Shown: in pieces, positions 1 through 50,738 of the stretch | How the letters are laid out: each line of letters begins with the position of its first letter | Numbering within the stretch: position 1 is the first letter of the stretch | Assembly: GCA_947491315.1 (NCBI GenBank) | Contig: CANLII010000016.1 | Location: 1-50,738, forward strand | Length of the DNA: 50,738 nucleotides | Direction of reading: 5' to 3' | Source: Ignavibacteria bacterium | GTDB taxonomy: Bacteria > Bacteroidota > Ignavibacteria > Kapaibacteriales > UBA961 | Program-made: the position numbers and the translations under genes | Notes under the pieces: model-generated | Seen by the model: only the letters and a program-made list of their open reading frames with translations | Database searches by the model: none | Told to the model about the DNA's origin: nothing

Positions 1-54
1 TTTCTACAACCTTCTCTCTGGACCGCTTGTCAATCTCACACCTTCCGAAAAAGG

Positions 55-189
55 TCATTCGTGCTCCGTCGCGCCGAATGGGAATACAAATCTACGACTC
101 TTCTGCATTCCCACCAAATGGTTTTTTACTATTTCATAAAATTGTTTGTAGCTCTTTTTACTTAAAATACGCCGTTTTGAAGGTCGCAT
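55..189 (-). CDS. possible small basic protein downstream of tilS
   Basis: A 44-codon open frame starts with ATG at 189, about 20 bases after the stop of the repaired tilS frame at 210. The product is rich in Lys, Arg and Tyr and I do not recognise it. Its TGA overlaps the ATG of another minus-strand frame (ATGA at 55-58) that stays open to the left edge, beginning MTFFGRCEID. The ATGA overlap is typical of coupled genes, so both could be small genes continuing the tilS operon. No Shine-Dalgarno site is visible. A chance frame is equally possible at this length. Confidence 0.25.
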   Translation of the reverse strand: MRPSKRRILSKKSYKQFYEIVKNHLVGMQKSRRFVFPFGATEHE

Positions 190-209
190 TTTACGCAAAT
201 CAATTAAAA

Positions 210-590
210 TCAAGCATCTTTAGGTGGTCTACTTGTTTTTTTGGGAGCTCTCGGATTTGACTTCACATTCTTGGATTTTTTTTCAATTGGCACCAAAACA
301 GTTTCCTGAACAGAAATACTCACTTGCTCACTTGTTACTTTCTGAGAATTGTCTTCACTTTGTTTTTTCTGTTGAGCTTTTATCTGCAATTTTGATTGAG
401 GCTTTTGCTGTTCTCTTGGTTGAGTATTCTGCTGTTCTCTTGGTTGAGTATTCTGCTGTTCTCTTGGTTGAGTATTCTGCTGTTCTCTTGGTTGAGGCTT
501 CTGCTGTTCTCTTGATTGAGGCTTCTGCTGTTCTTTTGGTTGAGGCTTCTGCTGTTCTCTTGGTTGAGGCTTCTGCTGTTCTTTTGGTTG
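210..590 (-). other. out-of-frame continuation of the tilS C-terminus
   Basis: If one base is restored in the short repeat unit at 588-610, the tilS frame continues through the rest of the repeats as QPREQQ/QPKEQQ units. It then runs through a non-repetitive tail (IKAQQKKQSEDN..., ...VPIEKKSKNV..., ...RAPKKTSRPPKDA) to a TGA at 210-212. This tail has the same Lys/Gln/Ser-rich style as the N-terminal extension of the protein. It therefore looks like the ancestral C-terminus, cut off by a single-base deletion. The repaired protein would be about 932 residues. Confidence 0.6.
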
Positions 591-3007
591 GGCTTCTGCT
601 GTTCTTTTGGTTGAGGCTTCTGCTGTTCTTTTGGTTGAGGCTTCTGAGATTGTAATTGCAAATAATTGATCTGCTTTTCAAGCGATATTGAAATACGCAT
701 GATTGAAGATGTTTGCTGAGTCACCTTATAACCATTGTGAATACGATAACCAACAACCCACAATACTTCATCGCCTGAACACAATACAAGCACCTTCCTT
801 TTGTCCGCGACATTGATCTTAGCATTTGTCAAGAAATCGCTCACAGTCATTGAACCTTCCATTCCTATAGGAGTAATGCGATCACCATCTCTCCAATGTC
901 GAATCACACATTGCTCAGGAAAGAGTTCGGCATCGAAATATTCAATAAGTGGGTGCTCACCAAAATTCACGCTTCGGGGATCAGCAATTTCACCATGATA
1001 CCCAATTCCATGCGAAGTGAATGTACCAATCTTCATAAGAGGCATAAATACTTCTATTCCCTGCTCAGGTCTTGCAAATACCAATTCTTCGCGTTCACGA
1101 ATCACAAATAAATCCTTTGTGATATCAAGTCTTCCACCGGCAGGTCCTTGAGCAATATGTAGAATTGAATCTATTGCCACCATGGAGATAGGCTGCATGC
1201 GCAAGTAATATCGAAGTGATGACTGAATCAATTCTCCTTTTGCAAAATCCTTGATGGTTTGAAACATTCCGATATTGATTGCAAAAGAAGTTTTTGAGAT
1301 TTCTTTCACACCCTGCTTCATTATATGGGTAATTCTCTCTGAAATGAATTCCTGGGCTTCACGCATGAGTGTTGAAGTTCTATTCAACACTTCCGTCAAA
1401 CCAGGAGAATATTCCGCTCTCAGCATTGGAAGCAATTCATGCCTGATTTTGTTTCTTGTGAAATTCAATGCGGTATTTGACTCATCTTCACGCCACTCAA
1501 GATTGCGAATTTTGGCATAGTGCTCAATATCTTTCTTGGAGAGCCACAATATTGGTCTGATATAGGAAAGCTTTTTGTCAATATCTCTTCTTGGCGGAAT
1601 GCCAGCAAGACCTGTAATGCCCGAACCTCGCATTAAATTCATGAGTAATGTTTCTGCATTATCTTCAGAATGATGAGCCGTTGCAATAACATCAGCATGA
1701 CATGCTTTTGCTGCTTTTTCAAAAAACTGATAGCGCATTATTCGAGCAGCTGTTTCGATTCCAAGATTATAATCCTTGGAATATCCCGCAACATCAGCAC
1801 TGGTATGATGAAAATGTAACCCATACTTACTTGCCAATCGGCGAACATATAACTCATCCTGATGCGATGCCTCACCTCGTAATTGATGATTGCAATGAGC
1901 AACATGAATGGTACACCAACCTCTTGTGCTCATCACTGAAAGCAAATCAAGCAACACTACTGAATCGATACCACCGCTTACGCCCACCAAAATCACACTC
2001 GGCTTCTTGATTCTGATTTCTTGTTCCATAAAGTGAATCGTTTTCTGAAGAATTGGCTCAAGTTGTTTGGGCAAAGGTTCAACCTTTGCTTTAGACATCG
2101 CATTGCCCCAGGTTTCTACTTTTTTCAAAGGTGGGAAATCACGATCAGCTTTATCAAGTGGCAGTAATTTTGATGACAGCTCAAGATTTTTCTGCGGAAT
2201 TATTTTATCAAATTGTTGTTTTTTCTCAACCTGCTTCTTCTCAACTAGCTTCTTCTCAACCTGCTTCTTCTCAACTAGCTTCTTCTCAATCACTTTAGGG
2301 TTATTATCAACAAATAATTCAATCTCTGTCTTCATCTCAACTTCTTTTATAACCGGTTCAACCAAAGCCATTTGCTCCTGTTTTGTCTCGACTTCCTCAT
2401 TCACTATTGTAGAATGTTGCTTTTCGTGCAAATGTTGCATACGCTTCAACTTCTTTCTTTCCTTCCATTCGCGCAAGCGTCGTTCTTTACGGGATAATTT
2501 TTCCTCACCTTTAAGTAATGAATCTGCCATTGATTCTTCAAATCCATCAGCATCAATCGATTCCGGGGCGAGGCCTAACATAGACTGATCAATGAGTGCA
2601 TTTCCCTTTGGAATGTCATTTTTTGGGCTTATGTCAGGAGTAGAAACAGCCTCATTACCTTTCTTGCTTTGTGATTTTCTTGGAACAGGACTTTTACTCT
2701 TAACCTGCTTTAGAGGCAATTCAGTTTTTTCAACCTTTTGCTCAGGTTCTGACTTAGGAACAGAAATTTTGGAAGCTTTTTTTGGAGTTTTTGAGGATTT
2801 CTCTAGTATGTGGTCCTTAGCCACTATAATAGTCTCACTTTTAACATTTTTTTCGATTAATGCTTTAGGCTTCGCAATGGTAACTCTTTTGACTTTATTG
2901 GGCTCAGGGTTAACCGATGATTTGACTGAAGAATGTACTTCGGTAATTTCTTCTTTGAGCGCAACCTTTTTAGTTGCACCCTTCTTGGGTGTGGTAGATT
3001 TAGCCAT
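380..3007 (-). CDS. tilS: tRNA(Ile)-lysidine synthetase with long low-complexity extensions
   Basis: TilS uses ATP and lysine to convert cytidine 34 of tRNA(Ile)-CAU to lysidine, so that it reads AUA codons. The PP-loop SGGIDS is at residues 344-349, followed by HCNHQLRG and ATAHHSEDNAETLLMN, and by the TilS C-terminal domain up to about residue 780. Usual family length is about 430-450; this frame has 875. Residues 1-315 are a Lys/Glu/Ser/Pro-rich extension with tandem VEKKQ/VEKKL units. The end is a tandem repeat whose frame changes at about 590, so the last ~70 residues (NSRSLNQE units) are probably an artefact or a phase variant. It lies 40 bases after the dihydrouridine synthase gene, in a tRNA-modification pair. 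The catalytic core looks intact. Confidence 0.9.
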   Translation of the reverse strand: MAKSTTPKKGATKKVALKEEITEVHSSVKSSVNPEPNKVKRVTIAKPKALIEKNVKSETIIVAKDHILEKSSKTPKKASKISVPKSEPEQKVEKTELPLKQVKSKSPVPRKSQSKKGNEAVSTPDISPKNDIPKGNALIDQSMLGLAPESIDADGFEESMADSLLKGEEKLSRKERRLREWKERKKLKRMQHLHEKQHSTIVNEEVETKQEQMALVEPVIKEVEMKTEIELFVDNNPKVIEKKLVEKKQVEKKLVEKKQVEKKQQFDKIIPQKNLELSSKLLPLDKADRDFPPLKKVETWGNAMSKAKVEPLPKQLEPILQKTIHFMEQEIRIKKPSVILVGVSGGIDSVVLLDLLSVMSTRGWCTIHVAHCNHQLRGEASHQDELYVRRLASKYGLHFHHTSADVAGYSKDYNLGIETAARIMRYQFFEKAAKACHADVIATAHHSEDNAETLLMNLMRGSGITGLAGIPPRRDIDKKLSYIRPILWLSKKDIEHYAKIRNLEWREDESNTALNFTRNKIRHELLPMLRAEYSPGLTEVLNRTSTLMREAQEFISERITHIMKQGVKEISKTSFAINIGMFQTIKDFAKGELIQSSLRYYLRMQPISMVAIDSILHIAQGPAGGRLDITKDLFVIREREELVFARPEQGIEVFMPLMKIGTFTSHGIGYHGEIADPRSVNFGEHPLIEYFDAELFPEQCVIRHWRDGDRITPIGMEGSMTVSDFLTNAKINVADKRKVLVLCSGDEVLWVVGYRIHNGYKVTQQTSSIMRISISLEKQINYLQLQSQKPQPKEQQKPQPKEQQKPNQKNSRSLNQENSRSLNQKNSRSLNQENSRSLNQENSRILNQENSRILNQENSRILNQENSKSLNQNCR
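396..648 (-). repeat. 24-bp tandem repeat at the 3' end of tilS
   Basis: There are ten units plus a partial one, of form TTGAGGCTTCTGCTGTTCTC-TTGG read on the plus strand. Three units carry TTGAGTATTC and some have TTTT for TCTC. All are 24 bases except the unit at 588-610, which is 23 (TTGGGC in place of TTGAGGC). Because 24 is a multiple of three and the unit has no stop in any minus-strand frame, all three frames stay open. The one-base loss switches the encoded octapeptide from KPQPKEQQ-type to NSRSLNQE-type. Confidence 0.95.
2223..2290 (-). repeat. 15-bp tandem repeat inside tilS encoding VEKKQ/VEKKL
   Basis: Four 15-base units run from 2223 to 2282, plus a partial unit, alternating TTCTCAACCTGCTTC and TTCTCAACTAGCTTC. 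They give a 30-base higher-order period. In the tilS frame they encode alternating pentapeptides (VEKKQ, VEKKL) within the Lys-rich N-terminal extension. Confidence 0.9.
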
Positions 3008-3047
3008 GTAGATATAATTGTTTACATCAGTTCAAAATGGAAATGCA

Positions 3048-4082
3048 TTAAGCGACATCACTCTGAAACTGATGATTGTGTAAAAACTTGATATATGCCT
3101 CAAGTCTGTCTTCAACTTGGGCAAATGATTCATATTGTTGAACATCTTGCTTTACAGCCGAAGCACAATATAAACCACGCAAATAACCTGAATAAAACTT
3201 CCGAAATTCGAGTACTGCTCTTCGTTCTGTTTTTTGAAGCAATTGTAGTTTCAAATGCTCCAAACAAGTACGAACTTTCTCCTCAAAATCGGGTTCTGGA
3301 GCATGTTCTCCGGTTGCAAGAAGATGTCTTGCCTCACGAAACACAAATGGATTGCCAACCGCCGCACGCCCAATCATGACAGCATCGCAACCGCTGTCTT
3401 GGAATGCTCTCAATACATCATCTGAAGTAATGATATCTCCATTGACAATAACGGGAATATCAACAACTTTCTTGATTTTGGGAATCCAAGACCAATCTGC
3501 AACGCCGGAATGTCCCATATCTCTAGTTCTGCAATGGACGGTAATTGCAGAAGCACCAGCATCTTGCAATCTTAGAGCGACATCTTCAATGATGATTGAA
3601 GAAGGATCCCAACCCAATCTTGTTTTTACGGTAACGGGTAATTTTACCGTGTCAACGATTGCTTTTGTCATGGCCGCCATCAAGGGAGGATCTTTTAGTA
3701 ATGCTGCACCTGCATTCCGTGCAACCACATTCCTAACCCAACAACCACAATTAATGTCAATGAAATCTGGTCCGGAAGCCTCTGCAACAAGAGCAGCTTC
3801 CTTCATGATATCAATATCTCCACCAAAAATCTGAATCGAAACAGGATGTTCTTCATCGGCCAAACGCAATTTTTCCATTGATCTTCTGGCATCCCGAACC
3901 AGACCATCTGATGAAATGAACTCCGTATAGACAATATCAGCGCCCATGCGCTTGCATATAACTCTGAAAGGCAAGTCAGTAACATCCTCCATGGGTGCTA
4001 AAAGCACTCCATTTTGGACTTTTACATCGCCGATGGTGAGTTCGGCATAGATATGTTCATTGTTGGTGTTTAGAGTATCCAT
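3048..4082 (-). CDS. dusB: tRNA-dihydrouridine synthase (Dus family)
   Basis: This FMN enzyme reduces uridines in the D-loop of tRNA to dihydrouridine with NADPH. It has a TIM-barrel N-terminus (LAPMEDVTDLPFR, residues 28-40). The catalytic-cysteine region is DINCGCWVRNVV (109-120), followed by AGAALL. The FMN-phosphate motifs VNGDI (213-217) and MIGRAAVGNP (236-245) are present. The 344-residue length is normal. The family most often has GCP at the catalytic cysteine; here it is GCW. It lies 48 bases after the HMA gene and 40 bases before tilS. The symbol dusB is the closest general match; subfamily assignment within Dus is not certain. Confidence 0.88.
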   Translation of the reverse strand: MDTLNTNNEHIYAELTIGDVKVQNGVLLAPMEDVTDLPFRVICKRMGADIVYTEFISSDGLVRDARRSMEKLRLADEEHPVSIQIFGGDIDIMKEAALVAEASGPDFIDINCGCWVRNVVARNAGAALLKDPPLMAAMTKAIVDTVKLPVTVKTRLGWDPSSIIIEDVALRLQDAGASAITVHCRTRDMGHSGVADWSWIPKIKKVVDIPVIVNGDIITSDDVLRAFQDSGCDAVMIGRAAVGNPFVFREARHLLATGEHAPEPDFEEKVRTCLEHLKLQLLQKTERRAVLEFRKFYSGYLRGLYCASAVKQDVQQYESFAQVEDRLEAYIKFLHNHQFQSDVA

Positions 4083-4130
4083 CTATAACAAATTACGACA
4101 AAATCCGCACTCAATGGCAAACTCAGTAAA

Positions 4131-4541
4131 TCACTGAGGTTTTCTGTCATATTTACAACATTCATGCAATTCATCATACACAGAATCCTCTGTTCGCATA
4201 TTTTCAGTATCATAACCAATAACTATTATGGCTTTTTCTATTGTATTTAAGGATGTTTCAGATACATCATATTGAATAGTAAGAATTTTCTTCTTTTTGT
4301 CCCATGAAGCATTTTTTACTCCTTTTACTGATTGCGCAGCTTTTTCTATTGCTTTCTTGCATGATGAGCAATTTCCATAAACCGTTATGGATGTGTCTTT
4401 TACATCATTCTGCAACAACATTTTGGAATCACGTACAAAAGAAATTTGAGCAATATTGGATGAGCTTGCAGCTTGTACTTCAATTGATGCAAATGTTTGA
4501 ATGCTTAGAGCAAGAAAGAAGACTGCCATTATGTTTTTCAT
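4131..4541 (-). CDS. secreted heavy-metal-associated (HMA) domain protein
   Basis: This 136-residue protein has a signal peptide (about residues 1-24, MAVFFLALSIQTFA core). It carries one ferredoxin-like HMA domain at about 50-115, with the metal motif GNCSSCKK (Cys58, Cys61). The fold is that of copper chaperones and the N-terminal domains of copper ATPases. The C-terminus has ECCKY, a second potential metal-binding cysteine pair. It probably binds Cu(I) or a similar soft metal in the periplasm. It is the first gene of a minus-strand group with the Dus gene and tilS. A short 6-bp hairpin (4122-4138) overlaps its stop codon. The metal identity is inferred from the family. Confidence 0.75.
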   Translation of the reverse strand: MKNIMAVFFLALSIQTFASIEVQAASSSNIAQISFVRDSKMLLQNDVKDTSITVYGNCSSCKKAIEKAAQSVKGVKNASWDKKKKILTIQYDVSETSLNTIEKAIIVIGYDTENMRTEDSVYDELHECCKYDRKPQ

Positions 4542-4594
4542 ACTACGTATTCCTGAATTGGAGAAAAGCGAGTCAAATTTTCATAGATAAATTG

Positions 4595-4602
4595 TATTTT
4601 TG
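4595..4602 (+). promoter_or_regulatory. candidate -7 box (TATTTTTG) of the DUF2723 gene
   Basis: TATTTTTG fits the Bacteroidota -7 consensus TAnnTTTG. It lies in the 118-base divergent gap, 57 bases ahead of the ATG at 4660, which would give a leader of about 50 bases. I do not see a clear TTTG -33 element 19 bases upstream. Confidence 0.35.
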
Positions 4603-4659
4603 GCTTCATATATCTAATGACTCATTGGATTATCTATTGTTTCACAACCGGCCTTTACC

Positions 4660-7443
4660 ATGAACATTCTTGTATTGCGCAGGGCTTTTGGATTTTTGTC
4701 CTTTATTGTGGCAACTGTCACATATCTATTAACCGTGCAGGAATCCGTACCATTTTGGGATTGTGGTGAATTTACAGCCGCCGCCGCCGAGCAACAGGTA
4801 CCTCATCCTCCGGGAGCCCCTCTCTTTTTGATTGTTGGAAAATTATTCCATCTTTTGCCTTTTGGGGATCCAGGCTGGAGAGTCAATTTGCTTTCTGCAT
4901 TTGCAAGCGCAGTGACGGTAGGCCTTCTTTATTTGGTCATCGTTCAAGTCATCGAAAATTTCCGGGGTAAAAAGTATGAATCATTCGGTGATGCAATTGC
5001 CGTTTTTGGTTCAGCTTTTGTTGGGGCCACAGCTTTGACGTTCAGCGATACATTCTGGTTTAATGCTGTAGAATCTGAAGTGTATGCATCTTCCACATTT
5101 CTGGTTGCAATTATTGTTTGGCTCATGATGCGATGGAATGAGGAAGCAGATAATCCAGGGCATGAAAAGTATCTTTTGTTGATTGCGTATATCATCGGTT
5201 TATCAACCGGTGTGCATCTATTTAGCATTTTGGCCATTTTCTCACTTGCACTTGTTATCTATTTCAGAAAGTATGATTTCAAATTGACTTCATTCTTTGT
5301 CATGGGAGCAATCACCGTAGTGAGCTTTGGCCTGATCTATCCAGGTATAGTTAAGGTATTTCCTTCCATGCTTGGCGGAAATCTGTTCAAGACAGAAGCA
5401 AGAGACTATGTCATCATGGATTCCCTCTTTCCACGCATTCTTGCGATAGGAACAATTATTGGGGCTGCCTTTGGAACATATCATGCTTCCAAAAACAATA
5501 AGCCGATTTTAAATTTGGCTTGTTCATCCTTCTTGCTTATCATTTTGGGATATAGTACATATACACAGATATTGCTTCGCTCGAATGCAAATCCTCCGAT
5601 GAATGAAAATACTCCGAATGATTTGATCAAGCTTAGCGCATATCTCGGTCGCGAGCAATATGGTGATGCACCATCTTGGCCACGCAGATGGCAAACCGAC
5701 CCAATGTACACTTCCAGACACATGGATTATGGTCCTTGGTTTGAACCCCCAAGAAAAGCTGTCACACGCCAAGATGGCATGCAGTATTCTGTTCCAGATT
5801 TTTCAGCAATGAAAAAGAATATGTCAGGTGAGTTGAGTTATCTCTTCAGATATCAGCTCAATCACATGTATCTTCGATACTTCTATTGGAATTTCATGGG
5901 GAGAGTCGGTGATTTACAAGATTCGCCTGCTACGATGTCATCAAACAAAAATTCTCTTGAATTCAAGGAATTCAATTATCTCTCCGGTTATAAGGATATT
6001 TTTCCGATCACTTTCTTTGCTCTTCCGCTTTTACTTGGTTTATTCGGCATGATATTCCATTTCAAGAAGCAGCCTAGAATGGCATTGGTGTATGTTACAT
6101 TATTCCTGCTTACTGGACTTCTCGCGGCTTATGCTCAGAATCAACAAAATCCGCAGCCACGCGAGCGAGATTATTTCTATGTTGGTTCATTCTTTGTGTG
6201 GTGCATGTGGATTGGGATTGGTACTTATGGGATCATCTCAACCATATTGAAGCGTGACGAGAATTTCTCAACTGCAGTTGTAGGTGGAGCTATCGCATTG
6301 TGTTTCATAGCAGTTCCCGTGAATATGGGTTTGGGTGGGTGGAAAATGCATGATCGCTCAGGTAATTTCCTTCCTTTTGATTACTCATATAATGTTTTGC
6401 AAAGCTTGGATAAGGATGCCATTGTTTTTACATATGGAGACAATGACACCTTCCCCCTTTGGTATATGCAAGATGTTGCAGGAGTCAGACGCGATGTCAG
6501 AGTCGTCAATTTGAGTCTTGGTCAAACCGGCTGGTATATGTATGAGCTCAAGAATCGCGCCCCATGGGGAGCAAAGAAGATTCCATTGACATTCAGTGAC
6601 AATTCACTCCTTGCTGATGAAACAAGTAATGAAGCAATCGGTCCGGAATTATCCGAAGCCGAAAGCATCACTATCCCTGTCAGTCAAGAAATACTCAAGC
6701 GATTCACGAATGATTCAACAGTATTGGCTAATGGCGTGATGCAATTCAATTTCAATGGCGATGGCAATCAAAGACCCGGCGAAAAAGAAGATATTCCCGT
6801 CTTTTATAAAGGCCCACAGCATAAATTGGTTGCCGATATCATGAAGGTCGTGAAATTTGAAAGACCCGTCTATTTCACGCAAGGTGCTGACTCATATATG
6901 GGTATGGAAGAATATTTGCGAATCGAAGGCCTGGCACAACGCGTATGCCCTGTAAAACAAGGCACAGATAAACGCTATGCGATTGATATCATGGATAAGT
7001 CCTTACTCAATCCAGTAGCTGATGACATGGCTCATTCAGAGCCTCATTATGGTTTCAAATTCAGAAATCTAAACAATAAAGAAGTGTATTATGATGAGGT
7101 TCACAGAAGATTCATGGATAGTTATCGCATGACGTTTCTGAATTATGCAAGCTATCAAGCTGAAGAGAAAAAAGACAATGCAAAATGTATTAAGATTCTT
7201 GATGCCATGAATCGCTATATTTCACCGGAACAATTCCCGATCACTTATGTTTTGGAATATCAAATCGGTGAAGTGTATGCAAGAGCAGGCGCCAAGAAAC
7301 AAGCGAAAGAATTCTTCACTAGAGCCATTGGAAGTGCTCGCTATATTGAAGAAAACAGATTGCATGATATTGACAGATTTGCAAGAAATTATCCGCCTCA
7401 GGAAATCATAAAAAGAGCACAATCAATGAAAGCTCAACTCTAA
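4660..7443 (+). CDS. DUF2723 family multi-spanning glycosyltransferase-like protein
   Basis: This 927-residue integral membrane protein carries the DUF2723 signature near its start: FWDCGEFTAAAAE and PHPPGAPLFL (about residues 32-57). An N-terminal hydrophobic domain of about ten segments follows (residues 5-560). After it come a soluble region with YGDNDTFPLWY (about 600) and a TPR-like helical C-terminus (about 830-925). The family includes eukaryotic TMEM260, a GT-C fold protein O-mannosyltransferase, and is common in Bacteroidota. A role in adding lipid-linked sugar to secreted proteins is an inference. It is monocistronic, followed by a strong terminator. The polyprenyl-phosphate mannosyltransferase-like gene at 41757-42503 could supply its donor. 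Confidence 0.8.
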   Translation: MNILVLRRAFGFLSFIVATVTYLLTVQESVPFWDCGEFTAAAAEQQVPHPPGAPLFLIVGKLFHLLPFGDPGWRVNLLSAFASAVTVGLLYLVIVQVIENFRGKKYESFGDAIAVFGSAFVGATALTFSDTFWFNAVESEVYASSTFLVAIIVWLMMRWNEEADNPGHEKYLLLIAYIIGLSTGVHLFSILAIFSLALVIYFRKYDFKLTSFFVMGAITVVSFGLIYPGIVKVFPSMLGGNLFKTEARDYVIMDSLFPRILAIGTIIGAAFGTYHASKNNKPILNLACSSFLLIILGYSTYTQILLRSNANPPMNENTPNDLIKLSAYLGREQYGDAPSWPRRWQTDPMYTSRHMDYGPWFEPPRKAVTRQDGMQYSVPDFSAMKKNMSGELSYLFRYQLNHMYLRYFYWNFMGRVGDLQDSPATMSSNKNSLEFKEFNYLSGYKDIFPITFFALPLLLGLFGMIFHFKKQPRMALVYVTLFLLTGLLAAYAQNQQNPQPRERDYFYVGSFFVWCMWIGIGTYGIISTILKRDENFSTAVVGGAIALCFIAVPVNMGLGGWKMHDRSGNFLPFDYSYNVLQSLDKDAIVFTYGDNDTFPLWYMQDVAGVRRDVRVVNLSLGQTGWYMYELKNRAPWGAKKIPLTFSDNSLLADETSNEAIGPELSEAESITIPVSQEILKRFTNDSTVLANGVMQFNFNGDGNQRPGEKEDIPVFYKGPQHKLVADIMKVVKFERPVYFTQGADSYMGMEEYLRIEGLAQRVCPVKQGTDKRYAIDIMDKSLLNPVADDMAHSEPHYGFKFRNLNNKEVYYDEVHRRFMDSYRMTFLNYASYQAEEKKDNAKCIKILDAMNRYISPEQFPITYVLEYQIGEVYARAGAKKQAKEFFTRAIGSARYIEENRLHDIDRFARNYPPQEIIKRAQSMKAQL

Positions 7444-7450
7444 ATTGCAA

Positions 7451-7482
7451 AGCCCGCTTCATCAAGCGGGCTTCTTTTTTTC
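7451..7482 (+). terminator. intrinsic terminator of the DUF2723 gene
   Basis: AGCCCGCTT (7451-7459), loop CATC, AAGCGGGCT (7464-7472), then a T-rich run TCTTTTTTTCT. This is a perfect 9-bp GC-rich stem. It overlaps the 3' end of the convergent cyclo-ligase gene, whose last residues (KKKPA) are encoded by the terminator itself. Confidence 0.92.
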
Positions 7483-8064
7483 TGATTGATGCAGACCATG
7501 TTCATTGATGATCATATCCAATAGCACATCATGCTCCTCATATGGTAATTCAGTTTCTGAAAATTGCTTTGAAAATGCAATGCCCAATGTTAGCATCTGT
7601 TGATGTTCCTGTAAGAAAACATCATAGAATCCACCTCCATAACCCAAACGATGTCCGAAAGTATCATAAGACAATAATGGCACAATACATAATGCATTCA
7701 CTTCATGTGCCAATTCAATTGGTTGACCTATTGGCTCATTGATTCCGTATTTGTTCACAACAAAAGTAGTATCCCGCGTGACCACAATCATTTCTATTTT
7801 TCGTGTTCCTATGATGTGAGGAAGACACAATATTTTTCCACTTTTCAGAATCCTGTCATTCAATTGCTTGGTTAATACTTCCGATCCAACTGAAACAAAA
7901 GAACATATAATGTTCGATGAATTATATACTTCGGAAGAACATATATGTTCCATGATAGTATATTCACACAGCTCACGCTCTTGGGTTGACAAGCTTGCTC
8001 TTAAAGCTTCATACTGTTGTCGGAGCTTTTTCTTTTTTTCAATCACAGCATCATGATTCATCAT
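7462..8064 (-). CDS. 5-formyltetrahydrofolate cyclo-ligase
   Basis: The enzyme converts 5-formyl-THF to 5,10-methenyl-THF with ATP, returning the storage folate to the one-carbon pool. It has 200 residues, with a basic N-terminus (KKKLRQQYEALR) and the family signature FGHRLGYGGGFYD at 136-148. PLLSYD precedes it and LGIAFSKQ follows. Two ATG codons are adjacent at the start; the first is used here. The extreme C-terminus overlaps a terminator belonging to the convergent gene. It links functionally to folD at 32658-33509, though the two are far apart. Confidence 0.9.
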   Translation of the reverse strand: MMNHDAVIEKKKKLRQQYEALRASLSTQERELCEYTIMEHICSSEVYNSSNIICSFVSVGSEVLTKQLNDRILKSGKILCLPHIIGTRKIEMIVVTRDTTFVVNKYGINEPIGQPIELAHEVNALCIVPLLSYDTFGHRLGYGGGFYDVFLQEHQQMLTLGIAFSKQFSETELPYEEHDVLLDMIINEHGLHQSEKKKPA

Positions 8065-8158
8065 ATAATCGGCGAAATGTGGGAAACTCTCATTGGCAGA
8101 CGGATATCAATACCATAAATTAACAATGCAGCCATAAAACAATCCACGATTTTTTTTA

Positions 8159-9946
8159 ATGAAAGAAGATTTAGCATTTCAAGGGTCTGGGCAAACCCTT
8201 GGGGATATGATTCAATTGCCTGGTATTCATGTGCGTCCACCATTTGCATTTAGGACAGGACAATTGTATTTCTTGCAAAAACTTGCCACAAGATTATTGC
8301 TGAATGACAATTTTCATTTGGGCGTTTTTGTACCGGGTTATGGAAAAACCATCACAGCACTTGCTTCTTTCATCATTGCAAGACATCTTAAAAAAGCAAA
8401 AAAACTCGTCGTCTTTGTACCTCGCGGGAATCTAAGAGATCAATATGCAGATGCAAAAGAGCTCTCAACGGTACTCCACAATTTAGGAGCGCCACCTTTA
8501 ACTTTTTGTGTGGCTGATTCAGATAAATCATTTCTGAAGAATACACAAACTGACATCATCATTACCACCTATCAATATGCATCCGGCAAGACAGGAAATA
8601 CTGCTTTGCAATCATTCACATCTAAAGAAGAATGCATGTTCGTTTTTGATGAAGTGCATCATCTCTCTGATGAAGGTACATGGGCCCAAGCAATTACAAA
8701 ATTACCTCATACCTGTAGCGTAGCACTTTCTGGTACGCCCGTTAGATCTGATAATAAATCATTATTCGGAGTGCCATTCGAGATTCGTGATAATGAACGC
8801 TTTTATACAGCACTTCATGAAGTATTGCTGCGCGATGCACATGAAGAAGGGAGGATTTTGAAGCGTGTTTCGGTCAATATGATTGATTATAAAATCAAAC
8901 TAAGGAATATTGATACGCAGGAAGAAGTTGAGTTATCACTTAGTCAAATGCAGGAAATGACATCCGGTGAAAAAGATGTGGATGCATTTCTTGCCAGACG
9001 CAAAATGCGTTTTCATACAGTATATTTAGAATCTCTTCTCACACCGGCTTTTGAGCGTTTCAAACAGAAAAGAAATACTGCTGTAGAACATCAGTTGAAG
9101 CATTCCACCCGAAGCAAAAGAGCTCATCAAATGCTCATCATTGCAATGAGCAATATGCATTCTCAAGCGATTCTAGAGTTTGTATTGGAACGATTTCCTG
9201 ATTGGAAAATCGCCAGAATTGGACAAGACATACCAGAAAAGATTCGCCTTAAAACGCTAGATGAGTATCGAAAGGGCGAAATTGATGTCATGGTTCAGGT
9301 TGACATGATAGGTGAAGGCACTGATATCAAACCAATCAGCGTAATCGTAAAAGCGGATTTAGTACGAGCATTTTCAAAAACAATGCAACAGATATTCCGT
9401 GGAATGCGATATTTCGAAGATTTTACTCATGAACAAAACATCTGTGATATATTTGCTTCAAATGATTCAGCTCTAGCCATCATTTTTGAATGGCTCATGA
9501 ATGAACAACAATTGGGAGTAAAACTTCAACAGAAAAGGATTGAAACTCAACAATCCCGAGAATTCATACATGAACAAGAATCTTGGGTTCTCGCAGATGT
9601 TGAACATAAAGCAACAGAAACATTGCACTGGGAATTATTTCCTGATCCAAATAAACCCAAAGAGAATGTTGCAATTCAACAGGAAGAGACACAAATAATT
9701 GAGCCGGAACCTCAAATGGCAATGAATATCATTGAACATGAGCAAAGATTGAGACAAGAATGTTCCGCACTTTCACGAAGAATGATGCAATCTTTATGTT
9801 CGCAAGGGCTTACATCAGATATCAGAACCATTCATACTGCATCAAAAAAACGATTTGGAAAATCGCAAGACGATATGAATATTCATGAATTAGATAATAA
9901 AAAAGAATGGCTATTTCAATGTTTGGAAAAAGGCAGATTATTTTAA
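8159..9946 (+). CDS. orphan SF2 (DEVH-type) helicase
   Basis: This 595-residue superfamily 2 ATPase has Walker A VPGYGKT (58-64), Walker B DEVH (164-167) and motif III SGTPVR (191-196). Motif V is GEGTDI (385-390), and motif VI is a divergent QQIFRGMRY (410-418) in place of QxxGRxxR. The two-lobe layout resembles the helicases of restriction, repair (RadD-like) and phage systems. Residues 445-595 form a Gln/Glu-rich linker and a small helical C-terminal domain that I do not recognise. No nuclease, methylase or primase motif is visible. It lies 12 bases before rimM and may be co-transcribed with it. DNA repair, phage defence and RNA unwinding are all possible. Confidence 0.75.
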   Translation: MKEDLAFQGSGQTLGDMIQLPGIHVRPPFAFRTGQLYFLQKLATRLLLNDNFHLGVFVPGYGKTITALASFIIARHLKKAKKLVVFVPRGNLRDQYADAKELSTVLHNLGAPPLTFCVADSDKSFLKNTQTDIIITTYQYASGKTGNTALQSFTSKEECMFVFDEVHHLSDEGTWAQAITKLPHTCSVALSGTPVRSDNKSLFGVPFEIRDNERFYTALHEVLLRDAHEEGRILKRVSVNMIDYKIKLRNIDTQEEVELSLSQMQEMTSGEKDVDAFLARRKMRFHTVYLESLLTPAFERFKQKRNTAVEHQLKHSTRSKRAHQMLIIAMSNMHSQAILEFVLERFPDWKIARIGQDIPEKIRLKTLDEYRKGEIDVMVQVDMIGEGTDIKPISVIVKADLVRAFSKTMQQIFRGMRYFEDFTHEQNICDIFASNDSALAIIFEWLMNEQQLGVKLQQKRIETQQSREFIHEQESWVLADVEHKATETLHWELFPDPNKPKENVAIQQEETQIIEPEPQMAMNIIEHEQRLRQECSALSRRMMQSLCSQGLTSDIRTIHTASKKRFGKSQDDMNIHELDNKKEWLFQCLEKGRLF

Positions 9947-9958
9947 AGGTACCTTCAC

Positions 9959-10498
9959 ATGGGATATAGAAATATCGGAACAATTAGTCGTACCCATGGC
10001 ACGGCAGGAGCAATGATTCTCACGCAATGTACGGATGCTTCCCTTGCATTACAATCCGGGACACCTGTCCTTATTGGGTTTTCCGCAAATTTTGCGAAAT
10101 CATATATCCTGACTTCATGTGAATCGTATAAGCAATCACTCATCATCATGCTGAAAGGAGTAACTATGAGTGATATCGACCAATTGAAAGACAATGGGGT
10201 ATTCATTGATGAAAAAGAGTTATTGCGGGATAATGAGAACTATTATATCAGTGATTTATTGGAATGCATGGTAATCGATGAACAAGGAACTATCCTTGGA
10301 AGAATATCTGATGTGTGGATTATGCCTGCAAATGATGTATGGGTACTTACAACCAAAGATGGAGATATTCCACTTCCTGTGATTGACGATGTGATTCTTT
10401 CAACCGACATAGAAAAGAAGCAAATTGTCATACGATTGATAGATGGATTGACCGACCTTCTCCCCGGTGGCGATAAAGATCAAAGCAATTTAGACTGA
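9959..10498 (+). CDS. rimM: 16S rRNA processing protein RimM
   Basis: RimM binds ribosomal protein S19 and helps mature the 30S head. It has 179 residues. The N-terminal domain starts IGTISRTHGTAGAMIL, and the PRC-barrel half contains LECMVIDEQGTILGRISDVW and the family-typical C-terminal DGL. The ATG follows AAAGGT by about 9 bases. In many bacteria rimM sits with rpsP, trmD and rplS; here it follows a helicase gene. Its last 9 bases overlap the convergent priA 3' end. Confidence 0.85.
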   Translation: MGYRNIGTISRTHGTAGAMILTQCTDASLALQSGTPVLIGFSANFAKSYILTSCESYKQSLIIMLKGVTMSDIDQLKDNGVFIDEKELLRDNENYYISDLLECMVIDEQGTILGRISDVWIMPANDVWVLTTKDGDIPLPVIDDVILSTDIEKKQIVIRLIDGLTDLLPGGDKDQSNLD

Positions 10499-13009
10499 TC
10501 CATATGCATCAATGTCAATCGTTACTTTGACCGTTTTCTTTGCATGTGTATCAGCATAGACTTGCATTGCTTTTTTCATTGAAGCACGAAGAATTTCACC
10601 TGAAGGATCTTCGTTTTTATTCCCTTTCAACACAATCACTCTTCGATATTGCGATTTTAATTTTGCAATAAATGGTATGCTAGGTCCTAGAAGTAAGAAG
10701 GGTTGACCTTTCGTTGGGAGCAACCGAGAAATAATTGTTGCGGATTCATGTACTGCATATTCATCAGGTCCTGCACATTCAATCGTGACAATTCTCGAAT
10801 ATGGTGGATATAATGCTTCTTTTCTGGATTGCAATTCATCATTGTAAAACAACTCATAAGAGCCCGTCATCGTAGCCAATATAGACTGATGCTCAGGATG
10901 TGATGTTTGGAGAAACACATTGCCCTGGAGATGTCCTGATCTTCCTGCTCTACCGGCAACTTGAGTCAGGAGTTGAAAAGTTCTTTCCGATGATCGAAAA
11001 TCCGGCATGAATAATTGATGATCAGCATCGATGATGCCAACCATTGATACATGAGGGAAATCAAGTCCTTTTGCAACCATTTGCGTACCAATCAGAATAC
11101 CGATTTCTTTTTTTGAAAATGCCGTCAATATTCTTCTATGTTCCCCTTTCTTTGAAGTTGTGTCCAAATCCATTCGTTCGATGACTGCCTTTATACCTCT
11201 GGCAAATAATATGTCTTGTAATTCTTCTTCCACTTTTTGCGTTCCTGTTCCGGGTTCTTTGATGTCTGTGCCCCCACAGATTGTACAAGAATGCATGGAG
11301 CGTTCCGCATATCCGCAATAATGACATCTCAGCATGCCCGAATGTTTATGCAAAGTGAGTGAAACACTGCAATGTTTGCACATCGGAATATGTCCACAAT
11401 CAGGACATTCCTGAAACCGCGCAAATCCACGACGATTATGGAACAGGATGACGCCTTCGTTTTTTATTACTCTCTGAATAATTGCTTGCAGCATTTCTTC
11501 TGAAAATGAACCATGCAAAGTACCTGATTTTCTATGTTCACGAATATCAATGAGTTGCAATTCAGGTAATGTTGCCCCATCAGCTCTTGAAGAAATATGC
11601 AGATAATGGTATTTGCCATGTTGCGCATTGAACATGCTTTCCATGCTTGGTGTGGCGGAACCGAGTATGGTCACGATATTCTCAATATTACCACGAACCA
11701 CCGCAAAATCCCGCGCATTGTATCGAGGTGCTGGAGCTTCTTGTTTATAACTCGATTCATGCTCTTCATCCACAATGATTAAACCTAATCTACCTTCACG
11801 AAAAGGAGCGAAAAGAGCTGATCTGGCACCGATGACTATTCGTGCATTTCCATTTCTAATTGTACGCCAATGTTCATAACGCTCGTGATTGGTCATTTTG
11901 CTGTGAAGAACAGCTATTTGATCCCCGAATGTTGCTGAAAATCGATCCACCAATTGAGGGGTAAGTGAAATTTCAGGAACAAGTAATAAGCAGTCTTTAT
12001 CAAGCGCCAATGCTGAACGAATTGCCTGAATATAGACCAATGTTTTACCGCTTCCCGTGATTCCATGCAGGAGAAATGTTTTTGCTTGAACTTCATGCAA
12101 GGCCTCATGTATCATTGCATGCGCATGTTTTTGTTCAAGGGTCATAGTAAGCAAGGACTCATCTCTTTGCGCCAAGCTATCTTTGATAGATTCCGGCACG
12201 CGAACATACTCTTCTTTTTTGATAATGAGTATGCCATTTGCAGTCAAAGTGTTGATTGGAGATTGTGATTGAAGTTGTAAATCCTCTTTCACTTGAGAAA
12301 TTGCTATTCCATTACCAGTTCTTTTTTGTTGTAAGTACACATAACTGAACACCGATGATTGTTTTGGATATTTCTCATCCAATAAATGTAGAGTTTCTCG
12401 AAGTTTCTGTTCATCCTGCATATATTCGGGATTCACATACACCATAGATTGTATTCGGGATTTCGAGCCTTGTTCGAGATTTCTTGTTGTTTTGATCACA
12501 CCGGCATTTTCAAGAGCATCAAGTTGATCTGATATCGTCCCAGTTTTCAGCATTTTTTCGAGATATACTTCAGTCAGAGGACCAGAATGACTCAGAAGAA
12601 TATCAAGTAAAGCGGCTCTTTTGGGAGCTCTTTTTTTCATAATAATCAATTCTTGTGGATCAATTCTCGTGAGCAATTCCACATGCATGACGCTTTGGGG
12701 TGTCATTCCGCGTGGAATACCGGCCTTCAATGCTTCACCCCATGAACACATATAATACTCAGACATCTTCTTTGTGAGTCTTAGCATTGATTGGGTGAAA
12801 AATGGAGCATCATCAATCACTTCAATGATATCTTTCATTCCCTGAACCGGTTGCCCCAATTCCACTATCACTCCGGTCAATATCTGCTTGCCAAATGGCA
12901 CCAATGCACGGCATCCAATCAAATCAGATGGCGACATTTCATGTTCATAACGATAGGTGAACACTTTTTGTACAGGAATCGGCAATGCTATGGATAGATA
13001 GGAGATCAT
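10490..13009 (-). CDS. priA: primosomal replication restart helicase PriA
   Basis: PriA recognises stalled forks and D-loops, unwinds the lagging arm and reloads the replicative helicase. At 839 residues it has the full set of motifs. Walker A is GITGSGKT (about 315-322) and Walker B is VDEEHESSYK (about 412-421). LGSATPS is present, a zinc-binding insert (CPDCG...CKHC...CHYCG...CTICGG) spans about 530-575, and the C-terminal motifs are GTQMVAKGLDFP and QVAGRAGRSG. The N-terminal 3'-end-binding domain begins at residue 1. The gene is divergent from htrA and convergent with rimM. Confidence 0.97.
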   Translation of the reverse strand: MISYLSIALPIPVQKVFTYRYEHEMSPSDLIGCRALVPFGKQILTGVIVELGQPVQGMKDIIEVIDDAPFFTQSMLRLTKKMSEYYMCSWGEALKAGIPRGMTPQSVMHVELLTRIDPQELIIMKKRAPKRAALLDILLSHSGPLTEVYLEKMLKTGTISDQLDALENAGVIKTTRNLEQGSKSRIQSMVYVNPEYMQDEQKLRETLHLLDEKYPKQSSVFSYVYLQQKRTGNGIAISQVKEDLQLQSQSPINTLTANGILIIKKEEYVRVPESIKDSLAQRDESLLTMTLEQKHAHAMIHEALHEVQAKTFLLHGITGSGKTLVYIQAIRSALALDKDCLLLVPEISLTPQLVDRFSATFGDQIAVLHSKMTNHERYEHWRTIRNGNARIVIGARSALFAPFREGRLGLIIVDEEHESSYKQEAPAPRYNARDFAVVRGNIENIVTILGSATPSMESMFNAQHGKYHYLHISSRADGATLPELQLIDIREHRKSGTLHGSFSEEMLQAIIQRVIKNEGVILFHNRRGFARFQECPDCGHIPMCKHCSVSLTLHKHSGMLRCHYCGYAERSMHSCTICGGTDIKEPGTGTQKVEEELQDILFARGIKAVIERMDLDTTSKKGEHRRILTAFSKKEIGILIGTQMVAKGLDFPHVSMVGIIDADHQLFMPDFRSSERTFQLLTQVAGRAGRSGHLQGNVFLQTSHPEHQSILATMTGSYELFYNDELQSRKEALYPPYSRIVTIECAGPDEYAVHESATIISRLLPTKGQPFLLLGPSIPFIAKLKSQYRRVIVLKGNKNEDPSGEILRASMKKAMQVYADTHAKKTVKVTIDIDAYGSV

Positions 13010-13100
13010 CGAACAATTAAACTTTTTGGAAATGTTTTTGGGTTTGATTCGTCAAGACGCCATTCGAAGAATATGGCAGAAGCCCGCTTTTGATCGCATG

Positions 13101-13108
13101 CAAAGATA
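13101..13108 (-). promoter_or_regulatory. candidate -7 box (TATCTTTG) of priA
   Basis: TATCTTTG on the minus strand fits TAnnTTTG and lies 92 bases before the priA ATG, within the 129-base gap shared with htrA. There is no clear -33 TTTG at the expected spacing. Confidence 0.3.
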
Positions 13109-13138
13109 ATCAACCAATAGTTTATCAGGTGTATTCCA

Positions 13139-14323
13139 ATGAAAACTCGTTCAATTTTAGCCACATTCATATCGTTCCTACTCTCAGGTACTGGAGTTCT
13201 TATTGCAGGAAGTCAACCTGAACCGGCATTCTTGAATGAATCAGACAAAGCGCAAAAACCTCGCGCAGATATTGTTCATCGCAATGACGCTGTTTCAAAT
13301 TCTCGCCAAACAGCCATCACTGAAACAGTTCGCATAGCCAGTCCGGCTATTGTTGGGATAAATATCACGGAAGTTAGACAAGTCAATGACAGTCCTTTCG
13401 GCGGTTTCTTCGGTGATCCATTTTTTAATCAATTCTTCAATGGAAGAAGAAGAAATGTGGAAGTTCAACAGGTGGGATCAGGATTTATCATTTCTTCAGA
13501 CGGATATATCCTTACCAATGATCATGTGGCTGGCAATGCAAAGAAAATTGTGATTACCATGACTAATGGCGAAAAGTATGATGCAAAAATAATTGGTTCA
13601 GATCCCGTAGCTGATGTTGCATTGCTCAAAGTGGAAGGAAGCAATTTTCCCTTTTTAGCTTTTTCCAATTCTGATGACATCATTATCGGGGAATGGTCAA
13701 TTGCATTTGGGAATCCATTCGGTCTCTTTGACAATAATGCCAAGCCAACAGTTACTGTCGGTGTGGTAAGCAACTCAGGCGTGAGTTTCAAACAAGATAA
13801 TCGCGTCTATAAAAACATGATCCAAACGGATGCGGCCATTAGTTCTGGGAATTCGGGGGGGCCATTACTCAATGCGCGAGGTGAGGTTATTGGTATGAAT
13901 ACCGTAATCTTTTCAACTGCAACAAGCAATAGTGGTTCCGGCAGCATTGGTATTGGTTTTGCTGTTCCGATCAATCGGGTGAAGAGTATTCTTGAGACAC
14001 TCAAAGCGGAAGGCAAAGTGGATCGTAATTTCACACCCGGATTTTTTGTCCGTCAAATCGATGATCAAGTTGCTCGGTATTTTCAATTGGAGAAGAAACA
14101 AGGTGTTGTAGTTGTGGAAGTTCGCAGAGGAACACCCGGGGATAAAGCAGGGATAGAACCCGGTGACATCATACTTGAAATTGACGGGGCCAAAATTGAG
14201 AAAAATGAAGACCTTGAAATGGTGATTTTTGATGGTATTGTTGGCCAAACCATGCAGGTTCTGATCAATCGCTCGGGCGAGACAATCAAGAAAAAATTGT
14301 ATCTTGAAGGTATAAAAAAATAA
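13139..14323 (+). CDS. periplasmic serine protease of the HtrA/Deg family
   Basis: This is a trypsin-like protease for misfolded envelope proteins, exported by an N-terminal signal (residues about 1-24). The catalytic triad is visible: His129 (ILTNDHV), Asp159 (PVADVALLKV) and Ser239 (ISSGNSGGPL). An insertion rich in Phe and Gly (SPFGGFFGDPFFNQFF, about 85-100) matches the LA loop of DegP/DegQ. A single PDZ domain fills about 295-390. The 394-residue length is closer to one-PDZ DegS-type proteins than to two-PDZ DegP. It heads a plus-strand envelope operon with lptB, 18 bases away. Confidence 0.92.
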   Translation: MKTRSILATFISFLLSGTGVLIAGSQPEPAFLNESDKAQKPRADIVHRNDAVSNSRQTAITETVRIASPAIVGINITEVRQVNDSPFGGFFGDPFFNQFFNGRRRNVEVQQVGSGFIISSDGYILTNDHVAGNAKKIVITMTNGEKYDAKIIGSDPVADVALLKVEGSNFPFLAFSNSDDIIIGEWSIAFGNPFGLFDNNAKPTVTVGVVSNSGVSFKQDNRVYKNMIQTDAAISSGNSGGPLLNARGEVIGMNTVIFSTATSNSGSGSIGIGFAVPINRVKSILETLKAEGKVDRNFTPGFFVRQIDDQVARYFQLEKKQGVVVVEVRRGTPGDKAGIEPGDIILEIDGAKIEKNEDLEMVIFDGIVGQTMQVLINRSGETIKKKLYLEGIKK

Positions 14324-14341
14324 CTTATTCAAGGCGCTTTC

Positions 14342-15091
14342 GTGCAAACAGAAGAGAAACAATCGATTAGAGCCGAGCATCTCATCAAGCGATATAATAA
14401 GCGTACTGTAGTAAATGATGTTTCCCTTGAATTGAAAGAGGGTGAAATTGTTGGTTTGCTCGGACCAAATGGTGCAGGAAAAACCACTTCCTTCTATATG
14501 ATGGTCGGCATGGTAAAGCCAAGCGAAGGCAATGTATACTTGAATGATAAAAAAATAACTTCCATGGCCATGTATCGAAGGGCTCGGCTCGGCGTTGGTT
14601 ATCTCCCCCAAGAAGCTTCCATTTTCAGAAAACTTTCCGTTGAGAATAATATCCTCGCCATTCTACAATTGCAGTCCCTGAAGAGATCCGAGCGCAAGGA
14701 AAAACTCGAACAATTGTTGGAAGATTTCAGAATCACGCATATCAGAAAGAGCAAGGGGTATATGCTTTCGGGTGGTGAGCGCCGAAGATGTGAAATCGCC
14801 AGAGCGCTTGCTTCAAATCCAAAATTCATATTTCTCGATGAGCCATTTGCGGGTATTGATCCGATAACGGTTGAAGAAATCATGCAACTCGTCAAAAAAC
14901 TAAAGGAAAAAGGAATTGGGGTTCTGATAACCGATCATAATGTGCATGAAACATTATCCATCACAGATCGCGCATATATTCTGATTGATGGAAAGATTTT
15001 CTGTTCAGGTAGCGCTGAAGAAATTGCTGAAAATGAGGAGGTTCGCAAACGCTATCTCGGTGAGACTTTCTCCTTGGAGCGATATGAATGA
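14342..15091 (+). CDS. lptB: LPS export ABC transporter ATPase LptB
   Basis: This ATPase powers LptFGC extraction of LPS from the inner membrane. The GTG start is 18 bases after the protease gene. Walker A is GPNGAGKT (41-48), then [14 protein letters not shown], the signature LSGGERRR (142-149), Walker B FLDEP (164-168) and an H-loop in TDHNVHETL (198-206). That last motif, together with EASIFR, distinguishes LptB from other ABC ATPases. It has 249 residues, normal length. Its TGA overlaps the next gene by ATGA. Confidence 0.93.
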
Positions 15092-15723
15092 AACAATACC
15101 CTTCCTTTGAACTTAAGGCAGTCAATATCTCTAAGTCATATGACGGTTTCACATCGGTTTTTTCTCCTATTGGCTTATCACTCAAGAATGGAGAGATTCT
15201 TGGTATCATCGGATGGAATGGATCAGGTAAGTCCACATTGATAAAAATGCTTTCAGGCACCTTAATGCCGAGCACTGGCTCACTGACATTGTACATTGAA
15301 GGGAATCAACTTGAAAATGAATATATACCCATGCAGATTGGCTTCATTGCTCCATATCTCACCGTCTATGAAGAATTCTCACCAAAAGAACATGCGCAAT
15401 TCTTCTGCGAAATGAGCGGAGTTGATTTCAATATATCGCTCTATGAACAGCTTATTGAGGTTACCGGTTTAAAGCAACATGAATCCAGACAAATCAAAGC
15501 ATTTTCTTCGGGAATGAAACAGAGAGTGAAATATCTTCTCGCAATGATACGACAGAACCCAATACTCCTTTTGGATGAACCATCGACGAATCTCGATAGC
15601 AAGGGTCAGGAGATTTTCAGAACAATCATGCATATGCAAAAAGTTATGGGTGGTGGCACAATTATTGCGACAAATGAACAGGCAGAAACGCATTTCTGTG
15701 ATCATATCATTTCACTATCTTGA
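15088..15723 (+). CDS. ABC transporter ATP-binding protein (CcmA-like)
   Basis: This 211-residue ATPase has Walker A GWNGSGKS (42-49), signature FSSGMKQR and Walker [12 protein letters not shown]. The small size, FSSGM signature and terminal TNEQAE resemble single-domain ATPases of the CcmA/heme exporter and related export classes. No partner permease lies beside it. It is translationally coupled to lptB (ATGA overlap at 15088-15091). The substrate cannot be told from sequence. Confidence 0.8.
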
Positions 15724-15732
15724 TTTTTCATT

Positions 15733-16662
15733 ATGGCTATTTTATTTCATATCAGGCATCTCGGGGTAATTTTACTTTCATCGCTATTACTCATGATATC
15801 CATTTCTTCCTGTACAGGTTCAGAGAGCAAGGAGAAGGTATCAATCGATGAAACAAAGGGAAATTATCTTACATATTTATCAGCAATCCCATTTCCAAAA
15901 ACCCTCAGTTTTTGTGGTGAAATAGTTCCTTTAGATATACTCGAAGTTCGTGAAAGAGCCGAGCGTGAATTCTATTTGAACTTACAATCTCCAGGTCAAT
16001 TGATTTTATATATCAAAAGAGCCGGTAGATATTTTCCTTTGTTTGAAAGAATTCTCAAAGAGGAAAGAGTTCCGGATGATTTGAAATATCTGGCAGTAGC
16101 TGAAAGTGCTTTATTCATGGCGCGTTCCCCAAAAGATGCCGTAGGTGTATGGCAATTCATGGAGCCAACTGCAAGATCAATGGGTTTGAGAGTTGATGAA
16201 TTTGTGGATGAAAGAAGACATATTGGAAAAAGCACCAGAGCCGCAATTCAATATCTTCGATCTGGATATAATTCCTCAAAAAGTTGGTCACTCGCTGCAG
16301 CGGGTTATAATATGGGACATGGAAGCGTGCGCGAAAACATAGCATTCCAAAAAGGAGAATCATTCTATGATTTATTCCTCAATGAAGAGACATCTCGGTA
16401 TATGCTTCGGATAGCAGTTATCAAGGAATTGATGGAGCATGCCGATAAATATGGTATAGTATTGTCAAAAGATGATGTCTATCCAGAACCTATTGTCACA
16501 ACCGTAAAGGTTGACAAACCGATCACAGATTTGGCGGCATGGTCAATCAATAATGGCACATCATATAAAGATGTCAAACTATTGAATCCATGGATTTTGA
16601 AAAGAGCTTTGCCTGCTCCAAAAAATGGCGCTTATTATATAGATATCCCGAATAAACGATAA
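15733..16662 (+). CDS. lipoprotein lytic transglycosylase (MltD-like SLT domain)
   Basis: It cleaves the glycan strand of peptidoglycan, leaving 1,6-anhydro-muramic ends. The signal peptide ends in a lipobox with Cys27 (ISISSC). The SLT domain runs from about 95 to 240, with the catalytic Glu124 in LAVAESAL, then GVWQFMEPTA and AAAGYNMGHGS. The C-terminal region (KVDKPITDLAAW...YKDVKLLNPW) resembles the LysM-linked part of MltD but is only about 60 residues. It has 309 residues and lies 9 bases after the ABC ATPase gene. A terminator-like hairpin follows it. Confidence 0.9.
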   Translation: MAILFHIRHLGVILLSSLLLMISISSCTGSESKEKVSIDETKGNYLTYLSAIPFPKTLSFCGEIVPLDILEVRERAEREFYLNLQSPGQLILYIKRAGRYFPLFERILKEERVPDDLKYLAVAESALFMARSPKDAVGVWQFMEPTARSMGLRVDEFVDERRHIGKSTRAAIQYLRSGYNSSKSWSLAAAGYNMGHGSVRENIAFQKGESFYDLFLNEETSRYMLRIAVIKELMEHADKYGIVLSKDDVYPEPIVTTVKVDKPITDLAAWSINNGTSYKDVKLLNPWILKRALPAPKNGAYYIDIPNKR

Positions 16663-16670
16663 TGACATCC

Positions 16671-16705
16671 GTGCAAATAGCATATACTTGCACAAGATTT
16701 TTTTG
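16671..16705 (+). terminator. terminator-like hairpin before lgt
   Basis: GTGCAA (16671-16676), an 11-base loop, and TTGCAC (16688-16693) are followed by AAGATTTTTTTG. The stem is short (6 bp) but has a good T run. It lies between the transglycosylase gene and lgt and may reduce read-through. Confidence 0.45.
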
Positions 16706-16720
16706 ATGGAGTAGTGATTC

Positions 16721-17533
16721 ATGTATCCCATTCTTTTTCACCTGGGACCTCTCACGATTTATAGTTTTGGATTAATGGTTGCCACGGCATTCTTGACAGC
16801 CAATTGGCTATTGAATATAGAACTGAAGCGTAAGGCATTTCCTCAACATGAACAATTGGGCTCTTCCATCACATTGCTTGCATTGATTGGTGGGATTTTT
16901 GGCGCGAAATTATTCCATCTATTGGAGAATCCTTCATTTTTCTTCGCAGATCCAATCGGCTCATTGTTTAGTGGCGAAGGTCTAACTTTTTTTGGAGGAC
17001 TCATCACTTCTGTTGTGATGGTCATAATCTATTTGAAAAAGAAACATATTCCTTTTCTTGGTGTTGCTGATGCCGCTGGTCCATCTCTGATGATTGCCTA
17101 TGGAATCGGAAGAATTGGATGTCAATTGGCAGGCGATGGTGATTATGGAATACCAACAGATCATTCATTCGGCATGAGTTATCCGGAGGGCATGGTTTCC
17201 ACATTATCCGCGCGCAATCCGGAATTATTGGGGTATTTTCAGCAATTGTTTCCGGGACGCCCTATACCTGAAGACATCATCGTTCATCCAACTCCGGTCT
17301 ATGAAACACTAACTGCATTTGTGTTTTTTGGAATTCTTTGGGTGCTTCGTAAAAAGGATTTTGCCATGGGACAATTATTCGGTGTGTATTTGATCTTGGC
17401 TGGAATCGAACGATTTTTCGTGGAATTTCTTCGCATGAATCCACTATATATTGGATTATCTCAAGCTCAGTGGATTTCAGTGGCGCTGGCAATAACCGGT
17501 ACAATTCTCTTTTTGAGCAGGAAAAAATCCTAA
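16721..17533 (+). CDS. lgt: prolipoprotein diacylglyceryl transferase
   Basis: Lgt moves diacylglycerol from phosphatidylglycerol to the lipobox cysteine of prolipoproteins in the inner membrane. The 270-residue protein has about seven hydrophobic segments and the signature GIGRIGCQLAGDGDYG (128-143), the form typical of Bacteroidota, with Arg131. HPTPVYETL and GxxRFFVEFLR follow near the C-terminus. GGAG lies 9 bases before the ATG. The preceding gene encodes a lipoprotein, a likely substrate. The stop overlaps the convergent waaA stop by 4 bases. Confidence 0.95.
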   Translation: MYPILFHLGPLTIYSFGLMVATAFLTANWLLNIELKRKAFPQHEQLGSSITLLALIGGIFGAKLFHLLENPSFFFADPIGSLFSGEGLTFFGGLITSVVMVIIYLKKKHIPFLGVADAAGPSLMIAYGIGRIGCQLAGDGDYGIPTDHSFGMSYPEGMVSTLSARNPELLGYFQQLFPGRPIPEDIIVHPTPVYETLTAFVFFGILWVLRKKDFAMGQLFGVYLILAGIERFFVEFLRMNPLYIGLSQAQWISVALAITGTILFLSRKKS

Positions 17534-18786
17534 TCAATACCGATGATATCTCGAAGAATGATGTCCGTCATTCCCCTTCTTGATTCAATATATTCCAGAG
17601 ATTGCTCTCCCGCTTTCTGCATTGCTCCCGCGCAAATTGCATTCATCCATGCGAGTGCATCCTGACTATTCCTGATGATTTCCAAAGCTTCCATTTCATG
17701 CAATGTCACTGCATCCGGAGAGCGCTCAATGAAGGGTCCGCATGCAAGTGGCAAACCATAACCTGCTGGTTCGGCACAACTATGAACTCCTGCACCAAAT
17801 CCGCCTCCGATATATGCCGCATTCGCAATGGAATAGATAGCAAGTAATTTTCCGATAGAATCTATGATGATATGCTGATCTTCAATCAATTCCACCTCAC
17901 TTTGAAGCAAGCTGTTTGGTAGTAATTCTTTTAATCTGGCACAATGTTCCTGGGTTGGTTCATGAGGAACAATGATCAATCGAATGGGTGTCTGCATGAA
18001 TTTCAAAGCTTCGATGAATATCCGCTCATCCTCTTCCCATGAGCTTCCAATGACAATACAAGGAATGGAAGAATCAAACAAACCAGGGAGAAATTTCCGA
18101 ATGATACCCGGACTTTGTTTCATTTCAGATACAAGTGAATAAATTCTATCAATTCTTGTATCATTTCCGGAATGAATCGGAATGGAAATGTTTAATTGTT
18201 TGAATAATTGTGTTTCACTTTTACCAACAGTATATATTTCAGAAAACAAACCAAGAATTGAACGCAAAATAGTTGGAATGAATTTCCAAATGACTGAACG
18301 AGGAAATGTTGCATTCACTGCATAACAAGGTATTGCTCTTTTTCTAGCTTCAATGAGATAATTCAACCATAATTCATATCGAATGAAGATGATGAGATCG
18401 GGATTGATGTTTTCTAAGAATCCATGTGCATTTGCTTTCGTATCAAGTGGAAGATAGATCACTCTATCTGCATATTCATAATACTTTCTAATGCGATATC
18501 CGGAAGGAGAAAAAAATGTCACAGTGATGTCATGATTCATATCATGCTTCTTCAAAGCTTCAATGATTGGACGCGCCTGTTCAAATTCACCGAGAGAAGA
18601 AGCATGTATCCATATTGACAAACTTACATTGTTATTGTTCCGACTTGTTTTTTGTTGAGCAATCTCTTGTTCTCGTTCTCGAAATTTCACAGAAGTAAAA
18701 AGTAGCATTGGTCTTGCAATTTTCAAAAAGAGAGACCATGCAGAACCTAGGAAAAGGAGGATTCCCGGAATGTTACCAGGAGCCAT
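17530..18786 (-). CDS. waaA: Kdo transferase (3-deoxy-D-manno-octulosonic acid transferase)
   Basis: WaaA adds Kdo from CMP-Kdo to lipid IVA at the inner membrane face. With the chosen start it has 418 residues: an N-terminal membrane anchor, then SIWIHASSLGEFEQARP with the catalytic-base Glu at about 67. It has FFSPSGYRIRKY, and the C-terminal GT-B motifs GGGFGAGVHSCAEPAGYG and PFIERSPDA. An ATG at 18786 is preceded 7 bases upstream by GGAGGG. Upstream ATG codons at 18792 and 18828 are in frame, but the former sits almost on the Shine-Dalgarno site. The start overlaps the 3' end of the plug-like gene by 14 bases. Confidence 0.93.
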   Translation of the reverse strand: MAPGNIPGILLFLGSAWSLFLKIARPMLLFTSVKFREREQEIAQQKTSRNNNNVSLSIWIHASSLGEFEQARPIIEALKKHDMNHDITVTFFSPSGYRIRKYYEYADRVIYLPLDTKANAHGFLENINPDLIIFIRYELWLNYLIEARKRAIPCYAVNATFPRSVIWKFIPTILRSILGLFSEIYTVGKSETQLFKQLNISIPIHSGNDTRIDRIYSLVSEMKQSPGIIRKFLPGLFDSSIPCIVIGSSWEEDERIFIEALKFMQTPIRLIIVPHEPTQEHCARLKELLPNSLLQSEVELIEDQHIIIDSIGKLLAIYSIANAAYIGGGFGAGVHSCAEPAGYGLPLACGPFIERSPDAVTLHEMEALEIIRNSQDALAWMNAICAGAMQKAGEQSLEYIESRRGMTDIILRDIIGID

Positions 18787-20119
18787 GGACATTCCCTCCG
18801 GCAACACCAACAATTGAATCAAAACCACCCATGCCGAATTCGCGATAATAGATGAGCGCTATAAATGGATGACCCCCTCTGGCAGTATTCCCTTCGAATT
18901 CTTCTGCAGTCAGGCGAATTGCCTTTCTCGTATCGGCATCAATCTCACCAGTCATATATAAGTAGCCATGGCGTCCGCGTGGCACCCATTGTCTCAAGCG
19001 ATATAATAGCATTTCTTCATCCCACTTCATGAGCCAAGATGCATCGGGTGACCAATTATTAAATGAACCACTCACGAATACCTCATGCTCTGCTAGTCTA
19101 TTTTGTGGATTGAGAAGAAATTCCAATTGCACATAGTCTTTGTCTCCCCAACCGATAAATCGTGTATTCATTACTCCACCATCCGATCTTTCGATGAATG
19201 ATCCATTCCGCCACAGATCAGGAGTCCACATGCGAAGTGGAGCATTAGATCGAGGATACAATGAATAATCACCAAGATTCAAAACTCTATATTCATTTTC
19301 CGCGGGAATTCGTTCCATTCTGAATCGCCGACCCGTCATGCCAAAACCCGTAATCATTGTCTGAAGAGGATATGCATGATTGAGTTCATTCAATGACTCA
19401 TATGAAGATTGTTCCGATACGATGAAAGGCTCATCATATCTATTGAGTCTATAAAAAACCGCTGTATTCAATTGTCCATCATTCAGCATTTCGGTGGATC
19501 TTGCATGAGCTTCAATTGTATATGCACCTGAAGTGAATATGGTATTTTTAGGAGAATAAAAATCTCCATATGCATCAAATCGCGTTTCAACTCGGGGATC
19601 CACGACAAAAAATTTGGCGATTGCAATCGGCTGACTTGGGTCATCATAGAGGTAAAACTTCGCTTTCCAATTTCCCCCGAAATTGAATTTCACCTGTTCA
19701 TTCGGAACTTTTAATGTACCGGTATAGGAATACCAAATGGATGCAGGAGGAGCCATTTGCCAATCAATAGAACTTGTTCGAAGAAGCGCGGGATCATTCA
19801 AAAAGCTATTTTCATGTTCGGTCCAATCTGCATTGCAATGCGAAAAAACAACGAACATTTGTGGAGGTGTGCGAGATTGAATATCGAGTTCAATCGTGAC
19901 ATGCGGGAAATTATATGAAACATTGGGTCTTCTCTGTTGCGTTGGTCTTGAACACAAGGCAATTGGAGGCATGGTTTCATCATCTCCACCATATACTCTC
20001 AAAAATTTTAACTGTGGCGGCATATTCTTTTGCATGGTTTCGTGCATATCATCATCAGATGCTTGAGCATGATAACCAAGCATGATTAAACACATGATAT
20101 GAGTGAATGCAAAGTACAT
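18773..20119 (-). CDS. T9SS plug-like protein (DUF5103)
   Basis: This 448-residue secreted protein has a short signal peptide (MYFAFTHIMCLIMLGYHAQA). Its layout matches the DUF5103 family, described as the plug that closes the SprA translocon channel of type IX secretion. It has an N-terminal beta-rich domain and a C-terminal Ig/CBM-like domain with EVFVSGSFNNWSPD and a basic, aromatic end to that strand set. The ATG at 20119 shares its first base with the TGA of the upstream DUF1207 gene (TGATG), indicating translational coupling; a TTG one codon earlier is less likely. Assignment rests on domain style, so I am moderately sure. Confidence 0.62.
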   Translation of the reverse strand: MYFAFTHIMCLIMLGYHAQASDDDMHETMQKNMPPQLKFLRVYGGDDETMPPIALCSRPTQQRRPNVSYNFPHVTIELDIQSRTPPQMFVVFSHCNADWTEHENSFLNDPALLRTSSIDWQMAPPASIWYSYTGTLKVPNEQVKFNFGGNWKAKFYLYDDPSQPIAIAKFFVVDPRVETRFDAYGDFYSPKNTIFTSGAYTIEAHARSTEMLNDGQLNTAVFYRLNRYDEPFIVSEQSSYESLNELNHAYPLQTMITGFGMTGRRFRMERIPAENEYRVLNLGDYSLYPRSNAPLRMWTPDLWRNGSFIERSDGGVMNTRFIGWGDKDYVQLEFLLNPQNRLAEHEVFVSGSFNNWSPDASWLMKWDEEMLLYRLRQWVPRGRHGYLYMTGEIDADTRKAIRLTAEEFEGNTARGGHPFIALIYYREFGMGGFDSIVGVAGGNVHGSW

Positions 20120-20919
20120 CAATATGCAATCCTGAATCCATAACCAAAATACTCTTCTCTCTCGGCATGATACATCCCATGTATCGATCTACCTGATGAA
20201 GCAATAAGACCGAACCAAATTCCGGTATTATCCTTCATGAGATATTTCACTCCACATTGAATGGAATGTGTGGGCAATATTATTCCTTGCACTTCGCTTA
20301 TCCGCATATCATAACCGGATTCAATGCTCAAATCATTCCCAATTGAATATCGCGTGTCGACACCAAGTTGAGGAACAATGCGACCGATATTTCTGGGTTG
20401 TGTTGACCAAATCCATGTAATGCCGGCATAGAGTCGTATATCACTGAGCTTCACATATCCAGAGACATCGGCAAATTCTCTGCTATAGACGAATGGTTTT
20501 CTTTCCGAGAAAACGCCTTGTGCATCAGCGGCTCCATCAACCAAATGGGTAGAAATATGCGCCAATCTCAATCGAGCACCGACTGGTATTTCACCAACAT
20601 TGCCATGGACGGAACCTTGCAAACCAAAAAAATAATCGGCGGTTTCAACGGGAAATTTAAAATTGCCTTCACTTCTCAATCTCGTGAGAATAAATGCATC
20701 TGCTCCAATGCCGGCTTTCCATCCAGATCCAATTTCGAATTGATTGAGATCAATTGTTTGACCAATATCAAGTCGTAGTCGATCCACATTCGGTTGATAG
20801 AATGAACCCACGCGAGCTTCAAGTGGATTTGCTATATAATGAGGATAGAATGAATCTTGAGCGCATACATTGATAAAATGCGTACATACAATCACTGACA
20901 AGAAAAAAAGGAAACGCAT
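20119..20919 (-). CDS. DUF1207-type outer-membrane beta-barrel protein
   Basis: The 266-residue product has a clear signal peptide (MRFLFFLSVIVCTHFINVCA). This makes the ATG at 20919 the best start; it falls one base after the stop of the HAD gene. The body alternates polar and hydrophobic residues as in a barrel. It contains NPLEARVGSFYQ, KAGIGADAFILTRL and RLRLAHISTHLVDG, which resemble the DUF1207 family. Function is unknown. It is part of a five-gene tightly packed minus-strand run with the plug-like protein and waaA. Confidence 0.6.
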   Translation of the reverse strand: MRFLFFLSVIVCTHFINVCAQDSFYPHYIANPLEARVGSFYQPNVDRLRLDIGQTIDLNQFEIGSGWKAGIGADAFILTRLRSEGNFKFPVETADYFFGLQGSVHGNVGEIPVGARLRLAHISTHLVDGAADAQGVFSERKPFVYSREFADVSGYVKLSDIRLYAGITWIWSTQPRNIGRIVPQLGVDTRYSIGNDLSIESGYDMRISEVQGIILPTHSIQCGVKYLMKDNTGIWFGLIASSGRSIHGMYHAEREEYFGYGFRIAY

Positions 20920-20920
20920 A

Positions 20921-21535
20921 TTAATTGGTAATAAGATTTTTGATTTCAATCAACCAATCGCGAGAAAGTGGATCAATGAGCTTTGTAGTAATTCCAAGGG
21001 ATTGCGCGATTCTGCAATTCACGGGAGTATCATCCAAGAACAAAATTTCATCGGGAGAACAACCTATTTTCGAGATCACATGATGAAATATTTCCGGATC
21101 GGGTTTTTTGAGATTCATTTCATATGAAAGAAACAAATGCTCAAAATATTCAAACAATGACTTGCATTCTTCACGAACATGATCATGATGAATTTCATTG
21201 ATATTACTCAAAAGTGCAATCGGAAGATATTGCGAAATTTCATGTATGAATGACATAGTATCCGGATATAAACCCAAGAGCATTGCATTCCAAGCATTGA
21301 TGATTTGCTCATCTGTGGCTTGAATGGAATATTCTTCGCCTAGTCTGGATATGAATTCTGATTTATTCAATATACCTGCATCAAATTCACCAAATATTGC
21401 TTCCGCATGTTCAAGAGAAAATGAGATTGGGCTTGCATTGATTGATTGGAGTGTATGAAGGGCAGAGTGTGTTCTTGCATGTTCGATATTATAGAGCACA
21501 CCTCCCAAATCGAAAAGAATCAAACGAAAATTCAT
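20921..21535 (-). CDS. HAD-superfamily hydrolase (YihX/epoxide-hydrolase-N-like subgroup)
   Basis: This 204-residue phosphatase-like protein has motif I LILFDLGGVLYNI near its start, with Gly replacing the second Asp as in the YihX/HAD-IA group. Motif II is LLSNIN, motif III LKKPDPEIF and motif IV ILFLDDTPVN. Its substrate is probably a small phosphorylated metabolite, not predictable. The ATG at 21535 is one base after the stop of the barrel gene, and I prefer it to in-frame ATGs further upstream because the HAD fold starts right there. Confidence 0.8.
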   Translation of the reverse strand: MNFRLILFDLGGVLYNIEHARTHSALHTLQSINASPISFSLEHAEAIFGEFDAGILNKSEFISRLGEEYSIQATDEQIINAWNAMLLGLYPDTMSFIHEISQYLPIALLSNINEIHHDHVREECKSLFEYFEHLFLSYEMNLKKPDPEIFHHVISKIGCSPDEILFLDDTPVNCRIAQSLGITTKLIDPLSRDWLIEIKNLITN

Positions 21536-21536
21536 A

Positions 21537-22319
21537 TTAGAATATGCCAATATATTCGATGCCTGCATATCGTAGAAAGCCATTTCCATTTGTTCTGCTT
21601 TCCAAGAGATCCCGTGCTTGAATGGAAAGATTAATACCTTTGAAAGGTGAGTATTTCACGGCACAATTCAATAAACCATTCTTATTCATGAATGTCGGAT
21701 CTTCATTCCATGTACCGGAATATTCCGTCGCGATTGTCACATTCTTATAGAATGACTGTTCGACTCCCACGAAAGCACCCGGTGTATTTGAATATGCCGA
21801 TGGCATGATTGGATAATTGATTCCACCATGCAATGACAATACACCCGCTTGCCATGTAATATTTTTTGATGCACTCACAAAAATACCAGGCGCATTGAAT
21901 TCAAATCTTCTTTTATTTTCCCAAGCACCTAGTCCTTGACTGTTTACTCCCAGCACTATAGCTGGTCTATTTTTCTTTTCGGAAAACAACCGTACTCGAA
22001 CATCAAAAAGCAATAATGGTTGCAGAATTGGATCTCCTTCACCCAAAAATGGCATTGCTGAATAGGAAAATCCAAGATTGACATTTTTTGTGAGACCATA
22101 ATTGACGTGAGTCAGGATTCCAGATTCCTGCATAATTATGCCGGAAACCCTATAGGCCTTTGGAGGTAATATTCTCGCAGTTGGCATATCAACTATCGAC
22201 AATCTGGGCATTTTTGCTTTGGAACCGGCACTTCCCTGACCCATAACAGGATACTGTTGACTCATAATGAGAATAGTCATCAGTATAATTAGCCGCAAAG
22301 AATTTTGGAACTGATTCAT
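21537..22319 (-). CDS. outer-membrane beta-barrel protein, unknown function
   Basis: A 260-residue protein with a signal peptide (MNQFQNSLRLIILMTILIMS..., cleaved near PVMGQ). It carries repeated amphipathic strands such as THVNYGLTKNVNLGFSYS and NVTIATEYSGTWNE, ending in an aromatic residue (Phe) as barrels do. The ATG at 22319 is chosen because it leads directly into the signal peptide and leaves a 94-base divergent promoter region before pta. It is the first gene of the run barrel-HAD-DUF1207-plug-waaA. Confidence 0.6.
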   Translation of the reverse strand: MNQFQNSLRLIILMTILIMSQQYPVMGQGSAGSKAKMPRLSIVDMPTARILPPKAYRVSGIIMQESGILTHVNYGLTKNVNLGFSYSAMPFLGEGDPILQPLLLFDVRVRLFSEKKNRPAIVLGVNSQGLGAWENKRRFEFNAPGIFVSASKNITWQAGVLSLHGGINYPIMPSAYSNTPGAFVGVEQSFYKNVTIATEYSGTWNEDPTFMNKNGLLNCAVKYSPFKGINLSIQARDLLESRTNGNGFLRYAGIEYIGIF

Positions 22320-22413
22320 CAAGCCCTTTTTTGCATTTTTGTACAGTTTCAATTGCATAATTAGCATATGCATACCTAAATTACAAAATGCCAAGCAATT
22401 ACTTAAAAAAGAG

Positions 22414-23394
22414 ATGAATCAAAGCACTGAAGAAGTTTTTTATGCGGGTCTTATTGAGAAGGCCAAATCTAGGCAAAAACGCATTGCCTTTGCAGATGCT
22501 TTGGACCACAGAGTACTTGAGGCCACAATAACTCTAGCCGATACATCCTGTATTACTCCCATATTGATTGGAAATACTGGTGAAATAGAACAATTCTCCC
22601 AAGAATACAAGATTGACATCAAGGGTATTGAGATTCGCGATCCCCAAAAACACTGTACAAAAGAGCATATAGAAGCTATCAAAGTCAAGCTGAAGACTAT
22701 TGATTCGGATCAAGATGCCATGGATATGCTTCAAAATCCTCTTTATTTTGCTGGAATAGAAACGCATTTAGGAATTGTGGATGGTACTGTTGCAGGAAAT
22801 ATTTCAACAACCGGTGAGGTGATACGAGCAGGCATAAAAACTGTTGGATTGGCATCAGGTGTAAAAACCGTCAGTAGTTTTTTCATCATGATTCTTCCTG
22901 AATCCATCCTATTTTATGCTGACGGAGCCGTTATTCCTTCTCCAACTGCCGAACAATTATGCGATATCGCCGGTATGACCGCATTGAATGCACGATCTAT
23001 CATGAATATGGAACCGCGTATTGCATTTCTTTCCTTTTCCACCAAAGGAAGTGCCGAACATCCGGATACCATTAAGGTTCGAGAGGCATTTGCATTGTTC
23101 ACCCAAATGTATCCCGATATTCTCGCAGATGGCGAATTACAAGTGGATGCCGCATTGATTCCATCAATAGCACAAAGGAAAGCACCTCATTCTCCAATTC
23201 AAGGACAAGCTAATGTTTTGATTTTCCCTGATTTGGATGCAGGTAATATTGCTTATAAAATAACCGAACGCTTAGCAAATGCTAAAGCAATCGGACCAAT
23301 CGTACAGGGTTTGCAAAAACCCTATTGCGATCTTTCAAGAGGTTGTTCCGTGCAAGATATCATCGATGTTTCTCTCATTTGTGCCATACTATAG
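22414..23394 (+). CDS. pta: phosphate acetyltransferase
   Basis: Pta interconverts acetyl-CoA and acetyl phosphate. The 326-residue length is that of the short, catalytic-domain form. Motifs include GTVAGNISTTGEVIRAG, SSFFIMILP, ADGAVIPSPTAEQLCDIA, FLSFSTKGSAEHP, KAPHSPIQGQANVLIFPDL and GCSVQDI. The start at 22414 is preferred over an upstream in-frame ATG at 22339, which would add an improbable 25-residue segment. No ackA lies beside it. Confidence 0.93.
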   Translation: MNQSTEEVFYAGLIEKAKSRQKRIAFADALDHRVLEATITLADTSCITPILIGNTGEIEQFSQEYKIDIKGIEIRDPQKHCTKEHIEAIKVKLKTIDSDQDAMDMLQNPLYFAGIETHLGIVDGTVAGNISTTGEVIRAGIKTVGLASGVKTVSSFFIMILPESILFYADGAVIPSPTAEQLCDIAGMTALNARSIMNMEPRIAFLSFSTKGSAEHPDTIKVREAFALFTQMYPDILADGELQVDAALIPSIAQRKAPHSPIQGQANVLIFPDLDAGNIAYKITERLANAKAIGPIVQGLQKPYCDLSRGCSVQDIIDVSLICAIL

Positions 23395-23445
23395 ATATTA
23401 TCCACAGGTATTGAGTTTATGGGGGATGACTAGGTTCAAAATTCT

Positions 23446-23453
23446 TATCTTTG
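23446..23453 (+). promoter_or_regulatory. candidate -7 box (TATCTTTG) of the T9SS cargo gene
   Basis: TATCTTTG fits TAnnTTTG and lies 55 bases before the preferred GTG start at 23508. Because it overlaps an in-frame TTG at 23451, it argues against that TTG as start codon. Confidence 0.35.
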
Positions 23454-23507
23454 CAATCAAATTCATCTGAAACATTCTTTTTTAATCCGAACCTTTTTGG
23501 CTTTTTT

Positions 23508-24272
23508 GTGCAAAAGTTGCCATTATTTTCAATAATTCTCATGTCCTTGCTATTTCCATTGAAATATGCTTTGGCAAGTGATGCTACTTTTACTCTTCCT
23601 GATACATCTCTCAGGCAGGGGATACGATGGAAATTGCCTGTTTTTTTGCAGTCGAATGGAACTGTCCTGCAGAAAATCTGTACCATTCGCATGGCAATAC
23701 CCAAAAAGCGCCTCATTCTTCATGATGCATTGACAGAGCCCGGCACATTATACACTTGCAAAAAAACAGACATCACATTTCTCTCCGATGGAGATGAATA
23801 TAAAGAGTATGCAATTACATGTCCCAATCCACTGTTGGACTCTTCTGGAATTGCTTTTTACTTGGATCTGGAGACTCTTGCAGGAATAGATTCGGCATTG
23901 AGTATCAAAGTATTGTCATTCAGCATAGGTGATTCAATACAAGACCTTGAACAAATAGGCGGAAGAATCACATTCAATGATCCTTTTGTTATTCAAGCGA
24001 GCACTGAAGGCATGGATATCAATTCACCTAATCCTTTTGCCTATACGACCTCTTTCAATTATTATGTTGGTAAACCCGGTGATGTTCAATTCTTCCTTTA
24101 TGGTTCGCAAGGGAAATTGATAAAAGAATTTCCTGTTGAGAGAAAAATTGCGGGGCGTCACTTATTCACATTGAATGTCGATAATCCAATGGATTTCTCT
24201 AGTGGTGTCTATATCATTCGCATGAAAACCGAACAGGGGTTGTATCACATGAGCATGGTGCATAAAAAATGA
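23508..24272 (+). CDS. secreted protein with T9SS type A sorting domain
   Basis: The GTG at 23508 gives a clean signal peptide (MQKLPLFSIILMSLLFPLKYALA). An earlier in-frame TTG would put 19 unlikely residues in front. Residues about 25-165 form a beta-sandwich reminiscent of cohesin-like domains, with several cysteines. The last ~85 residues match a type A C-terminal sorting domain: SPNPFAYTTSFNYYV, VQFFLYGSQGKLIKEF, then SSGVYIIRMKTEQG. Such proteins cross the outer membrane through T9SS and become surface-bound. The 254-residue protein overlaps the IgGFc-binding gene by ATGA. Confidence 0.75.
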   Translation: MQKLPLFSIILMSLLFPLKYALASDATFTLPDTSLRQGIRWKLPVFLQSNGTVLQKICTIRMAIPKKRLILHDALTEPGTLYTCKKTDITFLSDGDEYKEYAITCPNPLLDSSGIAFYLDLETLAGIDSALSIKVLSFSIGDSIQDLEQIGGRITFNDPFVIQASTEGMDINSPNPFAYTTSFNYYVGKPGDVQFFLYGSQGKLIKEFPVERKIAGRHLFTLNVDNPMDFSSGVYIIRMKTEQGLYHMSMVHKK

Positions 24273-26788
24273 GAAAAACCATGCTGCATATTAGTTGCAT
24301 TCTTTTGCTCCTACCTCTTTTTGCTCAAGGCATAATATATGCTCAGAAGCCGACAAAACTCATTTCGAAAACATCCGAGGGTACAGAGTTTTGGTTGTGT
24401 TTTCAAGAGAATTCTTGGCATCACTCCGCAAATCGTGTTGGTAAAATGAAATTGACCGATGCAAGAGGCGGCGATGTTTATATCGAGGATAGAAGTACTC
24501 CAAATTTTGAATTATTCATCAGTTCTGATGTCACGACCAAGATTCGCATTGAAATTGAAGGTATTCGGTATAAACTCGATACAACCGTTGTTGGTGGAAC
24601 CGTAAGAAGAATATCAATTCCCGCGGCGGCTGAAGTAACAGGAGATGGTACTTTACAGCCGAATGCAGTGCGCGTCACATCCAAATCACCTATTTCAGTC
24701 ACTTGCTTGAATGAAAGAGGAAGTTCCACCGACTCATATTTGGCATTACCTTCCACCGCATTGGGATTGGAATATTATGCAATGAGTTATCATTCAACAC
24801 CAACGAATGATTTGGTTTCTCATATGGCAATTATTGCAACCCAGGATAGTACATTTGTTTATGTCACGCCATCTGTGATGACATCCCGAAATAAGCCACC
24901 GAAAGTTGCATTCCCTGTCATTATGAACAAAGGTGATGTCTATCAAATTGCCGCATTGAATTATCAGCCAATGGGTAAAGCAATGAATGGAAGCGATACC
25001 TTGATTTTTCCTGATTTGACAGGCACAAGAATACAGGCATCAAAACCGGTTGCTGTTTTCAGTGGTCATCAATGTGCTGATGTCCCTTTGCGCGTTCCAT
25101 TTTGTAATTATCTCGTTGAGCAATTGCCACCAGTTCATAGTTGGGGGAAACATTTCATACTTGGTCAATTCGCAAAGAGATCCAGTTATGCGTATCGCGT
25201 GATTGCTTCAAAACCCAATACTAAGATTTTCGAAAATTCTGTATTCATCCGTGAATTGCAGTCCGGTGAGATGTATGAAAATTCCTCTGTAGGTTCCAAA
25301 AATATCATGCTCACCGCAAATGAGCCGGTTTTAGTAGCTCAGTTTTCACAGGGATTTCTCGGTGGTGCTGGACCGGTAGTTGGAAAAGTTTCAAGAGTAC
25401 GAGGTGATTCAATCGGTGATCCCATGATGCTTATTGTGAGTCCCACTCAGCAATTTCTCACTGAATATCGATTTGCCACACCCAAGACTAGTTATACAAA
25501 TTGGAAGCATTTCGTGAATATCATTGTGCCATCTGCTTCGGTTGAATCCTTGCGCTTCAATGGAAGAGTAATTGACACAATGAAATACTCACCGGAATTC
25601 GTTGGATTAAGTAATTATGTGGCCATCAAAATGGATGTTCCATTCGGTGTGCATACTATGAAAGCAGATAAACCATTCGGATTATATTCCTATGGATTTG
25701 CAACAAATGATGCGTATGGCAATATGATTGGGCAAGGTTTTGAAGTTTTGCAAGAAATTGTTGACACTCTTCCACCTTCTTTTGAAAGACGCAATCTTGA
25801 AAATTCGATTAATGTTGTGATTCGTGATGAACGCTCTGAGGATAAGGGATTGGAAAGTGTTAGAGTACTTTCAACTCAAGGATTATTGGCAATTGAGAAA
25901 GGTGTTGTTATCACCGAAGCCATAATCATGAAAGGTATACCGCAGTATACACTCTCCATCAAACCGGCAGCGGGTATTACGAAAGGGATGATGGAAATAG
26001 AGGCAAAAGATATTGCCGGAAATGTTTCTACATTCATTTTGCAATATGAGGGTACAATTTTTCAATCAAGAGTCGAACAAAAACCAGTAATAATACCTGA
26101 AAAGAACGATTGGGAATGGGGAGCTTATGCGATTGCAAGCGCGCAATTTCACGATGTGAATGCACCGAGGACAATTGCAATGATTACTTCACCGAGTGGC
26201 TTCCAAGCTGAAAGTAACTCACCATTGGGACTTGGTCTGCATGTGGGCTCAGGAGGCATTTCAAATTTCAAAACAATGTTACGCATGGAATATTTGCCAT
26301 ATTCCGTCATGCTGCGAGGTCAAGACACAAATTCCGTTCAAGTATATGATAGTTTGATCAATAATTATGTACCATTCAGAGAATCAACAGTTCTGCAAGC
26401 AGATCTCCCTACCATTGCCATTTCCGGTGGTTTTCGTTGGGACATGCACGAATTGCTCTATCTTTTTGCGATGGGTCAAGCATCGTTCATTCCCAATAAA
26501 AATGCAAATGCATTTCGACAAATTGACTCTCCTCTTTCTTTTTCATATGTTGAAACAGGAACAAGAGAATTACCACTTGGTAAAAGAACGCTCGATGAAA
26601 TTTCTTCCATTTGGTTTTCTGCCAATATAGGAATCGGACTTCAAAAGCAGGTTTCGCAAACGCTTACATTATTTGGCGAAGCACAGTATCAAAGAGTCTT
26701 GAATTCAATTGTGAGTCAAGTCAATAATTCCGCAACTTGGAATTTTTCTTCTTTACGATGTAATCTCGGCATCAAAAGTACATTTTAA
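24269..26788 (+). CDS. IgGFc-binding domain protein with C-terminal beta-barrel-like region
   Basis: The 839-residue protein has a signal peptide (MRKTMLHISCILLLLPLFAQG). Residues about 30-480 match the IgGFc_binding family: GTEFWLCFQENSW, then VTCLNERGSSTDSYLALP, then KPVAVFSGHQCADVP and EQLPPVHSWGKHF. A beta-rich middle follows. Residues about 620-839 look like outer-membrane barrel strands, ending in an amphipathic strand with terminal Phe (NLGIKSTF). No T9SS sorting domain is seen at its end. It is coupled by a 4-base overlap to a T9SS-sorted protein. The surface role is inferred; Ig binding in this organism is not implied. Confidence 0.75.
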   Translation: MRKTMLHISCILLLLPLFAQGIIYAQKPTKLISKTSEGTEFWLCFQENSWHHSANRVGKMKLTDARGGDVYIEDRSTPNFELFISSDVTTKIRIEIEGIRYKLDTTVVGGTVRRISIPAAAEVTGDGTLQPNAVRVTSKSPISVTCLNERGSSTDSYLALPSTALGLEYYAMSYHSTPTNDLVSHMAIIATQDSTFVYVTPSVMTSRNKPPKVAFPVIMNKGDVYQIAALNYQPMGKAMNGSDTLIFPDLTGTRIQASKPVAVFSGHQCADVPLRVPFCNYLVEQLPPVHSWGKHFILGQFAKRSSYAYRVIASKPNTKIFENSVFIRELQSGEMYENSSVGSKNIMLTANEPVLVAQFSQGFLGGAGPVVGKVSRVRGDSIGDPMMLIVSPTQQFLTEYRFATPKTSYTNWKHFVNIIVPSASVESLRFNGRVIDTMKYSPEFVGLSNYVAIKMDVPFGVHTMKADKPFGLYSYGFATNDAYGNMIGQGFEVLQEIVDTLPPSFERRNLENSINVVIRDERSEDKGLESVRVLSTQGLLAIEKGVVITEAIIMKGIPQYTLSIKPAAGITKGMMEIEAKDIAGNVSTFILQYEGTIFQSRVEQKPVIIPEKNDWEWGAYAIASAQFHDVNAPRTIAMITSPSGFQAESNSPLGLGLHVGSGGISNFKTMLRMEYLPYSVMLRGQDTNSVQVYDSLINNYVPFRESTVLQADLPTIAISGGFRWDMHELLYLFAMGQASFIPNKNANAFRQIDSPLSFSYVETGTRELPLGKRTLDEISSIWFSANIGIGLQKQVSQTLTLFGEAQYQRVLNSIVSQVNNSATWNFSSLRCNLGIKSTF

Positions 26789-26798
26789 GGTAATCACT

Positions 26799-27098
26799 AT
26801 GAGCTATGGACTAATCACTCCAGAACAATTGCGCCTCAGACTTGATATTGGGGAAACTCCCGTGATGATTGATGTGAGACAACCCGAAGAACATCAGGAA
26901 ATTCATATCCCGAATTCAATTCTCATTCCTTTGGATACACTTCCTTCCCGCATTGAAGAATTGGAACATTTCAAGGAGCATGAGATAATTCTTTACTGCA
27001 GAAGTGGTGGAAGAAGTGGAAAAGCATGCGAGTATCTCTATGCACGCGGATTCAATGTAGTGAACTTGGTTGGTGGCATGCTTGAGTGGAAAGCCTAA
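26799..27098 (+). CDS. single-domain rhodanese
   Basis: A 99-residue sulfur-carrier domain has VMIDVRQPEEH and the active-site loop YCRSGGRSGKA with Cys67, then LVGGMLEW. It would form a persulfide and pass sulfur or act in redox signalling. It lies 10 bases after the IgGFc-binding gene. Its stop overlaps the next start (TAATG at 27096-27100), so it is coupled to a flavin reductase. Confidence 0.88.
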   Translation: MSYGLITPEQLRLRLDIGETPVMIDVRQPEEHQEIHIPNSILIPLDTLPSRIEELEHFKEHEIILYCRSGGRSGKACEYLYARGFNVVNLVGGMLEWKA

Positions 27099-27763
27099 TG
27101 ATTGAACAGATCATGTTTCATGGAGAAGATTTTGAGGCAATGCCCGATCGTTATCGCGCCACATTAATCAATTCCATTTCGGGATTCAAGTCCCTCGGAT
27201 TGATCGGAACGATGAATGATAAAGGCATCACCAATATCGCTGTATTCAATTCCATCGTGCATATTGGCGCTTCCCCTCCATTGCTTGGAATGGTATTCAG
27301 ACCTGATACAGTTCGAAGACATACACTTGAGAACATACTTTCTAGCAAGTATTATACAATCAATCAGGTACATGCTTCCATGCTTTCAATGGCACATTTG
27401 GCAAGCGCAAGATTTGATGATGATGCATCTGAGTTTTCCGGTTGCAATTTTACAGAAGAATTTAGCGATATAGGCAAAGCACCATATATCCAAGAAAGCA
27501 CCGTTAAAATGATGCTTGAATATCGTATGCATATGCCAATTCCACTGAATGGCACCATTTTACTCATAGGTGAAATCATTGAAATGAAAGTTCCAAAACA
27601 TATTATCAATCATGATGGTTTTGCTGATATTCACAAAGCTGGAACATTAACGGTTGCCGGTTTGGATGCATATTATTCCACCAATTTCATTGATCGCTTC
27701 GCATATGCTCGGCCGAATATTCCTATCACATCTTTGATGAATACATCGGAGGATTCAAGATGA
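27098..27763 (+). CDS. flavin reductase domain protein
   Basis: The 221-residue protein has the split-barrel flavin_reduct fold of flavoredoxins and conserved Bacteroidota homologues: SISGFKSLGLIGTMN, ITNIAVFNSIVHIGASPPL, MVFRP, YTINQV and MAHLASARF. It probably binds FMN. The ATG at 27098 overlaps the rhodanese stop; a GTG four codons earlier is possible. It is also coupled downstream by ATGA to the SDR gene. Confidence 0.85.
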   Translation: MIEQIMFHGEDFEAMPDRYRATLINSISGFKSLGLIGTMNDKGITNIAVFNSIVHIGASPPLLGMVFRPDTVRRHTLENILSSKYYTINQVHASMLSMAHLASARFDDDASEFSGCNFTEEFSDIGKAPYIQESTVKMMLEYRMHMPIPLNGTILLIGEIIEMKVPKHIINHDGFADIHKAGTLTVAGLDAYYSTNFIDRFAYARPNIPITSLMNTSEDSR

Positions 27764-28677
27764 AGTCCATAATAGTCACCGGCGGAGCCGGACTCATCGG
27801 AAAGAAACTCATCAAAGTATTAAGTGAGGCAGGATATTCCATCATAGTTTTCAGTAGATCTCCCGATAGAGCTCGAAGAGTATTACCAATGGCACAGGAC
27901 TTCGTGATTTGGAATGGCGAGGTGAATGTTTCGGCAGAATGCACTGAGAAAATCAATGGTGCTTATGCTGTGATTCACCTAGCCGGTGAACCAGTTGCAA
28001 AACGGTGGTCAGATCAGCAAAAGAAAGCAATCTTCGAAAGCAGAAAAAATGGAACTGCAGGAATTGTGAAAGCAATCAGTCAAGTTGCAAATCCTCCACA
28101 ATTCTTCTTTTCTGCATCCGCAATCGGATTCTATGGATCAGATGGCGGGGATGCAATTTTTACTGAATTTTCTGAGGCCGGCGCAGGTTTTTTGGCCAAT
28201 GTATGTATTGAATGGGAAAAACAGGCAATGCAAGCAAATGAATTCACAAGAGTGGTGATTGGTCGCATTGGTATTGTTTTCGATGCTCGAGAAGGGGCAT
28301 TGGCGAAAATGTTATTACCATTTTCTCTGTTTCTTGGTGGCAAAATCGGAACAGGAAATCAATGGATGTCATGGGTTCACCCAATTGACATCATCGGTTT
28401 CATCATGCATGCGCTCGAACATGCACATGTAAAAGGTACATTCAATCTCGTGGCTCCCGCAGCCGTGACAATGAACCGTTTCACTGAATTGATGTCTGCT
28501 GTTTTACATCGACCTTCTTGGTTTCATGTTCCCGATATTGCATTATCTATCATGCTCGGCGAAGGTGCAGTGATCGCAACAGGCGGACAACATGTATTGC
28601 CACAAAGAACCATCGAATCAGGATACAGATTCCAATTCACGGATTGCGATCAAGCGCTTCATGATTTACTGGACTGA
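27760..28677 (+). CDS. TIGR01777-type SDR epimerase (YfcH-like)
   Basis: An extended short-chain dehydrogenase of 305 residues. It has the NAD(P)-binding motif GGAGLIGK (8-15), VIHLAGEPVAKRW, SASAIGFYGSDGG with the Tyr of the active site, and VRIGIV-like VVIGRIGIVFD. A C-terminal DUF1731-type segment contains VPDIALSIMLGEGA and QRTIESGYRF. The substrate is unknown. It overlaps the flavin reductase gene by 4 bases and precedes the MurG homologue by 14. Confidence 0.88.
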   Translation: MKSIIVTGGAGLIGKKLIKVLSEAGYSIIVFSRSPDRARRVLPMAQDFVIWNGEVNVSAECTEKINGAYAVIHLAGEPVAKRWSDQQKKAIFESRKNGTAGIVKAISQVANPPQFFFSASAIGFYGSDGGDAIFTEFSEAGAGFLANVCIEWEKQAMQANEFTRVVIGRIGIVFDAREGALAKMLLPFSLFLGGKIGTGNQWMSWVHPIDIIGFIMHALEHAHVKGTFNLVAPAAVTMNRFTELMSAVLHRPSWFHVPDIALSIMLGEGAVIATGGQHVLPQRTIESGYRFQFTDCDQALHDLLD

Positions 28678-28691
28678 AGCAAAGGAATTCC

Positions 28692-29834
28692 ATGAATACG
28701 TCAGAATCCTCAAACCCAACCATCATCATTGCCGCCGGCGGAACAGGTGGAGATCTATTCCCTGCCATTGCAGTGATGGAAGAATTACAAAATATCATCC
28801 CACAGTTATCCGTGCATTTTACGGGAAGTCCGGACAGGATTGAATCTCGTTATTTACCCAAAAATGGATATGCATTCACACCGATGAATAGTTTGCGTGG
28901 CTTCCGCGGACTGTCATCTTCCATCCTAACGCTGCCATTTATTCTTTTAAAAGCAGTCTTGGAAGCAAAATCAATCATACAAAAGCATCAACCGGCATGC
29001 ATTATTTGTGGCGGGAATTATATCAGTCTTCCGGTTGGAATATATGCGGTATTATCCGGCATTCCACTCATCATCATAGAACCGAATGTCAAGCCCGGAA
29101 AAAATAATGCTCTATTGGGTAGATATGCCAAAATCATCATCATAGCTTTTGAAGAAACTAAGAGCATATATCGTTCTCTCTTTGGTAAAATACCGAATGA
29201 CAATATGAAGCATTGCGGTAATCCCTTGAGATCTGCATTCGTAAAAAGCATTCCTGACAAAGAACATGGTGCAAAAGCATTGAGTTTGGATCCAAACAAA
29301 AAGACATTATTTGTCTTCGGTGGATCTCTTGGTGCGCGTTCCATTAATCAAGCGATGATTAAAATAATTGACCGATTGTCTGAAAAAGGTATACAAATTC
29401 TTTGGCAAACCGGTACTGATTTCAAAATCAATCGCACTCTTCCAACAGATGTCCATGTGATGCAATTCATTGATGACATGCCCTCAGCTTATGCAAGTGC
29501 AGATTTGGTTGTTTGTAGGGCGGGGGGCGGAACGGTTGCGGAATTGGCTGTTTGTGGAAAGTCGGCAATTCTCATTCCATTGCCCGGTGCTTCGAATAAT
29601 GAGCAATCTCTCAATGCGCAAACATTACTTGAGCATGGAGCTGCATTGGTTATTGAAGATGGTGCTTTGGACACCGAATTGGAATATGCCATTGAATTAT
29701 TGCTCAGTAATCAGGATAAGTTGAAGGAAATGGGACAGAATGCTCTAAAGCATGGTAAACCAAATGCTGCAAAAGAGGCCGCTGAGTTCATTTCAGCATA
29801 TATTCCTCATTCCAAAACCTATATCTTAGATTGA
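28692..29834 (+). CDS. murG: MurG-like UDP-GlcNAc:lipid I glycosyltransferase
   Basis: MurG adds GlcNAc to lipid I to make lipid II on the cytoplasmic face. The 380-residue GT-B protein has GGTGGD (16-21), IICGGNYISLP, IIEPNVKPG, HCGNPLRSAF, FGGSLGARSINQAM, QFIDDMPSAY and CRAGGGTVAEL with Glu284. EQSLNA (304-309) in the sugar-nucleotide site is also present. The normally invariant GGTGGH is GGTGGD here, and HEQN is replaced by EPN. It lies outside any division/cell-wall cluster, so it may be the only MurG or a diverged paralogue. Confidence 0.8.
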   Translation: MNTSESSNPTIIIAAGGTGGDLFPAIAVMEELQNIIPQLSVHFTGSPDRIESRYLPKNGYAFTPMNSLRGFRGLSSSILTLPFILLKAVLEAKSIIQKHQPACIICGGNYISLPVGIYAVLSGIPLIIIEPNVKPGKNNALLGRYAKIIIIAFEETKSIYRSLFGKIPNDNMKHCGNPLRSAFVKSIPDKEHGAKALSLDPNKKTLFVFGGSLGARSINQAMIKIIDRLSEKGIQILWQTGTDFKINRTLPTDVHVMQFIDDMPSAYASADLVVCRAGGGTVAELAVCGKSAILIPLPGASNNEQSLNAQTLLEHGAALVIEDGALDTELEYAIELLLSNQDKLKEMGQNALKHGKPNAAKEAAEFISAYIPHSKTYILD

Positions 29835-29947
29835 AAATTGGTGTATTCAACCTAAATGAGTTGTTTTTTGGTCCATTTGAAGTTTTTGGCATAAAAGTGG
29901 GGTATATGGGAGTTGGTACTTAAATCATTTATAATGTCAGTAAAGAC

Positions 29948-30814
29948 ATGATCAATAATCCAATGAAATTCATCAAAATGGCTTTGCCAATGCTTCTCAG
30001 TGTATTCCTTTTAGGACTATGCTCCTCTCCATTAGCATTAGGTCAGGCATCCATCGTCCGAAACAGACTACAATCTCTTGCAATGGGTAAACTTGACGAG
30101 GTTAAAAGAGATTTACCAGACTTATTGGCTGAATTTCCCGATGATCCCGGTGTTCAGTTTTTACATGCCTCTGTTTTGGAGGATATGTCAAAATCTCTTC
30201 CCATGTATCAACGGATTGTAAAAGAGCAACCTGATTGCGAATGGTCAGACGATGCACAATGGCGCATTGTTCATTATTATGCGATGAAACGAGATACCGC
30301 CAAAGCAAGGGAGGAAATGCAAAACTTCAGATCTGCTTATCCAAAATCAGAATTATTATTGACTGCATATGATCTTCTTCGCGCCACAGTTGGTGGAGCA
30401 GGAAGACCTTCGAAACAACCTGTAAAGCCAGAAAACAAGACGGAAAAAAAACCTGAAGAAAAGAAAATCGTTAAAATAGATTCTGTTGCCAAGAAACCAA
30501 TACCCACAAAGATTGATTCCAGCTTGATTACTCGCGGGAATATGACTAATCAAAAAAACAATCGTGCAGAGACTCTCTTCACATTACAAGTGGGAGTTTT
30601 CAAAACAAAAGCCGCCGCCGATCAAGAATTTGAAGACTATAAAGCAAAAAGAATGAAAGTGAATCTCACTGATAGAAAAATGCCGGATGGTTCTTTGCGA
30701 TATGTTGTGACTATTGGTGAATATACATCACGAAAAAATGCGGAAGCCGGTGTGGCATTGGTCAAAGATGTATGCAATTGCACTCCCCTCATCATTCAAA
30801 AACTAGATCAATAA
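29948..30814 (+). CDS. secreted TPR-like protein with C-terminal SPOR domain
   Basis: The 288-residue protein has a signal peptide (FIKMALPMLLSVFLLGLCSS...) and a TPR-like helical region at about 35-145. A Lys/Pro/Glu-rich linker spans 150-205. The SPOR domain (about 208-288) contains FTLQVGVFKTKAAADQEF and YVVTIGEYTSRKNAEAG. SPOR domains bind denuded glycan strands at septa, so a periplasmic cell-wall role is likely. A second in-frame ATG lies five codons in. The 113-base gap upstream from murG suggests its own promoter, but I see no TAnnTTTG there. Confidence 0.82.
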   Translation: MINNPMKFIKMALPMLLSVFLLGLCSSPLALGQASIVRNRLQSLAMGKLDEVKRDLPDLLAEFPDDPGVQFLHASVLEDMSKSLPMYQRIVKEQPDCEWSDDAQWRIVHYYAMKRDTAKAREEMQNFRSAYPKSELLLTAYDLLRATVGGAGRPSKQPVKPENKTEKKPEEKKIVKIDSVAKKPIPTKIDSSLITRGNMTNQKNNRAETLFTLQVGVFKTKAAADQEFEDYKAKRMKVNLTDRKMPDGSLRYVVTIGEYTSRKNAEAGVALVKDVCNCTPLIIQKLDQ

Positions 30815-30817
30815 ATC

Positions 30818-30839
30818 ATGGCTCTCACTTGAGGGCCAT
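30818..30839. terminator. hairpin between convergent SPOR-protein and hutI genes
   Basis: ATGGCTCTC (30818-30826), loop ACTT and GAGGGCCAT (30831-30839) form a 9-bp stem with one G-T pair. It fits exactly between the two convergent stop codons. T tracts are weak on both sides (TTATTCATT on the plus side), so it may act as a bidirectional terminator or only as a 3' barrier. Confidence 0.5.
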
Positions 30840-30842
30840 TAT

Positions 30843-32084
30843 TCATTGTATAGAAATTCCCCTACTCCAAGTTTTTGCAATATGATTCACTCCGAAATGA
30901 TATACCATATCGGAATATGAAGATGTGTCCAATATATTGAAGTCTGCACTTTTCCCGATTTCAATGCTTCCACAATATTGTTCAGCCCCCAGAGCATAAG
31001 CCCCATGTAAAGTGGCTGATGTCAATGCTTCTTCGATGCTCATCCCCATATTCATGCAAGCAAGCGAAAGAATAGTCTGCATATTCGGAGTATAACATGA
31101 TCCCGGATTACAATCCGTTGCTAGAGCAACAATCAATCCTCGATCGATCATTCTTCTTGCTGGAGCATAGGGCAAACGCAATGTATATGCAGTTCCTGGT
31201 AACAATGTGGCAATCGTTCCACCTTGTTTTATTGCATCCATTCCTGCCTCGGAACAATACAGTAAATGGTCTGCAGACACCACTTTTAATTCACCTGCCA
31301 TTTCAGCGGCACCGAAAGAAGACAATTCATCGGCATGTACTTTGCAGGAAAATCCAAGTTCCATTGCTTTTTGCAGGATTCTACGGGAATCTTCAATTGA
31401 ATAATAACCGGTATCTGTAAACACATCACAGAAATCAACGACATTCAGTTCTTTTATCGCAGGAAGCATTTCATTGATGATGAGATCGATATATGCTGAA
31501 CGATTATGAGCATATTCCGGAGGAAAATCATGAGCTCCCATGAATGTGCTGAAGATGCGAATTGGGACTTCATTCTTGACTATTTCAATGGCTTTAATTA
31601 AGGCAATCTCAGATTCCTGAGAAAGTCCATATCCACTCTTCATCTCAATGGTAGTCGTACCATATTCAATTGCCTTCCAAGCCAGTTCAATCCCCTTCTC
31701 AGCCAATTCTTCAATGGATGCTTTACGAACTGCTGAGACAGTACTCAGTATTCCACCACCTTCTGATGCAATCTGCTGATAGGTTATACCACGAAGTCTT
31801 CTCGCAAATTCATTCGAGCGATTACCCGCAAAGACGCAATGCGTATGAGAATCCACAAATCCCGGAATGATTGCTCGACCATTTGCATCAATCACTTGAT
31901 CAATCATGTATTCGGTGGGTATATCTGATGATGTACCAATCCATTCAAATGTATCGGTGAATATCATCGCAGCATCATGAATGATGGAAAGTTCATTCAT
32001 TGATTCGTGGATATTTCCTCTTGCATCCGTTTTCTGCGAGATGGTGATCAGTGATCCGATATTTGAAATGAGGATTCGCTTCAT
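30843..32084 (-). CDS. hutI: imidazolonepropionase
   Basis: HutI hydrolyses imidazolone-5-propionate to formiminoglutamate in histidine breakdown. The 413-residue amidohydrolase has the metal site VDSHTHCVFAG (His80, His82), RLRGITYQQI, EMKSGYGL, TFMGAHDFPPEY, CKVHADELSSFG, SADHL and ATDCNPGSCYTPNM. All are typical. No hutH, hutU or hutG is beside it; it ends a long minus-strand run, 9 bases after the adenosyltransferase gene. Confidence 0.95.
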   Translation of the reverse strand: MKRILISNIGSLITISQKTDARGNIHESMNELSIIHDAAMIFTDTFEWIGTSSDIPTEYMIDQVIDANGRAIIPGFVDSHTHCVFAGNRSNEFARRLRGITYQQIASEGGGILSTVSAVRKASIEELAEKGIELAWKAIEYGTTTIEMKSGYGLSQESEIALIKAIEIVKNEVPIRIFSTFMGAHDFPPEYAHNRSAYIDLIINEMLPAIKELNVVDFCDVFTDTGYYSIEDSRRILQKAMELGFSCKVHADELSSFGAAEMAGELKVVSADHLLYCSEAGMDAIKQGGTIATLLPGTAYTLRLPYAPARRMIDRGLIVALATDCNPGSCYTPNMQTILSLACMNMGMSIEEALTSATLHGAYALGAEQYCGSIEIGKSADFNILDTSSYSDMVYHFGVNHIAKTWSRGISIQ

Positions 32085-32093
32085 GATGATATA

Positions 32094-32639
32094 TCAAGGT
32101 TTCCATTCAATGTCATCATGCCCTTCCTTGGCATTCACAAAGCGTGCAGCAACAAAGAAATAATCAGATAATCTATTGATGAATCTAAGAACAATTGGAT
32201 TAATTTCTTCATCTTGTTTCAATGCAACAATTGCTCTTTCGGCTCTTCTGCAAACAGTTCGAGCCAAATGTAAATGCGCTCCTCCGGGAGAACCACCCGG
32301 CAAAATAAAATTCCTCAAAGCAGGAAGATGTTCTTGATATGCATCAATCCATTTTTCAAGAAAATCCACATGCTCTTCAGTGATTGCTGGCACAGATGAT
32401 TTTTGAGATGCATCCTGGGGTGTTGCAAGATCAGATCCAACCGTAAAAAGTAATGAAGAGATATGTTGCAATGGTTCACTGACTTTTGCATGTACATCAT
32501 GTGTGAGGGCAACTCCGATTACAGCATTCAATTCATCAACCGTTCCATATGCTTCAATTCTCGCTGAGAATTTTGCAACGCGTTTACCACCAAAAAGACC
32601 GGTGGTTCCATCATCGCCGGTTTTCGTATAAATTTTCAT
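32094..32639 (-). CDS. PduO-type cob(I)alamin adenosyltransferase
   Basis: It transfers adenosyl from ATP to cob(I)alamin to make coenzyme B12. The ATG at 32639 gives the canonical start MKIYTKTGDDGTTGLFGG. Other motifs are AYGTVDELNAVIG, FILPGG, ARTVCRRAERAI, FINRLSDYFFVAAR and the terminal WKP. The 181-residue length is standard. An upstream in-frame ATG would add four residues. It lies between folD and hutI and implies B12-dependent enzymes elsewhere. Confidence 0.93.
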   Translation of the reverse strand: MKIYTKTGDDGTTGLFGGKRVAKFSARIEAYGTVDELNAVIGVALTHDVHAKVSEPLQHISSLLFTVGSDLATPQDASQKSSVPAITEEHVDFLEKWIDAYQEHLPALRNFILPGGSPGGAHLHLARTVCRRAERAIVALKQDEEINPIVLRFINRLSDYFFVAARFVNAKEGHDDIEWKP

Positions 32640-32657
32640 GTAAAGACTCAAGTATAG

Positions 32658-33509
32658 TTATAGAATGATACCCAATGCTTTTTCGGCTGCCGTTAGTGTT
32701 TGCGACATCAATGTGCTGATGGTCATGGGACCAACACCACCCGGAACAGGTGTAAATGCAGATGAAAGCGGGTATGCATCCGCATGTACATCTCCAATCC
32801 CACCAGGATGATATCCTGCGTCAATGATGATGGAACCTTCGCGAATCCAATCTTTTTGCACAAAAGCCGGCTTGCCGACTGCGGCAACAAGAATATCGGC
32901 CATGCGAATATGCTCTTGGAGATTGACTGTACGAGAATGACAAATCGTTACGGTGCAATCTTCATTTAACAGCATTGCTGACATTGGTTTTCCTAGAATG
33001 GGACTGCGACCTAGTACAACGGCATGTTTTCCTCTGAGAGGAATTTCATAATGTTTGAGTATGGTCATGATTCCGGCAGGTGTTGCCGAGCCATAAGCAT
33101 CAGAGCCCATGGCCATTCTACCATATCCAAGACAAGTCACGCCATCTACATCTTTTTCTAATGCAATCGAATCAAAACAATGCCTTTCATCTATTTGATG
33201 AGGAACGGGATGTTGCAAAAGAATGCCATGAATATCGGGGTTGGAATTCAATTCATTTATAACTGCTTTGAGTTCAGCTGTTGTGGTATGCTCAGGCAAC
33301 TCAATTGATCGAGAATCCATGCCGATACGCCTGCAAGCATTGCCTTTCATCTTGACATATGTTGTACTGGCAGGATCATGACCAACTAGAATCGTAGCTA
33401 AGATTGGAATTCTTCCGGGTGCATGAGCAAGCAATGCCTGCGTTCTTTGAGCAAGCTTTTGCTCAATGTGCTTTGCAAGTGATTTACCGTCTAAAATGAG
33501 GGGATTCAT
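32658..33509 (-). CDS. folD: methylenetetrahydrofolate dehydrogenase/cyclohydrolase
   Basis: This bifunctional enzyme converts 5,10-methylene-THF to 10-formyl-THF with NADP+. At 283 residues it has the active-site region [16 protein letters not shown] (Tyr51, Lys55), [41 protein letters not shown] and [17 protein letters not shown]. It pairs functionally with the cyclo-ligase at 7462-8064. Confidence 0.97.
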
Positions 33510-33559
33510 GTTGGTCCGAAGGATTACTTATGGTATTCAAATTAACCAATAAATGCATT

Positions 33560-34543
33560 TCAGGAGGCATGCTCACTTGCAATCAGAACTTTAGCATTTT
33601 CATGCAGAGAGTATAATTGTACATTATCCAATCCTGCTGGCAGAAATGCCGAATATGCTTTTGGCAAAGCTTCGATAGATTCATCATGGAGAATATGCAC
33701 AATATGTTCTCCAATATTTGTAATCAACTTTGCTCGATGATTCATTGAACAATCGAATGGCTGTGATCCGAGAGTGATTGTATCAAGCTTGAAATACTGC
33801 TCATTCACCAATGATTGCACGCTATTTCCATGAGCATCTGTATTGATCGGGTATTGATGATAGGGAAATATTCCTGCTCCGGGCCGCGTACATTTCAAAC
33901 CTTTTTCAATATGTAATTCTCGTGGTTTGCCATCCAAACCCGGTCTATCCCAATCATAAAGTCGATATGTTGTATCACTGGTTTGCTGTAATTCATAGAG
34001 AAGTATTCCGGGTCCGATTGCATGCACCGTGCCCGCAGGAACAAATATGACATCACCCGATTTCACATTCATAAACTGCAATTGCTCGGTTGGCTTATCT
34101 TGCTCTATGGAATCAGCATAATCTTGAATGCTGATCCCATTTTTTAAATCATATTGGATCTTTGCATCATCTTGTGCAGAAAGTATAAACCAGCATTCAG
34201 TCTTACCCCTGGGCTCTCCTTCCAATTCCAAAGCTAGCGCATCATCGGGATGCACTTGAACGGATAACCATTCTTGAGCATCGAGTATTTTGACAAGCAA
34301 GGGAAATTCAATTGCTTCACTTCTTCCTGTCAACTCAAGAGGATATGCATCTATTACTTCTTGCAGCGTTTTTCCGGCAAATGCACCATTGCTTATGATA
34401 TTCTTTGTGTGAATTTCCCAAGATTCACCAATTGCTTCAGGTGTTTTCACACCATATTTCCATTGATGAATGGAATGTCCTCCCCATACTTTTTCGAGAA
34501 GCACTTGGTTAAAAAGAAGTGGATATAATTTCATGTCTGCCAT
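33560..34543 (-). CDS. manA: class I mannose-6-phosphate isomerase
   Basis: It interconverts mannose 6-phosphate and fructose 6-phosphate, feeding GDP-mannose synthesis. The cupin motifs are visible: VWGGHSI, GESWEIH, LSVQVHPDD (zinc ligands) and FVPAGTVHAIGPGILLYELQQ. The ATG at 34543 overlaps the upstream TGA (TGATG), giving 327 residues (MADMKLYPLLF). It is translationally coupled to the phosphoesterase gene. Mannose supply fits the mannosyltransferase-like genes in the window. Confidence 0.92.
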   Translation of the reverse strand: MADMKLYPLLFNQVLLEKVWGGHSIHQWKYGVKTPEAIGESWEIHTKNIISNGAFAGKTLQEVIDAYPLELTGRSEAIEFPLLVKILDAQEWLSVQVHPDDALALELEGEPRGKTECWFILSAQDDAKIQYDLKNGISIQDYADSIEQDKPTEQLQFMNVKSGDVIFVPAGTVHAIGPGILLYELQQTSDTTYRLYDWDRPGLDGKPRELHIEKGLKCTRPGAGIFPYHQYPINTDAHGNSVQSLVNEQYFKLDTITLGSQPFDCSMNHRAKLITNIGEHIVHILHDESIEALPKAYSAFLPAGLDNVQLYSLHENAKVLIASEHAS

Positions 34544-35316
34544 CAATAACATTCTCGCAATTGAATGCCATTTTGAGAACAAATGGTGATATAATGAGAA
34601 GGACGATCTGTCCAACAACCTGAATTACAGTATAGGATACCATTATGCTCTTTGAGCAAAGGTATATGAGTATGTCCACAAAAGACAAATTGCGCGCCTT
34701 TCTTTCTTGCATATGCAATTGCGGATTCGGCACTTGAATCAGACAATTGTAACCACTTTTTACTCGTTCTCTTCACCCATCGACTCAATTGTTGTTGCTC
34801 AAAATCAACTTTTTGCAAAAGCAAATAGAGATATGATGCGATATCGGTCAATCTTGCATTTTCAGTGATGAATGAATCAAATTGATGTCCATGCAAAGCC
34901 AAATATTTCTTGTTCTCAAACTCCCAGACATATTCTTCTAAGACTTCAATACCAAGCAAATGTGAAAGGATTTCAGCCACACCATCATGATTGCCAATCA
35001 CCCAAGTGACTTGAGAGTCAATCTTATGTCCTGATATTTTCCTGATATACGATAGAAATTTCCAATCACTTTTACTGAGCCTTTTAAAATTCAAATCATC
35101 GAATACATCACCATTCAAAATCAATCTTTTAAAATGGAATTGCTTGATGATGTCCAATAATTGTTTTGATCTGGAAACCTCGGAACCCAGATGAATATCT
35201 GAAACAATCAGAGTATCCACCTCTTCAATTGCATCTTCGAATGCAAATTCTTCAGATTCATCTATATTCATGTTTTTGAAGATTATTGAAAGATTGAATG
35301 CAAATATACTTTTCAA
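34543..35316 (-). CDS. LpxH-like calcineurin-type phosphoesterase
   Basis: This metallophosphoesterase of 257 residues has VSDIHLGSEVSRS (38-50), LNGDVFDD, VIGNHDG, LHGHQFD and CGHTHIP. The size and HGHQFD are those of the UDP-2,3-diacylglucosamine pyrophosphatase (LpxH/YbbF-type) group. It may therefore serve lipid A synthesis, though other diphosphatases look alike. An in-frame ATG at 35271 could be the start. It lies within an envelope-rich run after plsC and the Yip1 gene. Confidence 0.75.
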   Translation of the reverse strand: MKSIFAFNLSIIFKNMNIDESEEFAFEDAIEEVDTLIVSDIHLGSEVSRSKQLLDIIKQFHFKRLILNGDVFDDLNFKRLSKSDWKFLSYIRKISGHKIDSQVTWVIGNHDGVAEILSHLLGIEVLEEYVWEFENKKYLALHGHQFDSFITENARLTDIASYLYLLLQKVDFEQQQLSRWVKRTSKKWLQLSDSSAESAIAYARKKGAQFVFCGHTHIPLLKEHNGILYCNSGCWTDRPSHYITICSQNGIQLRECY

Positions 35317-35354
35317 TTCAGGCAGTTTCTATCGAATTATGATTTCTTTATGCA

Positions 35355-36047
35355 TCAAGATGTATACAATGCACCAATTGATGTAAAGAGAGCAAACCAA
35401 GATAACACCAAGAGTATCGCAATGATGGAGGCAATCTTTCCATATTTAGGTTCTATATGAGAAAAACCAATCATTGCAAAAGCTGATGCAGTATAAGAAG
35501 CGAGTAGGAAGATATTCATTCTTGCAAGAATTGCATAGAGAAATGGTTGTTCAACTGGATTGATGAATACTCCCAAATGTGGTCCCCATTGCAAAGATCC
35601 AAATGCAAATGACATAATTCCGGTAATGAAAGTACCGAGGGCATAGATGCCAGAACTATAAGCAGAAATACCCGTGATTTCATAGAGTTTTTTACTCTCT
35701 TTTGTCATTGCCCAATGAATCACCCACATAACAAATCCAAAACCCAAGATACCGATGAATGAAATCGTGAGTGTTGAAAGCAAAGCTTGATCAAATGGAA
35801 GAGATATAAGCTTATTTTTTTGTATTGCACCGGCATTTTTCATCCATGGCTGCATCATGGCTATATTCTCATTAATCAATGCCGGACTTTTTCTATGCAA
35901 CCAAGTGACGAACAAAGTAGCTACAGTTTCGAGTATACCCGCAAAAACAATTGACTTGAGTGGTTCGGAATTTCCATTCAATCCTGCTTGATGGGGTTTC
36001 GAAAAAATCGTTGCGAATCCTTTAAGCCATGTATAATCTTTGCTCAT
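35355..36047 (-). CDS. Yip1-family integral membrane protein
   Basis: A 230-residue protein with about five transmembrane segments (near residues 30-48, 88-112, 130-152, 165-190 and 205-225). Its FATIFSKPHQAG opening is typical of bacterial Yip1 proteins. The function of bacterial Yip1 proteins is not established. It starts two bases after the plsC stop region boundary and lies between plsC and the LpxH-like gene. Confidence 0.65.
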   Translation of the reverse strand: MSKDYTWLKGFATIFSKPHQAGLNGNSEPLKSIVFAGILETVATLFVTWLHRKSPALINENIAMMQPWMKNAGAIQKNKLISLPFDQALLSTLTISFIGILGFGFVMWVIHWAMTKESKKLYEITGISAYSSGIYALGTFITGIMSFAFGSLQWGPHLGVFINPVEQPFLYAILARMNIFLLASYTASAFAMIGFSHIEPKYGKIASIIAILLVLSWFALFTSIGALYTS

Positions 36048-36049
36048 AT

Positions 36050-36793
36050 CTATGTATTCTTTAGTGATTTCATTTCGATGGGTAATACTGCATTTATGGC
36101 AGAATGAACATTATCCTGCAATTGCAGTTCATACTCTTTATCCATGTTTTTCATAGTTTCAAAAGGAGGAAGAACAGTCAGGGTCACTTCACCTGGGTAA
36201 AATCTTTTACTTTCCTTGGGCATGATTGTATGAGCACCGGCAAGAGCAATTGGGATAATCTGTTTTCCGGATCTAGATGCCAGCAAAAAAGCACCACGCT
36301 TGAAAGCAGCAAGTTTTCCATCTTTTGATCTTGTTCCTTCTGCAAAAATCACGACGGATTCACCAATACTGATGGATTTCACTGCTTCATCAATCCCCTT
36401 CATTGCATCTCTTGCTTTTTCTCTTTGAATGCCGATGAATGGAGAACTCGCAAGACCCCAACCGAAAAAAGGAATTCGTTCAAGGTTTTTTCTATACATA
36501 AAGCGTATAGTATCCGGGATTGATGCAAGTACAATGGGAATGTCGAAATAACTGGTGTGATTCACCACATATATCCTGCTTTGCATTGGGTAGAGATGTT
36601 CCAAGCCATGAACATGGATTGTAACACCGGCGAGTTTTAACATGAAGGAAGACCAATTCTTGGAGCAGAAAAAGTATGCAGTTCTTATACCGATCAAGCT
36701 CAACAATAGTGCAACAAGAGAATAAAGAATAGTTGCAATCACTATCAGAAAAGCGCGAATATAGAATACAATATTGGAAACTAAGTCTTTCAT
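36050..36793 (-). CDS. plsC: 1-acyl-sn-glycerol-3-phosphate acyltransferase
   Basis: It adds the second acyl chain to lysophosphatidate. The 247-residue protein starts at the ATG at 36793, four bases after the lolD stop. A longer frame starting at 36850 would run into lolD and is less likely. It has an N-terminal membrane segment, the catalytic HTSYFD (His79, Asp84), RKNLERIPFFGWG, IQRE and the substrate motif FAEGTRS (Glu152). All family blocks are present. Confidence 0.9.
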   Translation of the reverse strand: MKDLVSNIVFYIRAFLIVIATILYSLVALLLSLIGIRTAYFFCSKNWSSFMLKLAGVTIHVHGLEHLYPMQSRIYVVNHTSYFDIPIVLASIPDTIRFMYRKNLERIPFFGWGLASSPFIGIQREKARDAMKGIDEAVKSISIGESVVIFAEGTRSKDGKLAAFKRGAFLLASRSGKQIIPIALAGAHTIMPKESKRFYPGEVTLTVLPPFETMKNMDKEYELQLQDNVHSAINAVLPIEMKSLKNT

Positions 36794-36797
36794 GAAA

Positions 36798-37517
36798 TCA
36801 GGATTGCATGCTATTGGCTTGCGTACGAACTTCTGATGAAATAACTCCATCTCGAAGCGTTATAATTCTTTCTGCCATTCTCGCAACATCCATGCTATGC
36901 GTAGCTATGAGTAAAGTGAGTGATCGTTCTTGTCTGATCTTTCGAATCAATTCCAATACTGCAATCGTATTTGCTGAATCCAAATTTCCGGTCGGTTCAT
37001 CGGCGATGATGATTTCAGGATCATTCATCAAAGATCTTGCAATTGCGATGCGCTGTTGTTCTCCGCCGGATAATTCCGAAGGTCGATGCTCAATACGATG
37101 TAACATCCCGACTTGTTCAGCTAAGGTCATTGCTTTACTCTTTGCCTTCGACATTGCCACTCCACCGATCAATGCCGGCATCATGATATTTTCCAAAGCG
37201 GTGAACTCGGGCAATAAATGATGGAATTGAAAGATGAATCCGATATGCTTATTCCTCAACTCTGCGGATGTTCCTTTTTTCATGGATGACTGAGAATATA
37301 CATTGCCGGACAATGTATATTGAATGGAACCAGAATCCGGGAAATCTAATAATCCGAGAATATGGAGTAGCGTACTTTTTCCAGCACCGGAAGGACCCAT
37401 GAAAGCTATGAATTCCCCTTGCTCAATTGTCAATGAAAGACCTTTCAACACAGGAGTATCATGCATCGAATGCATGGAATATGATTTTACGATGGCATCA
37501 GCAATGATAATGCTCAT
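36798..37517 (-). CDS. lolD: LolD-like ABC transporter ATPase
   Basis: This 239-residue ATPase of the MacB/LolD group releases lipoproteins from the inner membrane in the Lol pathway. Walker A is GPSGAGKS (41-48), then IGFIFQFHHLLPEFTALENI, the signature LSGGEQQRIAIARSL, Walker B IIIADEPTGNLDS and the H-loop ATHSMDVA. FQFHHLLPEF is typical of LolD. No lolC/E permease lies alongside. It lies 8 bases after pheS. Confidence 0.85.
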   Translation of the reverse strand: MSIIIADAIVKSYSMHSMHDTPVLKGLSLTIEQGEFIAFMGPSGAGKSTLLHILGLLDFPDSGSIQYTLSGNVYSQSSMKKGTSAELRNKHIGFIFQFHHLLPEFTALENIMMPALIGGVAMSKAKSKAMTLAEQVGMLHRIEHRPSELSGGEQQRIAIARSLMNDPEIIIADEPTGNLDSANTIAVLELIRKIRQERSLTLLIATHSMDVARMAERIITLRDGVISSEVRTQANSMQS

Positions 37518-37525
37518 GTCTAATC

Positions 37526-38551
37526 CTAAAATTGTTTTAAGATGCGCATATCATTCTCATAGAGTGCGCGAATATCATCAATTCCTGTTGCAAGCATGGT
37601 AACCCGTTCTATGCCAAATCCGAATGCAAAACCGGAATATATTTCAGGATCGATTCCGCAATTCTTCAATACATTTGGATGCACCATTCCGCAACCACAT
37701 ATTTCCAGCCATCCTGAATGCTTACACACTCTGCAACCCTTTCCGGAACAGAGATAACATGTGATGTCAACCTCTGCACTTGGTTCAGTGAAAGGAAAAT
37801 ATGATGGTCGGAATTTGAATATTGAATGCTCGCCATACATCTGCTTTGCAAATGAAATCACCGTTCCTTTTAAATCAGCAAAAGTCACGCCTTTATCAAT
37901 ATACAAACCCTCAATCTGATGAAATTCAGCAAGCGAACGAGCGGTAATAGCTTCATTTCTGTATACTCTTCCCGGCATGATCGATCTGATTGGCGGAGCA
38001 TGATGTTTCATCATTCGAATCTGCACAGGCGAGGTATGGGAACGCAACATAATATCACCGCGCGGATCATCGATGAAAAAGGTGTCCTGCATATCTCGTG
38101 CAGGATGATCTGCCGGAAAATTCAAAGCTTCATAATTATGATAATCGTCTTCAATGTCAATACCCTCAGCTACCGAAAAACCCATGCCGACAAAAATTTC
38201 ATTGATACGATCAAGCGTTTTTCGGATGGGATGCTCATGACCCAATAACGGAATTCTTCCCGGTAATGTCACATCAATTGAATCCACTCCAGTATCTTTT
38301 TTCTCAATATCCTCTTTTGCCTGCGCAAATGATTCATCAACAAACTGACGGAATTCATTGAGAACTTTTCCGATTATAGGCTTATCTTCTTTGGGAACTG
38401 TACGCATTCCATCAATGAGTGCTTGAATTGTACCTTTCTTGACAAGATGCTTCAGTCTGAAAACTTCCAAAGAAGCTGGGTCTTTGATGCTTTGAAGATC
38501 GAGATCTATCACTTTTCGTAATTCGTATATGGTTTCAATCATTGGAATCAT
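37526..38551 (-). CDS. pheS: phenylalanyl-tRNA synthetase alpha subunit
   Basis: PheS is the catalytic subunit that charges tRNA(Phe). At 341 residues it has an N-terminal coiled coil, GHEHPIRKTLDRI, DTFFIDDP, LRSHTSPVQIRMM, GRVYRNEAITARSLAEFHQIEG, FRPSYFPFTEPSAEVDI, a CYLCSGKGCRVCKHSGW segment and FGFGIERVTML. The usual partner pheT does not follow; lolD does. A perfect intrinsic terminator ends only 13 bases before its ATG, so expression must come from read-through or antitermination. Confidence 0.96.
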   Translation of the reverse strand: MIPMIETIYELRKVIDLDLQSIKDPASLEVFRLKHLVKKGTIQALIDGMRTVPKEDKPIIGKVLNEFRQFVDESFAQAKEDIEKKDTGVDSIDVTLPGRIPLLGHEHPIRKTLDRINEIFVGMGFSVAEGIDIEDDYHNYEALNFPADHPARDMQDTFFIDDPRGDIMLRSHTSPVQIRMMKHHAPPIRSIMPGRVYRNEAITARSLAEFHQIEGLYIDKGVTFADLKGTVISFAKQMYGEHSIFKFRPSYFPFTEPSAEVDITCYLCSGKGCRVCKHSGWLEICGCGMVHPNVLKNCGIDPEIYSGFAFGFGIERVTMLATGIDDIRALYENDMRILKQF

Positions 38552-38564
38552 GATGTATTAACAT

Positions 38565-38590
38565 AAAAAAAGGCGTTCCTAGGAACGCCT
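38565..38590 (-). terminator. intrinsic terminator/attenuator between rplT and pheS
   Basis: The 20-base perfect palindrome AGGCGTTCCTAGGAACGCCT at 38571-38590 is followed on the minus strand by a run of T (plus-strand A at 38565-38570). Only 23 bases separate it from the rplT stop, and 13 from the pheS ATG. It therefore ends the infC-rpmI-rplT transcript but leaves no room for a pheS promoter. Confidence 0.9.
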
Positions 38591-38613
38591 CGAACATACG
38601 GAAATCACAAAGA

Positions 38614-38961
38614 TTATCCAATTGCCGAGCGCAAGATGCGCTTGAAAATGGATGGCTGATTTGCTGCCAAATCGGCTAATACTTTGCGATTGATGGATAT
38701 ATTCTTTTGCTTGAGTGCATGCATCAAGCGTGAATATGTTGTGCCATTCAAACGAGCGCCTGCATTAATACGAACAATCCACAGTCTGCGGAATGTACGT
38801 TTCTTATTGCGACGATCACGGTATGCATACTGCAAACCCTTCTCGATATGATTCTTGGCAATTGTCCAAACTTTACTTCGCGCGCCCCAATATCCTTTGG
38901 CAAGCTTAATAAACTTGCGACGGCGGCGATGCGATGCTACTTTATGCGTGGAACGTGGCAT
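38614..38961 (-). CDS. rplT: 50S ribosomal protein L20
   Basis: L20 binds 23S rRNA early in 50S assembly and often represses its own operon. The 115-residue basic protein has [47 protein letters not shown] and [23 protein letters not shown] lies 4 bases before the ATG, the strongest Shine-Dalgarno site I noted in this operon. A 104-base structured spacer separates it from rpmI, and a terminator follows it. Confidence 0.97.
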
Positions 38962-39002
38962 AATGCCCTCCTACATGATTTGTTAAAATAAAGCGGTCAA
39001 AG

Positions 39003-39073
39003 GGGAGCTTCGCTAAGTCCCGATGAACCAACCAAATGCATTTCAAAAGAAATGCAGTGCGCTTTTTAGCGCA
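39003..39073 (-). promoter_or_regulatory. three tandem hairpins between rpmI and rplT
   Basis: In RNA order on the minus strand there are three stems. First is TGCGCT/AGCGCA with a 4-base loop (39058-39073, overlapping the rpmI stop). Second is TGCATTTC/GAAATGCA with a 4-base loop (39037-39056). Third is a hairpin with GGGA/TCCC around CTT/AAG (39003-39021). All three sit upstream of the rplT ribosome site. They are candidates for L20 feedback control or for RNA processing. Confidence 0.5.
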
Positions 39074-39263
39074 GACAAAGCAGACGCTTTATATTTTGCT
39101 CATCAGCAACATTTACGAGTGCCGATTGACGCAAATTGCGCTTACGCTTACGCGACTTATGGGTCAGAATGTGATTCTTGAAAGCGCGATTACGACGAAT
39201 CTTTCCTGATCCTGTCGGTGTAAAGCGCTTCTTTGCACCACTATTCGTTTTCATTTTAGGCAT
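39066..39263 (-). CDS. rpmI: 50S ribosomal protein L35
   Basis: This 65-residue basic protein has the family opening [20 protein letters not shown], then [31 protein letters not shown] lies about 6 bases before the ATG. Its position between infC and rplT is the conserved order. Confidence 0.97.
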
Positions 39264-39321
39264 TGTTCACACCTGAAATTGTAAAAAAATATGAATGACT
39301 CCATGCAAAGTCAAACCTTGT

Positions 39322-40107
39322 TTATTCTTCATCAGAAGATTTTTCTTTCTTGGGTTTCTTCACCACTTTATCAGCTGCGAGAATCACTGACAATGTTCTA
39401 CCTTCAGGATGAATAGCTTGATCTATTCTAGAGCAATCCTCAAGGGCTGCTACAAAACGCTCTAAGAGCGCAAGTCCAATTCCCTGATGCATGATCTCAC
39501 GACCTTTAAACATCACAGTGGCTTTTACTTTATGTCCTTCAATCAAAAATTCACGAGCATGCCTTGTCTTGAATTCAAAATCATGGGTATCCGTACGCCA
39601 TTTGAATCGCACTTCCTTCAATTGCGCATGATGCTGTGCCTTCTTGGCCAATTTTTCTCTCTTTTGTAACTCATAAGCAAACTTTCCATAATCGATGATC
39701 TTACACACCGGAGGATTTGCCTGTTGAGCTATCTCAACCAAATCTTTTTCTCTCTCATAGGCTAAATCAATCGCTTCGCGAGTGGCCATAACACCAAGCA
39801 TGGCACCATCTTCATCAACGACTCTGACTTCCGGTACGCGGATTTCCTCATTGATGCGATTCTTTCGCTGCTTTTCAGGCATTTGGTCGCGATCCCTAGG
39901 ACCACGAGGACCCGAAGGGCGCGGACCGGGGGGCCTTGAACCTGACATCGGTGGTCTCGTACCACGAAATCCTCCACTGGGTGAAGAAGATTGTGGACGC
40001 ATCGGTCCACTGCTTTGTGTGGGCCTGTTTTGGGAATCTCCCGCCCCTTTATTCGATGATGTATTTTCCAAATACGACCTATGAGATGATACATTAATAG
40101 TGATCAC
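39322..40107 (-). CDS. infC: translation initiation factor IF-3 with Pro/Arg/Gly-rich extension
   Basis: IF-3 keeps ribosomal subunits apart and rejects wrong start codons. The conserved part (about residues 83-250) has [55 protein letters not shown] and HPEGRTL. In front is an extension of about 80 residues with [18 protein letters not shown]. The frame is open back to a GTG at 40107, and a TGA lies four codons before it. No ATG occurs in frame until residue 36; another at residue 76 is just before the canonical domain. Non-ATG starts are a known feature of infC autoregulation. The GTG lies in a 12-bp palindrome. Confidence 0.93.
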
Positions 40108-40109
40108 TA
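40098..40109. promoter_or_regulatory. 12-bp palindrome over the infC start codon
   Basis: TAGTGATCACTA is perfectly self-complementary and contains the infC GTG. It could form part of a translational operator or be a protein site. At this length chance occurrence is not negligible. Confidence 0.3.
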
Positions 40110-40159
40110 AATTGGATCACAGACCTTTCAACGGCCCGCAACTTACGAAAAAACTGTGG

Positions 40160-40165
40160 TATAAT
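40160..40165 (+). promoter_or_regulatory. sigma70-like extended -10 (TGGTATAAT) ahead of lysS
   Basis: TATAAT at 40160-40165 is preceded by TGG, forming an extended -10. No convincing -35 is visible. It is an alternative to the TAGATTTG box at 40201 for lysS transcription. Confidence 0.3.
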
Positions 40166-40171
40166 TCCTAT

Positions 40172-40187
40172 GGATTTCATGAAATCC
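40172..40187. promoter_or_regulatory. 16-bp perfect palindrome between infC and lysS
   Basis: GGATTTCATGAAATCC is a perfect inverted repeat without spacer, lying in the 143-base divergent region between the two candidate lysS promoter boxes. It has the size and position of an operator for a dimeric regulator of lysS, infC or both. No regulator gene for it is seen nearby. Confidence 0.45.
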
Positions 40188-40200
40188 TCTATGAATTATG

Positions 40201-40208
40201 TAGATTTG
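40201..40208 (+). promoter_or_regulatory. candidate -7 box (TAGATTTG) of lysS
   Basis: TAGATTTG fits TAnnTTTG and lies 42 bases before the ATG at 40251. It supports that start over an in-frame ATG at 40170, which would put the box inside the coding region. Confidence 0.35.
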
Positions 40209-40250
40209 AACAGTTTTTTACGCGAAATTTCACCAAGAAAGAGTGTTTTC

Positions 40251-41756
40251 ATGAGTCAGCATAGCAGAAATGATCAGGAACAAAGAAGATTTGAAGAATT
40301 ACACGAACTGAGAAGCCGTGGAATTGACCCCTATCCACATGTATTCGAAAAGACCCATTCTTCTTTGGAGATTCTCTCCCATTATTCTGATGAATCTCCC
40401 GAAACATTCTCAGATGTATCTGTTGCCGGAAGAATCATGGCCATCAGAAAGATGGGAAAAGCAACATTCGCAACCATACAAGATCAACAAGGTCGGATTC
40501 AGATTTATGTAAAACAAGATGAATTGCCTGATTTTTATACTTGCATCAATTTGCTGGACATCGGGGATATCGTAGGAATCAAAGGGTATGTGTTTCGTAC
40601 CCGCATGGGTGAAATCAGCGTGCATGCCCGCGAGGCGGCATTGCTTACGAAATCTCTCAGACCGATTCCGATTGCTAAGGAAGAAACTGATGCAGATGGT
40701 AATAAGATTGTGTACGATGCATTTTCTGATAAAGAATTACGCTATCGTAATCGCTATGTGGATCTGATTGTCAATCCCGAAATTCGTCATGTTTTTGAAA
40801 AGAGATCAATGATCATCAGTGCAATGAGACGCTACTTTGATGATCATGGCTGGATGGAAGTGGAAACACCCATCCTGCAACCACTGTATGGAGGTGCATC
40901 CGCAAGACCATTCATCACGCATCATAATGCGCTGGATTTTGACTTGTATTTGCGCATTGCAATTGAGTTATACCTCAAAAGATTGATCGTTGGTGGTTTT
41001 GAGGGCGTTTATGAAATCAGCAAGAATTTCCGAAATGAGGGAATGGACAGAACCCACAATCCTGAATTCACCATGATGGAAATTTACATTGCCTATAAAG
41101 ATTATTACTGGATGATGGACATGGTGGAAGATCTCTTCCAAACCATTGCTGACAAAGCACTCGGCAAAAGAGAAACCACTGCCGGTGAACATGTCATTTC
41201 CTTTGAACAGCCCTTTAGACGAGCCAAAATGTTCGATCTGTTTCAAGAATATGCGGGGATGAATCTTCGTGGATTGAATAGAGCCGAACTCTTGCAAGCC
41301 GCACGATCACTCAATGTTGAAGTTGCCTCGGATGCAACGGCCATGAAAATTCTCGATGAAATCTTCTCCCAAAAAGTAGAGCATCATCTCATTCAACCCA
41401 CATTTGTAATGGATTATCCCGTTGAGATGTCACCACTTGCAAAAGCACATCGCACTGAAGAAGGACTCGTCGAACGCTTTGAGTTATTTATCAATGGAAA
41501 TGAAATCGCGAATTGCTTCACTGAATTGAATGATCCGGTTGATCAACGCAAGAGACTAGAAGACCAAGCCCTTGACAGAGCAGGTGGAGATGAAGAAGCA
41601 ATGGTATTAGATGAAGATTTTCTTCAGGCAATCGAAGTCGGAATGCCACCAACCGCAGGACTCGGCATCGGTATCGATCGCTTGGTTATGTTGCTCACCG
41701 GTCAGGAATCAATCAGAGATGTTCTCTTTTTCCCAACGATGAGACCCGAAGCCTGA
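40251..41756 (+). CDS. lysS: lysyl-tRNA synthetase, class II
   Basis: It charges tRNA(Lys). The 501-residue protein has the N-terminal OB-fold anticodon domain ([20 protein letters not shown], then [10 protein letters not shown]). The catalytic motifs are [20 protein letters not shown] with [12 protein letters not shown] (motif 1-2), [18 protein letters not shown] (motif 2) and [12 protein letters not shown] (motif 3). The start at 40251 ([20 protein letters not shown]) gives the usual family N-terminus. It is divergent from infC. Confidence 0.97.
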
Positions 41757-42503
41757 TCATTTGCCAGCATAAATGGCAAATTTTGCCAATCCGATGCGTT
41801 GCAGGAAATGCTTGAATGAAACAAGTAAGACTCCTATTCCATAAACTGAACTTCGATAGAGATTGATACTCGAGGCTTCAGCGAAATATTTGGTAGGACA
41901 TGTGATTTCACCAATGGGAAATCCCGCATAAATGATTTGTGAAAGCATTTGATTGTCAAATACAAAATCATCTGAATTTGCCTCAAGATTCAAGGATTCA
42001 AGCACTTCACGAGAAAATGCGCGATATCCTGTGTGATATTCACTGAGTTTTTCTCCAACCAGAATATTTTGAATCAATGTAAGCACACGATTGGCAATGT
42101 ATTTATACATGGGCATACCACCCTTGAGAGCACCTTTGCCAAGTATGCGCGAGCCCAAGACGACAGGATATAAACCCTGAGCAATGATGCTTGCCATCGC
42201 AGGAATGAGCATTGGAGTATATTGATAATCAGGATGCAACATGATCACAACATCAGCCTTTAGTTCCAATGCCTTTGCATAACATGTTTTTTGATTGCCT
42301 CCATATCCCTTATTCTGCTCATGCCTGATGATATGCTTGATACCAAGTATTTTCGCAACTTCTATGGTATGATCTCGACTGGCATCATCAACAAGAATGA
42401 CATCATCAACGATGTCGAATGGAATCTCACGATAGGTTTGCTCAAGTGTTTTTGCGGCATTATAGGCCGGAAGAACAATCACGATTTTTTTTGAATGCAG
42501 CAT
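41757..42503 (-). CDS. GT2 glycosyltransferase, polyprenyl-phosphate mannosyltransferase-like
   Basis: This 248-residue GT-A enzyme has IVLPAYNAAKTLEQT, VDDASRDHT (Asp39, Asp40), HEQNKGYGGNQKT, MLHPDYQYTP and SEYHTGYRAFSREVL. They resemble dolichyl/polyprenyl-phosphate sugar synthases. No C-terminal multi-spanning domain is present, only a hydrophobic stretch near the end. It may make a lipid-linked sugar donor for a GT-C enzyme such as the DUF2723 protein; this is inference. Its stop abuts the lysS stop. Confidence 0.82.
   Translation of the reverse strand: MLHSKKIVIVLPAYNAAKTLEQTYREIPFDIVDDVILVDDASRDHTIEVAKILGIKHIIRHEQNKGYGGNQKTCYAKALELKADVVIMLHPDYQYTPMLIPAMASIIAQGLYPVVLGSRILGKGALKGGMPMYKYIANRVLTLIQNILVGEKLSEYHTGYRAFSREVLESLNLEANSDDFVFDNQMLSQIIYAGFPIGEITCPTKYFAEASSINLYRSSVYGIGVLLVSFKHFLQRIGLAKFAIYAGK
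41759..41784 (+). terminator. terminator-like hairpin after lysS
   Basis: ATTTGCCA (41759-41766), loop GCATAAA and TGGCAAAT (41774-41781) are followed by TTTG. It is a perfect 8-bp stem with a short T run. It lies inside the 3' coding end of the convergent glycosyltransferase gene. Confidence 0.45.
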
Positions 42504-42535
42504 GTATTGATTTCAAATGTCTGTATGATTCAGGA

Positions 42536-42543
42536 CAAAAATA
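42536..42543 (-). promoter_or_regulatory. candidate -7 box (TATTTTTG) of the GT2 gene
   Basis: TATTTTTG on the minus strand fits TAnnTTTG, 32 bases before the ATG of the polyprenyl-phosphate mannosyltransferase-like gene, in the 46-base divergent gap. Confidence 0.3.
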
Positions 42544-42549
42544 GAGTTT

Positions 42550-43731
42550 ATGCAAAAGCCCACGAATAAAATACTCGGATTCTTTGCAAAGTTGGGTCTA
42601 GGTTTGCTCGTATTTTTTATGAGCATACTCTTCATTGCAACACTTCCTTATGCCTTCTATACCAATATCTATGATTTCCCTGAAAGAAAACCCTTCTCAG
42701 GGAAATCATGGCAAAATCCTTATCAATTTCTCCAAATGTCTGATACCGAAGTTTGGAAGAAATCGAATTTTCATGGTCATACAAAAGCTTGGGGACAATT
42801 CACTGATGGCCATTCGGATCATGAAGTATTTGATAGTGTCTATCGCTCTTTGGGCTATCATAGCGTGGGAATATCCAATTATCAATTCATCGATTCCACC
42901 TTCAATCAAAAGCCGGGCTATGTTCCATGTTATGAACATGGATATAATATATGGAAAAGACATCATGTCTGTATCGGAGCCAATTCCGTCACTTGGCTGG
43001 ATTTCATCTTCGGACAAAGCATTCATCATAAACAAACGATGCTTGACCGAATGAAACCAACTGTTGATGTACTTGCAATCGCACATCCAAAATTTCGTGG
43101 AAGTTTTGATGCCGAAGATTTTAAATATCTTTCAAATTATGATTGCATCGAAGTATTGAATCATTATCGAATTTCGGATATCCAATGGGATTCCGCGCTT
43201 TCAGCAGGATATCCGGCATGGATAGTTGGTGATGATGACACTCATAATGCCAAGGCTGATGGAGAAACAGGAGTTTGCTGGACAATGATTCACGCTCCCG
43301 GCAAAGCTAATCGGAAAGAATTGACGCAATCATTGAAGCATGGAAGAGCTTTCGGAGTGACCGGCAAAAGAGGTCAGGTAGGTATATATCCATTTCAGTA
43401 TTCCATTGAAGCAGATTCCATTTTACGTATTGCCGTGAGTGATACAGCCAAGAATATCGAAGTGATTGGTCAGAATGGCAAACTCATGCAAAGCGATACG
43501 AATGTATTGTCCACGCGCTATACATTTCGAGATTCAGACACCTATATTCGGGTCAAAATCTATTCTGACTCTTCAATCCTTTGGATGAATCCAATCATGC
43601 GAGGAGATGGAAAGAGCAATATTCAACCCACCATACATACCATTCAAACCTTTGCATATCGAGGCGCATGGTTTACTGGTTATGCCATTATTGGACTCAT
43701 CATCTTTCGACTCAAAAGAAGTAAAAAGTGA
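42550..43731 (+). CDS. membrane-anchored PHP-like metal-dependent hydrolase
   Basis: The 393-residue protein has a membrane segment at about 12-34 and another at about 372-389. Between them is a PHP-type domain: NFHGHTKAWG (His75, His77), a HSDHE cluster, IAHPK, CIEVLN and VGDDDTHN. These supply most PHP metal ligands. The usual TDHN block after the first strand is replaced by SNYQF, so one ligand site differs. A C-terminal beta domain (about 280-365) precedes the last membrane segment. The catalytic domain probably faces the periplasm. The substrate is unknown; phosphoesters and glycan-linked phosphates are possible. Confidence 0.6.
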   Translation: MQKPTNKILGFFAKLGLGLLVFFMSILFIATLPYAFYTNIYDFPERKPFSGKSWQNPYQFLQMSDTEVWKKSNFHGHTKAWGQFTDGHSDHEVFDSVYRSLGYHSVGISNYQFIDSTFNQKPGYVPCYEHGYNIWKRHHVCIGANSVTWLDFIFGQSIHHKQTMLDRMKPTVDVLAIAHPKFRGSFDAEDFKYLSNYDCIEVLNHYRISDIQWDSALSAGYPAWIVGDDDTHNAKADGETGVCWTMIHAPGKANRKELTQSLKHGRAFGVTGKRGQVGIYPFQYSIEADSILRIAVSDTAKNIEVIGQNGKLMQSDTNVLSTRYTFRDSDTYIRVKIYSDSSILWMNPIMRGDGKSNIQPTIHTIQTFAYRGAWFTGYAIIGLIIFRLKRSKK

Positions 43732-44994
43732 TTACTCTTTGGTCCCTTTATAGAGTTCAAATTCCAGCAATCGACATTCAATATCGGCATTGAAAAACGG
43801 AATTCTTTTTGAAGTACGAAGTCCGATTGATTTTGCAGCTTGAAGATTGCCCGTGAATATGTATCCTGTCCATCCAGAACATTTCTTTTTGAACATATCT
43901 CCGATTTCTCGGTATTCATCTTCCAAGGTCTTTTCGGTCCCAAGTCTTTGCCCATATTCCGGATTCATGATGATGATACCCGGATTTTCAGGTAATGTAC
44001 TGTCTCGAACATCCTTCACCGACCAATCAATCCACTCTTCAATTCCCGCTTCTTTTGCATTTTCACGGGCAATTCTCACGGCTCCGGGATGAATATCGGA
44101 AGCAAAGATGCGAGTAGATTCACAGACTCTTCTGGTATTCATGGCATCAAGGAGTAAATTTCGCCAAAAATCTTTATCGTATCCAAACACATGCATAAAA
44201 CCGAAATTCTTATGAAGCGAACCGGGTGCTGTGTCCGATGCCATCAAAGCGGCTTCTATGGCAAGTGTGCCTGAACCGCACATAGGATTGACGAATGGCA
44301 TGGAGTACGGGTCCCATTTTGTGGCGGAAATCACTGCCGCAGCAAGATTTTCTCTCATTGGCGCTTGCCATGGGTTCAAACGATATCCTCTGCGATGTAG
44401 AGGAGTGCCCGACATATCGATGTATATCGCTCCTTTATTGTCATGCCAATATAAAAAGAGCACAGTTTTATCTTTCTCCGCACCTGAATCTGGTCTTCTA
44501 CTACGATGCTTCCGAATGCGATCAACAATTGCATCCTTGCATTTTTGTCCTGCGAAATGAGTATTTGTTATAGTTCTTGTATCAATCGAAGTCACAATCG
44601 AGAAATATCCATCATCAGGGATAATGTCTTCCCATGGGATTGAATACACGCTTTTATACATGTCCAAAGGCGTCCGTATATAGAATTCTTTTAATAGCAA
44701 AAGCACTCTCGATGCGATTCTTGAGTGCAGACATATTGCCATCGCCTCTCGAATGCTTCCTTTGATGCTCAAACCTGCATCTGAAACCGATATGGGGGTA
44801 AAACCCAGTGTGCGTATTTCTTTCTCAAGAAATGGTGCGAATTTTAGGGGACAAGTAATAAAGAGCGTGGTTTGATCTGATACGAGATTCGACAAAGAAA
44901 GACTCCGATAAAATGTGAAATGCAATCTACGGTTTTGCTCCACGGAATACTTCCTTCTCCCAGAAAATGGCGACAATTTCCTATTATTGCGCAA
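43732..44994 (-). CDS. THUMP-domain RNA N2-guanine methyltransferase (RlmL/TrmN-like)
   Basis: It probably methylates guanosine in 23S rRNA or tRNA using SAM. Residues about 40-160 are the ferredoxin-like and THUMP domains (LFITCPLKFAPFLEKEI). FVNPMCGSGTLAIEAALMA (about 235-253) is the SAM motif, and the catalytic motif is IIIMNPEYGQRLG (about 340-352), with Glu where the family has NPPYG. No ATG is available before the THUMP domain. The frame begins at TTG (44994), with a GTG at 44943 and a TTG at 44895 as alternatives, so the start is uncertain. Confidence 0.82.
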   Translation of the reverse strand: MRNNRKLSPFSGRRKYSVEQNRRLHFTFYRSLSLSNLVSDQTTLFITCPLKFAPFLEKEIRTLGFTPISVSDAGLSIKGSIREAMAICLHSRIASRVLLLLKEFYIRTPLDMYKSVYSIPWEDIIPDDGYFSIVTSIDTRTITNTHFAGQKCKDAIVDRIRKHRSRRPDSGAEKDKTVLFLYWHDNKGAIYIDMSGTPLHRRGYRLNPWQAPMRENLAAAVISATKWDPYSMPFVNPMCGSGTLAIEAALMASDTAPGSLHKNFGFMHVFGYDKDFWRNLLLDAMNTRRVCESTRIFASDIHPGAVRIARENAKEAGIEEWIDWSVKDVRDSTLPENPGIIIMNPEYGQRLGTEKTLEDEYREIGDMFKKKCSGWTGYIFTGNLQAAKSIGLRTSKRIPFFNADIECRLLEFELYKGTKE

Positions 44995-45020
44995 TCGAAG
45001 TCAATCAAAAGTGCCCCTAA

Positions 45021-46976
45021 ATGGATATATCCATCATTATCGTGAATTACAATGTCAAGGATTTCCTTGCGCAATGTCTTTCTTCCCTGCGTAATGCGCT
45101 TGATGGCATAGTATCGGAAATCATCATTATTGACAATGATTCACAAGATGGATCCAAAGACTATCTTCCCAAGAAGTTTCCTGAAGCATCTTATACATGG
45201 CTGGATACAAATATCGGCTTTGGGGCAGCAAATAATATCGGCATTCAACAGGCCAAGGGCAATTATATTCTGCTTCTCAATCCTGATACTTTGATTGAAA
45301 AAGACACTATACGAATGATGATGTCATTCATGGACAAAGAGCCTAAAACCGGCATTGCGGGTTGTAGAGTATTGAATGCGGATGGCACTTTTCAACTTGC
45401 TTGCAGGCGAGGATTACCAACTCCATGGGCATCGTTTTGCAAACTGTTTGGCTTGCAATCGCTGTTTCCGAAATCTCCACTCTTTGCACGATACAATCTC
45501 ACTTATAAAAGCGAAATGGAAACCTATGATGTGGATGCCTTGATTGGCGCATTCATGTTTTGCAGACGCGAGACACTGCTTGCATCAGGAGGTTTCGACA
45601 CCGATTTCTTCATGTATGGAGAAGATCTCGATCTCTGTCATAGAGTAAAAAAACTTGGATGGGATATCCGATATTATCATGAACCCACCATCATTCATTT
45701 TAAGGGGGAAAGTTCAAGAAGAAGCTCCATGAATGAGATTATGGTGTTTTATGATGCAATGGAGATTTTTGCTAAAAAGCATTTTGGAAGCTCCAGATTC
45801 TTTCTGTTCTTCCTCAAAATTGGCATCAAATCAAGAGCAATGGTTGCTACTGTTGAAAAACACTTCAGCGATATGCTTCTCTTGTTTTTTGATATCTTCA
45901 GCATCATTGGTTCTTTACTTTTTGCAACGGATATTAGATTTGGCAATCCATTTGCATTCCCGGATTATGCCTATCCAACAGTATTCATGGCTATGACAGT
46001 AGTAACCATCGGTTCACTCTTAGTCTCAGGAGCATATTTCGAATATGGGGGAAAAGTCAGGCCAATACTCATGGGGTATTTTGCAGCATTTTTTATACTT
46101 TCTTCTCTCACATACTTCTTTAATGACTTTGCTTTCAGTCGCGGCGTCTTGCTGATGTCCATGGGATTTGCACTGAGTATTTCAATAATTGTACGACTAG
46201 TTTGGCATGCTTATCATACAATCAAGGGAAAAAAGGCAGATAAGAGAGTCATGATTCTCGGTTGGAATGAGCATGAATCCGACATCATTGATGCATTACA
46301 TACTGCTGACACCCATAATGCCATCATCGTGGGTAGGATTTTGATACATGCACACGATCCGCAGCAGACATATATCCCTTTATTGGGAGAATTCTCGGCT
46401 TTGGAGTCAATCATTGCCCATCATTCAATTGATGAAGTCTTGATCATCGATAAGCACATAGATTCGGATCAAATCATGACTTTATCCATGAAATTACAAT
46501 CACAAAATGTGCGCATTCATGCAGTACATGAATATGATGATGTGATTGTTTCTCATATTGCAGAAGATATTTCAGGTATATCGCCCGACATACCGATTGT
46601 CAATCTCAGACTCTTCAGACATCGCCTCATCAAAAGAATCGGAGATATCTCTCTTTCCCTTTTCTTTTTGAGTCTTGGTCTCCCACTCGTATTTTTGTTA
46701 TCAGACAAGCCGTTTGTGTTTCTAAAAACATTGACGGATGTTATATTTGGTCGAATCAGCATCATCGGAGTGTATCAAAGAGATGCATCATTTCCAGATG
46801 CTTTGCCCGGCATGACTGGATTGGCACTGATTGGTAATCCCGAAATGATGTCCAAAACAGCCATTCATAATTTGGATGCTCATTATATTCGCTATCACAC
46901 TCCCGGTCTTGACTTGGAGATACTATTGAAACATCTTGTAAGGAAAGGTTTACGTGGCTTCAAACTTCGTTCTTGA
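45021..46976 (+). CDS. GT2 glycosyltransferase fused to a shortened polyprenyl glycosylphosphotransferase domain
   Basis: The 651-residue fusion has a GT2 domain at 1-265 ([35 protein letters not shown] at 85-91, and [13 protein letters not shown] at 198-210). Four hydrophobic segments at about 286-302, 319-340, 348-366 and 374-393 follow. A Rossmann-like domain spans 408-520 ([10 protein letters not shown]). The tail at 536-651 resembles the ends of sugar-1-phosphate transferases: [18 protein letters not shown], then [24 protein letters not shown] and [16 protein letters not shown]. The middle of that last domain, which normally holds the catalytic Asp-Glu pair, is missing. Its 3' end overlaps accA by 23 bases. 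Confidence 0.75.
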
Positions 46977-47910
46977 ATTCGAAAAACCAATCATAGAGCT
47001 TGAGCAAAAAGTCAGCGAAATGCGCAGTCTTCCAAATGCTCAGGAGATAGAATCGCAAATCCTTGAATTGGAAGCGAATATTGAAGACTTACGCTCCAAT
47101 ATTTTCGCGCATCTCACACGCTGGCAAAGAGTGCAAATAGCTCGTCATCCGGAAAGACCATATACCCTTGATTATCTCAATTTTACTTTTTCTGACTTTA
47201 TGGAATTGCATGGTGATCGTGGTTATCGCGATGATCCGGCAATTGTCGGTGGATTGGCCAAATTGGATGGAATTCCTGTAATGGTTATTGGTCACCAAAA
47301 AGGAAGAGATACGAAATCAAATCTTTACAGAAATTTCGGCATGCCCAATCCTGAGGGTTATCGTAAAGCAAAAAGACTCATGCTTTTGGCTGAAAAATTT
47401 AATGTACCTGTCATTTGTTTGCTCGACACACCTGGCGCATTTCCCGGAATCGAAGCCGAAGAGCGAGGACAAGCACAAGCAATTGCAGATAATCTACTCG
47501 TGATGTCAGGTCTTCGTACCCCTATCATCATCTGCGTCATCGGTGAAGGCGCTTCTGGCGGTGCGCTTGGCATTGGCGTAGGCGATAGAGTTTTGATGCT
47601 TGAAAATGCATGGTATTCAGTGATTGCACCTGAATCTTGCTCAAGCATTTTATGGAGAAGTTGGGATTTCAAAGAACAAGCTGCAGAGGCATTAAAATTA
47701 ACAGCTCCGGATTTGCAACAATTCGGCATCATTGATAGAATTATTCCAGAACCCACTGGTGGAGCGCACCGCGCACCGATTGACATGTTTGAAACACTCA
47801 AGAATATTTTTGTGGAAGAATTAAAAAAACTGATGTCCAAAGACCTCCAGACTCTGGTTCAAGAAAGAAGAGACAAATTCGCCGGAATGGGTGTGTGGAC
47901 GGAGTCTTGA
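46954..47910 (+). CDS. accA: acetyl-CoA carboxylase carboxyltransferase alpha subunit
   Basis: AccA with AccD transfers carboxyl from carboxybiotin to acetyl-CoA, making malonyl-CoA for fatty acids. At 318 residues it has an N-terminal coiled region, [61 protein letters not shown] and [17 protein letters not shown]. The GTG at 46954 is preceded by AAGGAAAGG and lies inside the 3' end of the glycosyltransferase gene. accD is not in the window. Confidence 0.96.
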
Positions 47911-47914
47911 CATC

Positions 47915-49081
47915 GTGACCTCCAAGACCATTTTATATGTAGTCAATGCAATAGTCCCCGAAGAAATAAGAGCCGAGAAAATATGCTCTGCTCTTGCGAA
48001 CATGGGACATCGCGTCATCATTGTATGCAAATGGTCGGGCGAGGATAACATTCGCGAAAACTCTCAGGGTTATCTTATCTCTCGGATAAAAAGAAATAAG
48101 CACTTAACTCTATGTATCCCCGGCAATCCAATTTGGACAAATGCGATACAAGATCATATTCAGGAATTCAAACCGGATATCATCATCTGCAGAGAGATGC
48201 TTCTCATGTTATCCTGCACAAAAGCCGCAAAAGGTCGGAATATTCCCCTTATTTTGGACATGGCAGAGCATTATCCTGCAGCAATGCGTGAATGGAAGAA
48301 ATACAGCCAAAATCCACTTTCGCGATTCCTCGTTCACACACTTCCACTCCTAGATTTGATCGAATCTCATGCAGTGAAACATGCAGATGCAATCATAACG
48401 GTTTGCGAAGAACAAAATCAAAGATTGCAAAGTCAGTATTCATACCTAAAAGAAGCTCTTTTCATAGTTCACAATACCCCTGAGAAGTCAATATTCAATG
48501 ATGTGATTCCAAGATGCAATATCCCACCCATCACATTTGGTCATCACGGTTATTTGACGCTTGAAAGAAATTTGACGAACTTGGTTTTGGGATTCGACAT
48601 CGCAGCAAAACATTTCCCTCATATCAAATTACTGATAGCCGGAACAGGTGAAACATTCGATGATGTTTCAAGACTTGTCAATACAGTTTCATCAAGAGAT
48701 AGAATTCACTTGACCGGACCATATAAAGCCAAGGACTTGTCAGATCTCTACAATAGAACTGATATCGGAATATTACCGTATTCTGAGCAAGAATTCAGAC
48801 AATTCACATTACCAAATAAGGCTTTTGACTATATGGCCTGTGGTAAACCAATCATTTCATCTGGTTTACAACCTATGAAACGCCTTTTGGATGAAACAGG
48901 TGCCGGAATCTATGGTCCATGCTCAAGTCCCGAGGACATTTCACTCATGATTGAGCGCATGATGGAAGCAGATATTCAAACGATGTCCGCAAGAGGTCAT
49001 CAGGCATTTTTGAGCAAATATCACTGGGAAAATGAAGTGGAGCAATTGCAATCTGCGCTGATATTTGCGATTAAAAAGTAA
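47915..49081 (+). CDS. GT4-type glycosyltransferase
   Basis: This GT-B enzyme has 388 residues from the GTG at 47915, four bases after the accA stop. An in-frame GTG at 47891 would overlap accA. It opens MTSKTILYVVNAIVPEEIRA and later has FGHHGYLTLERNL, LLIAGTGETF, RIHLTGPYKAKDLSDLYNRT, IGILPYSEQEFRQFTLPNKA and FDYMACGKPIISS with the Glu/Lys region of GT4 nucleotide-sugar binding. It probably builds a surface glycan; donor and acceptor are unknown. Confidence 0.85.
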   Translation: MTSKTILYVVNAIVPEEIRAEKICSALANMGHRVIIVCKWSGEDNIRENSQGYLISRIKRNKHLTLCIPGNPIWTNAIQDHIQEFKPDIIICREMLLMLSCTKAAKGRNIPLILDMAEHYPAAMREWKKYSQNPLSRFLVHTLPLLDLIESHAVKHADAIITVCEEQNQRLQSQYSYLKEALFIVHNTPEKSIFNDVIPRCNIPPITFGHHGYLTLERNLTNLVLGFDIAAKHFPHIKLLIAGTGETFDDVSRLVNTVSSRDRIHLTGPYKAKDLSDLYNRTDIGILPYSEQEFRQFTLPNKAFDYMACGKPIISSGLQPMKRLLDETGAGIYGPCSSPEDISLMIERMMEADIQTMSARGHQAFLSKYHWENEVEQLQSALIFAIKK

Positions 49082-49118
49082 TTCAGCCCATATGCATCCG
49101 ATTATTCAAGGTTTTTTG

Positions 49119-49126
49119 TAAATTTG
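49119..49126 (+). promoter_or_regulatory. candidate -7 box (TAAATTTG) of the following gene
   Basis: TAAATTTG fits TAnnTTTG in the 55-base gap, only 10 bases before the ATG at 49137. If real, translation may start at a later in-frame ATG (49143 or 49152) or on a very short leader. Confidence 0.3.
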
Positions 49127-49136
49127 CAGTCAAAAT

Positions 49137-49928
49137 ATGAGAATGAATCACATGGAACACCCCGATACTCAAGGCAATTGTGCCGTGCTTATCGTATCAT
49201 GTGACAAATACAAGGATTTATGGGGACCATGCATAACCTTGTTCAGAAGATTTTGGAATGATTGTCCATATCCGGTTTATCTCTTATCTAATACGGTAAG
49301 AGCTGATTTTCCGAATATCACATCCTTAGTAACCGGTACAGATGTATCTTGGTCTGACAATCTTCTGTTTGCACTTGAATCAATACCTTGTAGCCATGTT
49401 TTGCTATATATAGAAGATTTATTTCTTGTAAATCCAGTTGCATCGCAAACAATTCATTCTTTGATTGAGCAATGCGTGAGAGAAGATTGGAATTATCTTC
49501 GGTTAAATCCAACTCCGAACGGTGATATGCATATTGATGATTTCATTAGTGAGATTTCACCTGGATCAGTATATCGTTCATCCGTGGTTTTTTCGGTTTG
49601 GAAGTTGGAAACATTGAAACAAACACTTAAATCCGGTGAGTCTGCTTGGGATTTTGAAGAAATTGGAACTGCAAGAACTGATTCGTATTTGAAGTTTTAT
49701 GCCTCCAATCAGGAATTGCTTCCGGCATGCAATACAGTTATCAAGGGCGTGTGGGAATTAGAAGCCCTAAGAAAGATAAAAGAGTTAGGCATCGAGCTGG
49801 ATGTACAATCTAGAAGATCTATGTCTTCATATGAATATCTGATCTGGAAACTCAAACAGCTTAGATCATTGTTATTTCATCTGATGCCACATTCATCAAA
49901 AAGAAAAATTAGATCTATTTTTCGATGA
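49137..49928 (+). CDS. conserved hypothetical protein of glycosyltransferase-like type
   Basis: The 263-residue protein has an N-terminal alpha/beta domain (CAVLIVSCDKYKDLWGPC, then YPVYLLSNT) and WSDNLLFALESIPCSHVLLYIEDLFLV, where EDLF may take the place of a DxD motif. It resembles uncharacterised GT-A-like proteins in surface-polysaccharide loci. A basic C-terminus (SSKRKIRSIFR) follows an amphipathic helix. The in-frame ATGs at 49143 and 49152 are alternative starts. Its place next to a GT4 gene supports a glycan role, but I cannot name a reaction. Confidence 0.55.
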   Translation: MRMNHMEHPDTQGNCAVLIVSCDKYKDLWGPCITLFRRFWNDCPYPVYLLSNTVRADFPNITSLVTGTDVSWSDNLLFALESIPCSHVLLYIEDLFLVNPVASQTIHSLIEQCVREDWNYLRLNPTPNGDMHIDDFISEISPGSVYRSSVVFSVWKLETLKQTLKSGESAWDFEEIGTARTDSYLKFYASNQELLPACNTVIKGVWELEALRKIKELGIELDVQSRRSMSSYEYLIWKLKQLRSLLFHLMPHSSKRKIRSIFR

Positions 49929-50058
49929 AATTGAAATAGAAGCAACGTAGTTAGTATCGAACTTGTCTTTACGTAAGAGATGAATGGGTCGTATCCTCCT
50001 ATTCACGCGTGATGACACATTGTGGGATGCAGAAAGCCAACTGCATTACTTTTTTATA

Positions 50059-50095
50059 TGCGCCAGGGATAGCGCAATTTTTTGCCATGAGGCAA
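50059..50095 (+). promoter_or_regulatory. two short hairpins ahead of the right-edge gene
   Basis: TGCGC/GCGCA (50059-50063 and 50072-50076, 8-base loop) is followed by ATTTTTT, then TTGCC/GGCAA (50082-50086 and 50091-50095, loop ATGA). The first has a weak terminator form; the second lies 12 bases before the ATG at 50108 and could mask it. The rest of the 179-base gap 49929-50107 shows no gene or clear -7 box. Confidence 0.35.
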
Positions 50096-50107
50096 TGTGA
50101 GTGTATT

Positions 50108-50738
50108 ATGAGTTATCCAACACCTGATTCGGATAACAATTCTTTTAATGAGAATTCCGAATCACAAAAACCAATCTATTCCTCTGATGGGAATAATTCA
50201 TCCGCAGGCGATGATGCCTCGGGATTAGGTAATCAAGAAAGGGAGAGAAAACCAAGGACGCCCTATCGTTCCCATGGTAAACCTTCTGATGAGGAAAGAC
50301 CTTCTGATGAATCCGGAAGTAGTCAACATGTTTCTCGCTCTGAATATCAAGGTCGTTCCGACTATCGCAGACCTTCCTATGGCGATAATCGCTATGAGCG
50401 AAGGGATTTCCAACAAAAGCCATATAGTCCACAAGAGAATTATCGCCCAAACAATTATGGCGGTGATCGTCAAAATCGTGATTATCAGCCAAGATATGGT
50501 CGCACTCCGGAAGGTGGCTCAGGTGGTTATAGACAAGACTATAGACCTCGTCGTGAATATGGTGATCGTCCGCAATATAGCCGTCCCGGCGCTTTAGATA
50601 ATCGTGGTAGCGGTGGTGGTGGTTTCGACAATCGTGGTAGCGGTGGTGGTGGTTTCGACAATCGTGGTAGCGGTGGCGGTGGATATGAAAAGCGTGTTGG
50701 TGGCGGTTTCGACAACCGTGTAGGCGGTGGTGGTTTCG
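50108..50738 (+). CDS. Gly/Arg/Tyr/Asp-rich protein, N-terminal part (cut by window edge)
   Basis: The frame starts at ATG 50108 (MSYPTPDSDNNSFNENSESQ) and is open for 210 codons to the right edge. It first is Ser/Asn/Asp-rich, then carries many Arg-Arg, Tyr-Arg and Gly-Asp-Arg groups. It ends in DNRGSGGGGF-type repeats. No folded domain is reached. Such RGG/RGY-rich tracts precede RNA-acting enzymes in Bacteroidota, for example RluB-type pseudouridine synthases and DEAD-box helicases. The identity of this gene depends on sequence beyond the window. Confidence 0.7.
   Translation, partial: MSYPTPDSDNNSFNENSESQKPIYSSDGNNSSAGDDASGLGNQERERKPRTPYRSHGKPSDEERPSDESGSSQHVSRSEYQGRSDYRRPSYGDNRYERRDFQQKPYSPQENYRPNNYGGDRQNRDYQPRYGRTPEGGSGGYRQDYRPRREYGDRPQYSRPGALDNRGSGGGGFDNRGSGGGGFDNRGSGGGGYEKRVGGGFDNRVGGGGF
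50597..50737 (+). repeat. 30-bp tandem repeat encoding DNRGSGGGGF
   Basis: There are three 30-base units at 50597-50626, 50627-50656 and 50657-50686, the first two nearly identical and the third ending in GGY. They are followed by shorter related units at 50687-50710 (EKRVGGGF) and 50711-50737 (DNRVGGGGF). All lengths are multiples of three, so the frame is kept. The array continues to the window edge. Confidence 0.9.

Follow-up and report, generated by a model that had tools for sequence, protein, structure and literature searches.

A one-base frame break in an expanded 24-bp coding minisatellite in the C-terminal tail of TilS from an Ignavibacteria bacterium

Three described systems come closest to the locus reported here. 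In-frame coding minisatellites are built of units whose length is a multiple of three. At phase-variable contingency loci, an intragenic array sets the downstream reading frame and a change in unit number changes that frame; such arrays often lie near the N-terminus, the position favoured by the coding repeats of pathogens (PMC3899988). Type I TilS with CTD2 carries a PP-loop catalytic domain followed by TilS_C; importance has been established for the catalytic domain, CTD1 and CTD2 (PMC12514573).

The present locus shares with in-frame coding minisatellites a 24-bp unit in a coding low-complexity region and a copy number strongly different from that of the nearest relative. Unlike them, it has one unit of 23 bp and a broken frame, seen in one genome of the species. 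As in contingency loci, an intragenic array sets the downstream frame, but here the unit is 24 bp and the gene is a housekeeping gene. The two type I TilS domains are present and in order, whereas a Lys-rich N-terminal extension of about 340 aa and a low-complexity C-terminal tail of about 100 aa are absent from the accessible part of the type I description in PMC12514573. Among titles and abstracts, we found nothing relevant on a tilS gene with a tandem repeat and a frameshift.

The window, the whole stretch of 50,738 nucleotides analysed here, is the complete contig C16 of a 2.3-Mb genome in 49 contigs. The gene and its parts are as follows.

380-3007, minus strand: tilS ORF as sequenced, 875 aa, tRNA(Ile2) lysidine synthetase (PF01171, TIGR02432 and PF11734 matches)
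1994-3007, minus strand: Lys-rich low-complexity N-terminal extension of TilS, aa 1-338 (dN/dS against G003 and similar extensions in the order)
1436-1993, minus strand: PP-loop lysidine synthetase catalytic domain, aa 339-524 (profile match)
704-904, minus strand: TilS_C domain, aa 702-768, the last recognised domain, ending ahead of the array (profile match)

Profile matches were obtained with PF01171 (E 7e-53, 179.4 bits against a cut-off of 27), TIGR02432 (190.9 bits against 93.6) and PF11734, TilS_C (E 4e-8, 33 bits against 22). With the lysidine synthetase domain above curated cut-offs, we identify the predicted product as TilS. The closest relative is G003 (Ignavibacteria bacterium UBA961), a member of the same genus whose TilS is 86% identical. 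Compared with G003, the catalytic core has a dN/dS of 0.05. The ratio for the N-terminal extension is 0.27 across 324 codons, which indicates that the extension is translated in the genus.

The repeat lies at the other end of the protein, and four features describe it.

384-646, minus strand: 24-bp coding minisatellite of 11 units, the last diverged, in the C-terminal tail (TRF and unit register)
576-598, minus strand: sole 23-base unit, with one T missing between 591 and 590 (anchor spacing and register)
380-575, minus strand: off-frame (NSRSLNQE)n array product ending at the stop at 380-382 (no counterpart in any relative compared)
210-392, minus strand: ancestral tail, 60 codons and a stop, conserved in the original frame (same-genus TilS end and dN/dS)

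TRF called a 24-bp period at 392-646 with 10.7 copies, 94% matches and a score of 412. In the register used, in which units start at CAGAAGCC and run from 646 down to 384, ten units have 24 bp and a single one has 23 bp. The anchor GAACAGCAG recurs along the minus strand at spacings of 24, 23, 24, 24, 24, 24, 24 and 24. All units except the last agree with the main unit at 21-24 of 24 bases. Array call and anchor spacing thus bear out an earlier note on this DNA, which had proposed a single-base break of the tilS frame inside a 24-bp tandem array; what it gave as a 23-base unit at 588-610 is this break, counted in a different register. An array of this kind goes far past what chance would produce. 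No second copy of the array was found in the source genome.

Ahead of the break, the frame encodes KPQP(K/R)EQQ units. Stops close the current frame at 380-382, the original frame at 210-212 and the third frame at 355-357. The first two are the frame ends claimed before, and the claim of about 70 further codons in the repaired frame was roughly right, as 60 codons follow the array. All three frames of the unit are indeed open. However, this is expected by chance, since 55% of random shuffles of the unit were free of stops in any frame.

To learn which frame is the older one, unit number and frame were compared in relatives, as the earlier note had proposed. G003 has three 24-bp units at the array site, without a break and in the original frame. 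These units are diverged, with 16-19 of 24 bases alike among themselves and 18-21 of 24 like the main unit here. In the note, an end at the 380 stop in all homologues would have argued against the repaired tail. They do not all end there: G003 TilS ends on the "repaired" tail (...KKSKNVKPNPRGPRKTSRPAKDA, then the stop), and its read-through end (...KPQQKTQNKPQQKKQSIDNSQKITSEPVSIPVQEPVLVPIEKKSKNVKPNPRGPRKTSRPAKDA, then the stop) equals the "repaired" tail here. No frame break was found in the relatives compared, which read through in one frame, and none of them has an expanded or mixed 23/24 array. Two members of the genus, G004 and G005, gave no tilS match. A search for a second genome of the same species (seven genomes of the genus and a contig scan) returned other species only.

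Aligned with G003 in the original frame, the post-array tail spans 60 codons with no gaps and 12 amino-acid differences. Its dN/dS is 0.19, with a bootstrap 95% interval of 0.07-0.45. Read in either of its two other frames, this DNA has 3-6 stops and ratios above 1. For a branch to the source genome wholly free of constraint, we estimate a mean ratio of about 0.63 (baseline 0.27 on the other branch), a value that 0.3% of bootstrap samples reached. Homologue and dN/dS together show that the original frame leads to a real, conserved C-terminus, in agreement with the suggestion that the repaired tail is meaningful. They also imply that the 380 stop is derived, and that the loss of frame either is recent relative to the split from G003 or is not real. 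As G003 has three diverged units and the source genome has 11, the array expanded in the source lineage from an existing 24-bp period.

The earlier note had placed the break in the C-terminus of an essential enzyme. That it touches the working part of the enzyme is not supported, because TilS_C ends ahead of the array. As in type I TilS, TilS_C is present; it lies upstream of the break, the array beginning after aa 768, and judged by this match the catalytic domain, CTD1 and CTD2 would all be upstream. In the genus, the TilS_C motif is followed by basic tails of about 90 aa with little conservation from one species to the next; elsewhere in the order, 14-32 aa follow the motif in those members in which it could be placed. 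Since the break lies past the last TilS domain and in a variable tail, enzyme activity should survive, and a loss of TilS activity should not be expected. The present tail, counted from KQINYLQ, has 98 aa, a net charge of +9 and 16% hydrophobic residues, and the G003 tail has 83 aa, a net charge of +13 and 18%. In bulk, the present tail resembles the ancestral type, because the unit, being rich in A, encodes hydrophilic residues in these frames. The C-terminal tail is probably disordered or floppy.

Could the mixed array be a reversible switch? If slippage or recombination added or removed the 23-base unit, TilS would move among three C-termini, with 0, 1 or 2 copies of that unit leading to the stops at 210, 380 and 355 and all frames open through the array. 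Long, near-identical arrays are prone to the loss and gain of units (PMC3899988). However, there is a single 23-base unit in one genome, the relatives lack an expanded array, and the open frames are what chance predicts. Phase-variable arrays have units whose length is not a multiple of three; here a change in the number of 24-base units keeps the frame. The break also sits at the C-terminus of a housekeeping gene, away from the N-terminal position favoured in pathogens. The frame switch raised in the earlier note is thus not supported, with 24-bp copy number neutral for frame and no mixed array in relatives, and we regard it as very unlikely. A slow switch with three states, set by the number of 23-base units and giving TilS different tails within one population, is a shade less likely again. 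If true, a housekeeping enzyme would be switched by units that at first seem unable to change frame.

A second special case is that ribosomes or transcripts restore the conserved tail, by programmed or fortuitous -1 frameshifting or by transcript slippage. In its favour, sequence conservation of the tail persists, and the CAA_AAG steps of the array could allow a low-level -1 slip. Against this, neither an X_XXY_YYZ heptamer in the current frame nor a run of at least 6 A/T or at least 5 G/C turned up when the array was searched for programmed signals. Programmed frameshifting uses a conserved slippery site at the frame junction, and the relatives read one frame and need no shift. We give this the least credence of all the readings. 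Even taken jointly, switching and recoding are highly improbable.

A plainer alternative is an error of sequencing or assembly. The real gene would then have 24-base units only, in the same or another number, and TilS would end at 210. The contig end bears on this question.

1-127, minus strand: rRNA-operon leader ending the contig, outside tilS (second copy on contig C12)

Two copies of this leader are present in the source genome, bases 1-127 being repeated at the end of contig C12 (G000:C12:1-127; L040). An Rfam search of the window gave no match. In G003, tilS is followed after about 80 bp by the leader and after about 550 bp by the start of a 16S rRNA gene. Thus tilS is directly upstream of the rRNA operon in G003, and the contigs of G002 and G006 end at a similar place after tilS. 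The repeated leader explains the contig end: the assembly broke at an rRNA operon. The other end of the window also breaks inside a repeat: a Gly-rich 30-bp repeat (FDNRGSGGGG x3; 50593-50738, plus strand) stands at the end of an ORF (49955-50737) that is cut by the contig end.

A single assembly carries the break, and its position, inside a tandem repeat and 0.6 kb away from the contig end at the rRNA operon, is of the kind at which assemblies are least reliable; this counts against a real deletion. So does the purifying selection on the tail, which shows no relaxation, as an error would also give, and the break is absent from all relatives compared. On the other side, the other large genes of the window appear to be whole: it is tiled by long ORFs, and a scan of 20 large ORFs gave Pfam matches for 17 and revealed no split gene. 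This counts for a real deletion. The missing base does not come from a homopolymer (GAGG -> GGG, plus strand). Exact repeats within the array are at most 67 bp long, short enough for ordinary short reads to resolve it. Weighing these points, we consider an error unlikely, but a possibility to be taken seriously.

The reading we favour, with some confidence, is a real, recent and nearly neutral one-base deletion in an expanded coding minisatellite of the TilS tail. The 24-bp minisatellite expanded from about 3 to 11 units in a non-conserved, probably disordered tail, and one unit would have lost a single base, recently relative to the split from the nearest relative. Translation would leave the KPQP(K/R)EQQ frame, pass through the remaining units as (NSRSLNQE)n and stop at 380. 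The old basic end of 60 residues would be swapped for another hydrophilic, net-positive tail. With the catalytic and tRNA-binding domains upstream and intact, the enzyme should work and the mutation should be near-neutral. The expansion, the one-base break, the ancestral frame and the position after the domains are observed; from them we infer a deletion that is genuine, recent and near-neutral. The loss of one base is an ordinary event, probably a recent mutation or else an assembly slip. A coding minisatellite in a disposable tail may thus expand and lose frame with the enzyme untouched, and the NSRSLNQE-repeat C-terminus of the annotated TilS should not be taken as its ancestral or functional end.

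A second in-frame minisatellite occurs in the N-terminal extension of tilS (2223-2289, minus strand), encoding KKLVEKKQVE as 30 bp x 2.2 or 15 bp x 4.5. It is longer here than in G003. Both tilS arrays (2223-2289 and 384-646) fall within low-complexity parts of the gene.

Lys-rich low-complexity N-terminal extensions of TilS occur across the order, with about 40 to more than 580 aa ahead of SGGxDS (window 1994-3007, minus strand; L003-L009, L011, L012, L021, L025 and L026). They contain a basic motif, EKLSRKERRLREWKERKKLKRM in the genus and a repeated PKLSYWQQRRLQKKLKQ in the family members L007 and L008. A second copy of EKLSRKERRLREWKERKKLKRM was sought in the rest of the source genome and not found. 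We know of no described function for this motif or for the extension.

Upstream of tilS is a dusB-like tRNA-dihydrouridine synthase gene (3048-4082, minus strand), which is 97% identical in G003. Of the relatives' loci, 9 have a dusB-like gene close to tilS.
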